NCBI RefSeq assembly: GCF_003605635.1
Contig: NZ_QMDW01000017.1
Span: 1 to 47,850 of the forward strand
Direction: 5' to 3'
Source: Halonotius pteroides
Lineage (GTDB): Archaea > Halobacteriota > Halobacteria > Halobacteriales > Haloferacaceae
DNA length: 47,850 nucleotides
The notes below the pieces were generated by a model. That model searched no databases. It was not told where the DNA came from and was given only the letters and a program-made list of their open reading frames with translations. Positions 1 to 47,850 of this stretch are shown here, one piece after another. Both the position numbers and the translations under genes were made by a program. Each line of letters starts with the position of its first letter. Within the stretch, counting starts at the first letter, position 1.

Positions 1-206
1 CTCGCTGATTACAACCTCTCAACCTCTGCATCGGTCACTCCAAATATTCTAATATAAAAATTCAGACATTTTTACCAGATCAGGCAAGAGCCAACTGTTT
101 TCCAAAATTCGTCGGGGTAGATAGCTTCGATACTATTGTAGCTAACGAGACAATTGCCATCCGCAACCCTCGACAAAGTAACAAGCGAGGAACACCATGT
201 CGAAGT

Positions 207-1238
207 ATGAAGCGTTTCCTCCGATATATCGCCTACCGGGAACTCTATCGGAGCTTCCGAAAACTACTGGAGAGTTCTGGCAACTCCCAGTCACAGTCTT
301 CCCCCTCTTCACAGACTTCGTCAGGGTCGTCCTCCGTCCAAGAGCTTCTCAACCACCCAAATATGCCAGCCAACGGCGAGACTGTTGATTCGCCTGCTCA
401 ACTCCAGGCTGTCCTCCAGCAGATGGATGCCTATGAGTTTGAGTACTTCGTGGCCGACCTCTGGACACGGATGGGTTGGGAGACGGAGGTGTCCTCGGCC
501 GCGGGTGACAAGGGCGTTGATGTGATCGCCCGGCAATCGATGCCCTACGACTAATTGTTGTTGATCCAAGCCAAGCGATACGGCCCGAACACGACGGTTG
601 GATCGCCAGATGTCCAGCAGTATGCCAGTCTACGACAGCAGTTCGAAGACGTGGATAAGGTGCTGATCGTCACTACAAACGAATTCACTCAACAGGCGCG
701 GGAAACCGCTGATCAACTCAACGTCAAACTGATCGATGGTGAACGGTTGGTTCACTTGATTGAGCAGCATGAGGCGTTAGATCTCGTCGCTGAATATCTT
801 GATTTCATCGAACCGGTCGAAGATCCAGACACCGAGCAGCCACACACCGAGGCGAGTGGAGATCCCACGTCAGATGAACAGCCATCGAAGGGCTCTGCGA
901 CCTCTACCGCTACCTCTTCCTCACCGTCTTCGACAGCCACATTGAGTACAAATGCCTCCAGATCGACGTTGTGGGTGAAAGGAACTTGGGCGTGTTTGCT
1001 CGGTTGGGTAGTTGTCATCCTCGGCGTATCTGCGCTCTCTGATGCGGTCTGGGGAGTGCTGTTCTTCGGTTCGTGGCTTGTGCTCCCGATCTCGATTTTT
1101 CAGGATGCTCGCTCGCTCAGTGAAGATACTGAGTGGCCCCAGTACACGTGGGCGTACGTAATTGGCTCTGCGATCTGGTTCGTGTCACTCATCGTCGGTG
1201 GGGTATATCTCTGGCAACGCAGAACTGCGATAGACTAA
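207..1238 (+). pseudogene. Mrr-type restriction endonuclease with C-terminal membrane segments, in-frame stop
   Basis: The reading frame runs 207-1238 but is cut by TAA at 552-554; the next codon continues the same domain in the same frame. Around residues 75-150 it has the Mrr catalytic fold: a helix rich in aromatics (YEFEYFVADLW), then GDKGVDVIA with the metal-binding Asp, then LLIQAKRY with the Q-x-K motif. The stop lies between the Asp and the QAK, so neither half has a full active site. A Ser/Thr-rich linker and three hydrophobic segments near the C terminus suggest a membrane-tethered nuclease. Such proteins cut modified or foreign DNA. A TTG at 555 could restart translation but would give only the QAK half. 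I read it as a recent nonsense pseudogene; the domain call is strong. Confidence 0.8.
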
Positions 1239-1262
1239 GTTGAGTAATACTTCTCCTACGGA

Positions 1263-1270
1263 TTTATATC
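1263..1270 (+). promoter_or_regulatory. TATA-like box of the tfb gene
   Basis: TTTATATC ends 23 nt before the ATG at 1294. This spacing fits a leaderless haloarchaeal transcript and supports the upstream start of the tfb reading frame, before its premature stop. Confidence 0.5.
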
Positions 1271-1293
1271 GATCAATCATTCAATAATATTCA

Positions 1294-2271
1294 ATGGCAG
1301 GCCCCACCCGTCAGCGACAGGCTGCATCTACAACTGAAACACAACCTGAGCAGTCAACTTCCGAACGAGATGCTGAAGCGATTGACCCATCATCGGTCGA
1401 TCCAGATGAGATCATCAAAACCGACGACGGCGAGTTGATGCATGAACCGACCGGGCTGATTCTTTAAGACGAACAAATCGATCACGGCCCAGAGTGGCGG
1501 TCGTTCACTCAGACTGAGCGCGATGAGAAGTCGCGCGTTGGGGCACCGATGACTGAAATGATGCATGACTGGGGGCTGACAACGACTATCGGCTGGCAGA
1601 ACGAGGACGCCCACGGACGGTCGATCTCCTCGGAGAAGCGGAGTCAGATGCATCGTCTACGGAAGTGGCAGAATCGAATTCGCACTCAAGACGCCAAAGA
1701 GCGCAACCTCCAACATGCTCTCGGTGAGATAGATCGGATGGCTTCTGGCTTAGGCGTTCCGGATGCAACCCGGGAGATGGCGTCAGTGATCTACCGCCGC
1801 GCACTCAGCGAAGATCTGTTACGTGGGCGTTCTATCGAGTCCGTTGCGACGGCAGCACTGTATGCGGCCTGCCGCCAAGAGAATATCCCACGGAGTTTGA
1901 GCGAACTCGCTCCTGTATCGAGGGTTGATCGGAAGGAGGTCGCCCGCACCTATCGATATATTTCGAAAGAGTTGGGCTTGAAGATCGAACCGGCCGATCC
2001 CAAACAGTACGTTCCACGGTTTGCCTCGAAATTAGATGTGAGCCCGGAGGTTCAACAAAAGGCGAAAGAAGTCATCGACGTAAGTACAGAAGCGGGATTG
2101 TTGTCAGGGAAATCGCCGACTGGCTTTGCGGCGGCCGCAATCTATGCGGCTTCACTGCTCTGTGATGAGAAGGTTACCCAACGTACGGCAGCAGATGCTG
2201 CCAACGTCACCGAAGTGACGATCAGAAACCGGTATCAAGAGCAGATAGAGGCGATGGGGATTCAAATGTGA
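1294..2271 (+). pseudogene. tfb: Transcription initiation factor B (TFB) paralogue, zinc ribbon lost, in-frame stop
   Basis: TFB recruits RNA polymerase to TBP-bound TATA boxes. From ATG 1294 the frame shows a degenerate ribbon region, then after an in-frame TAA (1465-1467) the B-reader part (DHGPEWRSF, EKSRVGAP) and two cyclin repeats running to 2271. The region that normally holds two CxxC pairs reads DEIIKTDDGELMHEPTGLIL; it keeps the surrounding framework but has no cysteine. The stop sits just after it, before DEQIDHGPEW. A downstream ATG at 1549 could give a protein of about 240 aa with only the cyclin core, lacking ribbon and B-finger. Such a product could bind TBP-DNA without recruiting polymerase, but this is inference. 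Most likely a decayed expanded-family TFB. Confidence 0.85.
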
Positions 2272-2301
2272 ATACTGTAGTCACCCGCCGATCACTGTGA
2301 A

Positions 2302-3164
2302 TTAAATCACCTCTACGCCGACCGATCCATCGGGGTTTCGATGGAAGAACTTGACCTCACTAGACGTTTCCATCAATACCCCTTCGCCACCCTGAGAACG
2401 CTGATTTTGTCGAATCACATTCCCACAGATCACATCGCCCTTTCTGGTTGCGCTAGCGTGCATCGAGTGGCCCACAATTTGTGGTGGTGCTGATTCCTCG
2501 ATATGCCTGAAGTCAAGCCAGCAGAGTCCAGCAGACGGCCCTCTCCCACCGCCTTCGCCTAACTCAAAGATCCGATTATACTGCTCGACGACCTCCTCTT
2601 GGATTGCTGGTTCGTTAGGTTCGCCGATGGCATCAAGAAGTTCCTTAGCTGCCGTACGAAGCCGTTCGTTGATCTCCTCTGGGTCAAAGATTTCGTTGCT
2701 TCCAGCGTGGCTGTAGACATACGAATGGCCCTCGAATGCTGCTGTTATCCCTCCCTCAATAACACGATTGAGGAACGATTCACGGTTGGATTGAGCCATC
2801 GCATGTGAGTATGTATCACGCCAACTGAGTACTGCGGGTACCAAGATCGGCATCTCGTGGTTGCCAATGTGATACTGAACACGACCGTCGGGAGCTCTGA
2901 GATAAGCCGCAAGACCATCTCCAAGGCCGTTTTATTATCGGGGCCTCTGTCGATGACATTACCATTGATCACGAGCACGTAATCGTTGTCTGCCCAGTGG
3001 ATCGTGTTGCTATCATCGACAGTGATGATGGGTTCATGTCCGTCGGTATCGCCGATAGTCAGGAGTGCACTCCGGGCGTCGTCGAGATAGCCGTGGATAT
3101 CGCTGATCTCGATGATTGGGGGACGGCCGTTGAACTCGGTGACTGAATCTATGGTATCGTTCAT
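2302..3164 (-). pseudogene. Calcineurin-like metallophosphoesterase, frameshifted
   Basis: Read from 3164 downwards. The N-terminal part has SDIHG (Asp22, His24) and NGNVIDRG; the C-terminal part has GNHEM, SHAG and GHSM, together the metal-site motifs of the PPP/calcineurin-like phosphoesterase family. The two parts are in different frames: near 2893-2899 one base is missing, and restoring it gives a continuous LISEAPDGRVQYHIGNHEM. The usual GDxxDRG motif reads GNxxDRG, so the metal-bridging Asp is Asn69, a second lesion. It follows the PHP gene by 3 bp on the same strand, so the two were probably one operon of phosphoester hydrolases. The original substrate cannot be told. Confidence 0.75.
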
Positions 3165-3850
3165 AGATTATGGATGAAGCATTGTGCTGAATTCCTCAAA
3201 CTGTGATTTGGATAACCCAGCTTGTCCGAAGCGTTTGTTATGTGCGTCACTCCCTCCGGTCACGAGCAAATCGTTGCGTTCGATAGCACGATCTACGATG
3301 CTCGTATTGATCTCTGTTCCGTATGGGTAATATCGTTCGACGGCATCGAGTTTATCTGTAACCTGAAGTGCGGCTTCAGGATCATCGTATCGCAACGGAT
3401 GCGCCAATCCAACGACAAAACAAGCATCTTTGAGGAGTCTAATGCCCTCATCAACATCAGTGATCTCTCTGGCAAAATAGCAGTCACAATCGTTTCCAAT
3501 GAGCTCCTCAAACGCTTCCTTGTAGTCATACGGCGCATGGCTTTCATCGATAGCAGTTGCAATGTGCGGTCGTCCAATCCCAGAGCTTGGGTCGATATCC
3601 AGCGACACTCCGAACTCTGCTTCGACACAGGCAATTATTTTTTGAGCACGGTTGATGCGGTTTTCTTGGAGTCGCGCAATCTCGCTTGTGAGTTCTTCTG
3701 TGGGTTCGACATGGTACCCTAAGAGATCGATTCGCTGCGTGTCTGTCTGGACACGAAGTTCGATTCCTCGGATGATATTGATTCCATCAATCGTCGTAAT
3801 TGGGTCGTCTAGTCCGGAGTGGATACGATCATGATAGAGATACGAGCGCA

Positions 3851-5379
3851 TATCCCCGTCTTCCCGTGAGTGACGAGCGTTCTGACCGCAGTCGGAACCG
3901 AGGAGCGAACAGGCGGGGGTTGAGCGGACAGCAGCGTGTAACAGGCCACCGTTCTATTGCACTGCTGGATTCCCCACCGTTCCACTTTCACTTTGGATGG
4001 CTGAGATATTTACCCAACATAGTCATACAATGTAGTACGCCACCGATGGCTGAACTCACGAAAACGCTCGAACTGAAGCTTGTGGACCCGAATGCCCACA
4101 AGCGACAGAAGCTTCGTGAGACGCGGGATGCATACCAACAGGCACTACAAGCCGCCTTCGCCGCTGGCTGTGACACGCAGGCAGCGGCCAACGACGTGGT
4201 TGTCGAGTACGACCTGAGCGGCTACGCAAAAAACGCCCTCAAAAAGTACGTCCCACAACTCTGTGGAAACAGCTACGATGCCGACGAGCTGCACGACGAT
4301 CACCCGGTACGGTTCACTAACGAGGGCCTGCAACTCGACCACCAGCCACAGAACGCTATCGAGTGGTACGTCAAAGTCCCGCACCACGAGGATTACCACC
4401 TCTGGATGCCGGCACGCGCCAATCCCGACCAGCGGGAGTAGCTCGAAGCGTTGCACGCAGACGACGCCGAGATGGGTGAAAGTCGGCTGTTTGAGCGGGA
4501 CGGAACGTGGTATCTCCACGTCACCGCGACCCGCGACGTGGAGGACGAATCTGACGCGTCCGCCGACGAGCGGACGCCCATCGGCGTGGACATTGGAGAA
4601 GCGAGTCTCGTCACGGTGTGTCACCGCGATGAGAGCGGTTCTCCTGTTCGCCCCGAGCTGTGGGCCGATGACGGCAAGGCCGTTCGTCGGCTCCGCAAAA
4701 CCTACTTTACCGCCAAGCGACGGCTTCAGCAGCGCGGCAGTGAGCGAATCACAGAGTCCTACGGCGACTCGCTGTGGGGCCAGATTGACGATGTCTTCCA
4801 CCGTGTGACCCGCGATGTCGTGGAGTATGCCGAGTCTGTCGAGAACCCAGTGCTGGTGCTGGAAGACCTGACGGACATCCGCGAGAACATGGACTACGGC
4901 GAGTACATGAATCGACGGTTGCACGGCTGGGGCTTTGCGAAGCTCCGCGCCCAGATTCGCTACAAAGCCGCCGAGCAGGGGATTCCCGTCGAGACGGTAA
5001 ATCCCCGGAACACGTCGAAGGCGTGCCATGCCTGCGGTGAAGTAGGCTCCCGGCCACGACAGGCGACGTTCAGATGCTCGAACGACGACTGCTGGCTCGG
5101 TGAGTATCAAGCCGACGTGAACGGGGCGATAAACATTGCAGACCGCTACCGTAGTGGAGAGAGTCACCGCCGAAGTGACCGGAGTTCCGGTCAGAAGGTC
5201 GGTGCCGATGACTCGGCTACGGATGGGGCCTCTTTGACTGGGCCACAAGACAACCACACCGAGGGTGAAACCCACTCGGCGACGTGTGGAATGAATGCGT
5301 CTTGAAACCAACAGGCCGCTACACTCGGCCTGAAATCCCGTGGTGGGATTCTTCCGCGTTCACGCGGACGAGGAGGTCA
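3851..5379 (+). mobile_element. IS1341-type (IS200/IS605 superfamily) element carrying only tnpB
   Basis: Boundaries come from rejoining the PHP reading frame. The element replaces nothing and duplicates nothing, as expected for IS200/IS605-type insertion. Exact ends are ambiguous by about 2 nt because CA occurs at both junctions (3849-3850 and 5378-5379); it starts at 3849-3852 and ends at 5377-5380. There is no tnpA, so it could move only with a Y1 transposase supplied in trans. The right end carries two hairpins (see the ncRNA entry). About 195 bp separate the left end from the tnpB start. Confidence 0.75.
4046..5305 (+). pseudogene. tnpB: TnpB RNA-guided nuclease, in-frame amber stop
   Basis: Frame from ATG 4046 to 5305, about 419 codons, with TAG at codon 132 (4439-4441) and continuation in the same frame (LEALHADDAEMGES). 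The RuvC-like active site is intact after the stop: Asp182 in GVDIGE, Glu273 in VLEDLTD, Asp357 in QADVNGA. A zinc finger (CHAC and CSNDDC) sits between the last two. TnpB uses an RNA from the element's right end to cut DNA matching the flank, which favours retention of the element. The stop falls in the N-terminal wedge/REC portion, so full-length protein should not be made. CAG to TAG is the simplest origin, but the original residue is not known. Confidence 0.85.
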
Positions 5380-5380
5380 A
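5230..5380 (+). ncRNA. Probable omega/reRNA region at the right end of the TnpB element
   Basis: The 3' end of tnpB and the short tail after it carry a hairpin AATCCC-gtggt-GGGATT at about 5334-5350 and a second CCGCG-ttca-CGCGG at 5354-5367, then GAGGAGGTCAA at the element edge. TnpB guide RNAs are known to start inside the tnpB 3' end and run past the right end, taking about 16-20 nt of flank as guide. Here the guide would be gcccgcctctttcgtggccg, which is PHP gene sequence. The 5' limit is arbitrary. Confidence 0.5.
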
Positions 5381-5667
5381 GCCCGCCTCTTTCGTGGCCG
5401 TAGGGATTTCCTCAATGGTTAGGGTGCCATCAGAAGCTGTCGTATGTGAATGGAGGTCAGCAACAACGGAGGGAGACATGTGAATAGCCAAGCAAGTGAA
5501 TTAGAAAACACTTCCGAGCGGCACCTCTGTAGCTGGATCAACGTTGAATTGCGCTAACAATGTGAAAAAAGGCAAGATAATTTCGCGCGTTATTTGCGTA
5601 TGATCTCTTGAAATCCAATATGGGGGTTCTATTGATTCTCCCTTTGCATTCAGAGTGATTAAATTCA

Positions 5668-5674
5668 TTTATTT
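5668..5674 (+). promoter_or_regulatory. TATA-like box of the fic gene
   Basis: TTTATTT ends 24 nt before ATG 5699, which fits leaderless transcription of the Fic gene. Confidence 0.4.
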
Positions 5675-5698
5675 CTGGCACATGAAGTAGGTACGTGC

Positions 5699-6865
5699 AT
5701 GAGAGACTTAGAAATTGAAGACGCTGCGCCCGGGAAACTCATCTCCTATGGGAGAGAGTCATATTATCGGCCGGAACCGCTCCCACCCGCAAGAGAGCTT
5801 GCACTAAATGCCGAGTTTTATGACCTGCTTGCCCAAGCAACCTTTTGGCTCGGCAAACTCAGCGGCATCAGCCTCGAAATCGATTTTCCGCCAATCCTGT
5901 ATACATCTCTGCTCCGGAAAGAAGCGATGGAATCAGCCGAAATTGAAGGGGTTGATATCGACTACAACGCCCTCTACAGCCTCGAAACTCATCGTCTCGA
6001 TTCGGAGCTAGACCCAACGACCAGCCAAGCGGAGACAAAAGATACCCAAGAGGTTCTTAATTACGAGCAGGCTATCAAGGAGGGCATTGAAACGCTTGAG
6101 GACGGCGGTGAGATTTCTGTTGCCCTCCTGCATGATCTACACGAGACGCTTCTCACAGATGTTCCAGCAGATCGGATCGAGACTGACACGATTGGTGGAT
6201 ATAAGACCGTGACAAACTATCTTGGCGACTTCCTGCCCCCAGTCCCGGGCGAAGTTGAGGGGTTGATGGATGCACTCATCACGTATTACCGAACTGGAGG
6301 CAACTATCATCCGCTTGTGGATATCGCGCTCTTTCACTACCAATTTGAAACGATTCACCCGTATGGTGACGGGAACGGGCGGCTCGGTCGCCTTCTCATC
6401 ACCGTTTAATTATACGATACCGAACTGCTCGCGCGGCCGAATCTCTACCTCAGCGAGTATTTCAACCGGAACAAAGCCACGTATGTTGACCGAATGGACG
6501 GGGTAAGAGCCCACGGCAACTGGGAGGACTGGGTATCGTTTTTCATCAAAGGGGTGGCTCAACAAGCCGAGGAGTCTGTTGACCGTACCGTGGCATTAGA
6601 CACGTTACGTCGTCGCTATGAGGAGGAATATGGTGGCGTCCAGTACGCAAAAAACCGCTTAGCGTGCAGCCTCTTTGAGCAACCATACGTGACCACAAAG
6701 ACCGTTGCGACAATGCTCGATATTGAGCGGTCAACCGCCTATCGTGCAATCGCCGATCTCGAAGCGGACGGTGTCTTAGAGGAGGTCACAGGCAAACAGC
6801 GCAACAAGGAACACCGGGCCAAGGAAATCTTCGATATTCTTGAGAGACCGCCGCAGACATACTGA
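5699..6865 (+). pseudogene. Fic family protein (AMP-transferase type), in-frame stop
   Basis: Fic proteins transfer AMP or related groups to target proteins. The N-terminal part has the autoinhibitory helix signature SAEIEG (residues 79-84), typical of Fic proteins with an N-terminal inhibitory helix. The Fic motif HPYGDGNGRLGR begins at His220 and is perfect. TAA at codon 237 (6407-6409) cuts the protein right after GRLLITV. The same frame continues with LYDTELLARPNLYLSEYF, the usual end of the Fic domain, then a C-terminal winged-helix part (about 6640-6860: VTTKTVATMLDIERSTAYRA). A one-base change TTA to TAA is a simple explanation. The stable 5' part might fold without its last helices, but function is doubtful. 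Confidence 0.8.
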
Positions 6866-6873
6866 GAATTGTC

Positions 6874-7374
6874 GTGTTGGACGATAATGTGGTTGATGAA
6901 GTTCGGTTGAATGCCACGGCCGCATTGGGCCGCACTGTCAGCGAAGATCCAAGCGTCGGGGTTGATATGATCGATGAGTTGGTTACGTTGTTCGAAGCTG
7001 AGCACACAAAACTTCGGAACAACGCAATTGGGTTGATCGCTGATGTTGCGGCGGTACATACGAATGTTGTTGAGCCATACGTTGATGACATTGCCCCGTT
7101 GCTTGAGACGGATGACGCCTACACCCGAATCAACGCCTCAGGTGCGCTAAGTCGTGTCGCTGAGGATTTTTCGGCTGCTGTTGAGCCACTCGCACCTGCG
7201 CTAATCGAGTTGCTGAATAATGATGATCAAATTGTCCGGGAGAATGCTTGTTGGAGACTTGGATACCTCAGTGCTGAAGATGCGACTGCTCGTCTTGAGG
7301 AGTGTGCCATTGACGACGAGGAACCAGATGTTCGATCAACAGCATCGTGGGATCTGACACAAATACGACGATAA
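6874..7374 (+). CDS. HEAT-repeat protein, probably N-terminally truncated
   Basis: About 166 aa made of HEAT-like helical pairs with the usual pattern (VRLNATAALG, LRNNAIGLIADVA, RINASGALSRVA, VRENACWRLGYLS, VRSTASWDLTQI). Such repeats form scaffolds for protein binding. The only start I see is GTG 6874 (or TTG 6877), 8 nt after the Fic stop; an in-frame TGA at 6841-6843 closes the frame upstream. The protein starts abruptly inside a repeat, so the 5' end may have been lost. Short spacing suggests co-transcription with fic. No catalytic domain is visible. Confidence 0.6.
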   Translation: MLDDNVVDEVRLNATAALGRTVSEDPSVGVDMIDELVTLFEAEHTKLRNNAIGLIADVAAVHTNVVEPYVDDIAPLLETDDAYTRINASGALSRVAEDFSAAVEPLAPALIELLNNDDQIVRENACWRLGYLSAEDATARLEECAIDDEEPDVRSTASWDLTQIRR

Positions 7375-7926
7375 GGGCTTCATATATTCTAGTAAATAAT
7401 AATTAATCGCTTTTGTATTAAAAATCTAATTTTTATAGCAAGACCTATATCACTACCTTCGAAAATCTCAGCTGGCTGGCAGCGATGTACAACCACACCG
7501 TATACTCACTTTGCCAGCTTTGTGAGGCAGGCGGTGGCCCCTGCTCACTTCCGTTCTGCCTCTTTCGATATATTAGTACGACGGACACTTGCTAATATCG
7601 GTGGTCGGTTACATATCGATAACGGGGTGTGTCGTTTCGACCGTTGTGGAATCCTCGCAACCGACAAATTGGGACAAACCTGCAGATGGGCGAGACTGAG
7701 ATGAGCAGCCGCTACGGTTCTCTGAATTAGTAACGCTTTTTTCGAAGATGGCGAAACAGACTTATCACGATTCTATGAAGATGGGCAGTGCAAGATGCAC
7801 AGCTTCCATCTCTCACACGAGTGTTGGTAATCCGAGATTGGTGGGATGTGCAAATCCCTCTCTGACACTCCTTGATCAAGCTACCAGTCCCCCCTCAGCA
7901 CCGTTGGCGGTCACCTGACTGGATAC
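7375..7926. other. Gene-free stretch between accessory and core blocks
   Basis: No convincing gene on either strand. The first part is AT-rich (about 7375-7450); the rest has only short open frames without recognisable motifs. It marks the change from the AT-richer, damaged region to the GC-rich block that starts at the EamA genes. It may hold decayed sequence. Confidence 0.4.
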
Positions 7927-8826
7927 TCACCGATCCGAGGCCGTCAGGCCGATACCGAACAGCACGACCGCGCCGCCGAGCATCGTAAACAGCGTCGGTG
8001 ACTCCCCGAGGAAGACGAGGGCAAGAACGGTCGATCCGACCGGTTCGGCGAGCAGGGAGACCGAGACGGTGCTCGACTCGACGTGAGCGAGCACCCAGTT
8101 GATGACCGTATGCCCGAACAGCCCCGGCCCAAGGGCGAGGCCGGCAAAGATGAGCCACTCGCGTGGCGCGTACCCCGTCAGTGGCGCGCCCTGTGCGAGG
8201 ACGATCACGAGCAGGACGGCCGAACAGACGCCGTAAACGACCACGACGTAGGGGATCAGCGAGACGCGCTGGCGCAGCGAGCGGCCCGCGAGGACGTAGC
8301 CGGCCGCCATCACGGCCCCCAGCAGCGCGAGAGCGTTCCCCAACATCGGGTCGGGGCCGACGAGGACGCCACCGAGCAGATCGCCGACAGACATCGTCAC
8401 CATCCCCGCGATAGCGACGAGGATGCCGGCGACGATGCGCGTCGAGAGCCGCTCCGAAAGCAGGAGCCACGCGCCGAGGGCGACGAAGAGCGGCTGGGCC
8501 TGCACCAGCGTGACGCTCGCGGCGACGCTCGTCCACGCGAGGCTCTCGAACCACGCGACGAAATGCACCGCGAGGGCGATTCCCGACAACGTCGCAAACG
8601 CGAGATCCCGGCGACCGATCCGAGCGAACTCGGTGCGGTACTTCCAGCCCGCGAGCGGCAGGAGCGCGAGCGTGGTGAACAGGACGCGATAGAGGGCAGC
8701 GACCGACGACGGCGCGGTCGTCAACCGAACGAGGATCGCGGCGGTGCTGATCGCCACGATAGCGACCGCGAGGCCGGCTGCTGGGGATACTTCGTTTTCG
8801 AGCGTCTGCAGCAGATCGACCGCCAT
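7927..8826 (-). CDS. EamA/DMT-family transporter (second of a tandem pair)
   Basis: About 299 aa from ATG 8826 (MAVDLLQTLENEV). The frame is open further upstream, but a longer start would overlap the preceding gene. The sequence is almost wholly hydrophobic, with about ten membrane segments in two similar halves as in drug/metabolite transporters. It ends with the typical LLAEPVGSTVLALVFLGE segment and a final helix. DMT proteins export or exchange amino acids, nucleotides or other metabolites; the substrate cannot be read from sequence. It lies 22 bp after the other EamA gene on the same strand, so the two may work as one transcript or a heteromer. Confidence 0.8.
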   Translation of the reverse strand: MAVDLLQTLENEVSPAAGLAVAIVAISTAAILVRLTTAPSSVAALYRVLFTTLALLPLAGWKYRTEFARIGRRDLAFATLSGIALAVHFVAWFESLAWTSVAASVTLVQAQPLFVALGAWLLLSERLSTRIVAGILVAIAGMVTMSVGDLLGGVLVGPDPMLGNALALLGAVMAAGYVLAGRSLRQRVSLIPYVVVVYGVCSAVLLVIVLAQGAPLTGYAPREWLIFAGLALGPGLFGHTVINWVLAHVESSTVSVSLLAEPVGSTVLALVFLGESPTLFTMLGGAVVLFGIGLTASDR

Positions 8827-8848
8827 CACGCCACCCGTCCGTTGCCGC

Positions 8849-9808
8849 TCATTGGTTGGTATCGTTCCGTTTCTGGTGATCGTTGCCATGCTGCTGGTGA
8901 TCTGTGTCGTCCGCGCGTTCCCGGCTGACGAGCCAGACGCCACCGACGACGACGAGACTGCCGACGACGAATCCGGGATCGATCCGCTCGCCCAACAGGA
9001 GCGCGCCCAGCGAGATGCCGACGACCGGCTGCAGGAAAAAGAACACGGCGACAGTCCCCGCCGAGACGAACTCCAGTCCCTTGTACCAGAGATACCACGC
9101 GGCCGCAGTCGCGGCCAACCCGAGGTAAGCGGTTGCGAAGATTGACTCGGCGGTCACCGGGATCGAGGCGATGCCGCGACCGAGGACAGCGAGTTCGACG
9201 GCGGCCAGCACGGCGAGCATGGGCGTGGCCGCGATTGTCGAGTAGGTGGCAGCAGTGAGTGCCGAGTACTTCCGGACGACCGAGACGCCCCAGACGGTGT
9301 AGCCGGCCCAAGCGAAACTCGCCACGACGAGCAAGCCGACGCCGGCGGCGTTGCCGGCGGCGATGGTCGTCAGGTCGTACTGGCCCGCAATGATGATAAC
9401 GGTTCCCACGGCGGCAATCACGATCCCACCGGCTTTCGGCCGTGTGACGCGCTCGCCGAGCACGCTTGCGCCGAGGGCGACCGCGAAGACCGGCGTCAGC
9501 ACCGTCAGTAATGAGCCTTGACTGGCGTTCGTGAGTTCCGTTCCGAGGAACTGGGTGGCGATTGTGAGAGCCACCCAGCCGCCGAGGCCGACGAACGCCG
9601 GCCAGTCCGCCCGGTCGATGCCCGTCCGTCTCCCCGTGAGACGAACGCCCAGCCAGAGTGCGAGCCCGCCGAGGGCGACCCGGAGAAATCCCATCGTGGC
9701 CGGCGGGACGAACGTGAAACTCCACTTGCTGACGACGTACATCCCACCCCACAAGGCCGCGGCGGCGAGCGGCCCGAACGCGAAAGCGTACCGACGGAAT
9801 CCGCTCAT
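8849..9808 (-). CDS. EamA/DMT-family transporter (first of a tandem pair)
   Basis: 319 aa with about ten transmembrane helices in two EamA halves. LGTELTNASQGSLLTVLTPVFA marks the first half end and FFFLQPVVGISLGALLLGE the second. The C-terminal tail is His/Asn/Gln/Asp-rich (HQQHGNDHQKRNDTNQ), unlike the compact end of its neighbour and possibly metal-binding or simply a cytosolic tail. It lies 103 bp downstream of livF on the same strand, so partial co-transcription with the amino-acid importer is possible. Start ATG 9808 gives a normal N-terminal membrane segment. Confidence 0.8.
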   Translation of the reverse strand: MSGFRRYAFAFGPLAAAALWGGMYVVSKWSFTFVPPATMGFLRVALGGLALWLGVRLTGRRTGIDRADWPAFVGLGGWVALTIATQFLGTELTNASQGSLLTVLTPVFAVALGASVLGERVTRPKAGGIVIAAVGTVIIIAGQYDLTTIAAGNAAGVGLLVVASFAWAGYTVWGVSVVRKYSALTAATYSTIAATPMLAVLAAVELAVLGRGIASIPVTAESIFATAYLGLAATAAAWYLWYKGLEFVSAGTVAVFFFLQPVVGISLGALLLGERIDPGFVVGSLVVVGGVWLVSRERADDTDHQQHGNDHQKRNDTNQ

Positions 9809-9911
9809 GGAGTGCCCCTCACGGGTCGCATGCTGCGTTGACGGAATTGGGTGTTTCGAATCGGTACCATGGGTATCACTGGGACTGCAGGTGTGCCGGT
9901 TTGATGTGCGC

Positions 9912-10679
9912 TCAGCCGCCGAGGTAGAGCTTCGAGACCTCGTCGCTGTCGAGCAGCGAGTCGGCCGCGCCGTCGAACCGGACGTTCCCCTGGTCGAGGA
10001 CGTAGCCGCGGTCGGAGATCCCGAGCCCTTTCTTGGCGTTCTGTTCGACCATCAACACGGCCGTATGCATGTCATTGACGGCCTCGACGTGGCCGAACAC
10101 TTCTGCTGCCGTGTTCGGTGCCAACCCCGCCGACGGCTCGTCGATCAGCAACACGTCGGGCTCCATCACGAGCGCGCGAGCGAACGCTAGCACCTGTCGT
10201 TGGCCGCCGGAAAGCGTGCGTGCCTTCGCGCTACGCTTCTCGTCGAGCAGCGGGAACCGCTCGTAGAGCGTGTCGATGACGGCGTCGAGTCCGTCCTCGC
10301 GGGCGACGCCGCCCATCCGGAGGTTCTCTTCGATGGACAGCGAGCCGAACACGTTGTCGGTCTGTGGGACGTAGCCGATCCCCTCGCGGACGATGTCTTC
10401 GGGTGCCATCCCGCCGATATCGTCGCCGTGGTAGTGCACCGTCCCTTCCCACGGCGTCAGCATGCCGAAGATCGTCTTCAGCACCGTGGATTTCCCGGCC
10501 CCGTTCGGACCGATGAGACAGACGATCTCGCCAGCATTGAGGTGCAGCGAGCAATCTTCAAGGACTTGCACGTCGCCGTAGCCGCTGTCGACGTTGTCGA
10601 GTTCGATAACGTGGTCGCCCGTCGGCTCGGTGCTGGTCGCGGTTCCGCCTACCTCGTCTCTGGTGTGGTTTGCGCTCAT
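9912..10679 (-). CDS. livF: Branched-chain-amino-acid-type ABC transporter ATPase LivF
   Basis: 255 aa ATP-binding subunit, cytoplasmic. It shows Walker A GPNGAGKS (57-64), signature LSGGQRQ (156-162), Walker B VLLIDEPSAGLAP (from 176) and the switch His region (MVEQN in place of the common H-loop, typical of LivF). An N-terminal extension of about 25 polar residues precedes the domain. It pairs with LivG to power uptake through LivH and LivM. It starts 3 bp after livG and is the last gene of the liv set. Confidence 0.9.
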   Translation of the reverse strand: MSANHTRDEVGGTATSTEPTGDHVIELDNVDSGYGDVQVLEDCSLHLNAGEIVCLIGPNGAGKSTVLKTIFGMLTPWEGTVHYHGDDIGGMAPEDIVREGIGYVPQTDNVFGSLSIEENLRMGGVAREDGLDAVIDTLYERFPLLDEKRSAKARTLSGGQRQVLAFARALVMEPDVLLIDEPSAGLAPNTAAEVFGHVEAVNDMHTAVLMVEQNAKKGLGISDRGYVLDQGNVRFDGAADSLLDSDEVSKLYLGG

Positions 10680-10682
10680 AGG

Positions 10683-11534
10683 TTAGCCCCCGAGATACGC
10701 ATCGATAACGCCCTCGTCGTTTTGAACCTCGTCGGGAGTGCCTTCCATGAGGACGTGCCCACGGTCGAGGACGATAACTGGGTCGGCGAGACTCATCACG
10801 AACTCCATGTCGTGTTCGATGAGCAGAAACGTCGTTCCCTGCTCGTTGAGTCGCCGTATCTGTTCGGCCAGTTTCTTCCGCAGCGTCGGGTTGACTCCCG
10901 CCGCCGGCTCGTCGAGCAACAGGATCTCCGGCTCGGCCAGCATCGCCCGTGCGAGTTCTACGAGCTTCAGCTGACCGCCCGAAATCTTTGTCGCCGGCTG
11001 GGTGGCTAGATGGTCGATCTCGAAGTCTTCGAGGATCTCCTGGGCGTCTTTGAGGTTTCGCTGTTCCCGCTCGCGAACCGACTCTGGGTCAGTGAACAGT
11101 TTGATGAATGACTCGCCGGGTTGTTCGCGTGGGCCGACGAGCATCGCCTCGCGGACGGTCATCCCCTCCAGTTTCCGGGGGGTCTGGAACGTTCGGATGA
11201 GGCCGTGATCGGCGATCTCGTAGGGCTCCATGTCGGTTACGTCGGTGCCGTTGACCGTGACGCGGCCCGCGTCGCTCTCGTAGAACCCCGAGATGAGGTT
11301 GAACAGTGTCGACTTCCCCGCGCCGTTCGGGCCGATGAGGCCCATGATCGTGCCGCGTTCGACCTCGAAGCTGGCGTGGTCGGTTGCGACCAGAGCGCCG
11401 AACGATTTGACGAGATCTTCGACGCGGAGGACGACGTTCTCCTTGTCCATGTTCGCGGCCCGTTCGTCGTTTGCGGCCTGCTCCTCGCTTGAGGAGTCGT
11501 TGTTGGCTACCTGTGAGGCTTGACTGTCAGTCAT
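10683..11534 (-). CDS. livG: Branched-chain-amino-acid-type ABC transporter ATPase LivG
   Basis: About 283 aa from ATG 11534; an alternative GTG/ATG-type start lies three codons further upstream (11543). I prefer 11534 because ATGACTGA overlaps the livM stop and implies translational coupling. Walker A GPNGAGKS (68-75), signature ISGGQLK, Walker B ILLLDEPAAGVNP and H-loop IEHDMEFV are present. The AAGVNP after Walker B is characteristic of LivG. An acidic, Ser/Asn-rich N-terminal extension of about 30 residues is present. Confidence 0.9.
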   Translation of the reverse strand: MTDSQASQVANNDSSSEEQAANDERAANMDKENVVLRVEDLVKSFGALVATDHASFEVERGTIMGLIGPNGAGKSTLFNLISGFYESDAGRVTVNGTDVTDMEPYEIADHGLIRTFQTPRKLEGMTVREAMLVGPREQPGESFIKLFTDPESVREREQRNLKDAQEILEDFEIDHLATQPATKISGGQLKLVELARAMLAEPEILLLDEPAAGVNPTLRKKLAEQIRRLNEQGTTFLLIEHDMEFVMSLADPVIVLDRGHVLMEGTPDEVQNDEGVIDAYLGG

Positions 11535-12714
11535 TACTCTCACCTGCCTTGGAGTCGCGAACGCCGCTATCCGGCTGTTCGGGCGCGTCGTCGACGACGC
11601 TGGGCCAGATGAGTTCCCGCTGTGGCGGCAACACGCCCTCCGGCCGGAACCGCATCAACAGGACGATGATGACGCCGATCAACAGGAGCCGCAGCGGCGC
11701 GACATCGAAGGGGATGAACTCGAAGGCGTTGAGGAACCGCGTCCCCTCGCGGATAGCGACGATGACGAACCCGCCGAACAGCGCGCCGCGGTTCGAGCCG
11801 CTGCCCCCAAGCATGACCGCAACCCAGACGTAGAACGTCGTGATCGGGCTGAGGTCGCCGGGGGAGACGAACAGGTTCAGGTGGGCGTAAAACACGCCTG
11901 CCAGTGCCATGATGAGACTGCCGAGGACGAATGCCTGCATCTTGTATCGGTAGGTGTTCTTGCCGAGTGCCCGCGCGAGATCCTCGTCGGAGCGGATCGT
12001 TCGCAACACGCGACCCCACGGCGAGCGGTGAGCCCGCTTCAGCACAAAGTAGCTGACGGCAATAAACGACACGACGACGACGACGTTCAACAGCGCGCTC
12101 CAGAACGACTGGCCGAGGACGACGGTTCCGCTCGGGAGCCACGAGACGGCGACCGACGGCATCGTCTGTGGGAACGTATCGAGGAGGGGCCAGCCGTCGA
12201 AGAACGTCGGGATGCCACGGACGCCGGCACTCCCGTTTGTCAGCTGATCCTCGTTGAGGATGACAATGCGAACCACTTCCGCCAGCCCGATGGAGGCGAT
12301 TGCGAGGTAGTCCGCCCGGAGCCTGAGCGTCGGGATCCCAATGAGGAGTGCAAGGATCGCTGCAAGCACAAGCGCGACAAACAACCCGACGGCGGGCGCG
12401 AGGTTTCCGGCGACCGGCGAGGAACTCGCCGAGGCGAGTGCTGTCCCGTAAGCACCGATACCGAAGAAGGCAGCGACGCTAAAGTTGATCAGGCCGGTGT
12501 AGCCCCACTGCACGTTGAGCCCGAGCGACAGCAACGAGTACATGCCCGCGATCCCGACGAGAAACAAGAAGTAGGTCGGTGCGAGGATTCCGGTGAACAG
12601 TCCGCCGAGCAGCAGCACGACGAAGCCAGCGATGAAGCCGCTGACACCCTGTTCGGCGCGGGTGAGCCCGCTCCAGTAGGCGTTCGGGTCATCGACGATG
12701 GCGCGCAGGGACAT
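11527..12714 (-). CDS. livM: Branched-chain-amino-acid-type ABC permease LivM
   Basis: 395 aa polytopic membrane protein. After a polar N terminus it has about eight to ten hydrophobic helices. The family features are QWGYTGLINFSVAAFFGIGAY near the N terminus and the EAA-like cytoplasmic loop (SPWGRVLRTIRSDEDLARALG) that contacts the ATPases. The C-terminal tail after residue 370 is hydrophilic. The start is 1 bp after the livH stop. It forms the channel with LivH. Confidence 0.9.
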   Translation of the reverse strand: MSLRAIVDDPNAYWSGLTRAEQGVSGFIAGFVVLLLGGLFTGILAPTYFLFLVGIAGMYSLLSLGLNVQWGYTGLINFSVAAFFGIGAYGTALASASSSPVAGNLAPAVGLFVALVLAAILALLIGIPTLRLRADYLAIASIGLAEVVRIVILNEDQLTNGSAGVRGIPTFFDGWPLLDTFPQTMPSVAVSWLPSGTVVLGQSFWSALLNVVVVVSFIAVSYFVLKRAHRSPWGRVLRTIRSDEDLARALGKNTYRYKMQAFVLGSLIMALAGVFYAHLNLFVSPGDLSPITTFYVWVAVMLGGSGSNRGALFGGFVIVAIREGTRFLNAFEFIPFDVAPLRLLLIGVIIVLLMRFRPEGVLPPQRELIWPSVVDDAPEQPDSGVRDSKAGESND

Positions 12715-12715
12715 C

Positions 12716-13657
12716 TCAGACCACCTCCCCGGCGATACCGCTCGGTCGAACTAGCAGGACGGCGACCATGATAACGAACGCGATGGCGTTGGCGTATTCG
12801 ATCCCGATTGGGATTCCCCACGTGTCGGGGACGAGCGGGAGCACTGCGCCCAACTCCGAAAGGATCGGCGTCAGCTGGGTTGTCATCCCGATGAGGACGC
12901 CGCCGAGCATTGCCCCATAAACCGAGCCGATGCCGCCGAGGATGACCGCGGCGAAGATGATAAGCAACAGATCGAACCCCATCCGCGGCGTGAGACGGCT
13001 GAACAAGCCGAGAAAGACACCGCCCGCGCCGGCGAGGCCGGCCCCGATGATCCACGTCCACAGTTTGACCCGATCGGTTCGGATGCCGCTAACGCGAGCG
13101 AGGTCGGGGTTGTCGGCCATCGCGCGCATCTTCCGCCCGAGATCCGTGTACTGCAGCAGGAGGTGCAGGCCGACGACGAGAACGGTCGCCGACGCGACGA
13201 TAGCCACGTCCTGCAGCGTGACGCGGATTCCGTAGGTGACAAGCGCGTCGATGGGCCGCATCGCCGGGATGTCGTAGCGGGTGAAGTCGGCCCCGAACCC
13301 CATCTGGATGATCGCCCGATAGATGAACGCGATCCCAATCGAGGTGATGAGCAGGCCGATCGAGCCGACATCCATCCCCTCGTAAATGAATTTTTCGGTG
13401 ACGACGGCGACGAGCGCGGCCATCCCAATGCCGACACCGAGGGCGACAAAAAAGCCGTAAGGTAACCCGAGTACGGTTCCGCCGAGGCCGCCGACGGCAC
13501 CGAAGGTGACCAGTGCCGCGTAGGCACCGACGGTCATCGTATCGCCGTGGGCGAAGTTTGCGAAGTTGGCGATGCTGTAAACCAGCGAGAGCCCGATGCT
13601 CCCCAGCACGATGATACTGCTATATATCAGCCCACTGGCGAGGAGGTCGAGCACCAT
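12716..13657 (-). CDS. livH: Branched-chain-amino-acid-type ABC permease LivH
   Basis: 313 aa membrane permease with about eight hydrophobic segments. The N-terminal LVYSIANFANFAHGDTMTVGAY and the loop DLGRKMRAMADNPDLARVSGI (EAA-like, ATPase contact) are typical of LivH. It begins 8 bp after the binding-protein gene and ends just before livM, so the transporter is transcribed binding protein, H, M, G, F. No damage is visible. Confidence 0.9.
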   Translation of the reverse strand: MVLDLLASGLIYSSIIVLGSIGLSLVYSIANFANFAHGDTMTVGAYAALVTFGAVGGLGGTVLGLPYGFFVALGVGIGMAALVAVVTEKFIYEGMDVGSIGLLITSIGIAFIYRAIIQMGFGADFTRYDIPAMRPIDALVTYGIRVTLQDVAIVASATVLVVGLHLLLQYTDLGRKMRAMADNPDLARVSGIRTDRVKLWTWIIGAGLAGAGGVFLGLFSRLTPRMGFDLLLIIFAAVILGGIGSVYGAMLGGVLIGMTTQLTPILSELGAVLPLVPDTWGIPIGIEYANAIAFVIMVAVLLVRPSGIAGEVV

Positions 13658-13665
13658 CTGTCGGG

Positions 13666-14916
13666 TTAGGACTCGATGAAGCCGATCTGCTCGTAGCTGT
13701 GGTTCTGAACTTCCTGAATTTGGAGGAAGCCAACCGGGTCACCGTTCTCATCAAGATCGATCGGCCCACTGACGCCCTGGTAGTTGACTTCGTTTGGGCC
13801 GCCGCCATCGGCGAGAATATCGTGTGCTGCCTGGTACGAGGTAACCTCCTCGCCCTCTGGCCGGGTTACATCACGAACCACCTCGCCCAGTGCCGCGCCG
13901 GAGAACTCCTCGGCGGCCTGAATGGAGAGTGCTGCCGTGATGACACAGTCGTAGGCGTAGGCCGACCACACGGTCGGCGACTCGTCATACTCGCTTTCGA
14001 ACGTTGAAACAAAGTTCTGGTAATTCTCCTGCTCAACTGGTGCCGAAGGGACGGCAATCTTCATGCCCTCCATACTACCATCTGGCGTGTTTTCGATGAC
14101 ATTGTCGCCGGAGACCGAGTCGGCTCCGTACAACTGTGGCTCATAGCCACTGGAGAAGATCTCGTTGACCATTGTGGCGAACTCGGCCTGATAGGTGATG
14201 AACAGCCATGCATCTGCTTCGGAGCTGTTCATCTCGCTGATTACACCCGAGTACGACGACTGATCTTGATCGTGGGGGTTGTTGTAGGCGATGTCACCGT
14301 CCCAGGCGTTGACGAAGGCGTCGGCAAGACTCGATCCGTAGTTATTGTTAACATAGGTGAGCGCAACGGTGTCGTAGCCGTCATCGGCGATGATGTTCGC
14401 CAGCGCGGTCGATTGGGTGCGACCGGTCGGCGACATCCGGAGCAGCCCCGGGAAGTCCGTCAGGCCGAGCCCTGTGGAGTTCTGACTCAGCTGGACGACA
14501 TCTGTGCCCTGGACGACGCTCTCGTAGATCGACAACGATACACCGGAACCGACAGTGCCAATCATGAACGGAACCCCGTCCTGATTGACAAGTTTTTGCG
14601 CCGCCGAGACACCGCCGGAACTCTCACTCCCAGAGTCCTCGACGATGATGTTCAAATCTTGTCCGTTGACCCCGACCTCGTTGACGGCTGCCAGTGCGAG
14701 GTCTTTCCCCCGTTGGTTGCGCTGCCCGAATGCAGACAGTGAGCCTGTCACCGCATCGACCATCCCAATCTCATAAGGGCCACTACTGCTACTACCATCT
14801 GAGCCGCTGTCGTTGGTCGCCGAGCAGCCAGCGAGGCCGGTCAGTCCCGCAGCACCCACGCCACCTGTCAGTTTCATCAGAGTTCGTCTATCGATTACTG
14901 TGGTATTCTGTGACAT
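13666..14916 (-). CDS. Tat-exported lipoprotein, substrate-binding protein of the liv-type importer
   Basis: About 416 aa from ATG 14916 (MSQNTTVID). The frame is open 15 codons further upstream, but this start puts the twin-arginine motif DRRTLMK at residues 9-15 and the lipobox LAGC with Cys31, so the protein is exported folded and lipid-anchored. A Ser/Gly-rich linker follows, then a periplasmic-binding fold of the LivJ/amide-binding type (IGMVDAVTGSLSAFGQ and GTVGSGVSLSIYE). It captures a small amino acid or amide for LivHMGF. A TATA-like CTTAAGTA lies 22 nt upstream. Position opposite proline dehydrogenase hints that proline may be a ligand; this is inference. Confidence 0.85.
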   Translation of the reverse strand: MSQNTTVIDRRTLMKLTGGVGAAGLTGLAGCSATNDSGSDGSSSSGPYEIGMVDAVTGSLSAFGQRNQRGKDLALAAVNEVGVNGQDLNIIVEDSGSESSGGVSAAQKLVNQDGVPFMIGTVGSGVSLSIYESVVQGTDVVQLSQNSTGLGLTDFPGLLRMSPTGRTQSTALANIIADDGYDTVALTYVNNNYGSSLADAFVNAWDGDIAYNNPHDQDQSSYSGVISEMNSSEADAWLFITYQAEFATMVNEIFSSGYEPQLYGADSVSGDNVIENTPDGSMEGMKIAVPSAPVEQENYQNFVSTFESEYDESPTVWSAYAYDCVITAALSIQAAEEFSGAALGEVVRDVTRPEGEEVTSYQAAHDILADGGGPNEVNYQGVSGPIDLDENGDPVGFLQIQEVQNHSYEQIGFIES

Positions 14917-15080
14917 AGATATATGACTGAGAGAGATACTACTTAAGACTGCCCCTATCATGGTCGGGACAACAATGATTCCGCCTCGTGCTTCTCATCC
15001 GCTAGATTATTTCGCAGCTAAAATATAAGAAATATTTGGTCGGGTTCCGATATAGGTTGGACTATATCTTATGTTCATCT
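14917..15080. promoter_or_regulatory. Divergent promoter region between liv operon and proline dehydrogenase
   Basis: This 164-bp AT-rich gap serves the liv operon leftwards and proline dehydrogenase rightwards. On the minus strand a TTAAGTAG box (14939-14946) ends 22 nt before ATG 14916. On the plus strand GATATAGG (about 15050) lies about 24 nt before ATG 15081. Both genes could therefore be leaderless. No clear operator palindrome was found. Confidence 0.45.
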
Positions 15081-15911
15081 ATGATACCTCCTATCGCCAG
15101 CAATTTCGTAGCGGGTGAGACAGCTGGGGAGGCGATGGATCACGTCAATGCACTGAACGACCGCGGCGTCGGCGGTATCCTGAATCTTCTTGGCGAACAC
15201 TACGAAAAACGTGAAAAAGCAGCTGCGGACGCCGATGCGTACGTTGATCTCGCCAACGATATCGCCGAGCGTGATATTGACGCCTGTCTCTCCGTCAAGC
15301 CGAGCCAGATCGGCCTAGAGATAAGCGACGATGTCTTCGAGAAGAACCTCGCCCGTATCGTCGACGCCGCCGACTGTTTCGTCTGGATCGATATGGAAGA
15401 CCATTCGACGACCGACGTAACGCTAGACGCCTACGAGCGACACGCTCTTGAAACCGATGGCAACACCGGTGTCTGCGTCCAAGCAAATCTTCAGCGTACG
15501 CGTGAGGATCTCGAACGGCTTGCTGACCTCCCCGGAAAGGTTCGACTCGTCAAGGGAGCCTACGACGAGCCGAAAGAGATCGCCTACAAAAAGAAGGCTA
15601 AAGTCGACGAGAGTTACAGAGAATACCTGAGTTATATGTTCGAATCGTTCGACGACGGCATTGCCGTCGGGAGCCATGATCCCGAACTAATCGACCTCGC
15701 AAAAGAGCTTCATCGAGAGCATGGTACGCCGTTCGAGATACAGATGCTCACGGGTGTGCGTGAGAGCGCGCAGTTCGAACTCGCCAAACAGGGCTACGAT
15801 GTTTACCAGTACATTCCTTATGGCACCAAATGGTTCTCCTACTTCTACCGTCGCATCCGCGAGCGAAAGGAAAACGCGCTCTTTGCGCTCCGTGCCGTCA
15901 TCGGCCGCTAA
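15081..15911 (+). CDS. Proline dehydrogenase
   Basis: 276 aa flavoprotein that oxidises proline to 1-pyrroline-5-carboxylate. It starts at ATG 15081 (MIPPIASNFVAG); the in-frame ATG upstream would add a non-homologous stretch. Barrel motifs are visible: LSVKPSQIGL, FVWIDMEDHS, VRLVKGAYDEPKE (substrate/flavin region), AVGSHDPELI and EIQMLTGV. The C-terminal YIPYGTKW then FYRRIRER is the classic substrate-binding helix with its two arginines. Length matches stand-alone archaeal and Gram-positive-type enzymes rather than bifunctional PutA. It works with the aldehyde dehydrogenase at 16845 and is flanked by the HTH-10 regulator. Confidence 0.88.
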   Translation: MIPPIASNFVAGETAGEAMDHVNALNDRGVGGILNLLGEHYEKREKAAADADAYVDLANDIAERDIDACLSVKPSQIGLEISDDVFEKNLARIVDAADCFVWIDMEDHSTTDVTLDAYERHALETDGNTGVCVQANLQRTREDLERLADLPGKVRLVKGAYDEPKEIAYKKKAKVDESYREYLSYMFESFDDGIAVGSHDPELIDLAKELHREHGTPFEIQMLTGVRESAQFELAKQGYDVYQYIPYGTKWFSYFYRRIRERKENALFALRAVIGR

Positions 15912-15949
15912 GTTCGTCGGCGACTGGTGGTCATCTCACCCGACTGGGG

Positions 15950-16672
15950 TCAGGGATCGAGAAGCTTCGCCTCGGCTTTCCGGAGGTGTTCCAGCATGGT
16001 TGTCTTCGAGACATCGAGATCGCTGGCGAGCTCACGCGTCGTAGTCTCGCGAGGCCACTCGTAGTAGCCAGCCTCACGTGCGTGCTCGAATACGCGTCGC
16101 TGCTGGGTGGTGAGTGTGTCGAGTCGCTGGTCGCGTTCGGTGCCGCCACCGTTCTCTGCCGTCGTGATCGAGTTGATCGCGACCTCCGCGCCGGCCTCCT
16201 TGCGAACGCTCTCGAGTGCGTCCTGTACCTCTGTGCGGTCGTTGACGAAACATACCTGCCATTCCTCGCGGCCGTCCTCAATACGTACGGGCGCGCTGTG
16301 GACGAATCCGTGTTTGAGGAGTGTCGGACAGACCATGTCGCTGGGATCGTACTCAACAAAGAACTCCCGGACGACGTTTCCCGGCGCGTTGCGTTCACGA
16401 CCGAACCGCTCTTGAAGCTCCGAGAGGTCTCCCGAGTGTTCTGACTCCTGAATCGCCGCAAGCAACTGGTCGACTTCGGCTTCGTCATCGCCAAACGCCG
16501 TGAACAATCCTTGAACCTTCTGGTGGGACTCACCCTCCGCTGTCGGCGACGTGTAGATGGCGTGGGCTAAGACACCACCATCCGTCTGGTCAGTCGCCTC
16601 GATCGCCCAACAGTTGGGATGCCAGAGGTCGAGCGTGAGTCGCGTCGTGGTTGTTTGGTCGGCGATAGCCAT
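15950..16672 (-). CDS. HTH-10 (bacterio-opsin activator type) transcriptional regulator
   Basis: 240 aa. The C-terminal 50 residues form the haloarchaeal HTH-10 domain (LTTQQRRVFEHAREAGYYEWPRE then TTRELASDLDVSKTTMLEHL); the N-terminal part is an uncharacterised sensor-like domain (LDLWHPNCWAIEATD). This family controls metabolic genes in haloarchaea. It lies between proline dehydrogenase and the aldehyde dehydrogenase, convergent with the first and divergent from the second, so it likely responds to proline or a catabolite. Start ATG 16672. Confidence 0.82.
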   Translation of the reverse strand: MAIADQTTTTRLTLDLWHPNCWAIEATDQTDGGVLAHAIYTSPTAEGESHQKVQGLFTAFGDDEAEVDQLLAAIQESEHSGDLSELQERFGRERNAPGNVVREFFVEYDPSDMVCPTLLKHGFVHSAPVRIEDGREEWQVCFVNDRTEVQDALESVRKEAGAEVAINSITTAENGGGTERDQRLDTLTTQQRRVFEHAREAGYYEWPRETTTRELASDLDVSKTTMLEHLRKAEAKLLDP

Positions 16673-16844
16673 TGTTCTAACACAGGTCTACAGTAGTATT
16701 CATGTGTTGGTTTCACAAAGACCTTGGCGACCATGGGAGGGTACGTTTCCATTCTTGGGTTTCCTCTGAGCGTGACGGTTGGTCGCTGTCTGGCCGTCCA
16801 TGGTCGGACGGGTGCTTTCACCTCTGTGGGAACATTTACCACTA

Positions 16845-18365
16845 ATGACAGACACATATCAACACTACATCAACGGCGAATGGGTCTCCGGCGACAGCAG
16901 TGAGACCTTTGAGAGCGAGAACCCCGCCACGGGCGACACGCTTGGGACGTTCCAGCGCGGAACGCCGGGTGACATCGACCGGGCGATCACGGTTGCCGAA
17001 GAGGCCTACGAGGAGTGGCGTGGACTCTCCCGCATCGACCGCGCTGAGTATCTCTGGGACGTTTATCACGAGCTGCGCGACCGAACCGACGAGCTCGGCG
17101 AGATCGTCACTAAGGAATGTGGCAAGGAGATCAGCGAAGGGCGAGCTGATGTCGTCGAGGCCGCCCACATGGTCGAATGGGCCGCTGGCGACGCTCGCCA
17201 TCCCAGCGGTGAGATCATCCCCTCAGAGATTGCTGAGAAGGACGCCTCGATGCGACGCAAACCTCGCGGCGTTACGGGTTGTATCACGCCGTGGAACTTC
17301 CCCATCGCCATTCCATACTGGCATATGGCCGTGGCGCTGGTTGAGGGCAACACCGTCGTCTTCAAACCTGCCGAGCAGACGCCGTGGTGTGCCCAGATCA
17401 TCGCCGAGGTGTTCGACGACGCCGGAATTCCCTCTGGGGTGTTCAATTTGGTTCAGGGATTTGGTGATGCCGGCAACGCCATCGTTGAGGATGACCGCGT
17501 GCCTACGGTACTATTCACGGGCTCTGCCGAGGTCGGCCACAAAATCGCCGGAAAAATCGGTGATGTGTCCGGTCGCCGCGCTGCCTGCGAGATGGGCGGA
17601 AAAAATGCTGTTGTCATCACGGAGGAGGCCGATCTGGACATTGCGGTCCACTCCGCCGTGATGTCCTCGTTCAAGACGACCGGCCAACGCTGTGTCTCCT
17701 CCGAGCGACTTATCGTCCACACCGATATTTACAACGAGTTCAAAGACCGCTTTGTCGAGATTGCGAGCAATGTGGCGGTCGGTGATCCGCTTGATGAAAA
17801 TACGTTCATGGGTCCGCTCATCGAGTCCGAACACAAAGAGAAAGTAACCGAGTACCGCGATCTCGCCCGCGAGGAGGGCGTGAACGTGCTCGTGGATCGG
17901 ACGGAACTCGACGCCGACGAAATTCCCGACGGTCACGAGGACGGCAACTGGGTCGGGCCGTTCGTCTACGAGGCCGACCCCGACGCCGACCTGCGCTGTA
18001 TCCGCGAGGAGGTCTTCGGACCCCACGTCGCCCTGCTGGAGTACGACGGCGATATCGAACGCGCCGTCGCGATCCAAAACGACACGCCCTACGGCCTCGC
18101 GGGGGCCATCGTCTCCGAGGACTACCGCCAGATCAACTACTACCGGGATCACGCCGAACTGGGCTTGGCCTACGGGAATCTTCCCTGCATCGGCGCGGAG
18201 GTGCAACTCCCTTTCGGAGGCGTGAAGAAGTCCGGCAACGGCTACCCCTCGGCCCGCGAAATCATTGAGGCCGTCACCGACCGCACGGCGTGGACGTTAA
18301 ACAACTCCAAAGAGATCAAGATGGCCCAAGGCCTCTCGGCGGATATCATCACTGAGGACGACTGA
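16845..18365 (+). CDS. Aldehyde dehydrogenase, probably 1-pyrroline-5-carboxylate dehydrogenase
   Basis: 506 aa NAD(P)-dependent aldehyde dehydrogenase. Visible residues: PWNFP with Asn151, FTGS (224-227) of the cofactor site, general base Glu249 in CEMGGKN, nucleophile Cys283 in GQRCVSS, and EEVFGPH later. ATG 16845 (MTDTYQHYINGEW) is chosen over an in-frame upstream ATG because homologues begin with this YINGEW stretch. Beside proline dehydrogenase it would finish proline oxidation to glutamate; its sequence alone could equally fit another semialdehyde dehydrogenase. Confidence 0.85.
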   Translation: MTDTYQHYINGEWVSGDSSETFESENPATGDTLGTFQRGTPGDIDRAITVAEEAYEEWRGLSRIDRAEYLWDVYHELRDRTDELGEIVTKECGKEISEGRADVVEAAHMVEWAAGDARHPSGEIIPSEIAEKDASMRRKPRGVTGCITPWNFPIAIPYWHMAVALVEGNTVVFKPAEQTPWCAQIIAEVFDDAGIPSGVFNLVQGFGDAGNAIVEDDRVPTVLFTGSAEVGHKIAGKIGDVSGRRAACEMGGKNAVVITEEADLDIAVHSAVMSSFKTTGQRCVSSERLIVHTDIYNEFKDRFVEIASNVAVGDPLDENTFMGPLIESEHKEKVTEYRDLAREEGVNVLVDRTELDADEIPDGHEDGNWVGPFVYEADPDADLRCIREEVFGPHVALLEYDGDIERAVAIQNDTPYGLAGAIVSEDYRQINYYRDHAELGLAYGNLPCIGAEVQLPFGGVKKSGNGYPSAREIIEAVTDRTAWTLNNSKEIKMAQGLSADIITEDD

Positions 18366-18376
18366 AGAGCAAGCTA

Positions 18377-18396
18377 CTGAGCCGCTGCGGCTTCAG
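18377..18396 (+). terminator. Possible terminator hairpin after the aldehyde dehydrogenase
   Basis: CTGA-GCCGC-t-GCGGC-TTCAG forms a stem of about 9 bp with one bulge and a 1-nt loop, 11 nt after the stop codon. It lacks a long T tract, so it is only a candidate. Confidence 0.35.
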
Positions 18397-18768
18397 TATT
18401 CTGTCATGGTGAGGTTGTCGCCTCGGGTACGTTTGGTTGCTCTTGGAAAGCAGATTGTATCAGTCGTTTGCCTGCGAGATATGCGCTTTCCATCTTGCAT
18501 CTCAGAGCAAATACCATTCTTATCTGGTAGTATCTCGATCAGTCAGTCCAAAACCCTACAAAACAGCTGGGTTGACCCAATTACTGAGCTATCGGCACGT
18601 CGTGAATGATTCGATGACAGGCTACGGGTGGGGAACATTTCTTTCGCCGTGTCGGTGTTACTGTGATAATTCGCCGAAGTCAATAGTCAGGAGGTTTGTC
18701 ACTGAGCCGACGCGTTGATCAGCGGTCACTGCTCGCTGTCGACGATAGAATAGAACTGCGGAATGCCA
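18397..18768. other. Gene-free boundary region
   Basis: No supported gene. Composition shifts here from the GC-rich core block to the AT-richer accessory segment. Short open frames show no domain or promoter signature. Confidence 0.4.
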
Positions 18769-19401
18769 TTACTCGTTGAGAACAGTCGCCTCTTGGGGTG
18801 GTGCCAGATCGAGTTCCTCGGCACCCTGCTCGATCTTTTCGGGAGTTACCCCTTCTGCTTCGGCGAGAATCTCGGTCAACTCGTCTATGCTGATAACCTC
18901 CTCCGAGGGATCTTCGTGGGACTGTTCCTTGCTCATACCTGCATTGATGTGTTTCGTACTGATAAGCGTGTGTGGTGACTTTCCTCCATCAGGCCATTTC
19001 GGCGGGTTCGCTGCTGATTGATCTCCCTCGAATACATCGATGAAGTACTGCGTATTCTCTTCGAGATAGTCAGTACACCCTCGGATCACGATGCCTCTAA
19101 TTGACGGCAGCGCGTTGTCAGAGATCTCAACGTGGACAGCACTCTCGTTTCGGCGAGCGATATCGACATGCAACCCTTCTTGATAAATGTCGTGACCGAG
19201 TGCTGCTGTCTCGTTGTGATCCATGCGGGCTATTGCATCCCACTGGAGCGGGTCAGCACTCACTTAGTAGTGCAGGAGGACAAGGAATCGTGGTATGTGA
19301 GTACCTTCTCGGTCGAATCCGACCGTAATGTGACAATCAGACCGACCACTCCCGACTCGTTTGGTTACGTCATATCCGGCCGGGAGCGAAGGAATCGACA
19401 T
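18769..19401 (-). pseudogene. Uncharacterised haloarchaeal protein gene with in-frame stop
   Basis: The frame from ATG 19401 (MSIPSLPAGYDVTKRVGSG) runs to TAA at 19264-19266 after VLLHY, and continues directly in the same frame as VSADPLQWDAIARMDHNE down to 18769. The two parts read as one domain: a basic/aromatic core, then TDYLEENTQYFIDVFEG and an acidic C-terminal tail. A CAA to TAA change would explain the stop. The 3' part could be translated from GTG 19263 or ATG 19224. I do not recognise a function; it resembles small haloarchaeal accessory proteins found near mobile elements. Confidence 0.6.
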
Positions 19402-19422
19402 GCGAATCTGTAGCTCCACCCG

Positions 19423-19667
19423 CTACTTAGATTCTCCTTGTCCGTCGCCGTGGTCGTCGGGTAGTATCGCTACGTCCATATCAATAAGCTCGCTTACTCG
19501 CAGTCCAGCGTCGGCCAACAACGCGATGTGCCTTCGTTGCGCTGTTGGAGGTAGTCAGCTCCAACCGAGTAACACGCTGCCGGGCGTGATTCGATCTGTT
19601 CTGGTTTCAACCACCCTTTCGCATGAACTTTGGAATCTAGATTTTTCGGCCTTGTTGGATCGTTTGT
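19423..19667 (-). pseudogene. Tyrosine recombinase (phage-integrase family) fragment
   Basis: From 19667 leftwards the frame reads NLDSKVHAKGWLKPEQ then VGADYLQQRNE, after which a one-base shift near 19525 brings in ALLADAGLRVSELIDMDV, ending at TAG 19423-19425. LLADAGLRVSEL is box I of tyrosine recombinases with its catalytic Arg. Box II and the Tyr are missing, so this is a dead relic. No start codon is visible: an in-frame TAA lies at 19668-19670. It shows that an integrating element once occupied this place. Confidence 0.72.
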
Positions 19668-20061
19668 TTATAAATACTCGATAGGTTGTGGCCACTCAAC
19701 TTTGGAGAGTACACAGAGAATCCAAAGTTCACGAGAAGAGAAGCTTCCCGAGTACCGGTGCGTGTTTCAAGACGAGAAACTCGCACCCCCCTATTATACC
19801 CTCTCCGAATCGTTCAACTGGTAGAGTCGGCGGGTGTGCTCTGACACAGCCATTCCCCGCTTCCGGATTCCATAATCCACGCCCTCCATTGAACATCCCA
19901 TCCTCGCCGACTCAGTGTGTTACGCTAGGGGCTTTCCCTCTCCACTTTCCAGCACAATCCCTCAAGGAGACACTTACAATATCTACGCCCTGGAACAGAT
20001 GTGGCCCAGTTGCTGGTTGAATCGAACCCTGATCGGGTAGTATGACTCTTGAGTTGTTGAG
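19668..20061. other. Gene-free stretch beside the integrase relic
   Basis: No gene with recognisable motifs. A T-arm-like string near 20015-20035 does not fold into a tRNA. Likely remnants of a former integrated element. Confidence 0.35.
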
Positions 20062-20652
20062 CTACTCAGCGGACTGACCGTTGACTGCAACAGCACTTTC
20101 TGAATAGCTCATGCTGGCTGTCTGATACCAATACTGTATCAACACAGCACCACTGCAGGCCATCAAGAGATCTTCTGCTGTATCTCGGGCGTAATAGGCA
20201 GGTGTCCAGGAGTGCCAGAAAGCTCGAAAGAAATACTCATAGATCTCAAACCCAGCTCCAATACTCAATAACGCAACAAACATCCATGAGAGAGACACTT
20301 GTGCTGAAACAACGTCTCTGAGTCCGACGAGAAGAATCCCTGCAATACCGATTCCACTGACGAAGTGAGTCATCAGATCCCACCAGCCAAATTGAGCGTA
20401 CCACTGGAATTCATACCCACCGAAATGGAGGAAAGTCACGAAGCTCCCCCATAAGAACAACATGACCCAATAGATCGACCACGAGTTACGTGTTTTGAGA
20501 TCACTGATGAGCTGGCTGCTCAACCTCACTGGCAATCGGAACACAGAGATATTGAGGTACCGTCGGTCAGCAAAGAGGGCTGTTAGAAGAGCCAATGCTA
20601 AACAGGACACCGGTATGAGTTCGTGTGAAAGGGCAAGCGACGTTGTGGACAC
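20062..20652 (-). CDS. DUF2238/YjdF-like integral membrane protein
   Basis: 196 aa with about five transmembrane helices. The pattern WWDLMTHFVSGIGIAG, then FEIYEYFF, then DTAEDLLMACSGAVL matches the DUF2238 (YjdF) layout, in which His, Glu and Asp in membrane helices are conserved. No biochemical role is established for this family. Start ATG 20652. It is monocistronic, about 190 bp below repeat copy A, which may overlap its promoter area. Confidence 0.6.
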   Translation of the reverse strand: MSTTSLALSHELIPVSCLALALLTALFADRRYLNISVFRLPVRLSSQLISDLKTRNSWSIYWVMLFLWGSFVTFLHFGGYEFQWYAQFGWWDLMTHFVSGIGIAGILLVGLRDVVSAQVSLSWMFVALLSIGAGFEIYEYFFRAFWHSWTPAYYARDTAEDLLMACSGAVLIQYWYQTASMSYSESAVAVNGQSAE

Positions 20653-21034
20653 ATCAATACCGTATGGCCAGCGGCATATAATTCTTGTAAAGACTTAAAC
20701 AAATAATTTAGTTATTAAGCTATATGTCTGTTTTGGAAGATATAATTTAGTGTTTATTATGATTAGGATGTCTAAAATCACTCGATACACAGTTAGTGTT
20801 CGTTACCAAGTAGAGCCGAATAGTGAACGTACCACACTTGTGGTCACAATGTGACCGAAGCGTGTGACACCCTAACGAGCCAGCGTGAGGGATGGTACGT
20901 GATGGATGGAGTGTGGGGCTGATACTGGCTCTATTTCTTCTAGGAGTTGCTCCGTCTAATAACCACAACCCGTGTTTCGGAGACTGAGACTCCTGGTTCC
21001 GTATTATCAGATAGAGAGAGGAGTTCGCCCTTGT
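20653..21034. other. AT-rich intergenic region containing repeat copy A
   Basis: No gene seen. The first 100 bp are AT-rich and could hold the promoter of the membrane-protein gene at 20652. A 61-bp repeat (20842-20902), shared with 27127-27187, is inside. Confidence 0.45.
20842..20902 (+). repeat. 61-bp dispersed direct repeat, copy A
   Basis: Matches 27127-27187 in the same orientation at 53 of 61 positions without gaps. The longest exact run is 22 nt at 20862-20883. Weaker similarity extends about 20 bp further left. It begins with a perfect 7-bp palindrome GGTCACA-a-TGTGACC. Function unknown. Confidence 0.75.
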
Positions 21035-21472
21035 TTAGCCACTTGCACTCCCTTTCTCAACGGATCCATTTGCGACGGGGGCAAAGACAAGATTCGTTCT
21101 TGGTGGAGAGATACCCGTATATTGGTATGAACTTCCTGCACCACGGGGATAGACCGTGTAATTTCCAGTTGCTATCTGTGGAGTGGTAAACTCGCCGTCA
21201 TTATTTGTGGTCGTCGTCAGCGTAGACGTTGAAACAGCATTTTTTAGATTGACTTCGCCTGATTGATTCTCTACGACAATTACTGCATTAGCGATTGGCT
21301 CCCCATTCTTGTCGAGTGCCTGTCCACTGATGACTTGATCTGTAGCCAACGGGCCAATCCCGACAAACGCCCCAAGGGCCCAGATTACCCCTGCTAAGAC
21401 CACAATCGCTGTGACGACAATCAGAAAGTAGCGCTTATAATCTGGGGACTGTGATGTTCTGTCTATCGCCAT
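21035..21472 (-). CDS. Membrane-anchored protein with carboxypeptidase-regulatory-like domain
   Basis: About 145 aa from ATG 21472 (MAIDRTSQSPDYK). One N-terminal membrane helix (YFLIVVTAIVVLAGVIWALG) is followed by an extracellular beta-sandwich with the CarboxypepD_reg pattern: VISGQALDKNGEPIANAVIVV, then NDGEFTTPQIATGNYTVYP. Such domains fold as seven-strand sandwiches and often serve as adhesive or spacer modules. The open frame extends further upstream without homology, so the shorter start is preferred. Monocistronic. Confidence 0.65.
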   Translation of the reverse strand: MAIDRTSQSPDYKRYFLIVVTAIVVLAGVIWALGAFVGIGPLATDQVISGQALDKNGEPIANAVIVVENQSGEVNLKNAVSTSTLTTTTNNDGEFTTPQIATGNYTVYPRGAGSSYQYTGISPPRTNLVFAPVANGSVEKGSASG

Positions 21473-21696
21473 GTGTTGGAATATCTGAACGTGAATAAAA
21501 ATCATTTGCCACACAAATTTATAATTTGTATGTTCATTTAGGTTTGAGACGTTAGGTTCATAACGACTTTTCATAACAAACCAGTAATTAAGATCAAAGG
21601 AGTCCCGTTTAACTGCTGTGGAACGCCCAAATTTGACGGTTTCAGCGGTTTGGGTTTGTTTGCGTTAGCGATTTGACGCACAAGCCGGCTGTATTC

Positions 21697-23922
21697 TTAG
21701 CTTGGAAGCAACTCTGGATCAACATTGTTCATCAGCCCACGTGCTTCGAACTGCTGCCGAAGTTCTTGATAGATTTCGGTCTGAGTGCTCTCATGATCGT
21801 AGGCAAGTGTATGGAAGTCGCCAACAACAGCTGTGTACCGCTGTCCACGGGTCAGCGCGACATTCAATCGACGGGGGCCATCAGGTGTTCGACCAAGGAA
21901 TCCGATCTCACCGCTGGCGTTACTCCTGACCAGTGAGAGGATGATGATTGGTTTCTCACTGCCCTGATAGGCATCAATCGTATCGACGGAGATTGCTGTG
22001 GCATCAGAAACCGCATTCGCTAAAGACTGTCTGATCGTCCGAACCTGTGCCACATATGGTGTTATCACCCCGATATCGGCTGGTTTGATAGTTGTCTCAG
22101 CCAGCAGTTGTGTGACGAGATGAACGACCACCTTCGCCTCAGTTGGATTCGCCCGGGAATGATCAACGACATCGACTGAGCCGCCGACATTATACGCCTC
22201 AATTGGTGTGCGATCGGCAAGCGGTTCAACCCGACGGCCATTCCGAAGGCTCCGGTCGTAGAACTCTCGGTTGGGGAAATAGGCGATATCCCGATGCATG
22301 CGGTACTGGGTTTTGAGTTGGACACCGACGCCTTCGTAGACGCCACCGCTGGCGTACAGATGTTCGAACAACGAGAGGCCGTAACTGGAGTCAGGCGGCT
22401 CCTCAGTCGAACTGAATGGTGGCAACTGCTTGTGGTCACCTGCCAATACGACTCGGTCAGCCTTTGAGAGGGGAATACACGAGGCCGTACAGGTGGCCTG
22501 GGTCGCCTCATCAATCACCACGAGGTCAAATGATCGGTGTAGGCGTGCGGCACTGCTGTTTGTCGCTGCGACGATCTGCGGAGTGGCCTCGACATCGGTG
22601 TAGTTCTCTCTAATGAGCGGTCGTGCTGACCGATCAGCGTTGATACGATCCAGCATGAACTCTGCTTCACCATGCTGACCGTGGGCGTGCAGGGATGTCT
22701 GGTCAACATCGTCGTCTGTTGAGCCGCCCGCAACGAGGTTATCGACGGCCTGATTCGAGTCTGCACAAACCAACACGTCATCGCCGGCCTTGACTGCACG
22801 GCGGATGATCTCGATGAGCGTGCGTGTCTTTCCTGTCCCAGGTGGGCCATGAATGCAAAACAGATTATCGGCCAACAGCGCGTATTTGACGGCTGCCTGT
22901 TGTTCCTGATTCAACTCGGTATCGAATGGCGTACTCTGGGCAGCTGCGCTATTTGCGAACGTGAGTTCTGTGTTGCCAGTGAGAATCGCTTCGGTCGGTG
23001 TGTCTCCGAGCTCTTCGACAGCCTCCTGTTCTCGGTCGAAGGGGACAGGGTTGAGTAGTCCCGATAATCCACACTCTCGACCTTGCGTGAGAGCCGATCG
23101 AATTGAGGCCGGTCGATCGATATCGGCCCAATCAAAGGATAGCCAAAGTGATCGACCACGGATTCGCTGGACTGTCCCGATGATCGGAAAGCTGTCTGGT
23201 GGGTCTGTCCAGTTGGCGTGGAGCAACACATCATTGTCTTCGTGGATATCAAATTCGTTTTCGACGATGTAGGCCCAATCATGGTCTCGTCGATCTTCGA
23301 GTTCATCAGGTAGATCGACGCGAAACTCGTATTCACCATTCGTTTCCCCGACGCAATGGAGTGCCGGGATGGCAGCTTCATTTTGAGCCCACTGTGACCG
23401 TGGTGACACTGCTTCAGCGTGTTCACGGTTGCTTTGCTGGGTCGCCGTACGTTCGGCTTCGATATAGGCCTCAAAGCCATCGAGCAGCGTCGTCGACTCA
23501 ACGGGGTTGCGCGGCGGCTCTGTGTCGTTAATCGGGCTGTCGTATCCCGGGGGGAAGGTCTCAGGAAGGTAATCAGAATGCCAGAATCGAATTCGCTTTG
23601 CTAACTTGGTCTGTGCAAATTCGTCAGCAGCGATTGTCTCTTCGCTTCCGTTCTGATTGATATAGAACAGTTCACCACGGAGGTCGTGGTCGAGATAGCC
23701 GATGTATTCGTTGGTTGGGTCTGCGCTATCAGTGCCATGCAGTGGGATGCAGATCCACTCGTTTGTTGGGTGGCTGAGTGAGTCGTGGTGCCCTGCAAAT
23801 TCCGCAACCGGTCGAACTGGAACTGATTGGTCGGTTGGTTCTAGATGTTCCGGCCGGGGGTCAACGAGTGTCGCCGATGACAGTGAGAACTCCTCAATTG
23901 CGTGCTCGAATAGCAGGGACAT
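21697..23922 (-). CDS. Superfamily 1 DNA/RNA helicase of the DNA2/NAM7 (UPF1-like) type
   Basis: 741 aa from ATG 23922; a TTG seven codons upstream is also open, but a TATA-like box sits 26 nt before the ATG, which fits a leaderless start there. The C-terminal half carries all SF1 motifs: Walker A GPPGTGKT (about 359), DEA (about 471), GDHKQLPP (about 495), TQYRMH, VDTIDAYQGSE and NVALTRGQ. The first about 330 residues are unlike known nuclease domains and are probably beta-rich substrate binding. Related helicases act in nucleic-acid repair or anti-phage systems. It lies inside the repeat-bounded block. Confidence 0.87.
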   Translation of the reverse strand: MSLLFEHAIEEFSLSSATLVDPRPEHLEPTDQSVPVRPVAEFAGHHDSLSHPTNEWICIPLHGTDSADPTNEYIGYLDHDLRGELFYINQNGSEETIAADEFAQTKLAKRIRFWHSDYLPETFPPGYDSPINDTEPPRNPVESTTLLDGFEAYIEAERTATQQSNREHAEAVSPRSQWAQNEAAIPALHCVGETNGEYEFRVDLPDELEDRRDHDWAYIVENEFDIHEDNDVLLHANWTDPPDSFPIIGTVQRIRGRSLWLSFDWADIDRPASIRSALTQGRECGLSGLLNPVPFDREQEAVEELGDTPTEAILTGNTELTFANSAAAQSTPFDTELNQEQQAAVKYALLADNLFCIHGPPGTGKTRTLIEIIRRAVKAGDDVLVCADSNQAVDNLVAGGSTDDDVDQTSLHAHGQHGEAEFMLDRINADRSARPLIRENYTDVEATPQIVAATNSSAARLHRSFDLVVIDEATQATCTASCIPLSKADRVVLAGDHKQLPPFSSTEEPPDSSYGLSLFEHLYASGGVYEGVGVQLKTQYRMHRDIAYFPNREFYDRSLRNGRRVEPLADRTPIEAYNVGGSVDVVDHSRANPTEAKVVVHLVTQLLAETTIKPADIGVITPYVAQVRTIRQSLANAVSDATAISVDTIDAYQGSEKPIIILSLVRSNASGEIGFLGRTPDGPRRLNVALTRGQRYTAVVGDFHTLAYDHESTQTEIYQELRQQFEARGLMNNVDPELLPS

Positions 23923-23948
23923 TCCGGTTGTTGTGATATCCAACTACG

Positions 23949-23956
23949 AATATAAA
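23949..23956 (-). promoter_or_regulatory. TATA-like box of the helicase gene
   Basis: TTTATATT on the minus strand, 26 nt before ATG 23922. This decides the start choice for the helicase. Confidence 0.5.
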
Positions 23957-24198
23957 AGTCTGAACTAGAGAATCCTCGGGTATCATACCAGTTCGATGGG
24001 CACTGCACTCGAAGCCAAATTAAGGAGATCCACCCCAGTTATGATTCGCTTTCGAGGGATATGTTTCACGAGAGGCAACAAAACCGCTTGCCATCATCAT
24101 CGTTCTCGGAGCCAAGCCCAACGAACTCTCAAAATTTGAGCTACGCCGTTCACGGCGCGGAGGATGTCATTCGATGGTATGCCCACTTTGATGAGCAA

Positions 24199-24912
24199 TT
24201 ACTGGGAGTTGGCACCACCTTTCAGCAGCACTGCAATCGAGAGTGCCTGTAGTCGGGCCAGAGCGTTCAGCAGGTTGATTGCGACGATGACAAAGATCAC
24301 GCCACCACCGGCGACGGCGAGTGCCTCCGGCAGTGTCTCGACGACCCACTGGTCGACACTGTACGCACCGACCGTGACTGCCGAATCGAAGCCGACGAAC
24401 TGGCTCTCGTAGACGAACGGTGTCGCCAGCAACGCGGCACTGATCGCCAGTAGTGTTGGCAACACGACGAGCGAAATAATACTAAACACGAATTTTACCG
24501 CAATGAGGCCGACACTTAGCCACGTCGAGCGAGCCGTGACGAGCGACACGACTGCATCGAGAAACTCGCCGCCCGGCAAAACAAGCCCATCTCGCACTGA
24601 GGTCTTCGAGAGGAACTCCGGCTCTGAGATATCGATACAGACCAGACAGCTGGCAAGTCTGGCTTCAAGACTAGCGACTCCTGTCGTCGCGGCGAGCGTC
24701 CCGACAAGGATTGGCAGGCCGAGGAGGGTAATCAGCAGCCCGATCCCGAGCGATGCCCCGATAACGAAGCCGATGAAATACAGCTGGCCGAGGATGGCCG
24801 CGAGAGCGAGATAGGCGATGTTTCCGTACGTCTGCCGTCGGAGTGGGGCCCCAAGCACCGTTCGTAGCGATTCCAGCACTGACGAGCGATCCGTGGCCAT
24901 GGTGGCTTGCAT
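24199..24912 (-). CDS. Sensor-domain (PF13796-like) membrane protein
   Basis: 237 aa with about five or six hydrophobic helices. The N-terminal pattern YGNIAYLALAAILGQLYF, a Gly/Leu-rich helix pair and LEARLASCLVCIDI matches the Sensor domain family, which in other organisms is fused to histidine kinases. No kinase is fused or adjacent here. Start ATG 24912; ATG 24900 is equally possible. It lies in the repeat-bounded block but is separated from its neighbours by 138-276 bp, so probably a single transcript. Confidence 0.65.
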   Translation of the reverse strand: MQATMATDRSSVLESLRTVLGAPLRRQTYGNIAYLALAAILGQLYFIGFVIGASLGIGLLITLLGLPILVGTLAATTGVASLEARLASCLVCIDISEPEFLSKTSVRDGLVLPGGEFLDAVVSLVTARSTWLSVGLIAVKFVFSIISLVVLPTLLAISAALLATPFVYESQFVGFDSAVTVGAYSVDQWVVETLPEALAVAGGGVIFVIVAINLLNALARLQALSIAVLLKGGANSQ

Positions 24913-25050
24913 CGTACCTGACGGTTCACCACACTCCGTTATATTCCAAGGTGCTGTGTTTCAGTCGCTGCAACAGTTGTCTGTCGATATTTCTTCAGAG
25001 CATCCCATCAAGTGGGCCATAACCATAGCACGATGGCTTAATCTTCTCAA

Positions 25051-25944
25051 TCACGGGGAAATCTCCCTGAAATCCATATCTCGACCCACAAACACACGAA
25101 CATCTGTTTCCTCTGCTATCGCGGTCAACTGATCTACTGTTGCCGGGACAGCGTCGATATCTAACTCCCAGGGCACCGTATTGAACACAATTGCGGGTGT
25201 CGTGGCTGTATTCTCGTCTGTATCAAGACGGTAGAGCCGATCGCGGACAAGAACCTGACCGAGAGCGGTATCGAACGTTGCTGCCTCGAATGTCTTCGCC
25301 GTTTGAATGATCCAGTCACTCTCGTCAGTCTCGATGATGGCATCAGCTGTCCGGGTGATCATCCCGCCGACCGAACTGTCCTGACCGTGCGCAGGCGAGT
25401 CGGGTAGTTGTGAGGTTCCGACGGCGACATCTCGATGAACAGTGCCGTCAACTACATCTGCTGCAAGGAACTGCTTGAGTACGGTTCGCTCCCGTTCGTC
25501 TTCGTCCATGTACTTCCTCTCGATCGCTTCCAGCCCATGATTGGAGACCTGATTGAGAAATCCGAGTGTGGTATCCGTCGCATCAACATCCGGCCCGTAG
25601 CCGATCGAATCACTACGATTGGTTGTCGCCCAGACGAGCCCGTCGTCGATAATGCCGACGTACCCATCGATGTCGACGTGTCGGCCACCGGATTTGAACG
25701 CCTCTGACGGCGAGTCATCGATATTCGAGCCGAGCGTCCGGTTGTAGTGAAAATCTCGATCATACACGTCTTCCGGTGAGTTCTCACGTATATCGCCCGG
25801 GAAGACTTGGATCGAACCATACCGATTGTTCACTCGCTCGATCTCGACTGCGATCCCGTATTTGCCGGAAATCGTGTATAGGAGGTCGATGATTTGCTCG
25901 TGATCGTCATAATTTGACGCGTCAGCGTAGTATCGAAGTTTCAT
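25051..25944 (-). CDS. Uncharacterised 297-aa protein, possibly PD-(D/E)xK-like at its C terminus
   Basis: No family is recognised with certainty. The N-terminal about 60 residues (MKLRYYADASNYDDHEQI) could be a small alpha/beta domain. Residues about 210-290 read DWIIQTAKTFEAATFDTALGQ, then VLVRDRLYR, then TPAIVF and VRVFVG. This order (strand with acidic/Lys site, helix with GQ, Tyr-rich helix, strand) resembles archaeal PD-(D/E)xK nucleases, but the ExK motif would have to be QTAK, so it may be inactive or a chance match. Its ATG overlaps the stop of the zinc-finger gene (ATGA), so the two are translated together. Confidence 0.5.
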   Translation of the reverse strand: MKLRYYADASNYDDHEQIIDLLYTISGKYGIAVEIERVNNRYGSIQVFPGDIRENSPEDVYDRDFHYNRTLGSNIDDSPSEAFKSGGRHVDIDGYVGIIDDGLVWATTNRSDSIGYGPDVDATDTTLGFLNQVSNHGLEAIERKYMDEDERERTVLKQFLAADVVDGTVHRDVAVGTSQLPDSPAHGQDSSVGGMITRTADAIIETDESDWIIQTAKTFEAATFDTALGQVLVRDRLYRLDTDENTATTPAIVFNTVPWELDIDAVPATVDQLTAIAEETDVRVFVGRDMDFREISP

Positions 25945-27047
25945 GACTTTTCAGCTCCGTGGTGGTCGGCTCCCTTTGCGTCGGTTAGTCTCCGTTCTAC
26001 TTCTTCGAGACGATCGGCTACAATTGAGGCTTCTTCGAGGGGTTTGTCGATGCCCAATGCCGTTCGGTAGAGGTCTGCAGTTCGCTCTACTGTTTCGACC
26101 GATAGCTCGTCGGACTCTTCAAGCCAGTAGCTGTCTGCGAGTTTCTTGTATGCCCATGGATCCTCTGGGTACTCCTCGATGAGTAGCTCAAACTCGGTTC
26201 TGCTGTCAGCGGTTCTGTTTAATTCGTTGAGCGAATCGGCGATGAAGTGGCGAAAATCAAGCAGCAACTCGTCGTTTGCATCCGGAAACGTCTCACAGAC
26301 TTCTCGACAAAAGTTGAGTCGGTGCTCGTGATAGGTGGGATCGTCCTCAGCGACGGTTGCAAGATCACTGTCAAGCGATCGAATAAACGCCTCAAGTGAG
26401 AGAAATGTCGGTGTTGTTTGGTCTGCTTCTTCGATAGTTGTACTGTCATCGGGTATGACAGCAAGAATGTATTCCCAGGCAGTTAGCCACCGGTCGCAGG
26501 CCGTGGCACGGTCTCCGTTCTCTCGGAGATCGCGTCCCTCCTGGACGAGGTCATAGATCCGTTCTTTATTCGGCACCTCGGGAGCCCATCGCTCCCAGAG
26601 TTCCTGTGCTGCCATCCAAATGAAATCCTGATCGAACCCCGTGGCCGCAACTTCATAGTCGGCTTCCCACTGCTCAGAGAGTGTCGTCGCCGAATTGAGA
26701 TTCTTTGCTCGGTTCCGAAACGCCGTCTCATTTGTTTCGATGCCGTGGTTTGTGAGCTTGTCCACGATGTCGTCCGCCGAGAGTGCTTCAATATCGCTGC
26801 GTTCCCAGCGATCAGCTTGATCCCCACCGTTTGATGTATCGACTGTTTGGTGCTCACGCTGGCTGGACTGGTTGTCGTCCGTGTTTGCGTCCGTATCGCT
26901 CTCATCCAACCCGTGTTCCTCGACGTATTTCTCAACACGCTTCCGGTCAATTCGACTCAGCTCATCCATATCGTGAGCCTCATAGAGATGTTCGCGGAGT
27001 GTACCCTCTTCTGGGAAAGTTTGCCCGCAGTAGCGACAATCGCCCAT
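25941..27047 (-). CDS. C2H2 zinc-finger protein with TPR-like C terminus
   Basis: 368 aa. Residues 4-25 form a classical finger CRYCGQTF then REHLYEAH with spacing C-x2-C-x12-H-x4-H. A charged linker rich in Asp, Asn and Gln follows (about 45-85). Then comes an alpha-helical part with TPR-like pairs (VQEGRDLRENGDRATACDRW, YKKLADSYWLEE). Zinc finger plus scaffold suggests nucleic-acid or protein targeting for its coupled partner at 25944. The function is unknown. Start ATG 27047; repeat copy B lies about 80 bp upstream. Confidence 0.62.
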   Translation of the reverse strand: MGDCRYCGQTFPEEGTLREHLYEAHDMDELSRIDRKRVEKYVEEHGLDESDTDANTDDNQSSQREHQTVDTSNGGDQADRWERSDIEALSADDIVDKLTNHGIETNETAFRNRAKNLNSATTLSEQWEADYEVAATGFDQDFIWMAAQELWERWAPEVPNKERIYDLVQEGRDLRENGDRATACDRWLTAWEYILAVIPDDSTTIEEADQTTPTFLSLEAFIRSLDSDLATVAEDDPTYHEHRLNFCREVCETFPDANDELLLDFRHFIADSLNELNRTADSRTEFELLIEEYPEDPWAYKKLADSYWLEESDELSVETVERTADLYRTALGIDKPLEEASIVADRLEEVERRLTDAKGADHHGAEKS

Positions 27048-27126
27048 TACTGAACAGCCATGTAGGCCAGTGAGAAAGCAGTAAGGATTTCACCGCATAC
27101 AAAATGAGTGACTGTGCCACGGTCGC

Positions 27127-27187
27127 GGTCACAATGCGACCGCAGTGTGTGACACCCTAACGAGCCAGTTGAAGAGATGGTACGTGA
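27127..27187 (+). repeat. 61-bp dispersed direct repeat, copy B
   Basis: Same orientation as 20842-20902, 53 of 61 identical, ending 5 bp before the left inverted repeat of the IS1634 element. The 22-nt exact core is at 27147-27168. The palindrome at its left end is less perfect here, though a different inverted repeat GGTCGC/GCGACC surrounds it. Confidence 0.75.
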
Positions 27188-27192
27188 AGTAT

Positions 27193-27208
27193 CCCATATT
27201 CCGCACCC
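27193..27208 (+). repeat. Left terminal inverted repeat of the IS1634 element
   Basis: CCCATATTCCGCACCC, exact complement of 29134-29149. Confidence 0.85.
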
Positions 27209-27260
27209 CTCTGCAAGAGAGTATCAATTTCCCTCTGGCGATTAGCCAGAGATTCAGTCA

Positions 27261-28961
27261 GTGGAATTTGGATTCCGATCATTTCTTCACAGTATACTTG
27301 TAGAGCAGCAGGTAGTGACTGAAGCATTCACTCCGGGACCTCTGCCAATTATCGCAGCAGTCTGCCGTGAATCGGGTCTTGTTGAGACAATCGATGATTT
27401 GGTTGACTGGGACGAACAGCAGTGTACTCTCTCACCTGGTGAGAGAGTCATGGCACTGGTCATGAACGTCTTGACTGAAGGGAGGCCGTTGTATCAGCTC
27501 CCCGGATTCTTCGAAGGTACAGACACTGAGAACCTCTTTCACGATGGGATCGAACCAGACAATCTCAACGATGATGCACTTGGCCGTGGCCTGGATCAAC
27601 TTGCTGAGACAGGACTCCGCACGGTCCTCGGGATCGTGCTGTGGGAAGCTGCCAACCGCGAAACACAGTCTCCCACCGTCGTCCATTCCGATACGACGAC
27701 TGTCTCCGTTCAGGGAGCCTACGAAAATGACTCTGATGAGTCTGATCAGGAAGTAAACATTACCTATGGACACAGCAAAGACAATCGTCCCGATCTCAAG
27801 CAGTACACCGTTGGACTCGGTGTCGACCAACACGGCGTTCCCGTCGTCGGTGACATCCTCGACGGGAACGCCTCTGACAAAACCTGGAACGTCGATGTAA
27901 TCGAAGATCTCTCCCGCTGGGTTGATACCGACGAACTTGCTGCCTATGTCGCCGACTGCAAAGTGGTCTCAAAGGAAACCTTCGATGCGGCTGATGAGTT
28001 CGATATCGAACTCATCAGCCGACTCGCGCGCACTTACAATCTCACTGATGAAATGATCGACACAGCTCTCGACGAAAACAACTGGATAGATCTGGGCGCG
28101 TTCTCTGAGGACGATGACGCTGCAGTCTACCAACTTCAGAGCTTCCCGGGTACACTCTACGAGCAAGATGTCCAGTGCATTGTTGTGCGGTCATCGTCGC
28201 TAAAAGAGCAAGCAGAAAAGCGGATCGCACGGGATCTCGATACCACCGAGGAAGGCCTCATGGACGCGGTCGACCAACTGGGCGACCGCTCGTTTGCATG
28301 TGAAGAAGACGCAACAGAAGCCGCCGCAGAGTGGCTCGCTGATCATGACGAACGCTGTTTTGAGATTGACACAGACGTTGTCGAAACCGAGGAAAAGAAA
28401 TCACGTGACAGCCCTGGCCGCCCACCGAAGGACTGGGAGCCATACAAAACAGTGTATAAAATCACTGTCACAGTACAGCGAGATGAAGAAGCAATCGAGA
28501 CACGGAAGCAGCGTAAAAGCTGCTTTGTGCTAATCACAACACTGACAGACACCGACGAGTGGAGTGGTGAAGACATTCTGGAGCTGTATAAAGATCAACA
28601 GACGGTTGAACGGCGGTTTCCGGTTCTGAAAGATCCCAAGCGGGTCGGGCCGGTGTTTCTGAACCGGCCCGACCGCGTGGAAGCGTTCGGGTACGTGCTG
28701 ATTCTGGCATTATTGGTGTACTCGCTCATCGAACAGCGAGCACGGCAAGCGTTAGCCACGGCTGAGAAGCCGATGGAGTTGGCCGGTGGGCCGACAAGCT
28801 TTCGGCCCACCGGCAGGCGTGTCCTCGAACGATTTGAGAATATGCTGATTCTCGTTGACGAGGATGGGAATAGAGAAATCCCGGCTAATGTTGATGTCCC
28901 TGAACGGGTGCTTGAACTGCTTGACCTGAGTGTGGAAGTGTACGGTGTTGAAGATGTGTAA
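27261..28961 (+). CDS. IS1634-family transposase (DUF4277 type)
   Basis: 566 aa. The N-terminal domain is of the DUF4277 type (PLPIIAAVCRESGLVETID, then SPGERVMALVMNVL). DDE residues: Asp144 in VVHSDTTT, Asp232 in YVADCK and Glu450 in TVERRFPVLKD. The reading frame is full length and undamaged, so the element may be active. The coding sequence holds unusually long perfect inverted repeats (separate entries). Start ATG 27261, 68 bp inside the element. Confidence 0.88.
   Translation: MEFGFRSFLHSILVEQQVVTEAFTPGPLPIIAAVCRESGLVETIDDLVDWDEQQCTLSPGERVMALVMNVLTEGRPLYQLPGFFEGTDTENLFHDGIEPDNLNDDALGRGLDQLAETGLRTVLGIVLWEAANRETQSPTVVHSDTTTVSVQGAYENDSDESDQEVNITYGHSKDNRPDLKQYTVGLGVDQHGVPVVGDILDGNASDKTWNVDVIEDLSRWVDTDELAAYVADCKVVSKETFDAADEFDIELISRLARTYNLTDEMIDTALDENNWIDLGAFSEDDDAAVYQLQSFPGTLYEQDVQCIVVRSSSLKEQAEKRIARDLDTTEEGLMDAVDQLGDRSFACEEDATEAAAEWLADHDERCFEIDTDVVETEEKKSRDSPGRPPKDWEPYKTVYKITVTVQRDEEAIETRKQRKSCFVLITTLTDTDEWSGEDILELYKDQQTVERRFPVLKDPKRVGPVFLNRPDRVEAFGYVLILALLVYSLIEQRARQALATAEKPMELAGGPTSFRPTGRRVLERFENMLILVDEDGNREIPANVDVPERVLELLDLSVEVYGVEDV
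27426..27448. repeat. Inverted repeat inside the IS1634 transposase gene
   Basis: ACTCTCTCACC-t-GGTGAGAGAGT: 11-bp perfect arms with a 1-nt loop within the coding sequence. Confidence 0.8.
27989..28022. repeat. 34-bp perfect palindrome inside the IS1634 transposase gene
   Basis: Arms of 17 bp without spacer: CGGCTGATGAGTTCGAT and its exact complement. It encodes an ADEFDIELISR stretch, so both arms are coding. It could extrude as a cruciform or fold as a strong mRNA hairpin. Confidence 0.9.
28643..28674. repeat. 12-bp inverted repeat near the transposase 3' end
   Basis: GGTCGGGCCGGT with its complement after an 8-nt loop; perfect arms, GC-rich, within the coding sequence just after Glu450. 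Confidence 0.85.
28782..28814. repeat. 13-bp inverted repeat near the transposase 3' end
   Basis: GCCGGTGGGCCGA and its exact complement around a 7-nt loop (caagctt), within the coding sequence. Confidence 0.85.
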
Positions 28962-29133
28962 GATTGACACAGAGGAGAGACTCTGTCATTTGCCCCGAGA
29001 AGCACGTTTTTTATCACTCAAATTTGACACAATCGGTGATGCGGTAGGTGAATCCAGCCGTTTTATTCAGATCAACCGACAAGAGAGTGTAAAATCTGGT
29101 GTGATTTTCTAAAATTCCTCACCAGCTCGTTTA

Positions 29134-29149
29134 GGGTGCGGAATATGGG
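29134..29149 (-). repeat. Right terminal inverted repeat of the IS1634 element
   Basis: GGGTGCGGAATATGGG on the plus strand, exact complement of 27193-27208. Confidence 0.85.
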
Positions 29150-29157
29150 TTACGTAT

Positions 29158-29731
29158 CTATGTCCGTAAGTATGAGGAAGATTCAAACAGAGTGTCTGAA
29201 ACCTCTGCAAGCGTGTCAGTGACAGATCGTATGTCCGTAGCCGCCGATCGAAGCGACTGCAGCTCACGATCAACGACTCTCTGTAATGCTTCCCGCTGCT
29301 GGATTGCGGTATCAATCTTGGCGATAAGAGTAGCTTTCGTAGCAGGTAACAAGTGATCAGATTTGATGAGCAACACCGCTAGCTCAGGGCCAAATTCTTC
29401 GGTAATACTTTCTTCATAGGTATCATCATAGTCGTCCTCATAATGGGATAGATCCATTACCGTCTCACTGTAGGCCTCACGAACCACCAACAGTGTCTGT
29501 GGCACAACCTGTTGTTCGTATCCAACCCTCTGATCCTGAGACGGCCTTTTATTGGGGGGACGGACGTTCGATCCGAGTGCCAAACCGATCGAACGCTGTT
29601 TGTTCAGCAGCCAGTCGGGAGTGCTCAGTTTCCATGTGGTCGATAGCAGCAGAAATTAAATCATTGGTTTCAGACTGGATAATAGCACACATAAACTTGG
29701 TAACAGTGGTTATTTTTTCATTTGATAGCAC
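29158..29731 (-). pseudogene. DUF7260-like haloarchaeal protein, frameshifted at a C6 tract
   Basis: Read from 29731: MLSNEKITTVTKFMC, then HMETEHSRLAAEQTAFDRFG, ending at a TAA just after a run of six C (29554-29559 on the plus strand as G). The other frame continues with RVGYEQQVVPQTLLVVREAY, then ETVMDLSHYEDDY and GPELAVLLIKSDHLL, to TAG at 29158. Together they form the usual order of a DUF7260-type protein: N-terminal coiled helix, central YxETVM/HY motif, C-terminal coiled coil. The IS1634 right end lies 8 bp after the stop codon. The frameshift may be a lesion or a reversible slippage. Function unknown. Confidence 0.6.
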
Positions 29732-29985
29732 TCATACTATTCTATCACCAAGATATTCGTACAAATATTAAAATAATGACTATTAGAGAGATTCCGTCGA
29801 CCTGACAAACCGATCATGAGAATCCGGTCTGTTGTATTCCGCGGGCGAGATAATAATCCAGTAATCAACCAATGAATACGCTCTCAATTATATATGTACA
29901 TCGCTATATAGTGTGAAATTTATATATCGGTCGTGTTCGGTTATACCAAACGGTGAGTACTGTTGAGCGGTCTGCAAAATCGATA

Positions 29986-30777
29986 CTACCTATCGGACTT
30001 GTTCATATTTAGATTGACCTCAATAACATTGGCTGCGTTAATTAGACGTTCGGGAATAGTTTCTTTATATCGGTCACCCTGCATGAAACTCGTCGGGCCT
30101 GAAATGCTTAATGAACCAAGAACCTCACCACCAGGGCCTCTTACAGCTGTCCCAACGGCACGAAATCCCTCGATCTCTTCTTCATCATTGTAGCTATAGC
30201 CGCGTTCACGAATCGACTCTAACTCTTCGAATAGTTCACGTTCGCTCGTGATGGTATTTGACGTTCGTTTAGGGAGTCCATTGCTCTCAATGATCTCTCG
30301 AACCCGATCAGCGGGGAAGGCAGCGAGAATTGCCTTCCCAGAGGCGGTATAATGAAGATGATCTCTCCGTTGCGGTTTATTCTGCTGGTAGTCTCCTCCC
30401 ACACGGGTTTCGCCTTTTATCTGATAGAGATTGATTCCCCACCCATTTTCTTCAGTGACAATATGGACATATTGACTTGTTTCGTCAGCCAATTTATCGA
30501 CTTGCGATTTCCCGTGTTGATACAACAGATTTTGCTCACGAACGTACTGACCAAAAGTGAATAAGTTGACAGCAAGCTCATACGTTCCGTTTCGATTGAT
30601 AACCAACTCTTTGTCTTCAAGAGTGGCTAAATGGGCGTGTGCACTGCTTTTTGAGATATCGAGACGTGTAGCGAGTTCCGTCACTCCAAGAGTATCATTC
30701 TCTTTGAGTTCACTTAAGACTTCAAGAGAAGTAGAAACCGTCTGTAGAGTCCGTGTTTTATTGTCTGTATCAACCAT
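29986..30777 (-). CDS. IclR-family transcriptional regulator
   Basis: 263 aa from ATG 30777 (MVDTDNKTRTLQTV). The upstream open frame adds unrelated residues. The N-terminal winged helix (LGVTELATRLDISKSSAHAHL) is followed by a linker and the IclR effector domain with HYTASGKAILAAF and GFRAVGTAVRGPGGEVLGSLSISGPT. Divergent from the transporter-hydantoinase operon, it almost surely controls it, probably as a repressor relieved by the imported compound or a product. Intact. Confidence 0.87.
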   Translation of the reverse strand: MVDTDNKTRTLQTVSTSLEVLSELKENDTLGVTELATRLDISKSSAHAHLATLEDKELVINRNGTYELAVNLFTFGQYVREQNLLYQHGKSQVDKLADETSQYVHIVTEENGWGINLYQIKGETRVGGDYQQNKPQRRDHLHYTASGKAILAAFPADRVREIIESNGLPKRTSNTITSERELFEELESIRERGYSYNDEEEIEGFRAVGTAVRGPGGEVLGSLSISGPTSFMQGDRYKETIPERLINAANVIEVNLNMNKSDR

Positions 30778-30931
30778 ATTCGGGTTTGTTTTTTTGTCCA
30801 CTAAACTGTTCGTATAACACAAACACTTACTCTATGATACTGATTATATACTTTAGAATCTCTGTTAAATACAGCGAAATTTGAAATTTTTAATCATACT
30901 GAGTGAGAGCTAGTACCCATCACATAGTTTG

Positions 30932-30948
30932 GTTCGTCTATTACGAAC
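30932..30948. promoter_or_regulatory. Candidate IclR operator
   Basis: GTTCGT-ctatt-ACGAAC, perfect 6-bp arms with 5-nt spacer. A half-site GTTCGTATAAC lies close to the regulator start (about 30810-30820). The symmetry fits a dimeric winged-helix regulator, but no binding data exist. Confidence 0.4.
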
Positions 30949-31026
30949 AACAAATTTCATCGAATATGACGTATGTGGCGAAATCTTTATCTAATAACAG
31001 CTAATCGTCTAATCCGGTTCGACAAT

Positions 31027-31046
31027 GAATATGATATCTCATATTC
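31027..31046. promoter_or_regulatory. Perfect 8-bp inverted repeat before the operon
   Basis: GAATATGA-tatc-TCATATTC lies about 55 bp upstream of ATG 31102. It may be a second operator or a leader hairpin. Confidence 0.4.
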
Positions 31047-31101
31047 TGACCGAGAAACGGAACAAAGCTGAAACCAACTTCAGAGTAATGGAGGACGAAG
31101 A

Positions 31102-32790
31102 ATGAACGAAACCCACACCTCAAATGATGAAAAGTCAGGTGAGATTTCAGTCACTGATCTTCTTACTGACAAATCGCGTCGCCGATTCCTCTCAGGGCTT
31201 GGTGCTGTTGGTACAGCAGGTCTTGCAGGTTGTACAGGCGGTGAAAATACCAGTTCAGCCGGTGGTCAGTCCTCTAGTAGTGGAAGTTCGGACTCCCGAC
31301 TGGTGGCCAATATCGGACAGCGCATGGGCACCATCGATCCCGCCAAAGGGACTGACTACGTGCAGGCGATGGCATTGGTGAATTTATATGATCCCTTGGT
31401 GTTCCCAGACAGCGAAGGAACACTACAGCCCAATTTGGCCTCTGATTGGAGTGTTTCAGAAGACGGGACAACGTACACCTTTACAATTGAAGAGGGGATT
31501 ACATTCCATAGTGGTAATTCTGTAACTGCAGAGGATGTCCAGTTCAGCGTTGAACGGTTCATGGATATCGATCAGGGATATGCATCACTGTTGAGTGGTA
31601 TCCTCGAGAATCAAAACATTACCGTCGAAGACGAACAGACAGTCACGTTTGAACTGAATCGATCATACACACCATTCCTCCCTATTATGGTGCTACTGTT
31701 TATTGTCGATAAAACGCTCATCATGAATAATCTGAGCGAAGGGGAGTTTGGAGAGCGTGGGGATTACGGACAGGAATTCATCAACAACAACGACGCTGGA
31801 TCGGGTGCCTACCAGCTGGATAGTTTCTCCCGTGGGAATTCGATCACCTTCGCTGCATTTGATGACTACTTCAAAGGGTTCCCTGAGGGATCGTTTGATA
31901 CCGTTGAAGTTCGGATTATCACCGAGAATTCGACTGTCCGAACTCTAATGCAGAACGGGGAGCTTGATATGACCGGTCAATATCAAGATACCCAGACGTA
32001 TGAGGCGATCGATGGAATGGATAATGCTCGCGTTGAGAAAATGCCAACGTTCGGGCTCCTATACAACAAAATCAACACACAAAAGCCCCCGACTGATGAT
32101 CCAGCAGTGCGCGAAGCGATCGCGTGGGGCTTTGACTACGAGCAGGTTGTCAACGAGATCCGGCCTGATATGAATCGAGCCCATGGGCCTCTCCCACCGA
32201 CATGGGCTGAACATAATGATGATGTCGTTCAGCCCTCGTACGATCCGGAGCGATCACGGCAGCTACTTGAAGAAGCCGGCTACTCAGAAGGCGAACTGAC
32301 GATCTCGAATACGTTCACAGAATCGTATGCCTTCCAAGAGCAGATTGCACTGCTTTTCCAAGCCAATATGGAAGACATTGGGATCAATGTCGAATTGAAC
32401 CCACAGACATGGGGGACAATCACGGAGTTAGCTGCCTCTCCAGAGGATACTCCACACACGAGTCAAGTGTTTTACGTCCCCACCTATCCCTCTCCGGATT
32501 CGATGTTCTACAACCAGTTCCACTCTGAAGCCGCCAGCACGTGGATGAGTATGGAACATCTCGAAAACGACGATGTTGATTCTCTCATCGATGAAGCACG
32601 CCAGACTGCAGATCCAGACGCACGAAGTGAGATCTACACTGAGTTACAGAATACTCTTGGTGATCTCTACTGTGATATGCACCTCTATCACACGGTCAAG
32701 ACGATTGGGTTCCAAAACGATGTTGAAGGGCTGACACTCCGACCGGCACAAGGGTTTGAGTACACATTCCGTGACCTTCATCAAGTCTAA
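31102..32790 (+). CDS. Tat lipoprotein, peptide/nickel-type ABC substrate-binding protein
   Basis: 562 aa of the SBP_bac_5 family. A twin-arginine signal SRRRFLSGLG (25-34) and lipobox LAGC with Cys44 predict Tat export and lipid anchoring. A Ser/Gly linker follows, then the large binding fold (LASDWSVSEDGTTYTFTIEEG; AIAWGFDYEQVV). It selects the imported compound for the permeases that follow. Its stop TAATG overlaps the next start. Family members bind peptides, opines, glutathione or heterocycles, so the ligand is open. Confidence 0.88.
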   Translation: MNETHTSNDEKSGEISVTDLLTDKSRRRFLSGLGAVGTAGLAGCTGGENTSSAGGQSSSSGSSDSRLVANIGQRMGTIDPAKGTDYVQAMALVNLYDPLVFPDSEGTLQPNLASDWSVSEDGTTYTFTIEEGITFHSGNSVTAEDVQFSVERFMDIDQGYASLLSGILENQNITVEDEQTVTFELNRSYTPFLPIMVLLFIVDKTLIMNNLSEGEFGERGDYGQEFINNNDAGSGAYQLDSFSRGNSITFAAFDDYFKGFPEGSFDTVEVRIITENSTVRTLMQNGELDMTGQYQDTQTYEAIDGMDNARVEKMPTFGLLYNKINTQKPPTDDPAVREAIAWGFDYEQVVNEIRPDMNRAHGPLPPTWAEHNDDVVQPSYDPERSRQLLEEAGYSEGELTISNTFTESYAFQEQIALLFQANMEDIGINVELNPQTWGTITELAASPEDTPHTSQVFYVPTYPSPDSMFYNQFHSEAASTWMSMEHLENDDVDSLIDEARQTADPDARSEIYTELQNTLGDLYCDMHLYHTVKTIGFQNDVEGLTLRPAQGFEYTFRDLHQV

Positions 32791-33818
32791 TGTCTGGAGT
32801 AAGGTCACTGCTCCGCCGCATTTCGGGGATGATTACCAGTCTGTTGGGACTGTCTATCCTCATCTTCGTTATTTCCAGGGTGCTTCCGGGGAACCCGGCA
32901 CGGTTAGCATTGGGTGCGTTCGCCAGCGAAGAGCAAGTTGATCAGCTCGCTGCAGAACTTGGGCTTAATGACCCACTCTCAGTACAGTACATTGAGTACA
33001 TGCGCCGGTTGCTCGTTGGTGATCTAGGACAGAGTTTACAGACGAGAAACTCCGTCGTTCAGGATCTTGTCACAAAGCTGCCTGCGACTTTCGAGCTAAT
33101 CACACTCGCATTTGTCTTTATGGCTATCCTCGGCATCCCGCTTGGGATACTCGCTGCGCGGCATCAAGGCGGCGTTGTCGATAACACGACCCGCTTCTTC
33201 GCATTTGCAGCGGTGAGTGTCCCGAGCTTCTTTATTGGGATCCTGTTCCAGCTATTGTTTGGATATTACCTAAATTGGTTCCCGATCACAGGTCGGCTCT
33301 CCTCAGCATACGGTAATGAAGTGATCAGTACAACTGGATTCATGCTTGTCGATACGATCCTTTCTGGATCACTTGCAGCACATATCGATGCATGGATGCA
33401 CCTTGTGCTTCCAGCACTTGCGCTTTCGTTTGGAGGCCTAGGACAAGTGATCCGGATTACCAGATCTAGTATGATCGATGTTGAGGGCAAAGATTACATT
33501 GAGGCCACACGAGCTTATGGGCTTCCGTCGTGGCTGATTGTCAACAAATATTCACTAAAGAATGCGTTTATCCCGACGCTGACAATCCTCGGGTTGCAAT
33601 ACGCTTGGTTGCTCAGCGGGGCCTTCGTAATTGAGATCGTATACTCATGGCCCGGAGTTGCCAAGTATGGCGTTCAGTCCGTGCTGTCATCGGATATTAA
33701 CGCCATCGTCGGTGTCACAATGGTGATTGGGTTGGCGTTTGTCACAGCGAACCTCATTGTCGACATACTAACAAGCATGCTTGATCCACGGGTCAGCTTT
33801 GCAGGTGATAGCACATGA
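32790..33818 (+). CDS. dppB: Dipeptide-type ABC permease DppB
   Basis: 342 aa with six membrane helices. Typical features are an N-terminal helix followed by VISRVLPGNPARL, the loop EQVDQLAAELGLNDPLSVQY, and the EAA loop (EATRAYGLPSWLIVNKYSLKNAF) that contacts an ATPase. It is translationally coupled to the binding protein (TAATG) and to dppC (overlap ATGA). Confidence 0.88.
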   Translation: MSGVRSLLRRISGMITSLLGLSILIFVISRVLPGNPARLALGAFASEEQVDQLAAELGLNDPLSVQYIEYMRRLLVGDLGQSLQTRNSVVQDLVTKLPATFELITLAFVFMAILGIPLGILAARHQGGVVDNTTRFFAFAAVSVPSFFIGILFQLLFGYYLNWFPITGRLSSAYGNEVISTTGFMLVDTILSGSLAAHIDAWMHLVLPALALSFGGLGQVIRITRSSMIDVEGKDYIEATRAYGLPSWLIVNKYSLKNAFIPTLTILGLQYAWLLSGAFVIEIVYSWPGVAKYGVQSVLSSDINAIVGVTMVIGLAFVTANLIVDILTSMLDPRVSFAGDST

Positions 33819-34711
33819 GCACTGAAACGTCTCGACTGGACCAATTCGTCTCACCAGCTCGTCGAGAGCTGTGGTATCGATCCTACCAGCGATTTACGAA
33901 TCAGCCGATGAGTGTCATCGGCCTGATTATCGTGGTAACCATCACGATCGCTGCAGTGTTCGCACCGTATATTGCGCCGTACCCCGAACACGCAGGAACT
34001 TTCACTGATTTCGCTAACGCGTTTCAACAGCCGAGTTTAGAACATCCCCTGGGTACAGATGATGTTGGGCGTGATATCCTTACTCGAGTGCTCTTCGGAT
34101 ATCGGATTGCACTAACTTTAGTTGCGGTCGTATTAGGTCTTGGTGTCCCAGTTGGGGTCACATTGGGCCTCACAGCTGGCTACGCCGGTGGATGGATTGA
34201 TACAATTATCATGCGAGTAACGGACACATTTCTCGCATTGCCCCCACTGGTGTTGGCACTCGCAATCGCGTCTGCATTCGAACCAACGCTCGAAGTCGCC
34301 ATGTTCGCTATCGCATCGTTGTGGTGGACATGGTATGCGCGATTGGCTCGTGGACTGGCTGCCAGTCAATCAGATGAAGAATACATCCAAGCGGCGAAAA
34401 TCTCAGGGGCAAGTACTTCACACATCCTCTTCCGTGAACTGCTCCCGAACTGTCTCTCACCGCTGTTGGTAAAAGCGACGTTGGATGCGGGCATCGTCGT
34501 CCTCACTGGCGCATCATTATCCTTCATTGGCTTGGGTGTTCAGCCGCCGAAGCCAGGATTGGGAACAATGGTCGCCAATGGAACCAATTTCCTCCCGACA
34601 GACTGGTGGATCGCGATAATGCCGGGAATCGCGATCTTCATTCTGGTTATGGGATTCAATATGCTCGGTGACGGGCTGCGTGATCTCTTTGATGTGGAGG
34701 TAGAACAATGA
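33815..34711 (+). CDS. dppC: Dipeptide-type ABC permease DppC
   Basis: 298 aa permease. After an N-terminal helix it shows the LGTDDVGRDILTRVLFGYRIAL segment that marks DppC, and the EAA loop YIQAAKISGASTSHILFRELLPN. Overlaps dppB and dppD by 4 nt each. Partner of DppB in the channel. Confidence 0.88.
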   Translation: MSTETSRLDQFVSPARRELWYRSYQRFTNQPMSVIGLIIVVTITIAAVFAPYIAPYPEHAGTFTDFANAFQQPSLEHPLGTDDVGRDILTRVLFGYRIALTLVAVVLGLGVPVGVTLGLTAGYAGGWIDTIIMRVTDTFLALPPLVLALAIASAFEPTLEVAMFAIASLWWTWYARLARGLAASQSDEEYIQAAKISGASTSHILFRELLPNCLSPLLVKATLDAGIVVLTGASLSFIGLGVQPPKPGLGTMVANGTNFLPTDWWIAIMPGIAIFILVMGFNMLGDGLRDLFDVEVEQ

Positions 34712-35799
34712 GTTCTGATCCGTTGCTTGAAGTCGCTGATCTCTCAGTTGGCTTCGATGGCTTCGATGGCTATGCCGATGTCGTTGGTGATGTCGATCTT
34801 CGAGTCGAACGAGGAGAAATCGTCACGATTGTCGGAGAGACAGGCTGTGGTAAATCAGTTACCACAAAAGCGATCACTGGACTTCTAGAGGAACCACCTG
34901 CGCATGTAGATGGGTCTGTTGAGTTTGATGGGATGGATCTTCGGGAGCTCTCGGAAGACCAGCGAGAGAGCCTCAATGGTGATCGACTTGGAATGATCTT
35001 CCAAAATCCACTTTCAGGTCTTAATCCGGTCTTCACCATCGGCGAACAGCTCATCGATACCGCCATGTTCGGTGGCAAAAACGACGACGGAATTCTCTCT
35101 TATTTCCGACGCCGTCGTTCAACAGCTGACCGGGAGAACGCACGCGACCGTGTTGTGAAAATGCTCAGAGAGGTTCAAATGCCGGATCCCGAGGCTGTCT
35201 TAGACAGTTACCCATCGGAACTTTCGGGCGGCATGCGACAACGTGCCCTCATTGCCCAGGCTCTTCTCAACGAGCCTGATCTATTGATCGCCGATGAACC
35301 GGGCTCTGCGCTTGATGTGACTGTGCATGATCGAATTCTCTCCTTGCTCACTGATATCATTGAAGATCGCGATATGAGCATCCTCATGATTACTCACAAT
35401 CTGGGGGTCGCCCGGCAGGTCAGCGATCGGATCTATATCATGTATGGTGGTCGTATTGTCGAAACTGCACCCACCGAGGAGATCTTCGAGGAGGCTCACC
35501 ACCCCTACACCCAGGGACTGATCGCGTCTATCCCACAGCTGTCTGGAGAAGAGATGGCAGGCGGCATAGACGGCTCTGTCCCAAAATATACTGATCCACC
35601 CTCAGGGTGCCGATTCCATCCACGTTGCCCGTACGCTGACGAACAATGTCGACAGTCACCACCGCCGGAGGTTTCATTCGGAGAAGACTCTCATGCGGTC
35701 TGTGTCCGACACACAGACGATGGTACGACTCCCACAAACGAGAAGACCAAACGTCGGTTGATGAAAAACGGTAGTGTTCAAACCGGTGGTGAACGATGA
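34708..35799 (+). CDS. dppD: Dipeptide-type ABC ATPase DppD
   Basis: 363 aa. Walker A GETGCGKS (43-50), signature LSGGMRQRA, Walker B LLIADEPGSALDVT and H-loop ITHNLGV. The position after DEP is Gly rather than the usual Thr. The C-terminal oligo/dipeptide domain holds SGCRFHPRCPYADEQC, a Cys cluster known in this family to bind an iron-sulfur cluster in some members. Start and stop overlap neighbours. Confidence 0.88.
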   Translation: MSSDPLLEVADLSVGFDGFDGYADVVGDVDLRVERGEIVTIVGETGCGKSVTTKAITGLLEEPPAHVDGSVEFDGMDLRELSEDQRESLNGDRLGMIFQNPLSGLNPVFTIGEQLIDTAMFGGKNDDGILSYFRRRRSTADRENARDRVVKMLREVQMPDPEAVLDSYPSELSGGMRQRALIAQALLNEPDLLIADEPGSALDVTVHDRILSLLTDIIEDRDMSILMITHNLGVARQVSDRIYIMYGGRIVETAPTEEIFEEAHHPYTQGLIASIPQLSGEEMAGGIDGSVPKYTDPPSGCRFHPRCPYADEQCRQSPPPEVSFGEDSHAVCVRHTDDGTTPTNEKTKRRLMKNGSVQTGGER

Positions 35800-36827
35800 C
35801 GGCTCCAGTATTGGAAGTCAAGAATCTCGAGAAATACTTTGACACCAATACAGGCTGGTTTGAAAATAAACCACCAGTAAAGGCGGTTGATGGGATCTCA
35901 CTCACAGTAGATGAGGGAGAAACACTTGCCCTGATCGGAGAATCTGGGAGTGGCAAATCAACTGTCGCTGAGACGATCATTAATATTCACGAAGCCACAG
36001 GTGGGCTCATTCGGTACCAAGGTGAAGACATTACCAATCCGCTCAAAGAGCAATTGGAAACGATTCGGAGTGATATCCAACTTGTATTCCAAGATCCAAC
36101 ATCGTGCCTCAATCCACGACGGACGATCGAAAAATCACTTCGTGTTCCACTCAAAGCAACCGGTGTTGCCAAAGACAAGCGGAATCAACGCGTACAGGAA
36201 ATGCTCGAGCGGGTTGGTCTCACTGATGAGTATCTATACAAATATCCACATGAGCTGAGTGGTGGACAAAAACAACGGGTCAATATCGCCCGCGCTCTCG
36301 CAGTTGAACCACGGCTCTTACTCCTTGATGAGCCTACGAGTGCACTCGATGTATCGGTGCAAGCGAAGATCATCGATCTACTCAGGGATCTACAAGAAGA
36401 ACTTGATCTGACGTACCTATTCATCACGCATGATCTCTCAGTTGTCAGAAATTTTGCTGATGAAACAGCGGTGATGTACCTTGGAGAAATCCAAGAAAAA
36501 GGGCCAACTGAGGAGATATTCCAATCACCAAAACACCCCTACACGCGAGCCTTACTCTCCTCAATCCCCGTTACGTCGGACAGTGATGAAGAATACAGAC
36601 CGGACAGTGAACCGCTCCGTGGAGAAGTTCCCAGTCCTCGAGAAGCTCCATCTGGCTGCCGGTTACATCCACGTTGCCCACACGCCACAGAGGAATGTTC
36701 TATGCAACACCCAGACACACAGCAGGTAGACGACGTAGAAGTACAGTGTATTGCCTACAAAGAGGAATCTGAGGGTTTCGAATCATTGCTCACAGCAACC
36801 AATGACACCTCAACGGAGAGCCAATGA
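35796..36827 (+). CDS. dppF: Dipeptide-type ABC ATPase DppF
   Basis: 343 aa. Walker A GESGSGKST, signature LSGGQKQR, Walker B LLLDEPTSALDVS, H-loop ITHDLSV. C-terminal domain with SGCRLHPRCPHATEEC. Overlaps dppD at its start and the hydantoinase at its end, so the importer and the first enzyme are made from one transcript with coupled translation. Confidence 0.88.
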   Translation: MTAPVLEVKNLEKYFDTNTGWFENKPPVKAVDGISLTVDEGETLALIGESGSGKSTVAETIINIHEATGGLIRYQGEDITNPLKEQLETIRSDIQLVFQDPTSCLNPRRTIEKSLRVPLKATGVAKDKRNQRVQEMLERVGLTDEYLYKYPHELSGGQKQRVNIARALAVEPRLLLLDEPTSALDVSVQAKIIDLLRDLQEELDLTYLFITHDLSVVRNFADETAVMYLGEIQEKGPTEEIFQSPKHPYTRALLSSIPVTSDSDEEYRPDSEPLRGEVPSPREAPSGCRLHPRCPHATEECSMQHPDTQQVDDVEVQCIAYKEESEGFESLLTATNDTSTESQ

Positions 36828-38236
36828 GCGTTGATCTGAACGTAGTCGGTGGGACATTAGCAACGACCAACGGGAAACTCGATGCCGGATTTGCGGTTGA
36901 GGACGAAACAATTGTTGCCGTCGGTAAGCAAAAAAAGTTGCCGACCGCAGATCAAACCCTCGATGTAGACGGACAACTTGTCCTTCCTGGGATAGTTGAT
37001 CCGCACGTACATATTGACGGCTTCAATTCAATCGACACCTACAAAACTGGAACTGCCGCAGCAGCAAAAGGCGGAATTACGACGGTTATCAATTTCGCAT
37101 GGCAGACATGGAACGGAGAACGCAGTGATGATTCCGATGACGCTGTGTGGATGGACGAGGGATCATTACATACGGCGATCGAACGGCAAAAACAGAAGGC
37201 TACCGAGTCGTATGTCGATTATGGACTCCATGCGACGGTCACAGCAGAAGACCCGTCAGTAGTGGATGAATTTGAATCGGTTGTCGAAGGTGGAATCCCG
37301 ACGTTCAAATTCTTCACCGCCTACGATATTGCTGTCTCTAACGGGTTCTTACAAGTCGCATTTGACCGACTCGCCGAGCTTGATGCTGTGGCTGTCTTAC
37401 ACACAGAAGATACCTCGGTCTGTCAGGCACTGACTGAAAAACAACAAGAAGAAGGCCGAGGTTCAGCTACGGATTATCCAGAAGCACGGCCAGATTACAC
37501 GGAGGCGATGGCCCTTTCAGATGCCGCTGCAGTAGCTGAGGCAACTGGATGTCAGTATTACGGGATCCACACCTCTTCTGATGCAGCTGCCACTGCACTG
37601 GCAGCAGTCCGCGAAGACGGCAGTCAATTCCGGGGTGAAACATGTACCCACTATACGACATTGACTGAGGAAGCCTACGGTGAGCAGGGAACACTCGCAC
37701 TCCAATCACCACCGTTACGAACACAGGAAGATGTGGATGCGATGTTCAAACATCTGCGAGAAGGCCCACTCAGCGTCGTCTCAACTGATCATGTCGCTTC
37801 AACGCGTGCTGACAAAACAGTTGATAACTGGTGGGACTGCTCGTTTGGCGTCAACAGTCTGCAAACAAGTCTTCCAGTGTTTCATGATGAGGTCATCAAT
37901 CGACGAGGACACAGTTACAAATTCCTCGTCGATGCCATGGCCCGAACCCCAGCAAACACCTTCGGGCTTCCAAATAAAGGCCGACTGACCGTCGGCGCAG
38001 ACGCAGACTTCGTTGTATTCGATCCTAATGAAACGTATACGATTTCAGCCGGCGAGAACGAATCTCAGGCCGATTACTCAGTGTATGAAGGCCGAGAGGT
38101 AACAGGCCGAGTAAAACAAACGTATCTCCGAGGGAACTGCATTGTTGATGAGACAGGCATTGTGGCCGATCCAGGCTATGGTGAGTTCCGTGAACGTCCG
38201 GTTCCAAACTGGGGGCCACAGGAGACCCATCGATGA
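36824..38236 (+). CDS. Dihydropyrimidinase/hydantoinase-family cyclic amidohydrolase
   Basis: 470 aa of the amidohydrolase superfamily, which opens cyclic ureides such as hydantoins, dihydropyrimidines or allantoin. The dinuclear metal ligands are all present: His61 and His63 (DPHVHIDG), Lys162 (TFKFFTAYD, the carboxylated Lys), His193 (LHTED), His249 (GIHTSS) and Asp322 (STDHV). The C-terminal part has the usual GADADFVVFDPNE strand before the small beta domain. Overlap of 4 nt with dppF and with the next gene. Substrate cannot be fixed from sequence. Confidence 0.85.
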   Translation: MSVDLNVVGGTLATTNGKLDAGFAVEDETIVAVGKQKKLPTADQTLDVDGQLVLPGIVDPHVHIDGFNSIDTYKTGTAAAAKGGITTVINFAWQTWNGERSDDSDDAVWMDEGSLHTAIERQKQKATESYVDYGLHATVTAEDPSVVDEFESVVEGGIPTFKFFTAYDIAVSNGFLQVAFDRLAELDAVAVLHTEDTSVCQALTEKQQEEGRGSATDYPEARPDYTEAMALSDAAAVAEATGCQYYGIHTSSDAAATALAAVREDGSQFRGETCTHYTTLTEEAYGEQGTLALQSPPLRTQEDVDAMFKHLREGPLSVVSTDHVASTRADKTVDNWWDCSFGVNSLQTSLPVFHDEVINRRGHSYKFLVDAMARTPANTFGLPNKGRLTVGADADFVVFDPNETYTISAGENESQADYSVYEGREVTGRVKQTYLRGNCIVDETGIVADPGYGEFRERPVPNWGPQETHR

Positions 38237-39489
38237 CCGGCGATCTCATCATCGATGGTGATGCGCTTCGAGAGGATATCGAACAAACGGCCGAATTCGG
38301 GGGTATAAAGGCACCAGAGGGCCGTGGTCGGACGGCCCTCCCAGCCGACGAAGCAAATCAGAAGGCTCGGGATTATTTCGTCGATCGGTGTAAAGCCGCT
38401 GGGCTCGATATCACCATCGACCCGGTCGGGAATATCGTCGGCCGGTGGACTCCCGCAAGTGCTGATCCCGAAAGCGCAGCTGTGGCCGCAGGAAGCCACT
38501 TAGATTCAGTTCCTCGCGGAGGGATCTTCGATGGCCCACTTGGAGTTTTTGCGGCGTTGGAAAGTGTGCGTGCGATCCAGCGAAGCAAGATATCGCCACA
38601 GCGGCCAATCGAAGTTGTCTCATTCACCGGAGAAGAAGGAACCCGATTTGCAGAAGGCGTTCTCGGTTCGACCGTCGCCGCTGGAAAGGCCAGTGTTGAT
38701 GAGATGTTGTCGCAGACCGATGGCGAAATAACGTTGGAAGCTGCCCTGAAAAATATCGGATATTACGGCTCCGATCGAATCAATGCCAACAGATGGGATA
38801 GCTGGCTTGAACTGCATATTGAGCAAACAACGCGTCTTGAAGACGCAGGTGTTCCACTGGGAGTTGTTACGGATATAACCGGCACTGCACGGTGTCACGT
38901 GACGCTCACAGGACACCCAGACCATGCAGGCACCACAGCGATGGATGAACGGCAGGATGCACTCACTGCAGCGAGTGAGCTTGTCCTCGCCGTAGAAAGC
39001 CACGCTGGTGACATTGCGTCAAGTGGGAGTGAGACTGCTGTCGGTACAGTCGGTCATCTCACGCCGGAACCAAATACGGTGAATGTTGTCCCTGGTGAGG
39101 TGTCTCTTCGGATCGATCTCCGATCAACCAAGCAGTCTGAGATAACATCACAACTTGAGCACGTTCAAGCCAAACTCACCGAGATCGAGGCCAACCGACC
39201 GATCTCGACGACGTTCACATGTGATTACGATATCCCACCAACGCCACTGTCCGACCGCTGCAGAGCCACTGTCAAGCAGGCCAGTGAGGATCACCAGGTG
39301 AACACAATTGATGTCCACTCCGGTGCAGGTCACGATACGATGCAGATCGCTGACGTAACTGACGCGGCACTGCTGTTTGTGGCCTCTGAAAACGGATACT
39401 CCCATTCACCGAAAGAGAAGGCTGAGTGGGAAGATTGCACTGCAGCCACACAAATCCTTGCAGCCTCGATTGCACAGCTTGCGAAATAA
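38233..39489 (+). CDS. M20-family amidase, N-carbamoyl-L-amino-acid hydrolase / allantoate amidohydrolase type
   Basis: 418 aa zinc-dependent hydrolase. Metal site: His89 (GSHLDSV), Asp100 (GGIFDGPLG), Glu134-Glu135 (FTGEEGTRF), His195 (LELHIEQ) and a late His in SGAGHDTMQIA. GGIFDGPLGV and LHIEQ are hallmarks of carbamoyl-amino-acid and allantoate hydrolases. After ring opening by the preceding enzyme it would remove the carbamoyl group, giving ammonia, CO2 and an amino acid. A 9-bp perfect hairpin is at 38317-38340. Confidence 0.85.
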   Translation: MTGDLIIDGDALREDIEQTAEFGGIKAPEGRGRTALPADEANQKARDYFVDRCKAAGLDITIDPVGNIVGRWTPASADPESAAVAAGSHLDSVPRGGIFDGPLGVFAALESVRAIQRSKISPQRPIEVVSFTGEEGTRFAEGVLGSTVAAGKASVDEMLSQTDGEITLEAALKNIGYYGSDRINANRWDSWLELHIEQTTRLEDAGVPLGVVTDITGTARCHVTLTGHPDHAGTTAMDERQDALTAASELVLAVESHAGDIASSGSETAVGTVGHLTPEPNTVNVVPGEVSLRIDLRSTKQSEITSQLEHVQAKLTEIEANRPISTTFTCDYDIPPTPLSDRCRATVKQASEDHQVNTIDVHSGAGHDTMQIADVTDAALLFVASENGYSHSPKEKAEWEDCTAATQILAASIAQLAK

Positions 39490-39513
39490 CCCAACTCAAA
39501 AAATCCAATCACA

Positions 39514-39930
39514 ATGATACAAATTGAAGTTAACGACACAGAATTCGAGGCAGAATTACACGACAACCAAGCTCCAGAATCAGTCAAAGCGGTTCAGGAG
39601 TTCCTTCCATTAGAATCAGAACTCATGCATGTTCGATGGAGTGGAATTGCGACATGGATCAATATCGATGAGATTGATCTCCCCGAGATCCCTAGAGAAA
39701 ACCATACAGTCTATCCCTCACGTGGAGAGCTCTTGTTGTACCCTGGATATCGGAACGAACAGGAAATTCTTGTCCCGTGTGGGCCAACCTGTTTCAAAAG
39801 CCCAGCTGGGGAACTTGCAGGCAATCACTTCGCGACAATTGATGCCACCGCCTCAGAACTCAAACAGATTGAGGAAGCCACTCTTCAAAATGGGGCGTAT
39901 GATGTGACGATCCAGGAGGTGCAAGCATGA
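39514..39930 (+). CDS. DUF3830-family cyclophilin-like protein
   Basis: 138 aa. DUF3830 proteins have a cyclophilin-like barrel and are often encoded beside hydantoinase or ureide genes, with no known reaction. Here HVRWSGIATWINI, YPSRGELLLYPGY and CGPTCFKSPAGELAGNHFATI match the family pattern. The Cys/Gly-rich GPTCFKSP stretch could be a binding loop. It is 24 nt after the M20 gene and overlaps the dehydrogenase by 4 nt, so it is part of the operon. Confidence 0.7.
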   Translation: MIQIEVNDTEFEAELHDNQAPESVKAVQEFLPLESELMHVRWSGIATWINIDEIDLPEIPRENHTVYPSRGELLLYPGYRNEQEILVPCGPTCFKSPAGELAGNHFATIDATASELKQIEEATLQNGAYDVTIQEVQA

Positions 39931-40835
39931 CTGATATCGTTGTGCTTCATGACAAAATCCACGGACTTGATCCAGAGGACTATGCTGAGACGATTCGTGA
40001 GGCCTGTCCAGATCAAGAAGTGGCGGTAGCCTATACCCCAGATCAACGGGAGAGGTATGTGACAGACGCATCGGTGGCCACCGGGTATCAAATCGACCCA
40101 GAACTCGTCAAGAAGTCTGATACATTGGAGGTCTTCGCCTGTACTTTTGCTGGCACTGACCACCTGCCACTAAATGTGCTCAACGATGCGAATGTCACCG
40201 TGACAAATGCATCAGGTGTTCACGGCCCGAATATCGCTGAGCAAGTGCTTGGATACATTCTCTCTGATGTCAGAAATCTTCGGCAAGCGTGGGAGCAAAA
40301 CGAACGCGGAGAGTGGAACCACTTCCAAGGGGGAGAACTGCGAGGGGCAACGGCAACCGTTGTCGGCATGGGGCCGATTGGGACGGAAATTATTGCTCGG
40401 CTCAATGATTTCGGTGTCAACACTATCGGCATCCGATATACACCTGATAAACCGGGTAATGCCGATGAAATCGTCGGGTATGACCAAACGCTGGATGCCG
40501 CTACTCGGAGCGACTACCTCATACTCGCCTGTCCACTAACAGAAACAACGGACCATCTCATTGATGAACAAGTGTTCAATGGGCTTCCCACTGATGCTAT
40601 GCTTATCAATGTCGCCCGAGGGCCAGTTGTCGATACAGATGCGTTGGTATCGGCTCTCCGCGGGAATGATATCCAAAATGCAGCGCTTGATGTCACTGAT
40701 CCTGAGCCACTCCCTAGAGATCACCCCCTTTGGGATCTACAAAACTGTCTGATTACACCCCACAATGCGGGCCATACCCCCAAGTATTGGAATCGCTGCA
40801 CGGACATTCTTGTTGATGCGATTGACGATCTCTAA
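39927..40835 (+). CDS. D-2-hydroxyacid dehydrogenase
   Basis: 302 aa NAD(P)-dependent oxidoreductase. Cofactor loop VVGMGPIGTEI, then catalytic Arg in INVARGPVVD, Glu in DPEPLPRDHPLW and His in ITPHNAGHT. It interconverts a 2-hydroxy acid and a 2-oxo acid, perhaps the carbon skeleton left after deamination of the amino acid released upstream. It is the last gene of the overlapping series. Confidence 0.85.
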   Translation: MTDIVVLHDKIHGLDPEDYAETIREACPDQEVAVAYTPDQRERYVTDASVATGYQIDPELVKKSDTLEVFACTFAGTDHLPLNVLNDANVTVTNASGVHGPNIAEQVLGYILSDVRNLRQAWEQNERGEWNHFQGGELRGATATVVGMGPIGTEIIARLNDFGVNTIGIRYTPDKPGNADEIVGYDQTLDAATRSDYLILACPLTETTDHLIDEQVFNGLPTDAMLINVARGPVVDTDALVSALRGNDIQNAALDVTDPEPLPRDHPLWDLQNCLITPHNAGHTPKYWNRCTDILVDAIDDL

Positions 40836-41034
40836 ATCCAATTCCAATAAACGACATACAGTGTAGAGGTACCCTCAATTTTTGTTGGATTTCTCTTGAG
40901 GGAGACTCACGGAGGTTTTCTGCTTACGAAAATTCGAACCCCATTTGAGAACACCCGCTCAGATTTCTGACTAATATAAGGGAATACCAATAGGTAGAAC
41001 CATTACTTACAAATAAAAGAGTACCGACAACAAG

Positions 41035-41042
41035 TATATTTA
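41035..41042 (+). promoter_or_regulatory. TATA-like box of the P450 gene
   Basis: TATATTTA ends 22 nt before ATG 41065. It indicates that the P450 can be transcribed independently of the operon, from a leaderless start. Confidence 0.5.
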
Positions 41043-41064
41043 CTTTTGGTTTAGTTAGGTAGTC

Positions 41065-42267
41065 ATGTCAGAAGCTTCGGCGGGAGACGATTTCGAAGTG
41101 TATGAATCTGCACCAACTCCACTGAAAACAAAGGCTGGCCTCCATGACCCATTTGGTTGGTACAAAAAAATGCGGAGTCAATCTTCGGTTCATTATGATA
41201 GCCAACGGGAGGTGTATGATGTATTTGGGTTTCAACAAGTGAAAAATGGCCTGCAGAATGATTATCTCGCCCGTAAGAGCTTGGCTGATGATTCAAATCG
41301 GACAACCTCCTTTTCGTATATTGACAATGCCATCGTATGGATGGATGGCACACAACACAACCGTTCAAAAGGTGAATTCTTCAAATACTTTCGTCCAGGC
41401 GAAATCAACGAGTTCGAAAATACGATCAGAGAGCTCACAACAAATCAACTTGACCAAGCAGTAGCGAACGGGACGGACTTTGATTTTGTCAGTGAGATCG
41501 CTGAGCCCCTTCCACTACGTGTTATTATGCGTATGGTTGGAGTCCCCGATGATGATTTAGACAAAGTGATAGAATGGTTGTTGACTTTCAGAGAAGTAAC
41601 ATATAGTGAATTCAGTGACTTTGATAGCCAACAGCCAGAACGGCTATCTAACGTCGTTGATTACTTTAGTGACCTCGTCGATTCACGGCGAGCAAACCCA
41701 CAAGATGATTTGATATCCAAGTTGATCGCAGATGAGGAGTTAGATGATATCACCATCGGCTCTAATGCGTTCAATTTCATTTTAGCAGGACAAGGTACCC
41801 TAACGTCATTACTTGCAAACAGCATTTACATATTAGATAAATTCGATTACTATTCGGGTATAGATCAATCCCAAGTTGATGTTGTTTTAGAGGAGATTCT
41901 TCGGTACCGATCACCACTACAAGCACGAGCCCGAAAAACAGACCGGCAAACCCAGATTGGGGATATGAGCATCCCACAATGTGAAACAGTGATTCTTTGG
42001 ATTGGCTCAGCGAACAGAGATCCCGACGTCTTTGAGAATCCAGATACATTTATTCCGGAACGAAACCCTGACCATATTGCCTTTGGGAGTGGGTCACACA
42101 CTTGTATCGGTGCCCCATTGGCACGGTTGGAAGCATCAATTATCCTCAAGACCTTGTTTGATTACTTCGAGGACATAACCGTTCGTGATTCCTATATTCC
42201 TTTAGCGAAACCTTCTGACTTAGGATTTGAAAAATTGCCTGTGAAAACAGAACCAAAAGAACCGTAG
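41065..42267 (+). CDS. Cytochrome P450
   Basis: 400 aa soluble P450. Heme ligand Cys347 in FGSGSHTCIGAPLARLE, ExxR motif Glu277-Arg280 (EEILRYRSP), PERF-like FIPERNP. The I-helix reads AGQGT (241-245): the usual acidic residue before Thr is Gly244, so proton delivery may be unusual. No ferredoxin or reductase is adjacent. It lies 229 bp after the hydroxyacid dehydrogenase with its own TATA box. It could hydroxylate or dealkylate the compound whose breakdown the operon performs, or be unrelated. Confidence 0.85.
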   Translation: MSEASAGDDFEVYESAPTPLKTKAGLHDPFGWYKKMRSQSSVHYDSQREVYDVFGFQQVKNGLQNDYLARKSLADDSNRTTSFSYIDNAIVWMDGTQHNRSKGEFFKYFRPGEINEFENTIRELTTNQLDQAVANGTDFDFVSEIAEPLPLRVIMRMVGVPDDDLDKVIEWLLTFREVTYSEFSDFDSQQPERLSNVVDYFSDLVDSRRANPQDDLISKLIADEELDDITIGSNAFNFILAGQGTLTSLLANSIYILDKFDYYSGIDQSQVDVVLEEILRYRSPLQARARKTDRQTQIGDMSIPQCETVILWIGSANRDPDVFENPDTFIPERNPDHIAFGSGSHTCIGAPLARLEASIILKTLFDYFEDITVRDSYIPLAKPSDLGFEKLPVKTEPKEP

Positions 42268-42507
42268 CTTCTAGAGAGCGTGTCATAGAAACGGTCTCAT
42301 AGGGTGAGTTCACAGGTTCGGCATCTTGATTCCTACAAACCACCAAATATTTGATATATTGACCAACAGAGAGACGCTGACGTCGTGAATGGGCATCATA
42401 AACTGGGTTCTAAAATAGTCGCATCTGTGACGAATATGCAGCACTGATTGGGCTCACTCTCAGTAGTTCATGACACGATGGATGCTGAACCTGTACCCGG
42501 AACTCCC

Positions 42508-42540
42508 GACGATGGCCCCGCCTTGGCGGAGGCCATCGTC
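42508..42540. repeat. Hairpin near the transposase start
   Basis: Arms GACGATGGCC and GGCCATCGTC enclose an inner CCGCC-tt-GGCGG stem, giving about 15 bp with a single bulge. It overlaps the first codons and could block ribosome access. Confidence 0.8.
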
Positions 42541-42968
42541 ATTCACGCACAAACTCTGTGAGACTGCTGACCACCTCTGGCGTGTCCTTTCGACAGTCTC
42601 AATTCCCGTTGCTCCGCTTACTGACAACCGCCAGCAGCACAAGGTAACGTACGATACTGAGTCGATAGCACGAATCTACATCTATCAGACCATCTACGAC
42701 CTCGCGCAAAGCGAGGTCGCAGATCGACTTCAGAACAGGCCAGCATTGCTCAAAGGATTTGAACTGGATGAAGCACCGAGCCAACAAGACATCTCATACG
42801 CTTTGAAACAGTTTAACGATCAGACAAAAGCAACGTTAGAAGCCGCAGCAACGGGTATTGCACGAGAGGCACGTGAACACGACATTATTTCTGATGTGCT
42901 TGTTCCAATCGATTTAGAAGAGGATACGACCGCCGACACCGATGGCTGTGAAGACGAGGAGTCACTGT

Positions 42969-42988
42969 CTCGCGCACATGTGCGCGAG
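42969..42988. repeat. 20-bp perfect palindrome in the transposase gene
   Basis: CTCGCGCACATGTGCGCGAG, 10-bp arms without spacer, inside the coding sequence. Confidence 0.85.
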
Positions 42989-43621
42989 CACGGTGGCAAG
43001 GTTGTTGAATTGGCTCGAAAACACGGATTCGGTGAGTTTGACTCTGATAGAGCTGAAAATAGAATCTACGAGGATGAACAGATTCTCGATCTGTTCGCCT
43101 CGGCATGTCTCACACAGGGGAGTGCCCATTCAGAAGGCGAAGCTGGCTGGTTTCTCGAAGATAACGACACCTGCGACGACTCAACGCTACTCCGAGTAAT
43201 CAAGCAGTTTGCAACGCCAGCTGATCAAGAGGTACCGTTCTCTCTTCAGGAAATGCAGATTGAGGATATTGTCGCATTCACAGCGATGTTTCGGGATTAT
43301 TTGATGGACAGCTTCGATTCAGTAACCGAGAATGTTCTTCAAACAATCCGGCACGAAGATCCATTCGACGACCGCCACGCCGTGGCGGCCGTCGATTTCA
43401 CACACATTCCCTACCACGTCTGGCCATGGATCGACAAGGATAACGAGATTCCGAAGGCGACGTATCCACCGATGGTCAGTGGCTATATTGATGATGGTGA
43501 GTTGAAACACGGGTACATGTTTGCGACGATTACAATCGTCGGAAACGATGCTCCGATAATGCTGGGCATTGAGCCGGTGAAGGAACACTCGAAGTGGGAG
43601 CCAGCAGATGCGCCAGCAGAT

Positions 43622-43654
43622 TCGAAAGCAGACGTGGTGCCCGTCTGCTTTCGA
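43622..43654. repeat. 13-bp inverted repeat at the transposase frameshift
   Basis: TCGAAAGCAGACG and its exact complement around a 7-nt loop (tggtgcc). The loop holds the apparent one-base deletion. Confidence 0.85.
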
Positions 43655-44238
43655 GGGCCGAACAGTACGTTGATCTTGATGAAGTGCTGTTAGACCGAGG
43701 GTTCTACGCACGGCATGTTCGTGCAGAAATCAACGGTCGTGGCTTGGTGTACACGATGCCGGTACCGAAGTACGAATCAGACTACGAGATGATCAGGGAA
43801 ATCAAGAGCAAGGAAGGAGTTGACGCAGCTGTCAAACACGACGTTCCCGTCGGGATCGACGGCAACGTCGATCACACCACAGAGTACCTCTACGTTCCAG
43901 CAACCAACGAGGAAGCAACTGGAGACTACGCAGTATTCGTAACGAATCGTGACCACGTCGCTCCCGAAGAAATCACTCATGTCACTAACAGCCACCGGCG
44001 TCGTTGGGATATCGAAAATCAGTACAAGTCAGTAAAATCGTTTCTCCCGAAAACCTCGTCAAAGGACTACCGCATACGGTTGTTCACGTTCACGTTCGCA
44101 TCGCTGTTGTACAATCTGTGGCGGCTCACTGACTACCTGCTGAAAGTGGGCATGGATCGAGAGATTCGCTCACAGCCAGTCGTGACCGCCAGGACATTCG
44201 TCCGGGCGGTCGGTAACTCACTTCCAAAGGCCGGATAA

Positions 44239-44553
44239 GAGGGATCATTCCTTGTTGCTCGCCTGCGGCAAGCCGCAGGACTCGAATTCTGATCGTAATA
44301 CTCGCGGTTAGCTTCGCGCGAAGGGTTCTGTCCCCACCGGTGTGAGTTCAGCACTCAAAATACGGTTGCCGATATCTCGAATCTCGCTCATGTTGAGTAG
44401 AACTCGTTTGTAGCACCGGTACATCCCGAGAATGAGTATCGTTGCGATTGAGCGGTGACCAACTACTACCCTCAGACACTCACATCGGCGAAATCGCTGC
44501 TCTTCACAGTACCAAATTGAACCACTTTTCAACCTCGACAGCGTGCTTACAGT
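44239..44553. other. Gene-free region after the transposase, with two hairpins
   Basis: CCTGCGGC-aa-GCCGCAGG (44262-44279) may terminate the transposase transcript; CTTCGCGCGAAG (about 44313-44324) is a perfect palindrome. An open frame on the minus strand has no recognised domain. The right end of the mobile element is probably here. Confidence 0.4.
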
Positions 44554-44985
44554 ATGGAGATTTCTGATGATTTGCTTTGCCTCTTCACTGCCCAAGTGGG
44601 TACTGAAGACGATTCATATCACATTGAGATTCCCGACCGAGAAATAGAAAACGGCACGATAGACACGACTGAAACATACCGCGTAGCGATGCTGCCAGCA
44701 GAATCAGCCACTACATCTGACTCCTCAACTGATCAACAAGCCGAACCAGCACCTGAACAGGAAGACGGGCAACAGCCACCTGTCGATGTCGGCGAGACAC
44801 GTGACGTTGAGATTGACAGCATCGGCGACCAAGGCGACGGAATTGCCAGGATTGATCGAGGCTACGTTGTCATCGTTCCGGACACCGAAGTCGGTGACCG
44901 AGCAACCGTTCGAATTGAGACTGCAAAACAGAATGTCGCCTTTGCAGAGGTCGTTGAACGACGCCACAGACCACAACACGACTAA
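44554..44985 (+). CDS. TRAM-domain protein
   Basis: 143 aa. The C-terminal half is a TRAM domain (VDVGETRDVEIDSIGDQGDG, then VVIVPDTEVGDRATVRI and AFAEVVER), an RNA-binding beta barrel also found in tRNA and rRNA methyltransferases. The N-terminal part (MEISDDLLCLFTAQVG) is of haloarchaeal type, joined by an acidic Gln/Pro-rich linker. Small TRAM proteins have been proposed as archaeal RNA chaperones. Followed closely by the 75-aa gene at 45011. Confidence 0.78.
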   Translation: MEISDDLLCLFTAQVGTEDDSYHIEIPDREIENGTIDTTETYRVAMLPAESATTSDSSTDQQAEPAPEQEDGQQPPVDVGETRDVEIDSIGDQGDGIARIDRGYVVIVPDTEVGDRATVRIETAKQNVAFAEVVERRHRPQHD

Positions 44986-45010
44986 GAGACACACTACCAT
45001 CCTTGCGAGT

Positions 45011-45238
45011 ATGGCCGAGTTCAGCACTGGAGACACGGTTCGAATCGATATCCCTGACGAGACAGATCCCGACCACGACAGCTATCACGGCGGCCACGGC
45101 CGCATTATTGATGTCGTCAAAGGCGAAATAACGACGATCACCGGCGAGCAAATAGAGGAACCACGCTATCGGATACGGCTGTCAGACGGTGAAGAACTTG
45201 AGCTCCCAGCCCATGCCATCCGGCCACCAATCCAGTGA
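45011..45238 (+). CDS. Small beta-rich haloarchaeal protein (DUF8139-like)
   Basis: 75 aa from ATG 45011 (MAEFSTGDTVRIDIPDETD). The pattern GDTVRIDIP, HGRIIDVV, YRIRLSDGEELELPAHAIRPP looks like a KOW/SH3-type small barrel. It starts 25 nt after the TRAM gene, so the two are probably co-transcribed. No function known. Confidence 0.68.
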   Translation: MAEFSTGDTVRIDIPDETDPDHDSYHGGHGRIIDVVKGEITTITGEQIEEPRYRIRLSDGEELELPAHAIRPPIQ

Positions 45239-45281
45239 CTACACTGGTACGTTGAGAAAATAACCTTGACACGTCCGGCAC

Positions 45282-45289
45282 AAATATAC
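45282..45289 (+). promoter_or_regulatory. TATA-like box of the PadR-type gene
   Basis: AAATATAC ends 27 nt before ATG 45317, pointing to that ATG rather than the longer frame start. Confidence 0.45.
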
Positions 45290-45316
45290 CTCAGTATTCC
45301 AATAGTTCGACGGGTA

Positions 45317-45604
45317 ATGTTCGAATTCAGTGGCTTCCAGCGTGATTTACTGTATTGTATCGCCGGGTTAGATGGCTCACACGGCCTTGGAATCAAGCGT
45401 GCGCTCGAAGACTACGGAGACACAGAAATCAATCATGGGCGGCTGTATCCCAATCTCGACACGCTCGTTGAGGAGGGCTACGTCGAAAAGGGGAGTATTG
45501 ATGACCGAACAAACAGCTACGAATTGACTGCTGAAGGGCGAGCATTGCTTGCCGACCGCCGCGAGTGGGAAGCGAAACAACTCGCTGAAGGTGACAATGA
45601 GTAG
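45317..45604 (+). CDS. PadR-family transcriptional regulator
   Basis: 95 aa winged-helix protein from ATG 45317 (MFEFSGFQRDLLYCIAG). Recognition region HGLGIKRALEDYGDTEINHG, then RLYPNLDTLVEEGYVEKG and YELTAEGRALL. This is the PadR core without the C-terminal dimerisation extension, common in haloarchaea. Convergent with the small zinc-ribbon gene. Confidence 0.8.
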   Translation: MFEFSGFQRDLLYCIAGLDGSHGLGIKRALEDYGDTEINHGRLYPNLDTLVEEGYVEKGSIDDRTNSYELTAEGRALLADRREWEAKQLAEGDNE

Positions 45605-45643
45605 TCGCTTCGGCATCTGCCAAGCAGAATAATTGCCCGCCTA

Positions 45644-45811
45644 TCAGTCAGGTTCTGTTGACCACTCAGCCCGATCAATCGAGTACCCACCGCACTCTGG
45701 GCAGGAGTGATGATGAACAGGAAACTGGCTTCCACAGTGCTGGCACTCATATTGAGTCCCCTGATCATCGTGTCTGGAAAGCACTGCTAACATCTCCCCC
45801 ACGACACTCAT
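45644..45811 (-). CDS. 55-aa double-CxxC zinc-ribbon protein
   Basis: ATG 45811 to TGA 45644-45646. Cys23 and Cys26 (YECQHCGSQF) pair with Cys37 and Cys40 (SCPECGGYS) in a zinc ribbon, with three His between them. A TATA-like TATAAT box on the opposite side (45836-45841) lies 24 nt before the ATG. Small zinc ribbons of this kind are abundant in haloarchaea and mostly uncharacterised. It is convergent with the PadR gene and too short for length-filtered gene calls. Confidence 0.7.
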   Translation of the reverse strand: MSVVGEMLAVLSRHDDQGTQYECQHCGSQFPVHHHSCPECGGYSIDRAEWSTEPD

Positions 45812-45878
45812 GGATACTCCCACACTGGAGACGAGTATAATAGTTGGTGACCGTTAAAATCGCAAGCAAGCACCCGAA

Positions 45879-46883
45879 TCAGGGATCAGCTCCCGACTGG
45901 GTCTGAAAGGCAGTGCCTGATTTGAACTCCGTGAGTTCCTCGATCCGGGCTTCAAGTTGCTTAACCTCCTCTCGGAGTTCATCTGCTTCCTCACCTTCCG
46001 CAGCGGCCAACTGATCTTTGAGTCCTTGTAGTCGGGTCTTCTTCTGCTCATCGTGTACCTCCGCCTTCCGAACGTACTCACTCTGCTCGATGTCATAGAC
46101 CTCTGACTCAGAGACTTCGATTACCTCCAGTGCTTCATCGACCTTGCTACTATCAACGCTGGTGACACGCTCGCGGTCGATCCCGGCGTCTTCGAGCACC
46201 TCCAAGACTTGCTCCTCGTCTTTGAGCGTCCGGTTTCGCCTGCTCGTTCGCTGCACCGAACCGTACTGGCCTGCCACTGGTTGGTCGTGATGGAGACGGT
46301 TGAGCAAGACGCTCCGTACCTCTTGGCGGAGTTCGTTGGCGTTTCGTTGGACATCAGACAACAACGTGTAGAGATTGACCAGCCCCTCAGTCTCCAAGCC
46401 CTCCAGATACTCCACCTCATGCCGTTCCAGCGCATCAATCAACAAGAGCGCATCCGCATACACCGCCAAGTCAGGTTCTGTCCGTTCGGCTTCTGAGAGG
46501 GCTTCGTGAGAACCAGAGGTGGTCTCGATAACCTGTGAAGAGGTGGGGCCGTCTCGTTCGACAATCACACCCTGCTCTTCGTCGATCTCGAACCGGGGAT
46601 GCAAACTCCAGACAGCCGGATACGCATCAGCGTCCGGGGGCAGTCGATCAAGTTCAAACCCACCGTGAGCGTCGGTAATCCGCTCGTAAAGCGTTTCGAA
46701 TTGCTCACGCTGTAACGGCTGAGTCGGATCAATATCTCGATCCTGGAACTGAATAACTACCCGCTGATCCTGTACATCGCTGATCGTGAACTGATCGTGG
46801 GAGAGCGGCGTAACGAGAGTTGCTTCCTCAGGTAGCTCCTCTAATTCGGTGATGAGCGTGTGCCAACTCGCGGTGAAGCCCAT
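45879..46883 (-). CDS. Uncharacterised haloarchaeal protein with C-terminal coiled coil
   Basis: 334 aa from ATG 46883 (MGFTASWHTLI); GTG 46898 would add five residues. An N-terminal region (WHTLITELEELPEEATLVTPLS) and central helices precede a Lys/Glu-rich coiled coil at about 260-325 (DEQKKTRLQGLKDQLAAAEG). No known domain or catalytic motif. Monocistronic on its strand. I do not recognise the family. Confidence 0.6.
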   Translation of the reverse strand: MGFTASWHTLITELEELPEEATLVTPLSHDQFTISDVQDQRVVIQFQDRDIDPTQPLQREQFETLYERITDAHGGFELDRLPPDADAYPAVWSLHPRFEIDEEQGVIVERDGPTSSQVIETTSGSHEALSEAERTEPDLAVYADALLLIDALERHEVEYLEGLETEGLVNLYTLLSDVQRNANELRQEVRSVLLNRLHHDQPVAGQYGSVQRTSRRNRTLKDEEQVLEVLEDAGIDRERVTSVDSSKVDEALEVIEVSESEVYDIEQSEYVRKAEVHDEQKKTRLQGLKDQLAAAEGEEADELREEVKQLEARIEELTEFKSGTAFQTQSGADP

Positions 46884-47078
46884 ATCAGTGGCTACCACTC
46901 GTCTCGCAAAGAGCTACGGGTCGCTACCAAAGTAGCCCGCACTAGAAGTTTCTTAGATGTTACTCAGGTGTATATATCGAGTAAGTGTTAGAGGCGTAAT
47001 GCGAAATGCCCAGCGTGCATACGAAGACAAAAACACTTTTACAATAATGTGCATATCTATCTTAATAAAGTAAATCAC

Positions 47079-47837
47079 ATGGCCGCTAAACAGGACATTA
47101 TTCATATACTTCATGTTGACGATGAGCCAGAGTTGGCCGAGCTAACGGCCGAGTTTTTGCGACGGAAAGACGATCGAATCAGCACCGACACTGCAACGAG
47201 TGCTAGTGAAGGACTACAGCGAGTAACCGAAACCCGATTCGATTGTATCGTTTCCGACTACGATCTGCCCGGCCAGAATGGCATTGAGTTTCTCAAAACT
47301 GTCCGGCAGAAACATCCAGATCTCCCGTTCATCTTGTACACCGGTAAGGGCAGTGAAGAGGTAGCAAGTGATGCGATAGCTGCTGGTGCAACTGATTATA
47401 TACAAAAGAAGGCAGGAACCGAACAGTACGAACTTCTAGCGAACCGGATTCAGAACGCCGTCGAACAAAGCAACTCAAAGAGGATCCAACAACGAGCCGA
47501 GCAGTACTTCGAAGCGGCGGGAAATATTATGGTTGTATTAAATACTGATGGAACCGTTGCTCGCATCAACGAACGCGGGTGTGATCTCCTTGGCTATGAG
47601 TGCTCAGAACTCATCGGTTCGGACTGGTTCGATCTTATTCCACGAACGGCTGAGGAGGAGGTTACAGACATAGTCTCCTCTTTCTTCGAGGAGGACGCGG
47701 ACTCAATCCAAACAAATGTGAATGCCATCGAAACAAAAACCGGCGAGCAAATCACCATCAAATGGCATAACACCGCATTACAAAATAAAGAAGGAACGCT
47801 CTTGGGTAGAGGATTGTTGGTCAGCTCTCAGCAGTAG
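47079..47837 (+). CDS. Response regulator with PAS domain, possibly truncated
   Basis: 252 aa from ATG 47079 (MAAKQDIIHILHVDDEPEL); the longer frame start adds ten unlike residues. Receiver domain: acidic DDE at 16-18, phosphoacceptor Asp in VSDYDLPGQ, Thr/Gly in YTGKGSEE, Lys in YIQKKAG. Then a PAS domain (MVVLNTDGTVARINERGCDLLGY). Relatives usually go on into a histidine-kinase or further PAS domains, but here TAG follows SSQQ and 13 nt remain in the window. It may be a short form or end in a premature stop. Confidence 0.75.
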   Translation: MAAKQDIIHILHVDDEPELAELTAEFLRRKDDRISTDTATSASEGLQRVTETRFDCIVSDYDLPGQNGIEFLKTVRQKHPDLPFILYTGKGSEEVASDAIAAGATDYIQKKAGTEQYELLANRIQNAVEQSNSKRIQQRAEQYFEAAGNIMVVLNTDGTVARINERGCDLLGYECSELIGSDWFDLIPRTAEEEVTDIVSSFFEEDADSIQTNVNAIETKTGEQITIKWHNTALQNKEGTLLGRGLLVSSQQ

Positions 47838-47850
47838 CTGGAAGTCACAG

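What the first reader, a model, noticed from the sequence alone, without database searches (positions are those of the whole stretch)
20842..27187. Direct 61-bp repeats bound a 6.2-kb gene block
Two same-orientation copies (53/61 identical, 22-nt exact core, with weak similarity extending left) flank five genes, next to an integrase relic. This is the layout of an integrated island or a recombination-excisable cassette. One copy ends 5 bp from an IS. The repeats also have an inverted-repeat start, so they may be protein-binding sites or ends of a small non-autonomous element.
Basis: partly seen in the sequence, partly recalled or inferred. Interest (0 to 1): 0.65.

Follow-up and report, generated by a model that had tools for sequence, protein, structure and literature searches.

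The report
Two-copy short repeat in archaeal island
Two real but diverged copies of an 86-base non-coding repeat sit on either side of five genes in a patchwork genomic island of a salt-loving archaeon; they look like an old short mobile repeat rather than the edges of a gene cassette that moves as one piece.

Summary
Five leftward genes lie between them, and one copy ends 5 bp from an IS1634 end. The repeat is private: two copies in its own genome, none found in some 467 other haloarchaeal genomes, the plasmid, phage and viral collections, or beside relatives of flanked gene gF. The "excisable island" reading is not supported. The detectable island edge lies 2.3 kb further left (synteny with congeners stops at 18.4-18.5 kb), the block holds no recombinase, and its genes have separate histories: gF-gE-gC recur elsewhere without repeats, gD stands alone in a congener, and another short repeat family lies inside the block. 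The IS beside copy 2 lacks a target duplication, so that side looks rearranged. Differences between the copies show no sign of RNA or coding constraint. Copy 1 has 8-bp terminal inverted repeats and an inner palindrome; copy 2 is decayed. Best reading: an old, two-copy, transposase-free short repeat resembling those of Haloquadratum (SMR/PATE), now drifting. A shared regulatory site remains possible.

The parts
20822..20907 (+). Repeat copy 1, 86 bp; terminal inverted repeats ACGTACCA (20827-20834) / TGGTACGT (20894-20901); palindrome GGTCACAATGTGACC (20842-20856)
27107..27192 (+). Repeat copy 2, 86 bp, left terminal repeat and palindrome decayed; ends where the IS begins
20062..20652 (-). gA, membrane-protein-like gene of a family common in related genomes; left of copy 1
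21035..21574 (-). gB, protein with a carboxypeptidase-regulatory-like domain
21624..21687 (+). Another short intergenic repeat, inside the block, also on contigs C33 and C36
21697..23943 (-). gC, SF1 helicase, IGHMBP2-like
24199..24912 (-). gD, Sensor-domain (PF13796) membrane protein; 86% identical DNA in congener G416
25051..25944 (-). gE, unknown; partner of gF in relatives
25941..27047 (-). gF, C2H2 finger plus TPR-like protein; starts 60 nt from copy 2
27193..29149 (+). IS1634-family insertion sequence (transposase 27261-28961), no target duplication
19423..19554 (-). Possible tyrosine-integrase fragment, outside the repeats
   Evidence: E = 0.9 only
18473..18494 (+). Left island junction: end of congener synteny and start of similarity to other islands of the same genome

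Best explanation
The two copies are members of a very low-copy, transposase-free short repeat of about 75-86 bp. Copy 1 keeps terminal inverted repeats ACGTACCA/TGGTACGT and an inner palindrome. Such a repeat would have been moved by a transposase acting in trans, or copied with neighbouring DNA, within a patchwork of mobile DNA, and the copies have since diverged without detectable constraint. They happen to lie either side of five genes that came together separately; IS1634-linked rearrangement later reshaped the right side. Shown: two copies only, terminal inverted repeats in copy 1, no constraint signal in the divergence, mosaic neighbours, an IS without target duplication. Inferred: that the unit once moved by itself, and how.
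For: Copy 1 has 8-bp perfect terminal inverted repeats (dinucleotide-shuffle P 0.006) and a 7-bp-arm palindrome (P 0.035). Similarity stops sharply at both ends. Divergence looks unconstrained: base pairs are not retained beyond simulation, no coding bias, longest identical run P 0.06. The surroundings are mobile DNA: island junction, IS1634 without target duplication, truncated DUF7260 gene, other short repeats shared between islands of the same genome. Haloarchaeal genomes are documented to carry short (80-110 bp) transposase-free mobile repeats that give no target duplication and insert into other mobile DNA (PMC3119063).
Against: Only two copies, both at this locus, whereas the known repeats of this kind are usually numerous. 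Copy 2 lacks good terminal repeats. No empty site without the 86-bp unit could be found, so mobility is not shown. Both copies lie upstream of leftward genes, as a regulatory site might.
Confidence: 0.42

Rival explanations
1. Shared cis-regulatory site: each copy lies upstream of a leftward gene (copy 2 is 60 nt before gF, copy 1 is about 170 nt before gA) and binds the same DNA-binding protein, co-regulating the two units.
For: Position of both copies. Repeated TGTGAC/GTCACA half-sites in both copies (sequence). In six relatives an unrelated palindrome, CTTACCAA...TTGGTAAG, lies 100-150 nt upstream of gF.
Against: None of the gF relatives examined carries this repeat. Copy 1 lies far upstream of the TATA-like TTATAT found 29 nt before gA's start codon (sequence). 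86 bp is long for an archaeal operator (general knowledge).
Confidence: 0.22
2. Scar of a segmental duplication or of homologous exchange: both copies descend from one stretch of ordinary DNA (for example a gene end) copied during island rearrangements, never mobile by itself.
For: A parallel exists: in Natrinema hispanicum (L171) the 3' end of an HTH gene is repeated, in the same orientation, either side of gF, a second gene and an IS. No constraint signal in the divergence. The right flank looks rearranged through the IS.
Against: Sharp ends without any gene similarity, and terminal inverted repeats in copy 1. Frames ending inside the repeat show no significant coding bias.
Confidence: 0.2
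3. attL/attR of an integrated, excisable element carrying gB-gF.
For: Direct orientation, a 22-nt identical core, foreign surroundings, a possible integrase fragment nearby. Archaeal att sites can be intergenic (PMC8371274).
Against: No recombinase between the repeats and no tRNA. Differences lie on both sides of the core; the run of 22 identities is only borderline (P 0.06). The enclosed genes have separate histories and another repeat family lies inside.
Confidence: 0.08
4. Near-terminal palindromes of an IS605-type or PATE-like element that picked up gB-gF as cargo.
For: IS605-type elements and PATEs in haloarchaea have similar near-terminal palindromes at both ends, in one case an exact 22-bp duplication (PMC3119063).
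Against: No tnpA or tnpB in the block. Mosaic history of the block. Poor palindrome in copy 2. No related ends among plasmid records.
Confidence: 0.05

Closest known systems
Short mobile repeats (SMRs) of Haloquadratum walsbyi (PMC3119063)
   Same: Length (80-110 bp there, 75-86 bp here), inverted ends (copy 1), no transposase, lying among other mobile DNA
   Different: Two copies only; inverted ends decayed in copy 2; mobility not shown; their sequences were not compared because the supplementary tables were not available
PATEs and IS605-type transposon ends (PMC3119063)
   Same: Palindrome inside the repeat; similar palindromes at two places in the same orientation
   Different: Copy 1 has terminal inverted repeats, which PATEs lack; no tnpA or tnpB nearby
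attL/attR of archaeal integrated elements (PMC8371274)
   Same: Direct repeats either side of genes in a foreign region
   Different: No recombinase inside, no tRNA, mosaic contents, divergence on both sides of the core
IS1634-family insertion sequences
   Same: One abuts copy 2; the inner side of its right end, CACCCTAAACGAGC, resembles the repeat core CACCCTAACGAGC
   Different: The match is at about the 1% level in shuffles; the IS terminal sequence CCCATATTCCG is absent from the repeats

Membership tests
Short mobile repeat (SMR) | about 80-110 bp, no transposase gene | tested here: met
   86 bp of similarity, non-coding
Short mobile repeat (SMR) | inverted terminal repeats | tested here: inconclusive
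   8 bp perfect in copy 1 (P 0.006), lost in copy 2
Short mobile repeat (SMR) | several dispersed copies | tested here: not met
   two copies 6.3 kb apart, none elsewhere in the draft genome
Short mobile repeat (SMR) | insertion seen against an empty site, without target duplication | tested here: inconclusive
   no relative with the flanking stretches was found
PATE / IS605-type end | no terminal inverted repeats, near-terminal palindrome | tested here: not met
   copy 1 has terminal inverted repeats; palindrome in copy 1 only
attL/attR of an integrated element | recombinase gene in the element or its remains inside | tested here: not met
   no recombinase among the five genes; the weak relic is outside
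attL/attR of an integrated element | identical core at both ends | tested here: met
   22 nt identical, but the run is only borderline unusual (P 0.06)
attL/attR of an integrated element | contents move as one unit; empty site in relatives | tested here: inconclusive
   contents are mosaic, which speaks against it; no comparable empty site was available
MITE of IS1634 | terminal sequence shared with the IS, 6-bp target duplication | tested here: not met
   CCCATATTCCG absent from the repeats; no duplication
Structured RNA | compensatory changes or an Rfam match | tested here: not met
   no Rfam match in the repeats and no retention of pairs beyond simulation
Conserved operator of gF | present upstream of related gF genes | tested here: not met
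   20 gF loci read directly and 26 scanned with the model, none carries it
Operator (any) | bound by a regulator | not testable with these tools
   needs a binding or reporter assay

The most novel reading that the evidence does not exclude
Haloarchaeal gF-type gene modules are exchanged between genomes at palindromic boundary sites: the 86-bp repeats in the window and the unrelated CTTACCAA...TTGGTAAG palindromes upstream of gF in relatives (two copies 8.9 kb apart around such a module in G148) would be different versions of one kind of recombination site.
Probability: 0.06. Interest if true: 0.65.

Novelty: new member of a known kind. Interest (0 to 1): 0.22.

Why it matters
It removes a tempting claim (an excisable five-gene cassette) and replaces it with a modest one: a private short repeat in a mosaic island. 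It shows that flanking direct repeats alone are poor evidence for mobility when the genes between them have separate histories. The gF family (C2H2 plus TPR-like, with partners such as gE, an SF1 helicase, a SWIM-domain protein or XPB-Bax1) and the CTTACCAA palindromes met on the way may deserve more attention than the repeats.

Tried and rejected
(1) Homologues of the repeat: own genome, 392 order genomes and 170 family genomes by blastn, a covariance model over 392 genomes, exact 17- to 20-mers in the viral and genome collections, blastn in plasmids and phages. All negative; the hits L029 (Pseudomonas-type phage tail gene), L134 (inside a coding gene) and L165 (a bare hairpin) were read and dismissed. 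(2) Structured RNA: fairly stable hairpins (z -1.1 to -2.9), but no Rfam match and no retention of pairs. (3) Coding remnant: short frames with synonymous-looking changes; not significant. (4) C-terminus of the truncated DUF7260 gene beyond the IS: relatives of that protein end differently. (5) Derivation from the IS1634 end: about 1% by shuffle, and the terminal sequence is missing. (6) Integron attC-like site: no inverse partner of CCCTAAC within the repeat (read directly). (7) An empty site via gA: homologues are at most 48% identical and none of their loci holds another gene of this stretch.

Full report
Check of the observation. The second-best direct match in the window scores 17 against 37 for this pair, so the pair is not chance. 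Similarity does not continue significantly to the left or right. The copies are intergenic and enclose five minus-strand genes: gB (carboxypeptidase-regulatory-like domain), gC (SF1 helicase, IGHMBP2-like), gD (Sensor domain), gE (unknown) and gF (C2H2 finger plus TPR-like). The neighbouring IS is an IS1634 member running from about 27193 to 29149.

How widespread it is. The genome (3.0 Mb in 115 contigs) holds exactly two copies. None were found in 392 genomes of the order or 170 of the family by blastn (about 467 other genomes in all, since the two sets overlap), none by a covariance model over 392 genomes, none by exact 17- to 20-mers in the genome and viral collections apart from one chance match, none in plasmids or phages, and none in the loci of 26 gF relatives. 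The genome is a draft, so collapsed copies cannot be excluded, and not every haloarchaeal genome was searched.

What lies around it. Congeners G367 and G417 are syntenic with the window up to 18493 and 18391, then similarity stops. At 18473 the window starts to resemble stretches on contigs C33 and C43 of the same genome, so an island edge lies there, 2.3 kb left of copy 1. Whether congener synteny resumes beyond 33.4 kb was not searched. The presumed integrase relic (19423-19554) lies between that edge and copy 1 and is only faintly recognisable. Within the five-gene block, 21624-21687 is another short repeat, also present on C33 and C36. On the right the IS has no target duplication, although members of the same family show 6 bp (TTGGAG in Halococcus dombrowskii, TGCTAC on contig C36), and beyond it a DUF7260 gene is truncated at both ends (positions 49-168 of 242). 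The right side has therefore probably been rearranged through the IS.

Is the block a unit? gF, or at least part of it, is matched in 38 of 392 order genomes. Of 20 gF loci read at length, four carry gE directly behind it and one a gE fragment; others have varied partners (SWIM-domain protein, XPB helicase, Bax1-like nuclease). In Natronomonas aquatica the order is gF, gE, SWIM gene, gC, without any direct repeat. gD has an 86%-identical counterpart standing without the other block genes in congener G416. The five genes therefore look assembled in steps, and the repeats do not mark the ends of one transferred segment.

What the repeat may be. Copy 1 has terminal inverted repeats ACGTACCA/TGGTACGT (shuffle P 0.006) and a palindrome GGTCACAATGTGACC (P 0.035); copy 2 has lost the left arm and the perfect palindrome. 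Simulated substitution shows no extra retention of base pairs, no coding bias, and only a borderline long identical run (P 0.06). The simplest account is an old two-copy short repeat drifting without detectable constraint. In Haloquadratum walsbyi, transposase-free short mobile repeats (SMRs, 80-110 bp, inverted ends, no target duplication) and PATEs (near-terminal palindromes related to IS605-type elements) are frequent and often lie in other mobile DNA (PMC3119063). The window repeat resembles an SMR in size and ends but fails the copy-number test and lacks an empty site, so it is likened to SMRs, not filed as one.

Rivals. A shared regulatory site cannot be excluded: each copy precedes a leftward gene, and in relatives a different palindrome precedes gF. 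But no gF relative examined carries this repeat, and copy 1 is far upstream of gA's TATA-like box. Attachment sites are unlikely: no recombinase inside, no tRNA, differences on both sides of the core, mosaic contents. Archaeal att sites can be intergenic (PMC8371274), so location alone does not decide. A duplication scar is plausible; a parallel, a 66-bp gene-end remnant flanking gF in Natrinema hispanicum, was found.

Verdict. The more curious by-products are the gF-centred modules and the CTTACCAA palindromes, listed under things noticed in passing.

Noticed in passing
L063, L064, L066, L073, L074, L077, L083-L103 (not in the window; own genome C36:20516-20559): Palindrome CTTACCAA(AC)...(GT)TTGGTAAG, nearly always 42-45 bp in all, in 21 of 170 family genomes against one control match, often in pairs or triples (for example 1864 bp apart in three genomes). 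It lies upstream of gF in six relatives and directly before start codons elsewhere, sometimes with a TATA-like spacer; perhaps an operator family on mobile DNA.
   Followed up: partly
window 21624-21687; L154 5146-5209; L155 15027-15077: Short intergenic repeat (CGGTTTCAGCGGTTTGGGTTTGTTTGCGTTAGCGATTTGA...) in three islands of the same genome, next to unrelated genes each time, on C36 near a likely CRISPR-cas cluster. No match in plasmids.
   Followed up: partly
window 18473-18622; L157 9153-9302; L154 11994-12528; L155 17316-17353: Island-edge element beginning GATAYGCGCTNTNCATCTTGCAT, in at least four places of the genome and, more distantly, on a Halovenus salina plasmid. It could be an attachment site or a transposon end.
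   Followed up: partly
window 19617-19951; L154 10415-10737; L155 15856-15897: Non-coding stretch with inverted repeats AACTTTGGAATCT / AGAATCCAAAGTT either side of a TATA-like box, shared by islands of the same genome.
   Followed up: no
window 25051-27047; L063-L066; L182-L185: gF (C2H2 plus TPR-like) with gE and changing partners (SF1 helicase, SWIM-domain protein, XPB-Bax1) looks like an undescribed modular, perhaps defensive, system; distant gF relatives occur in Ignavibacteriae, Methanophagales and Syntrophobacteraceae.
   Followed up: partly
window 29158-29583: DUF7260 gene truncated at both ends, stopping 8 bp from the IS end.
   Followed up: yes
window 27988-28026: Near-perfect palindrome inside the IS1634 transposase gene, also present in the Halovenus salina relative.
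   Followed up: no
L171 9841-9906 and 14174-14239: In Natrinema hispanicum the 3' end of an HTH regulator gene is repeated either side of gF, another gene and an IS.
   Followed up: yes
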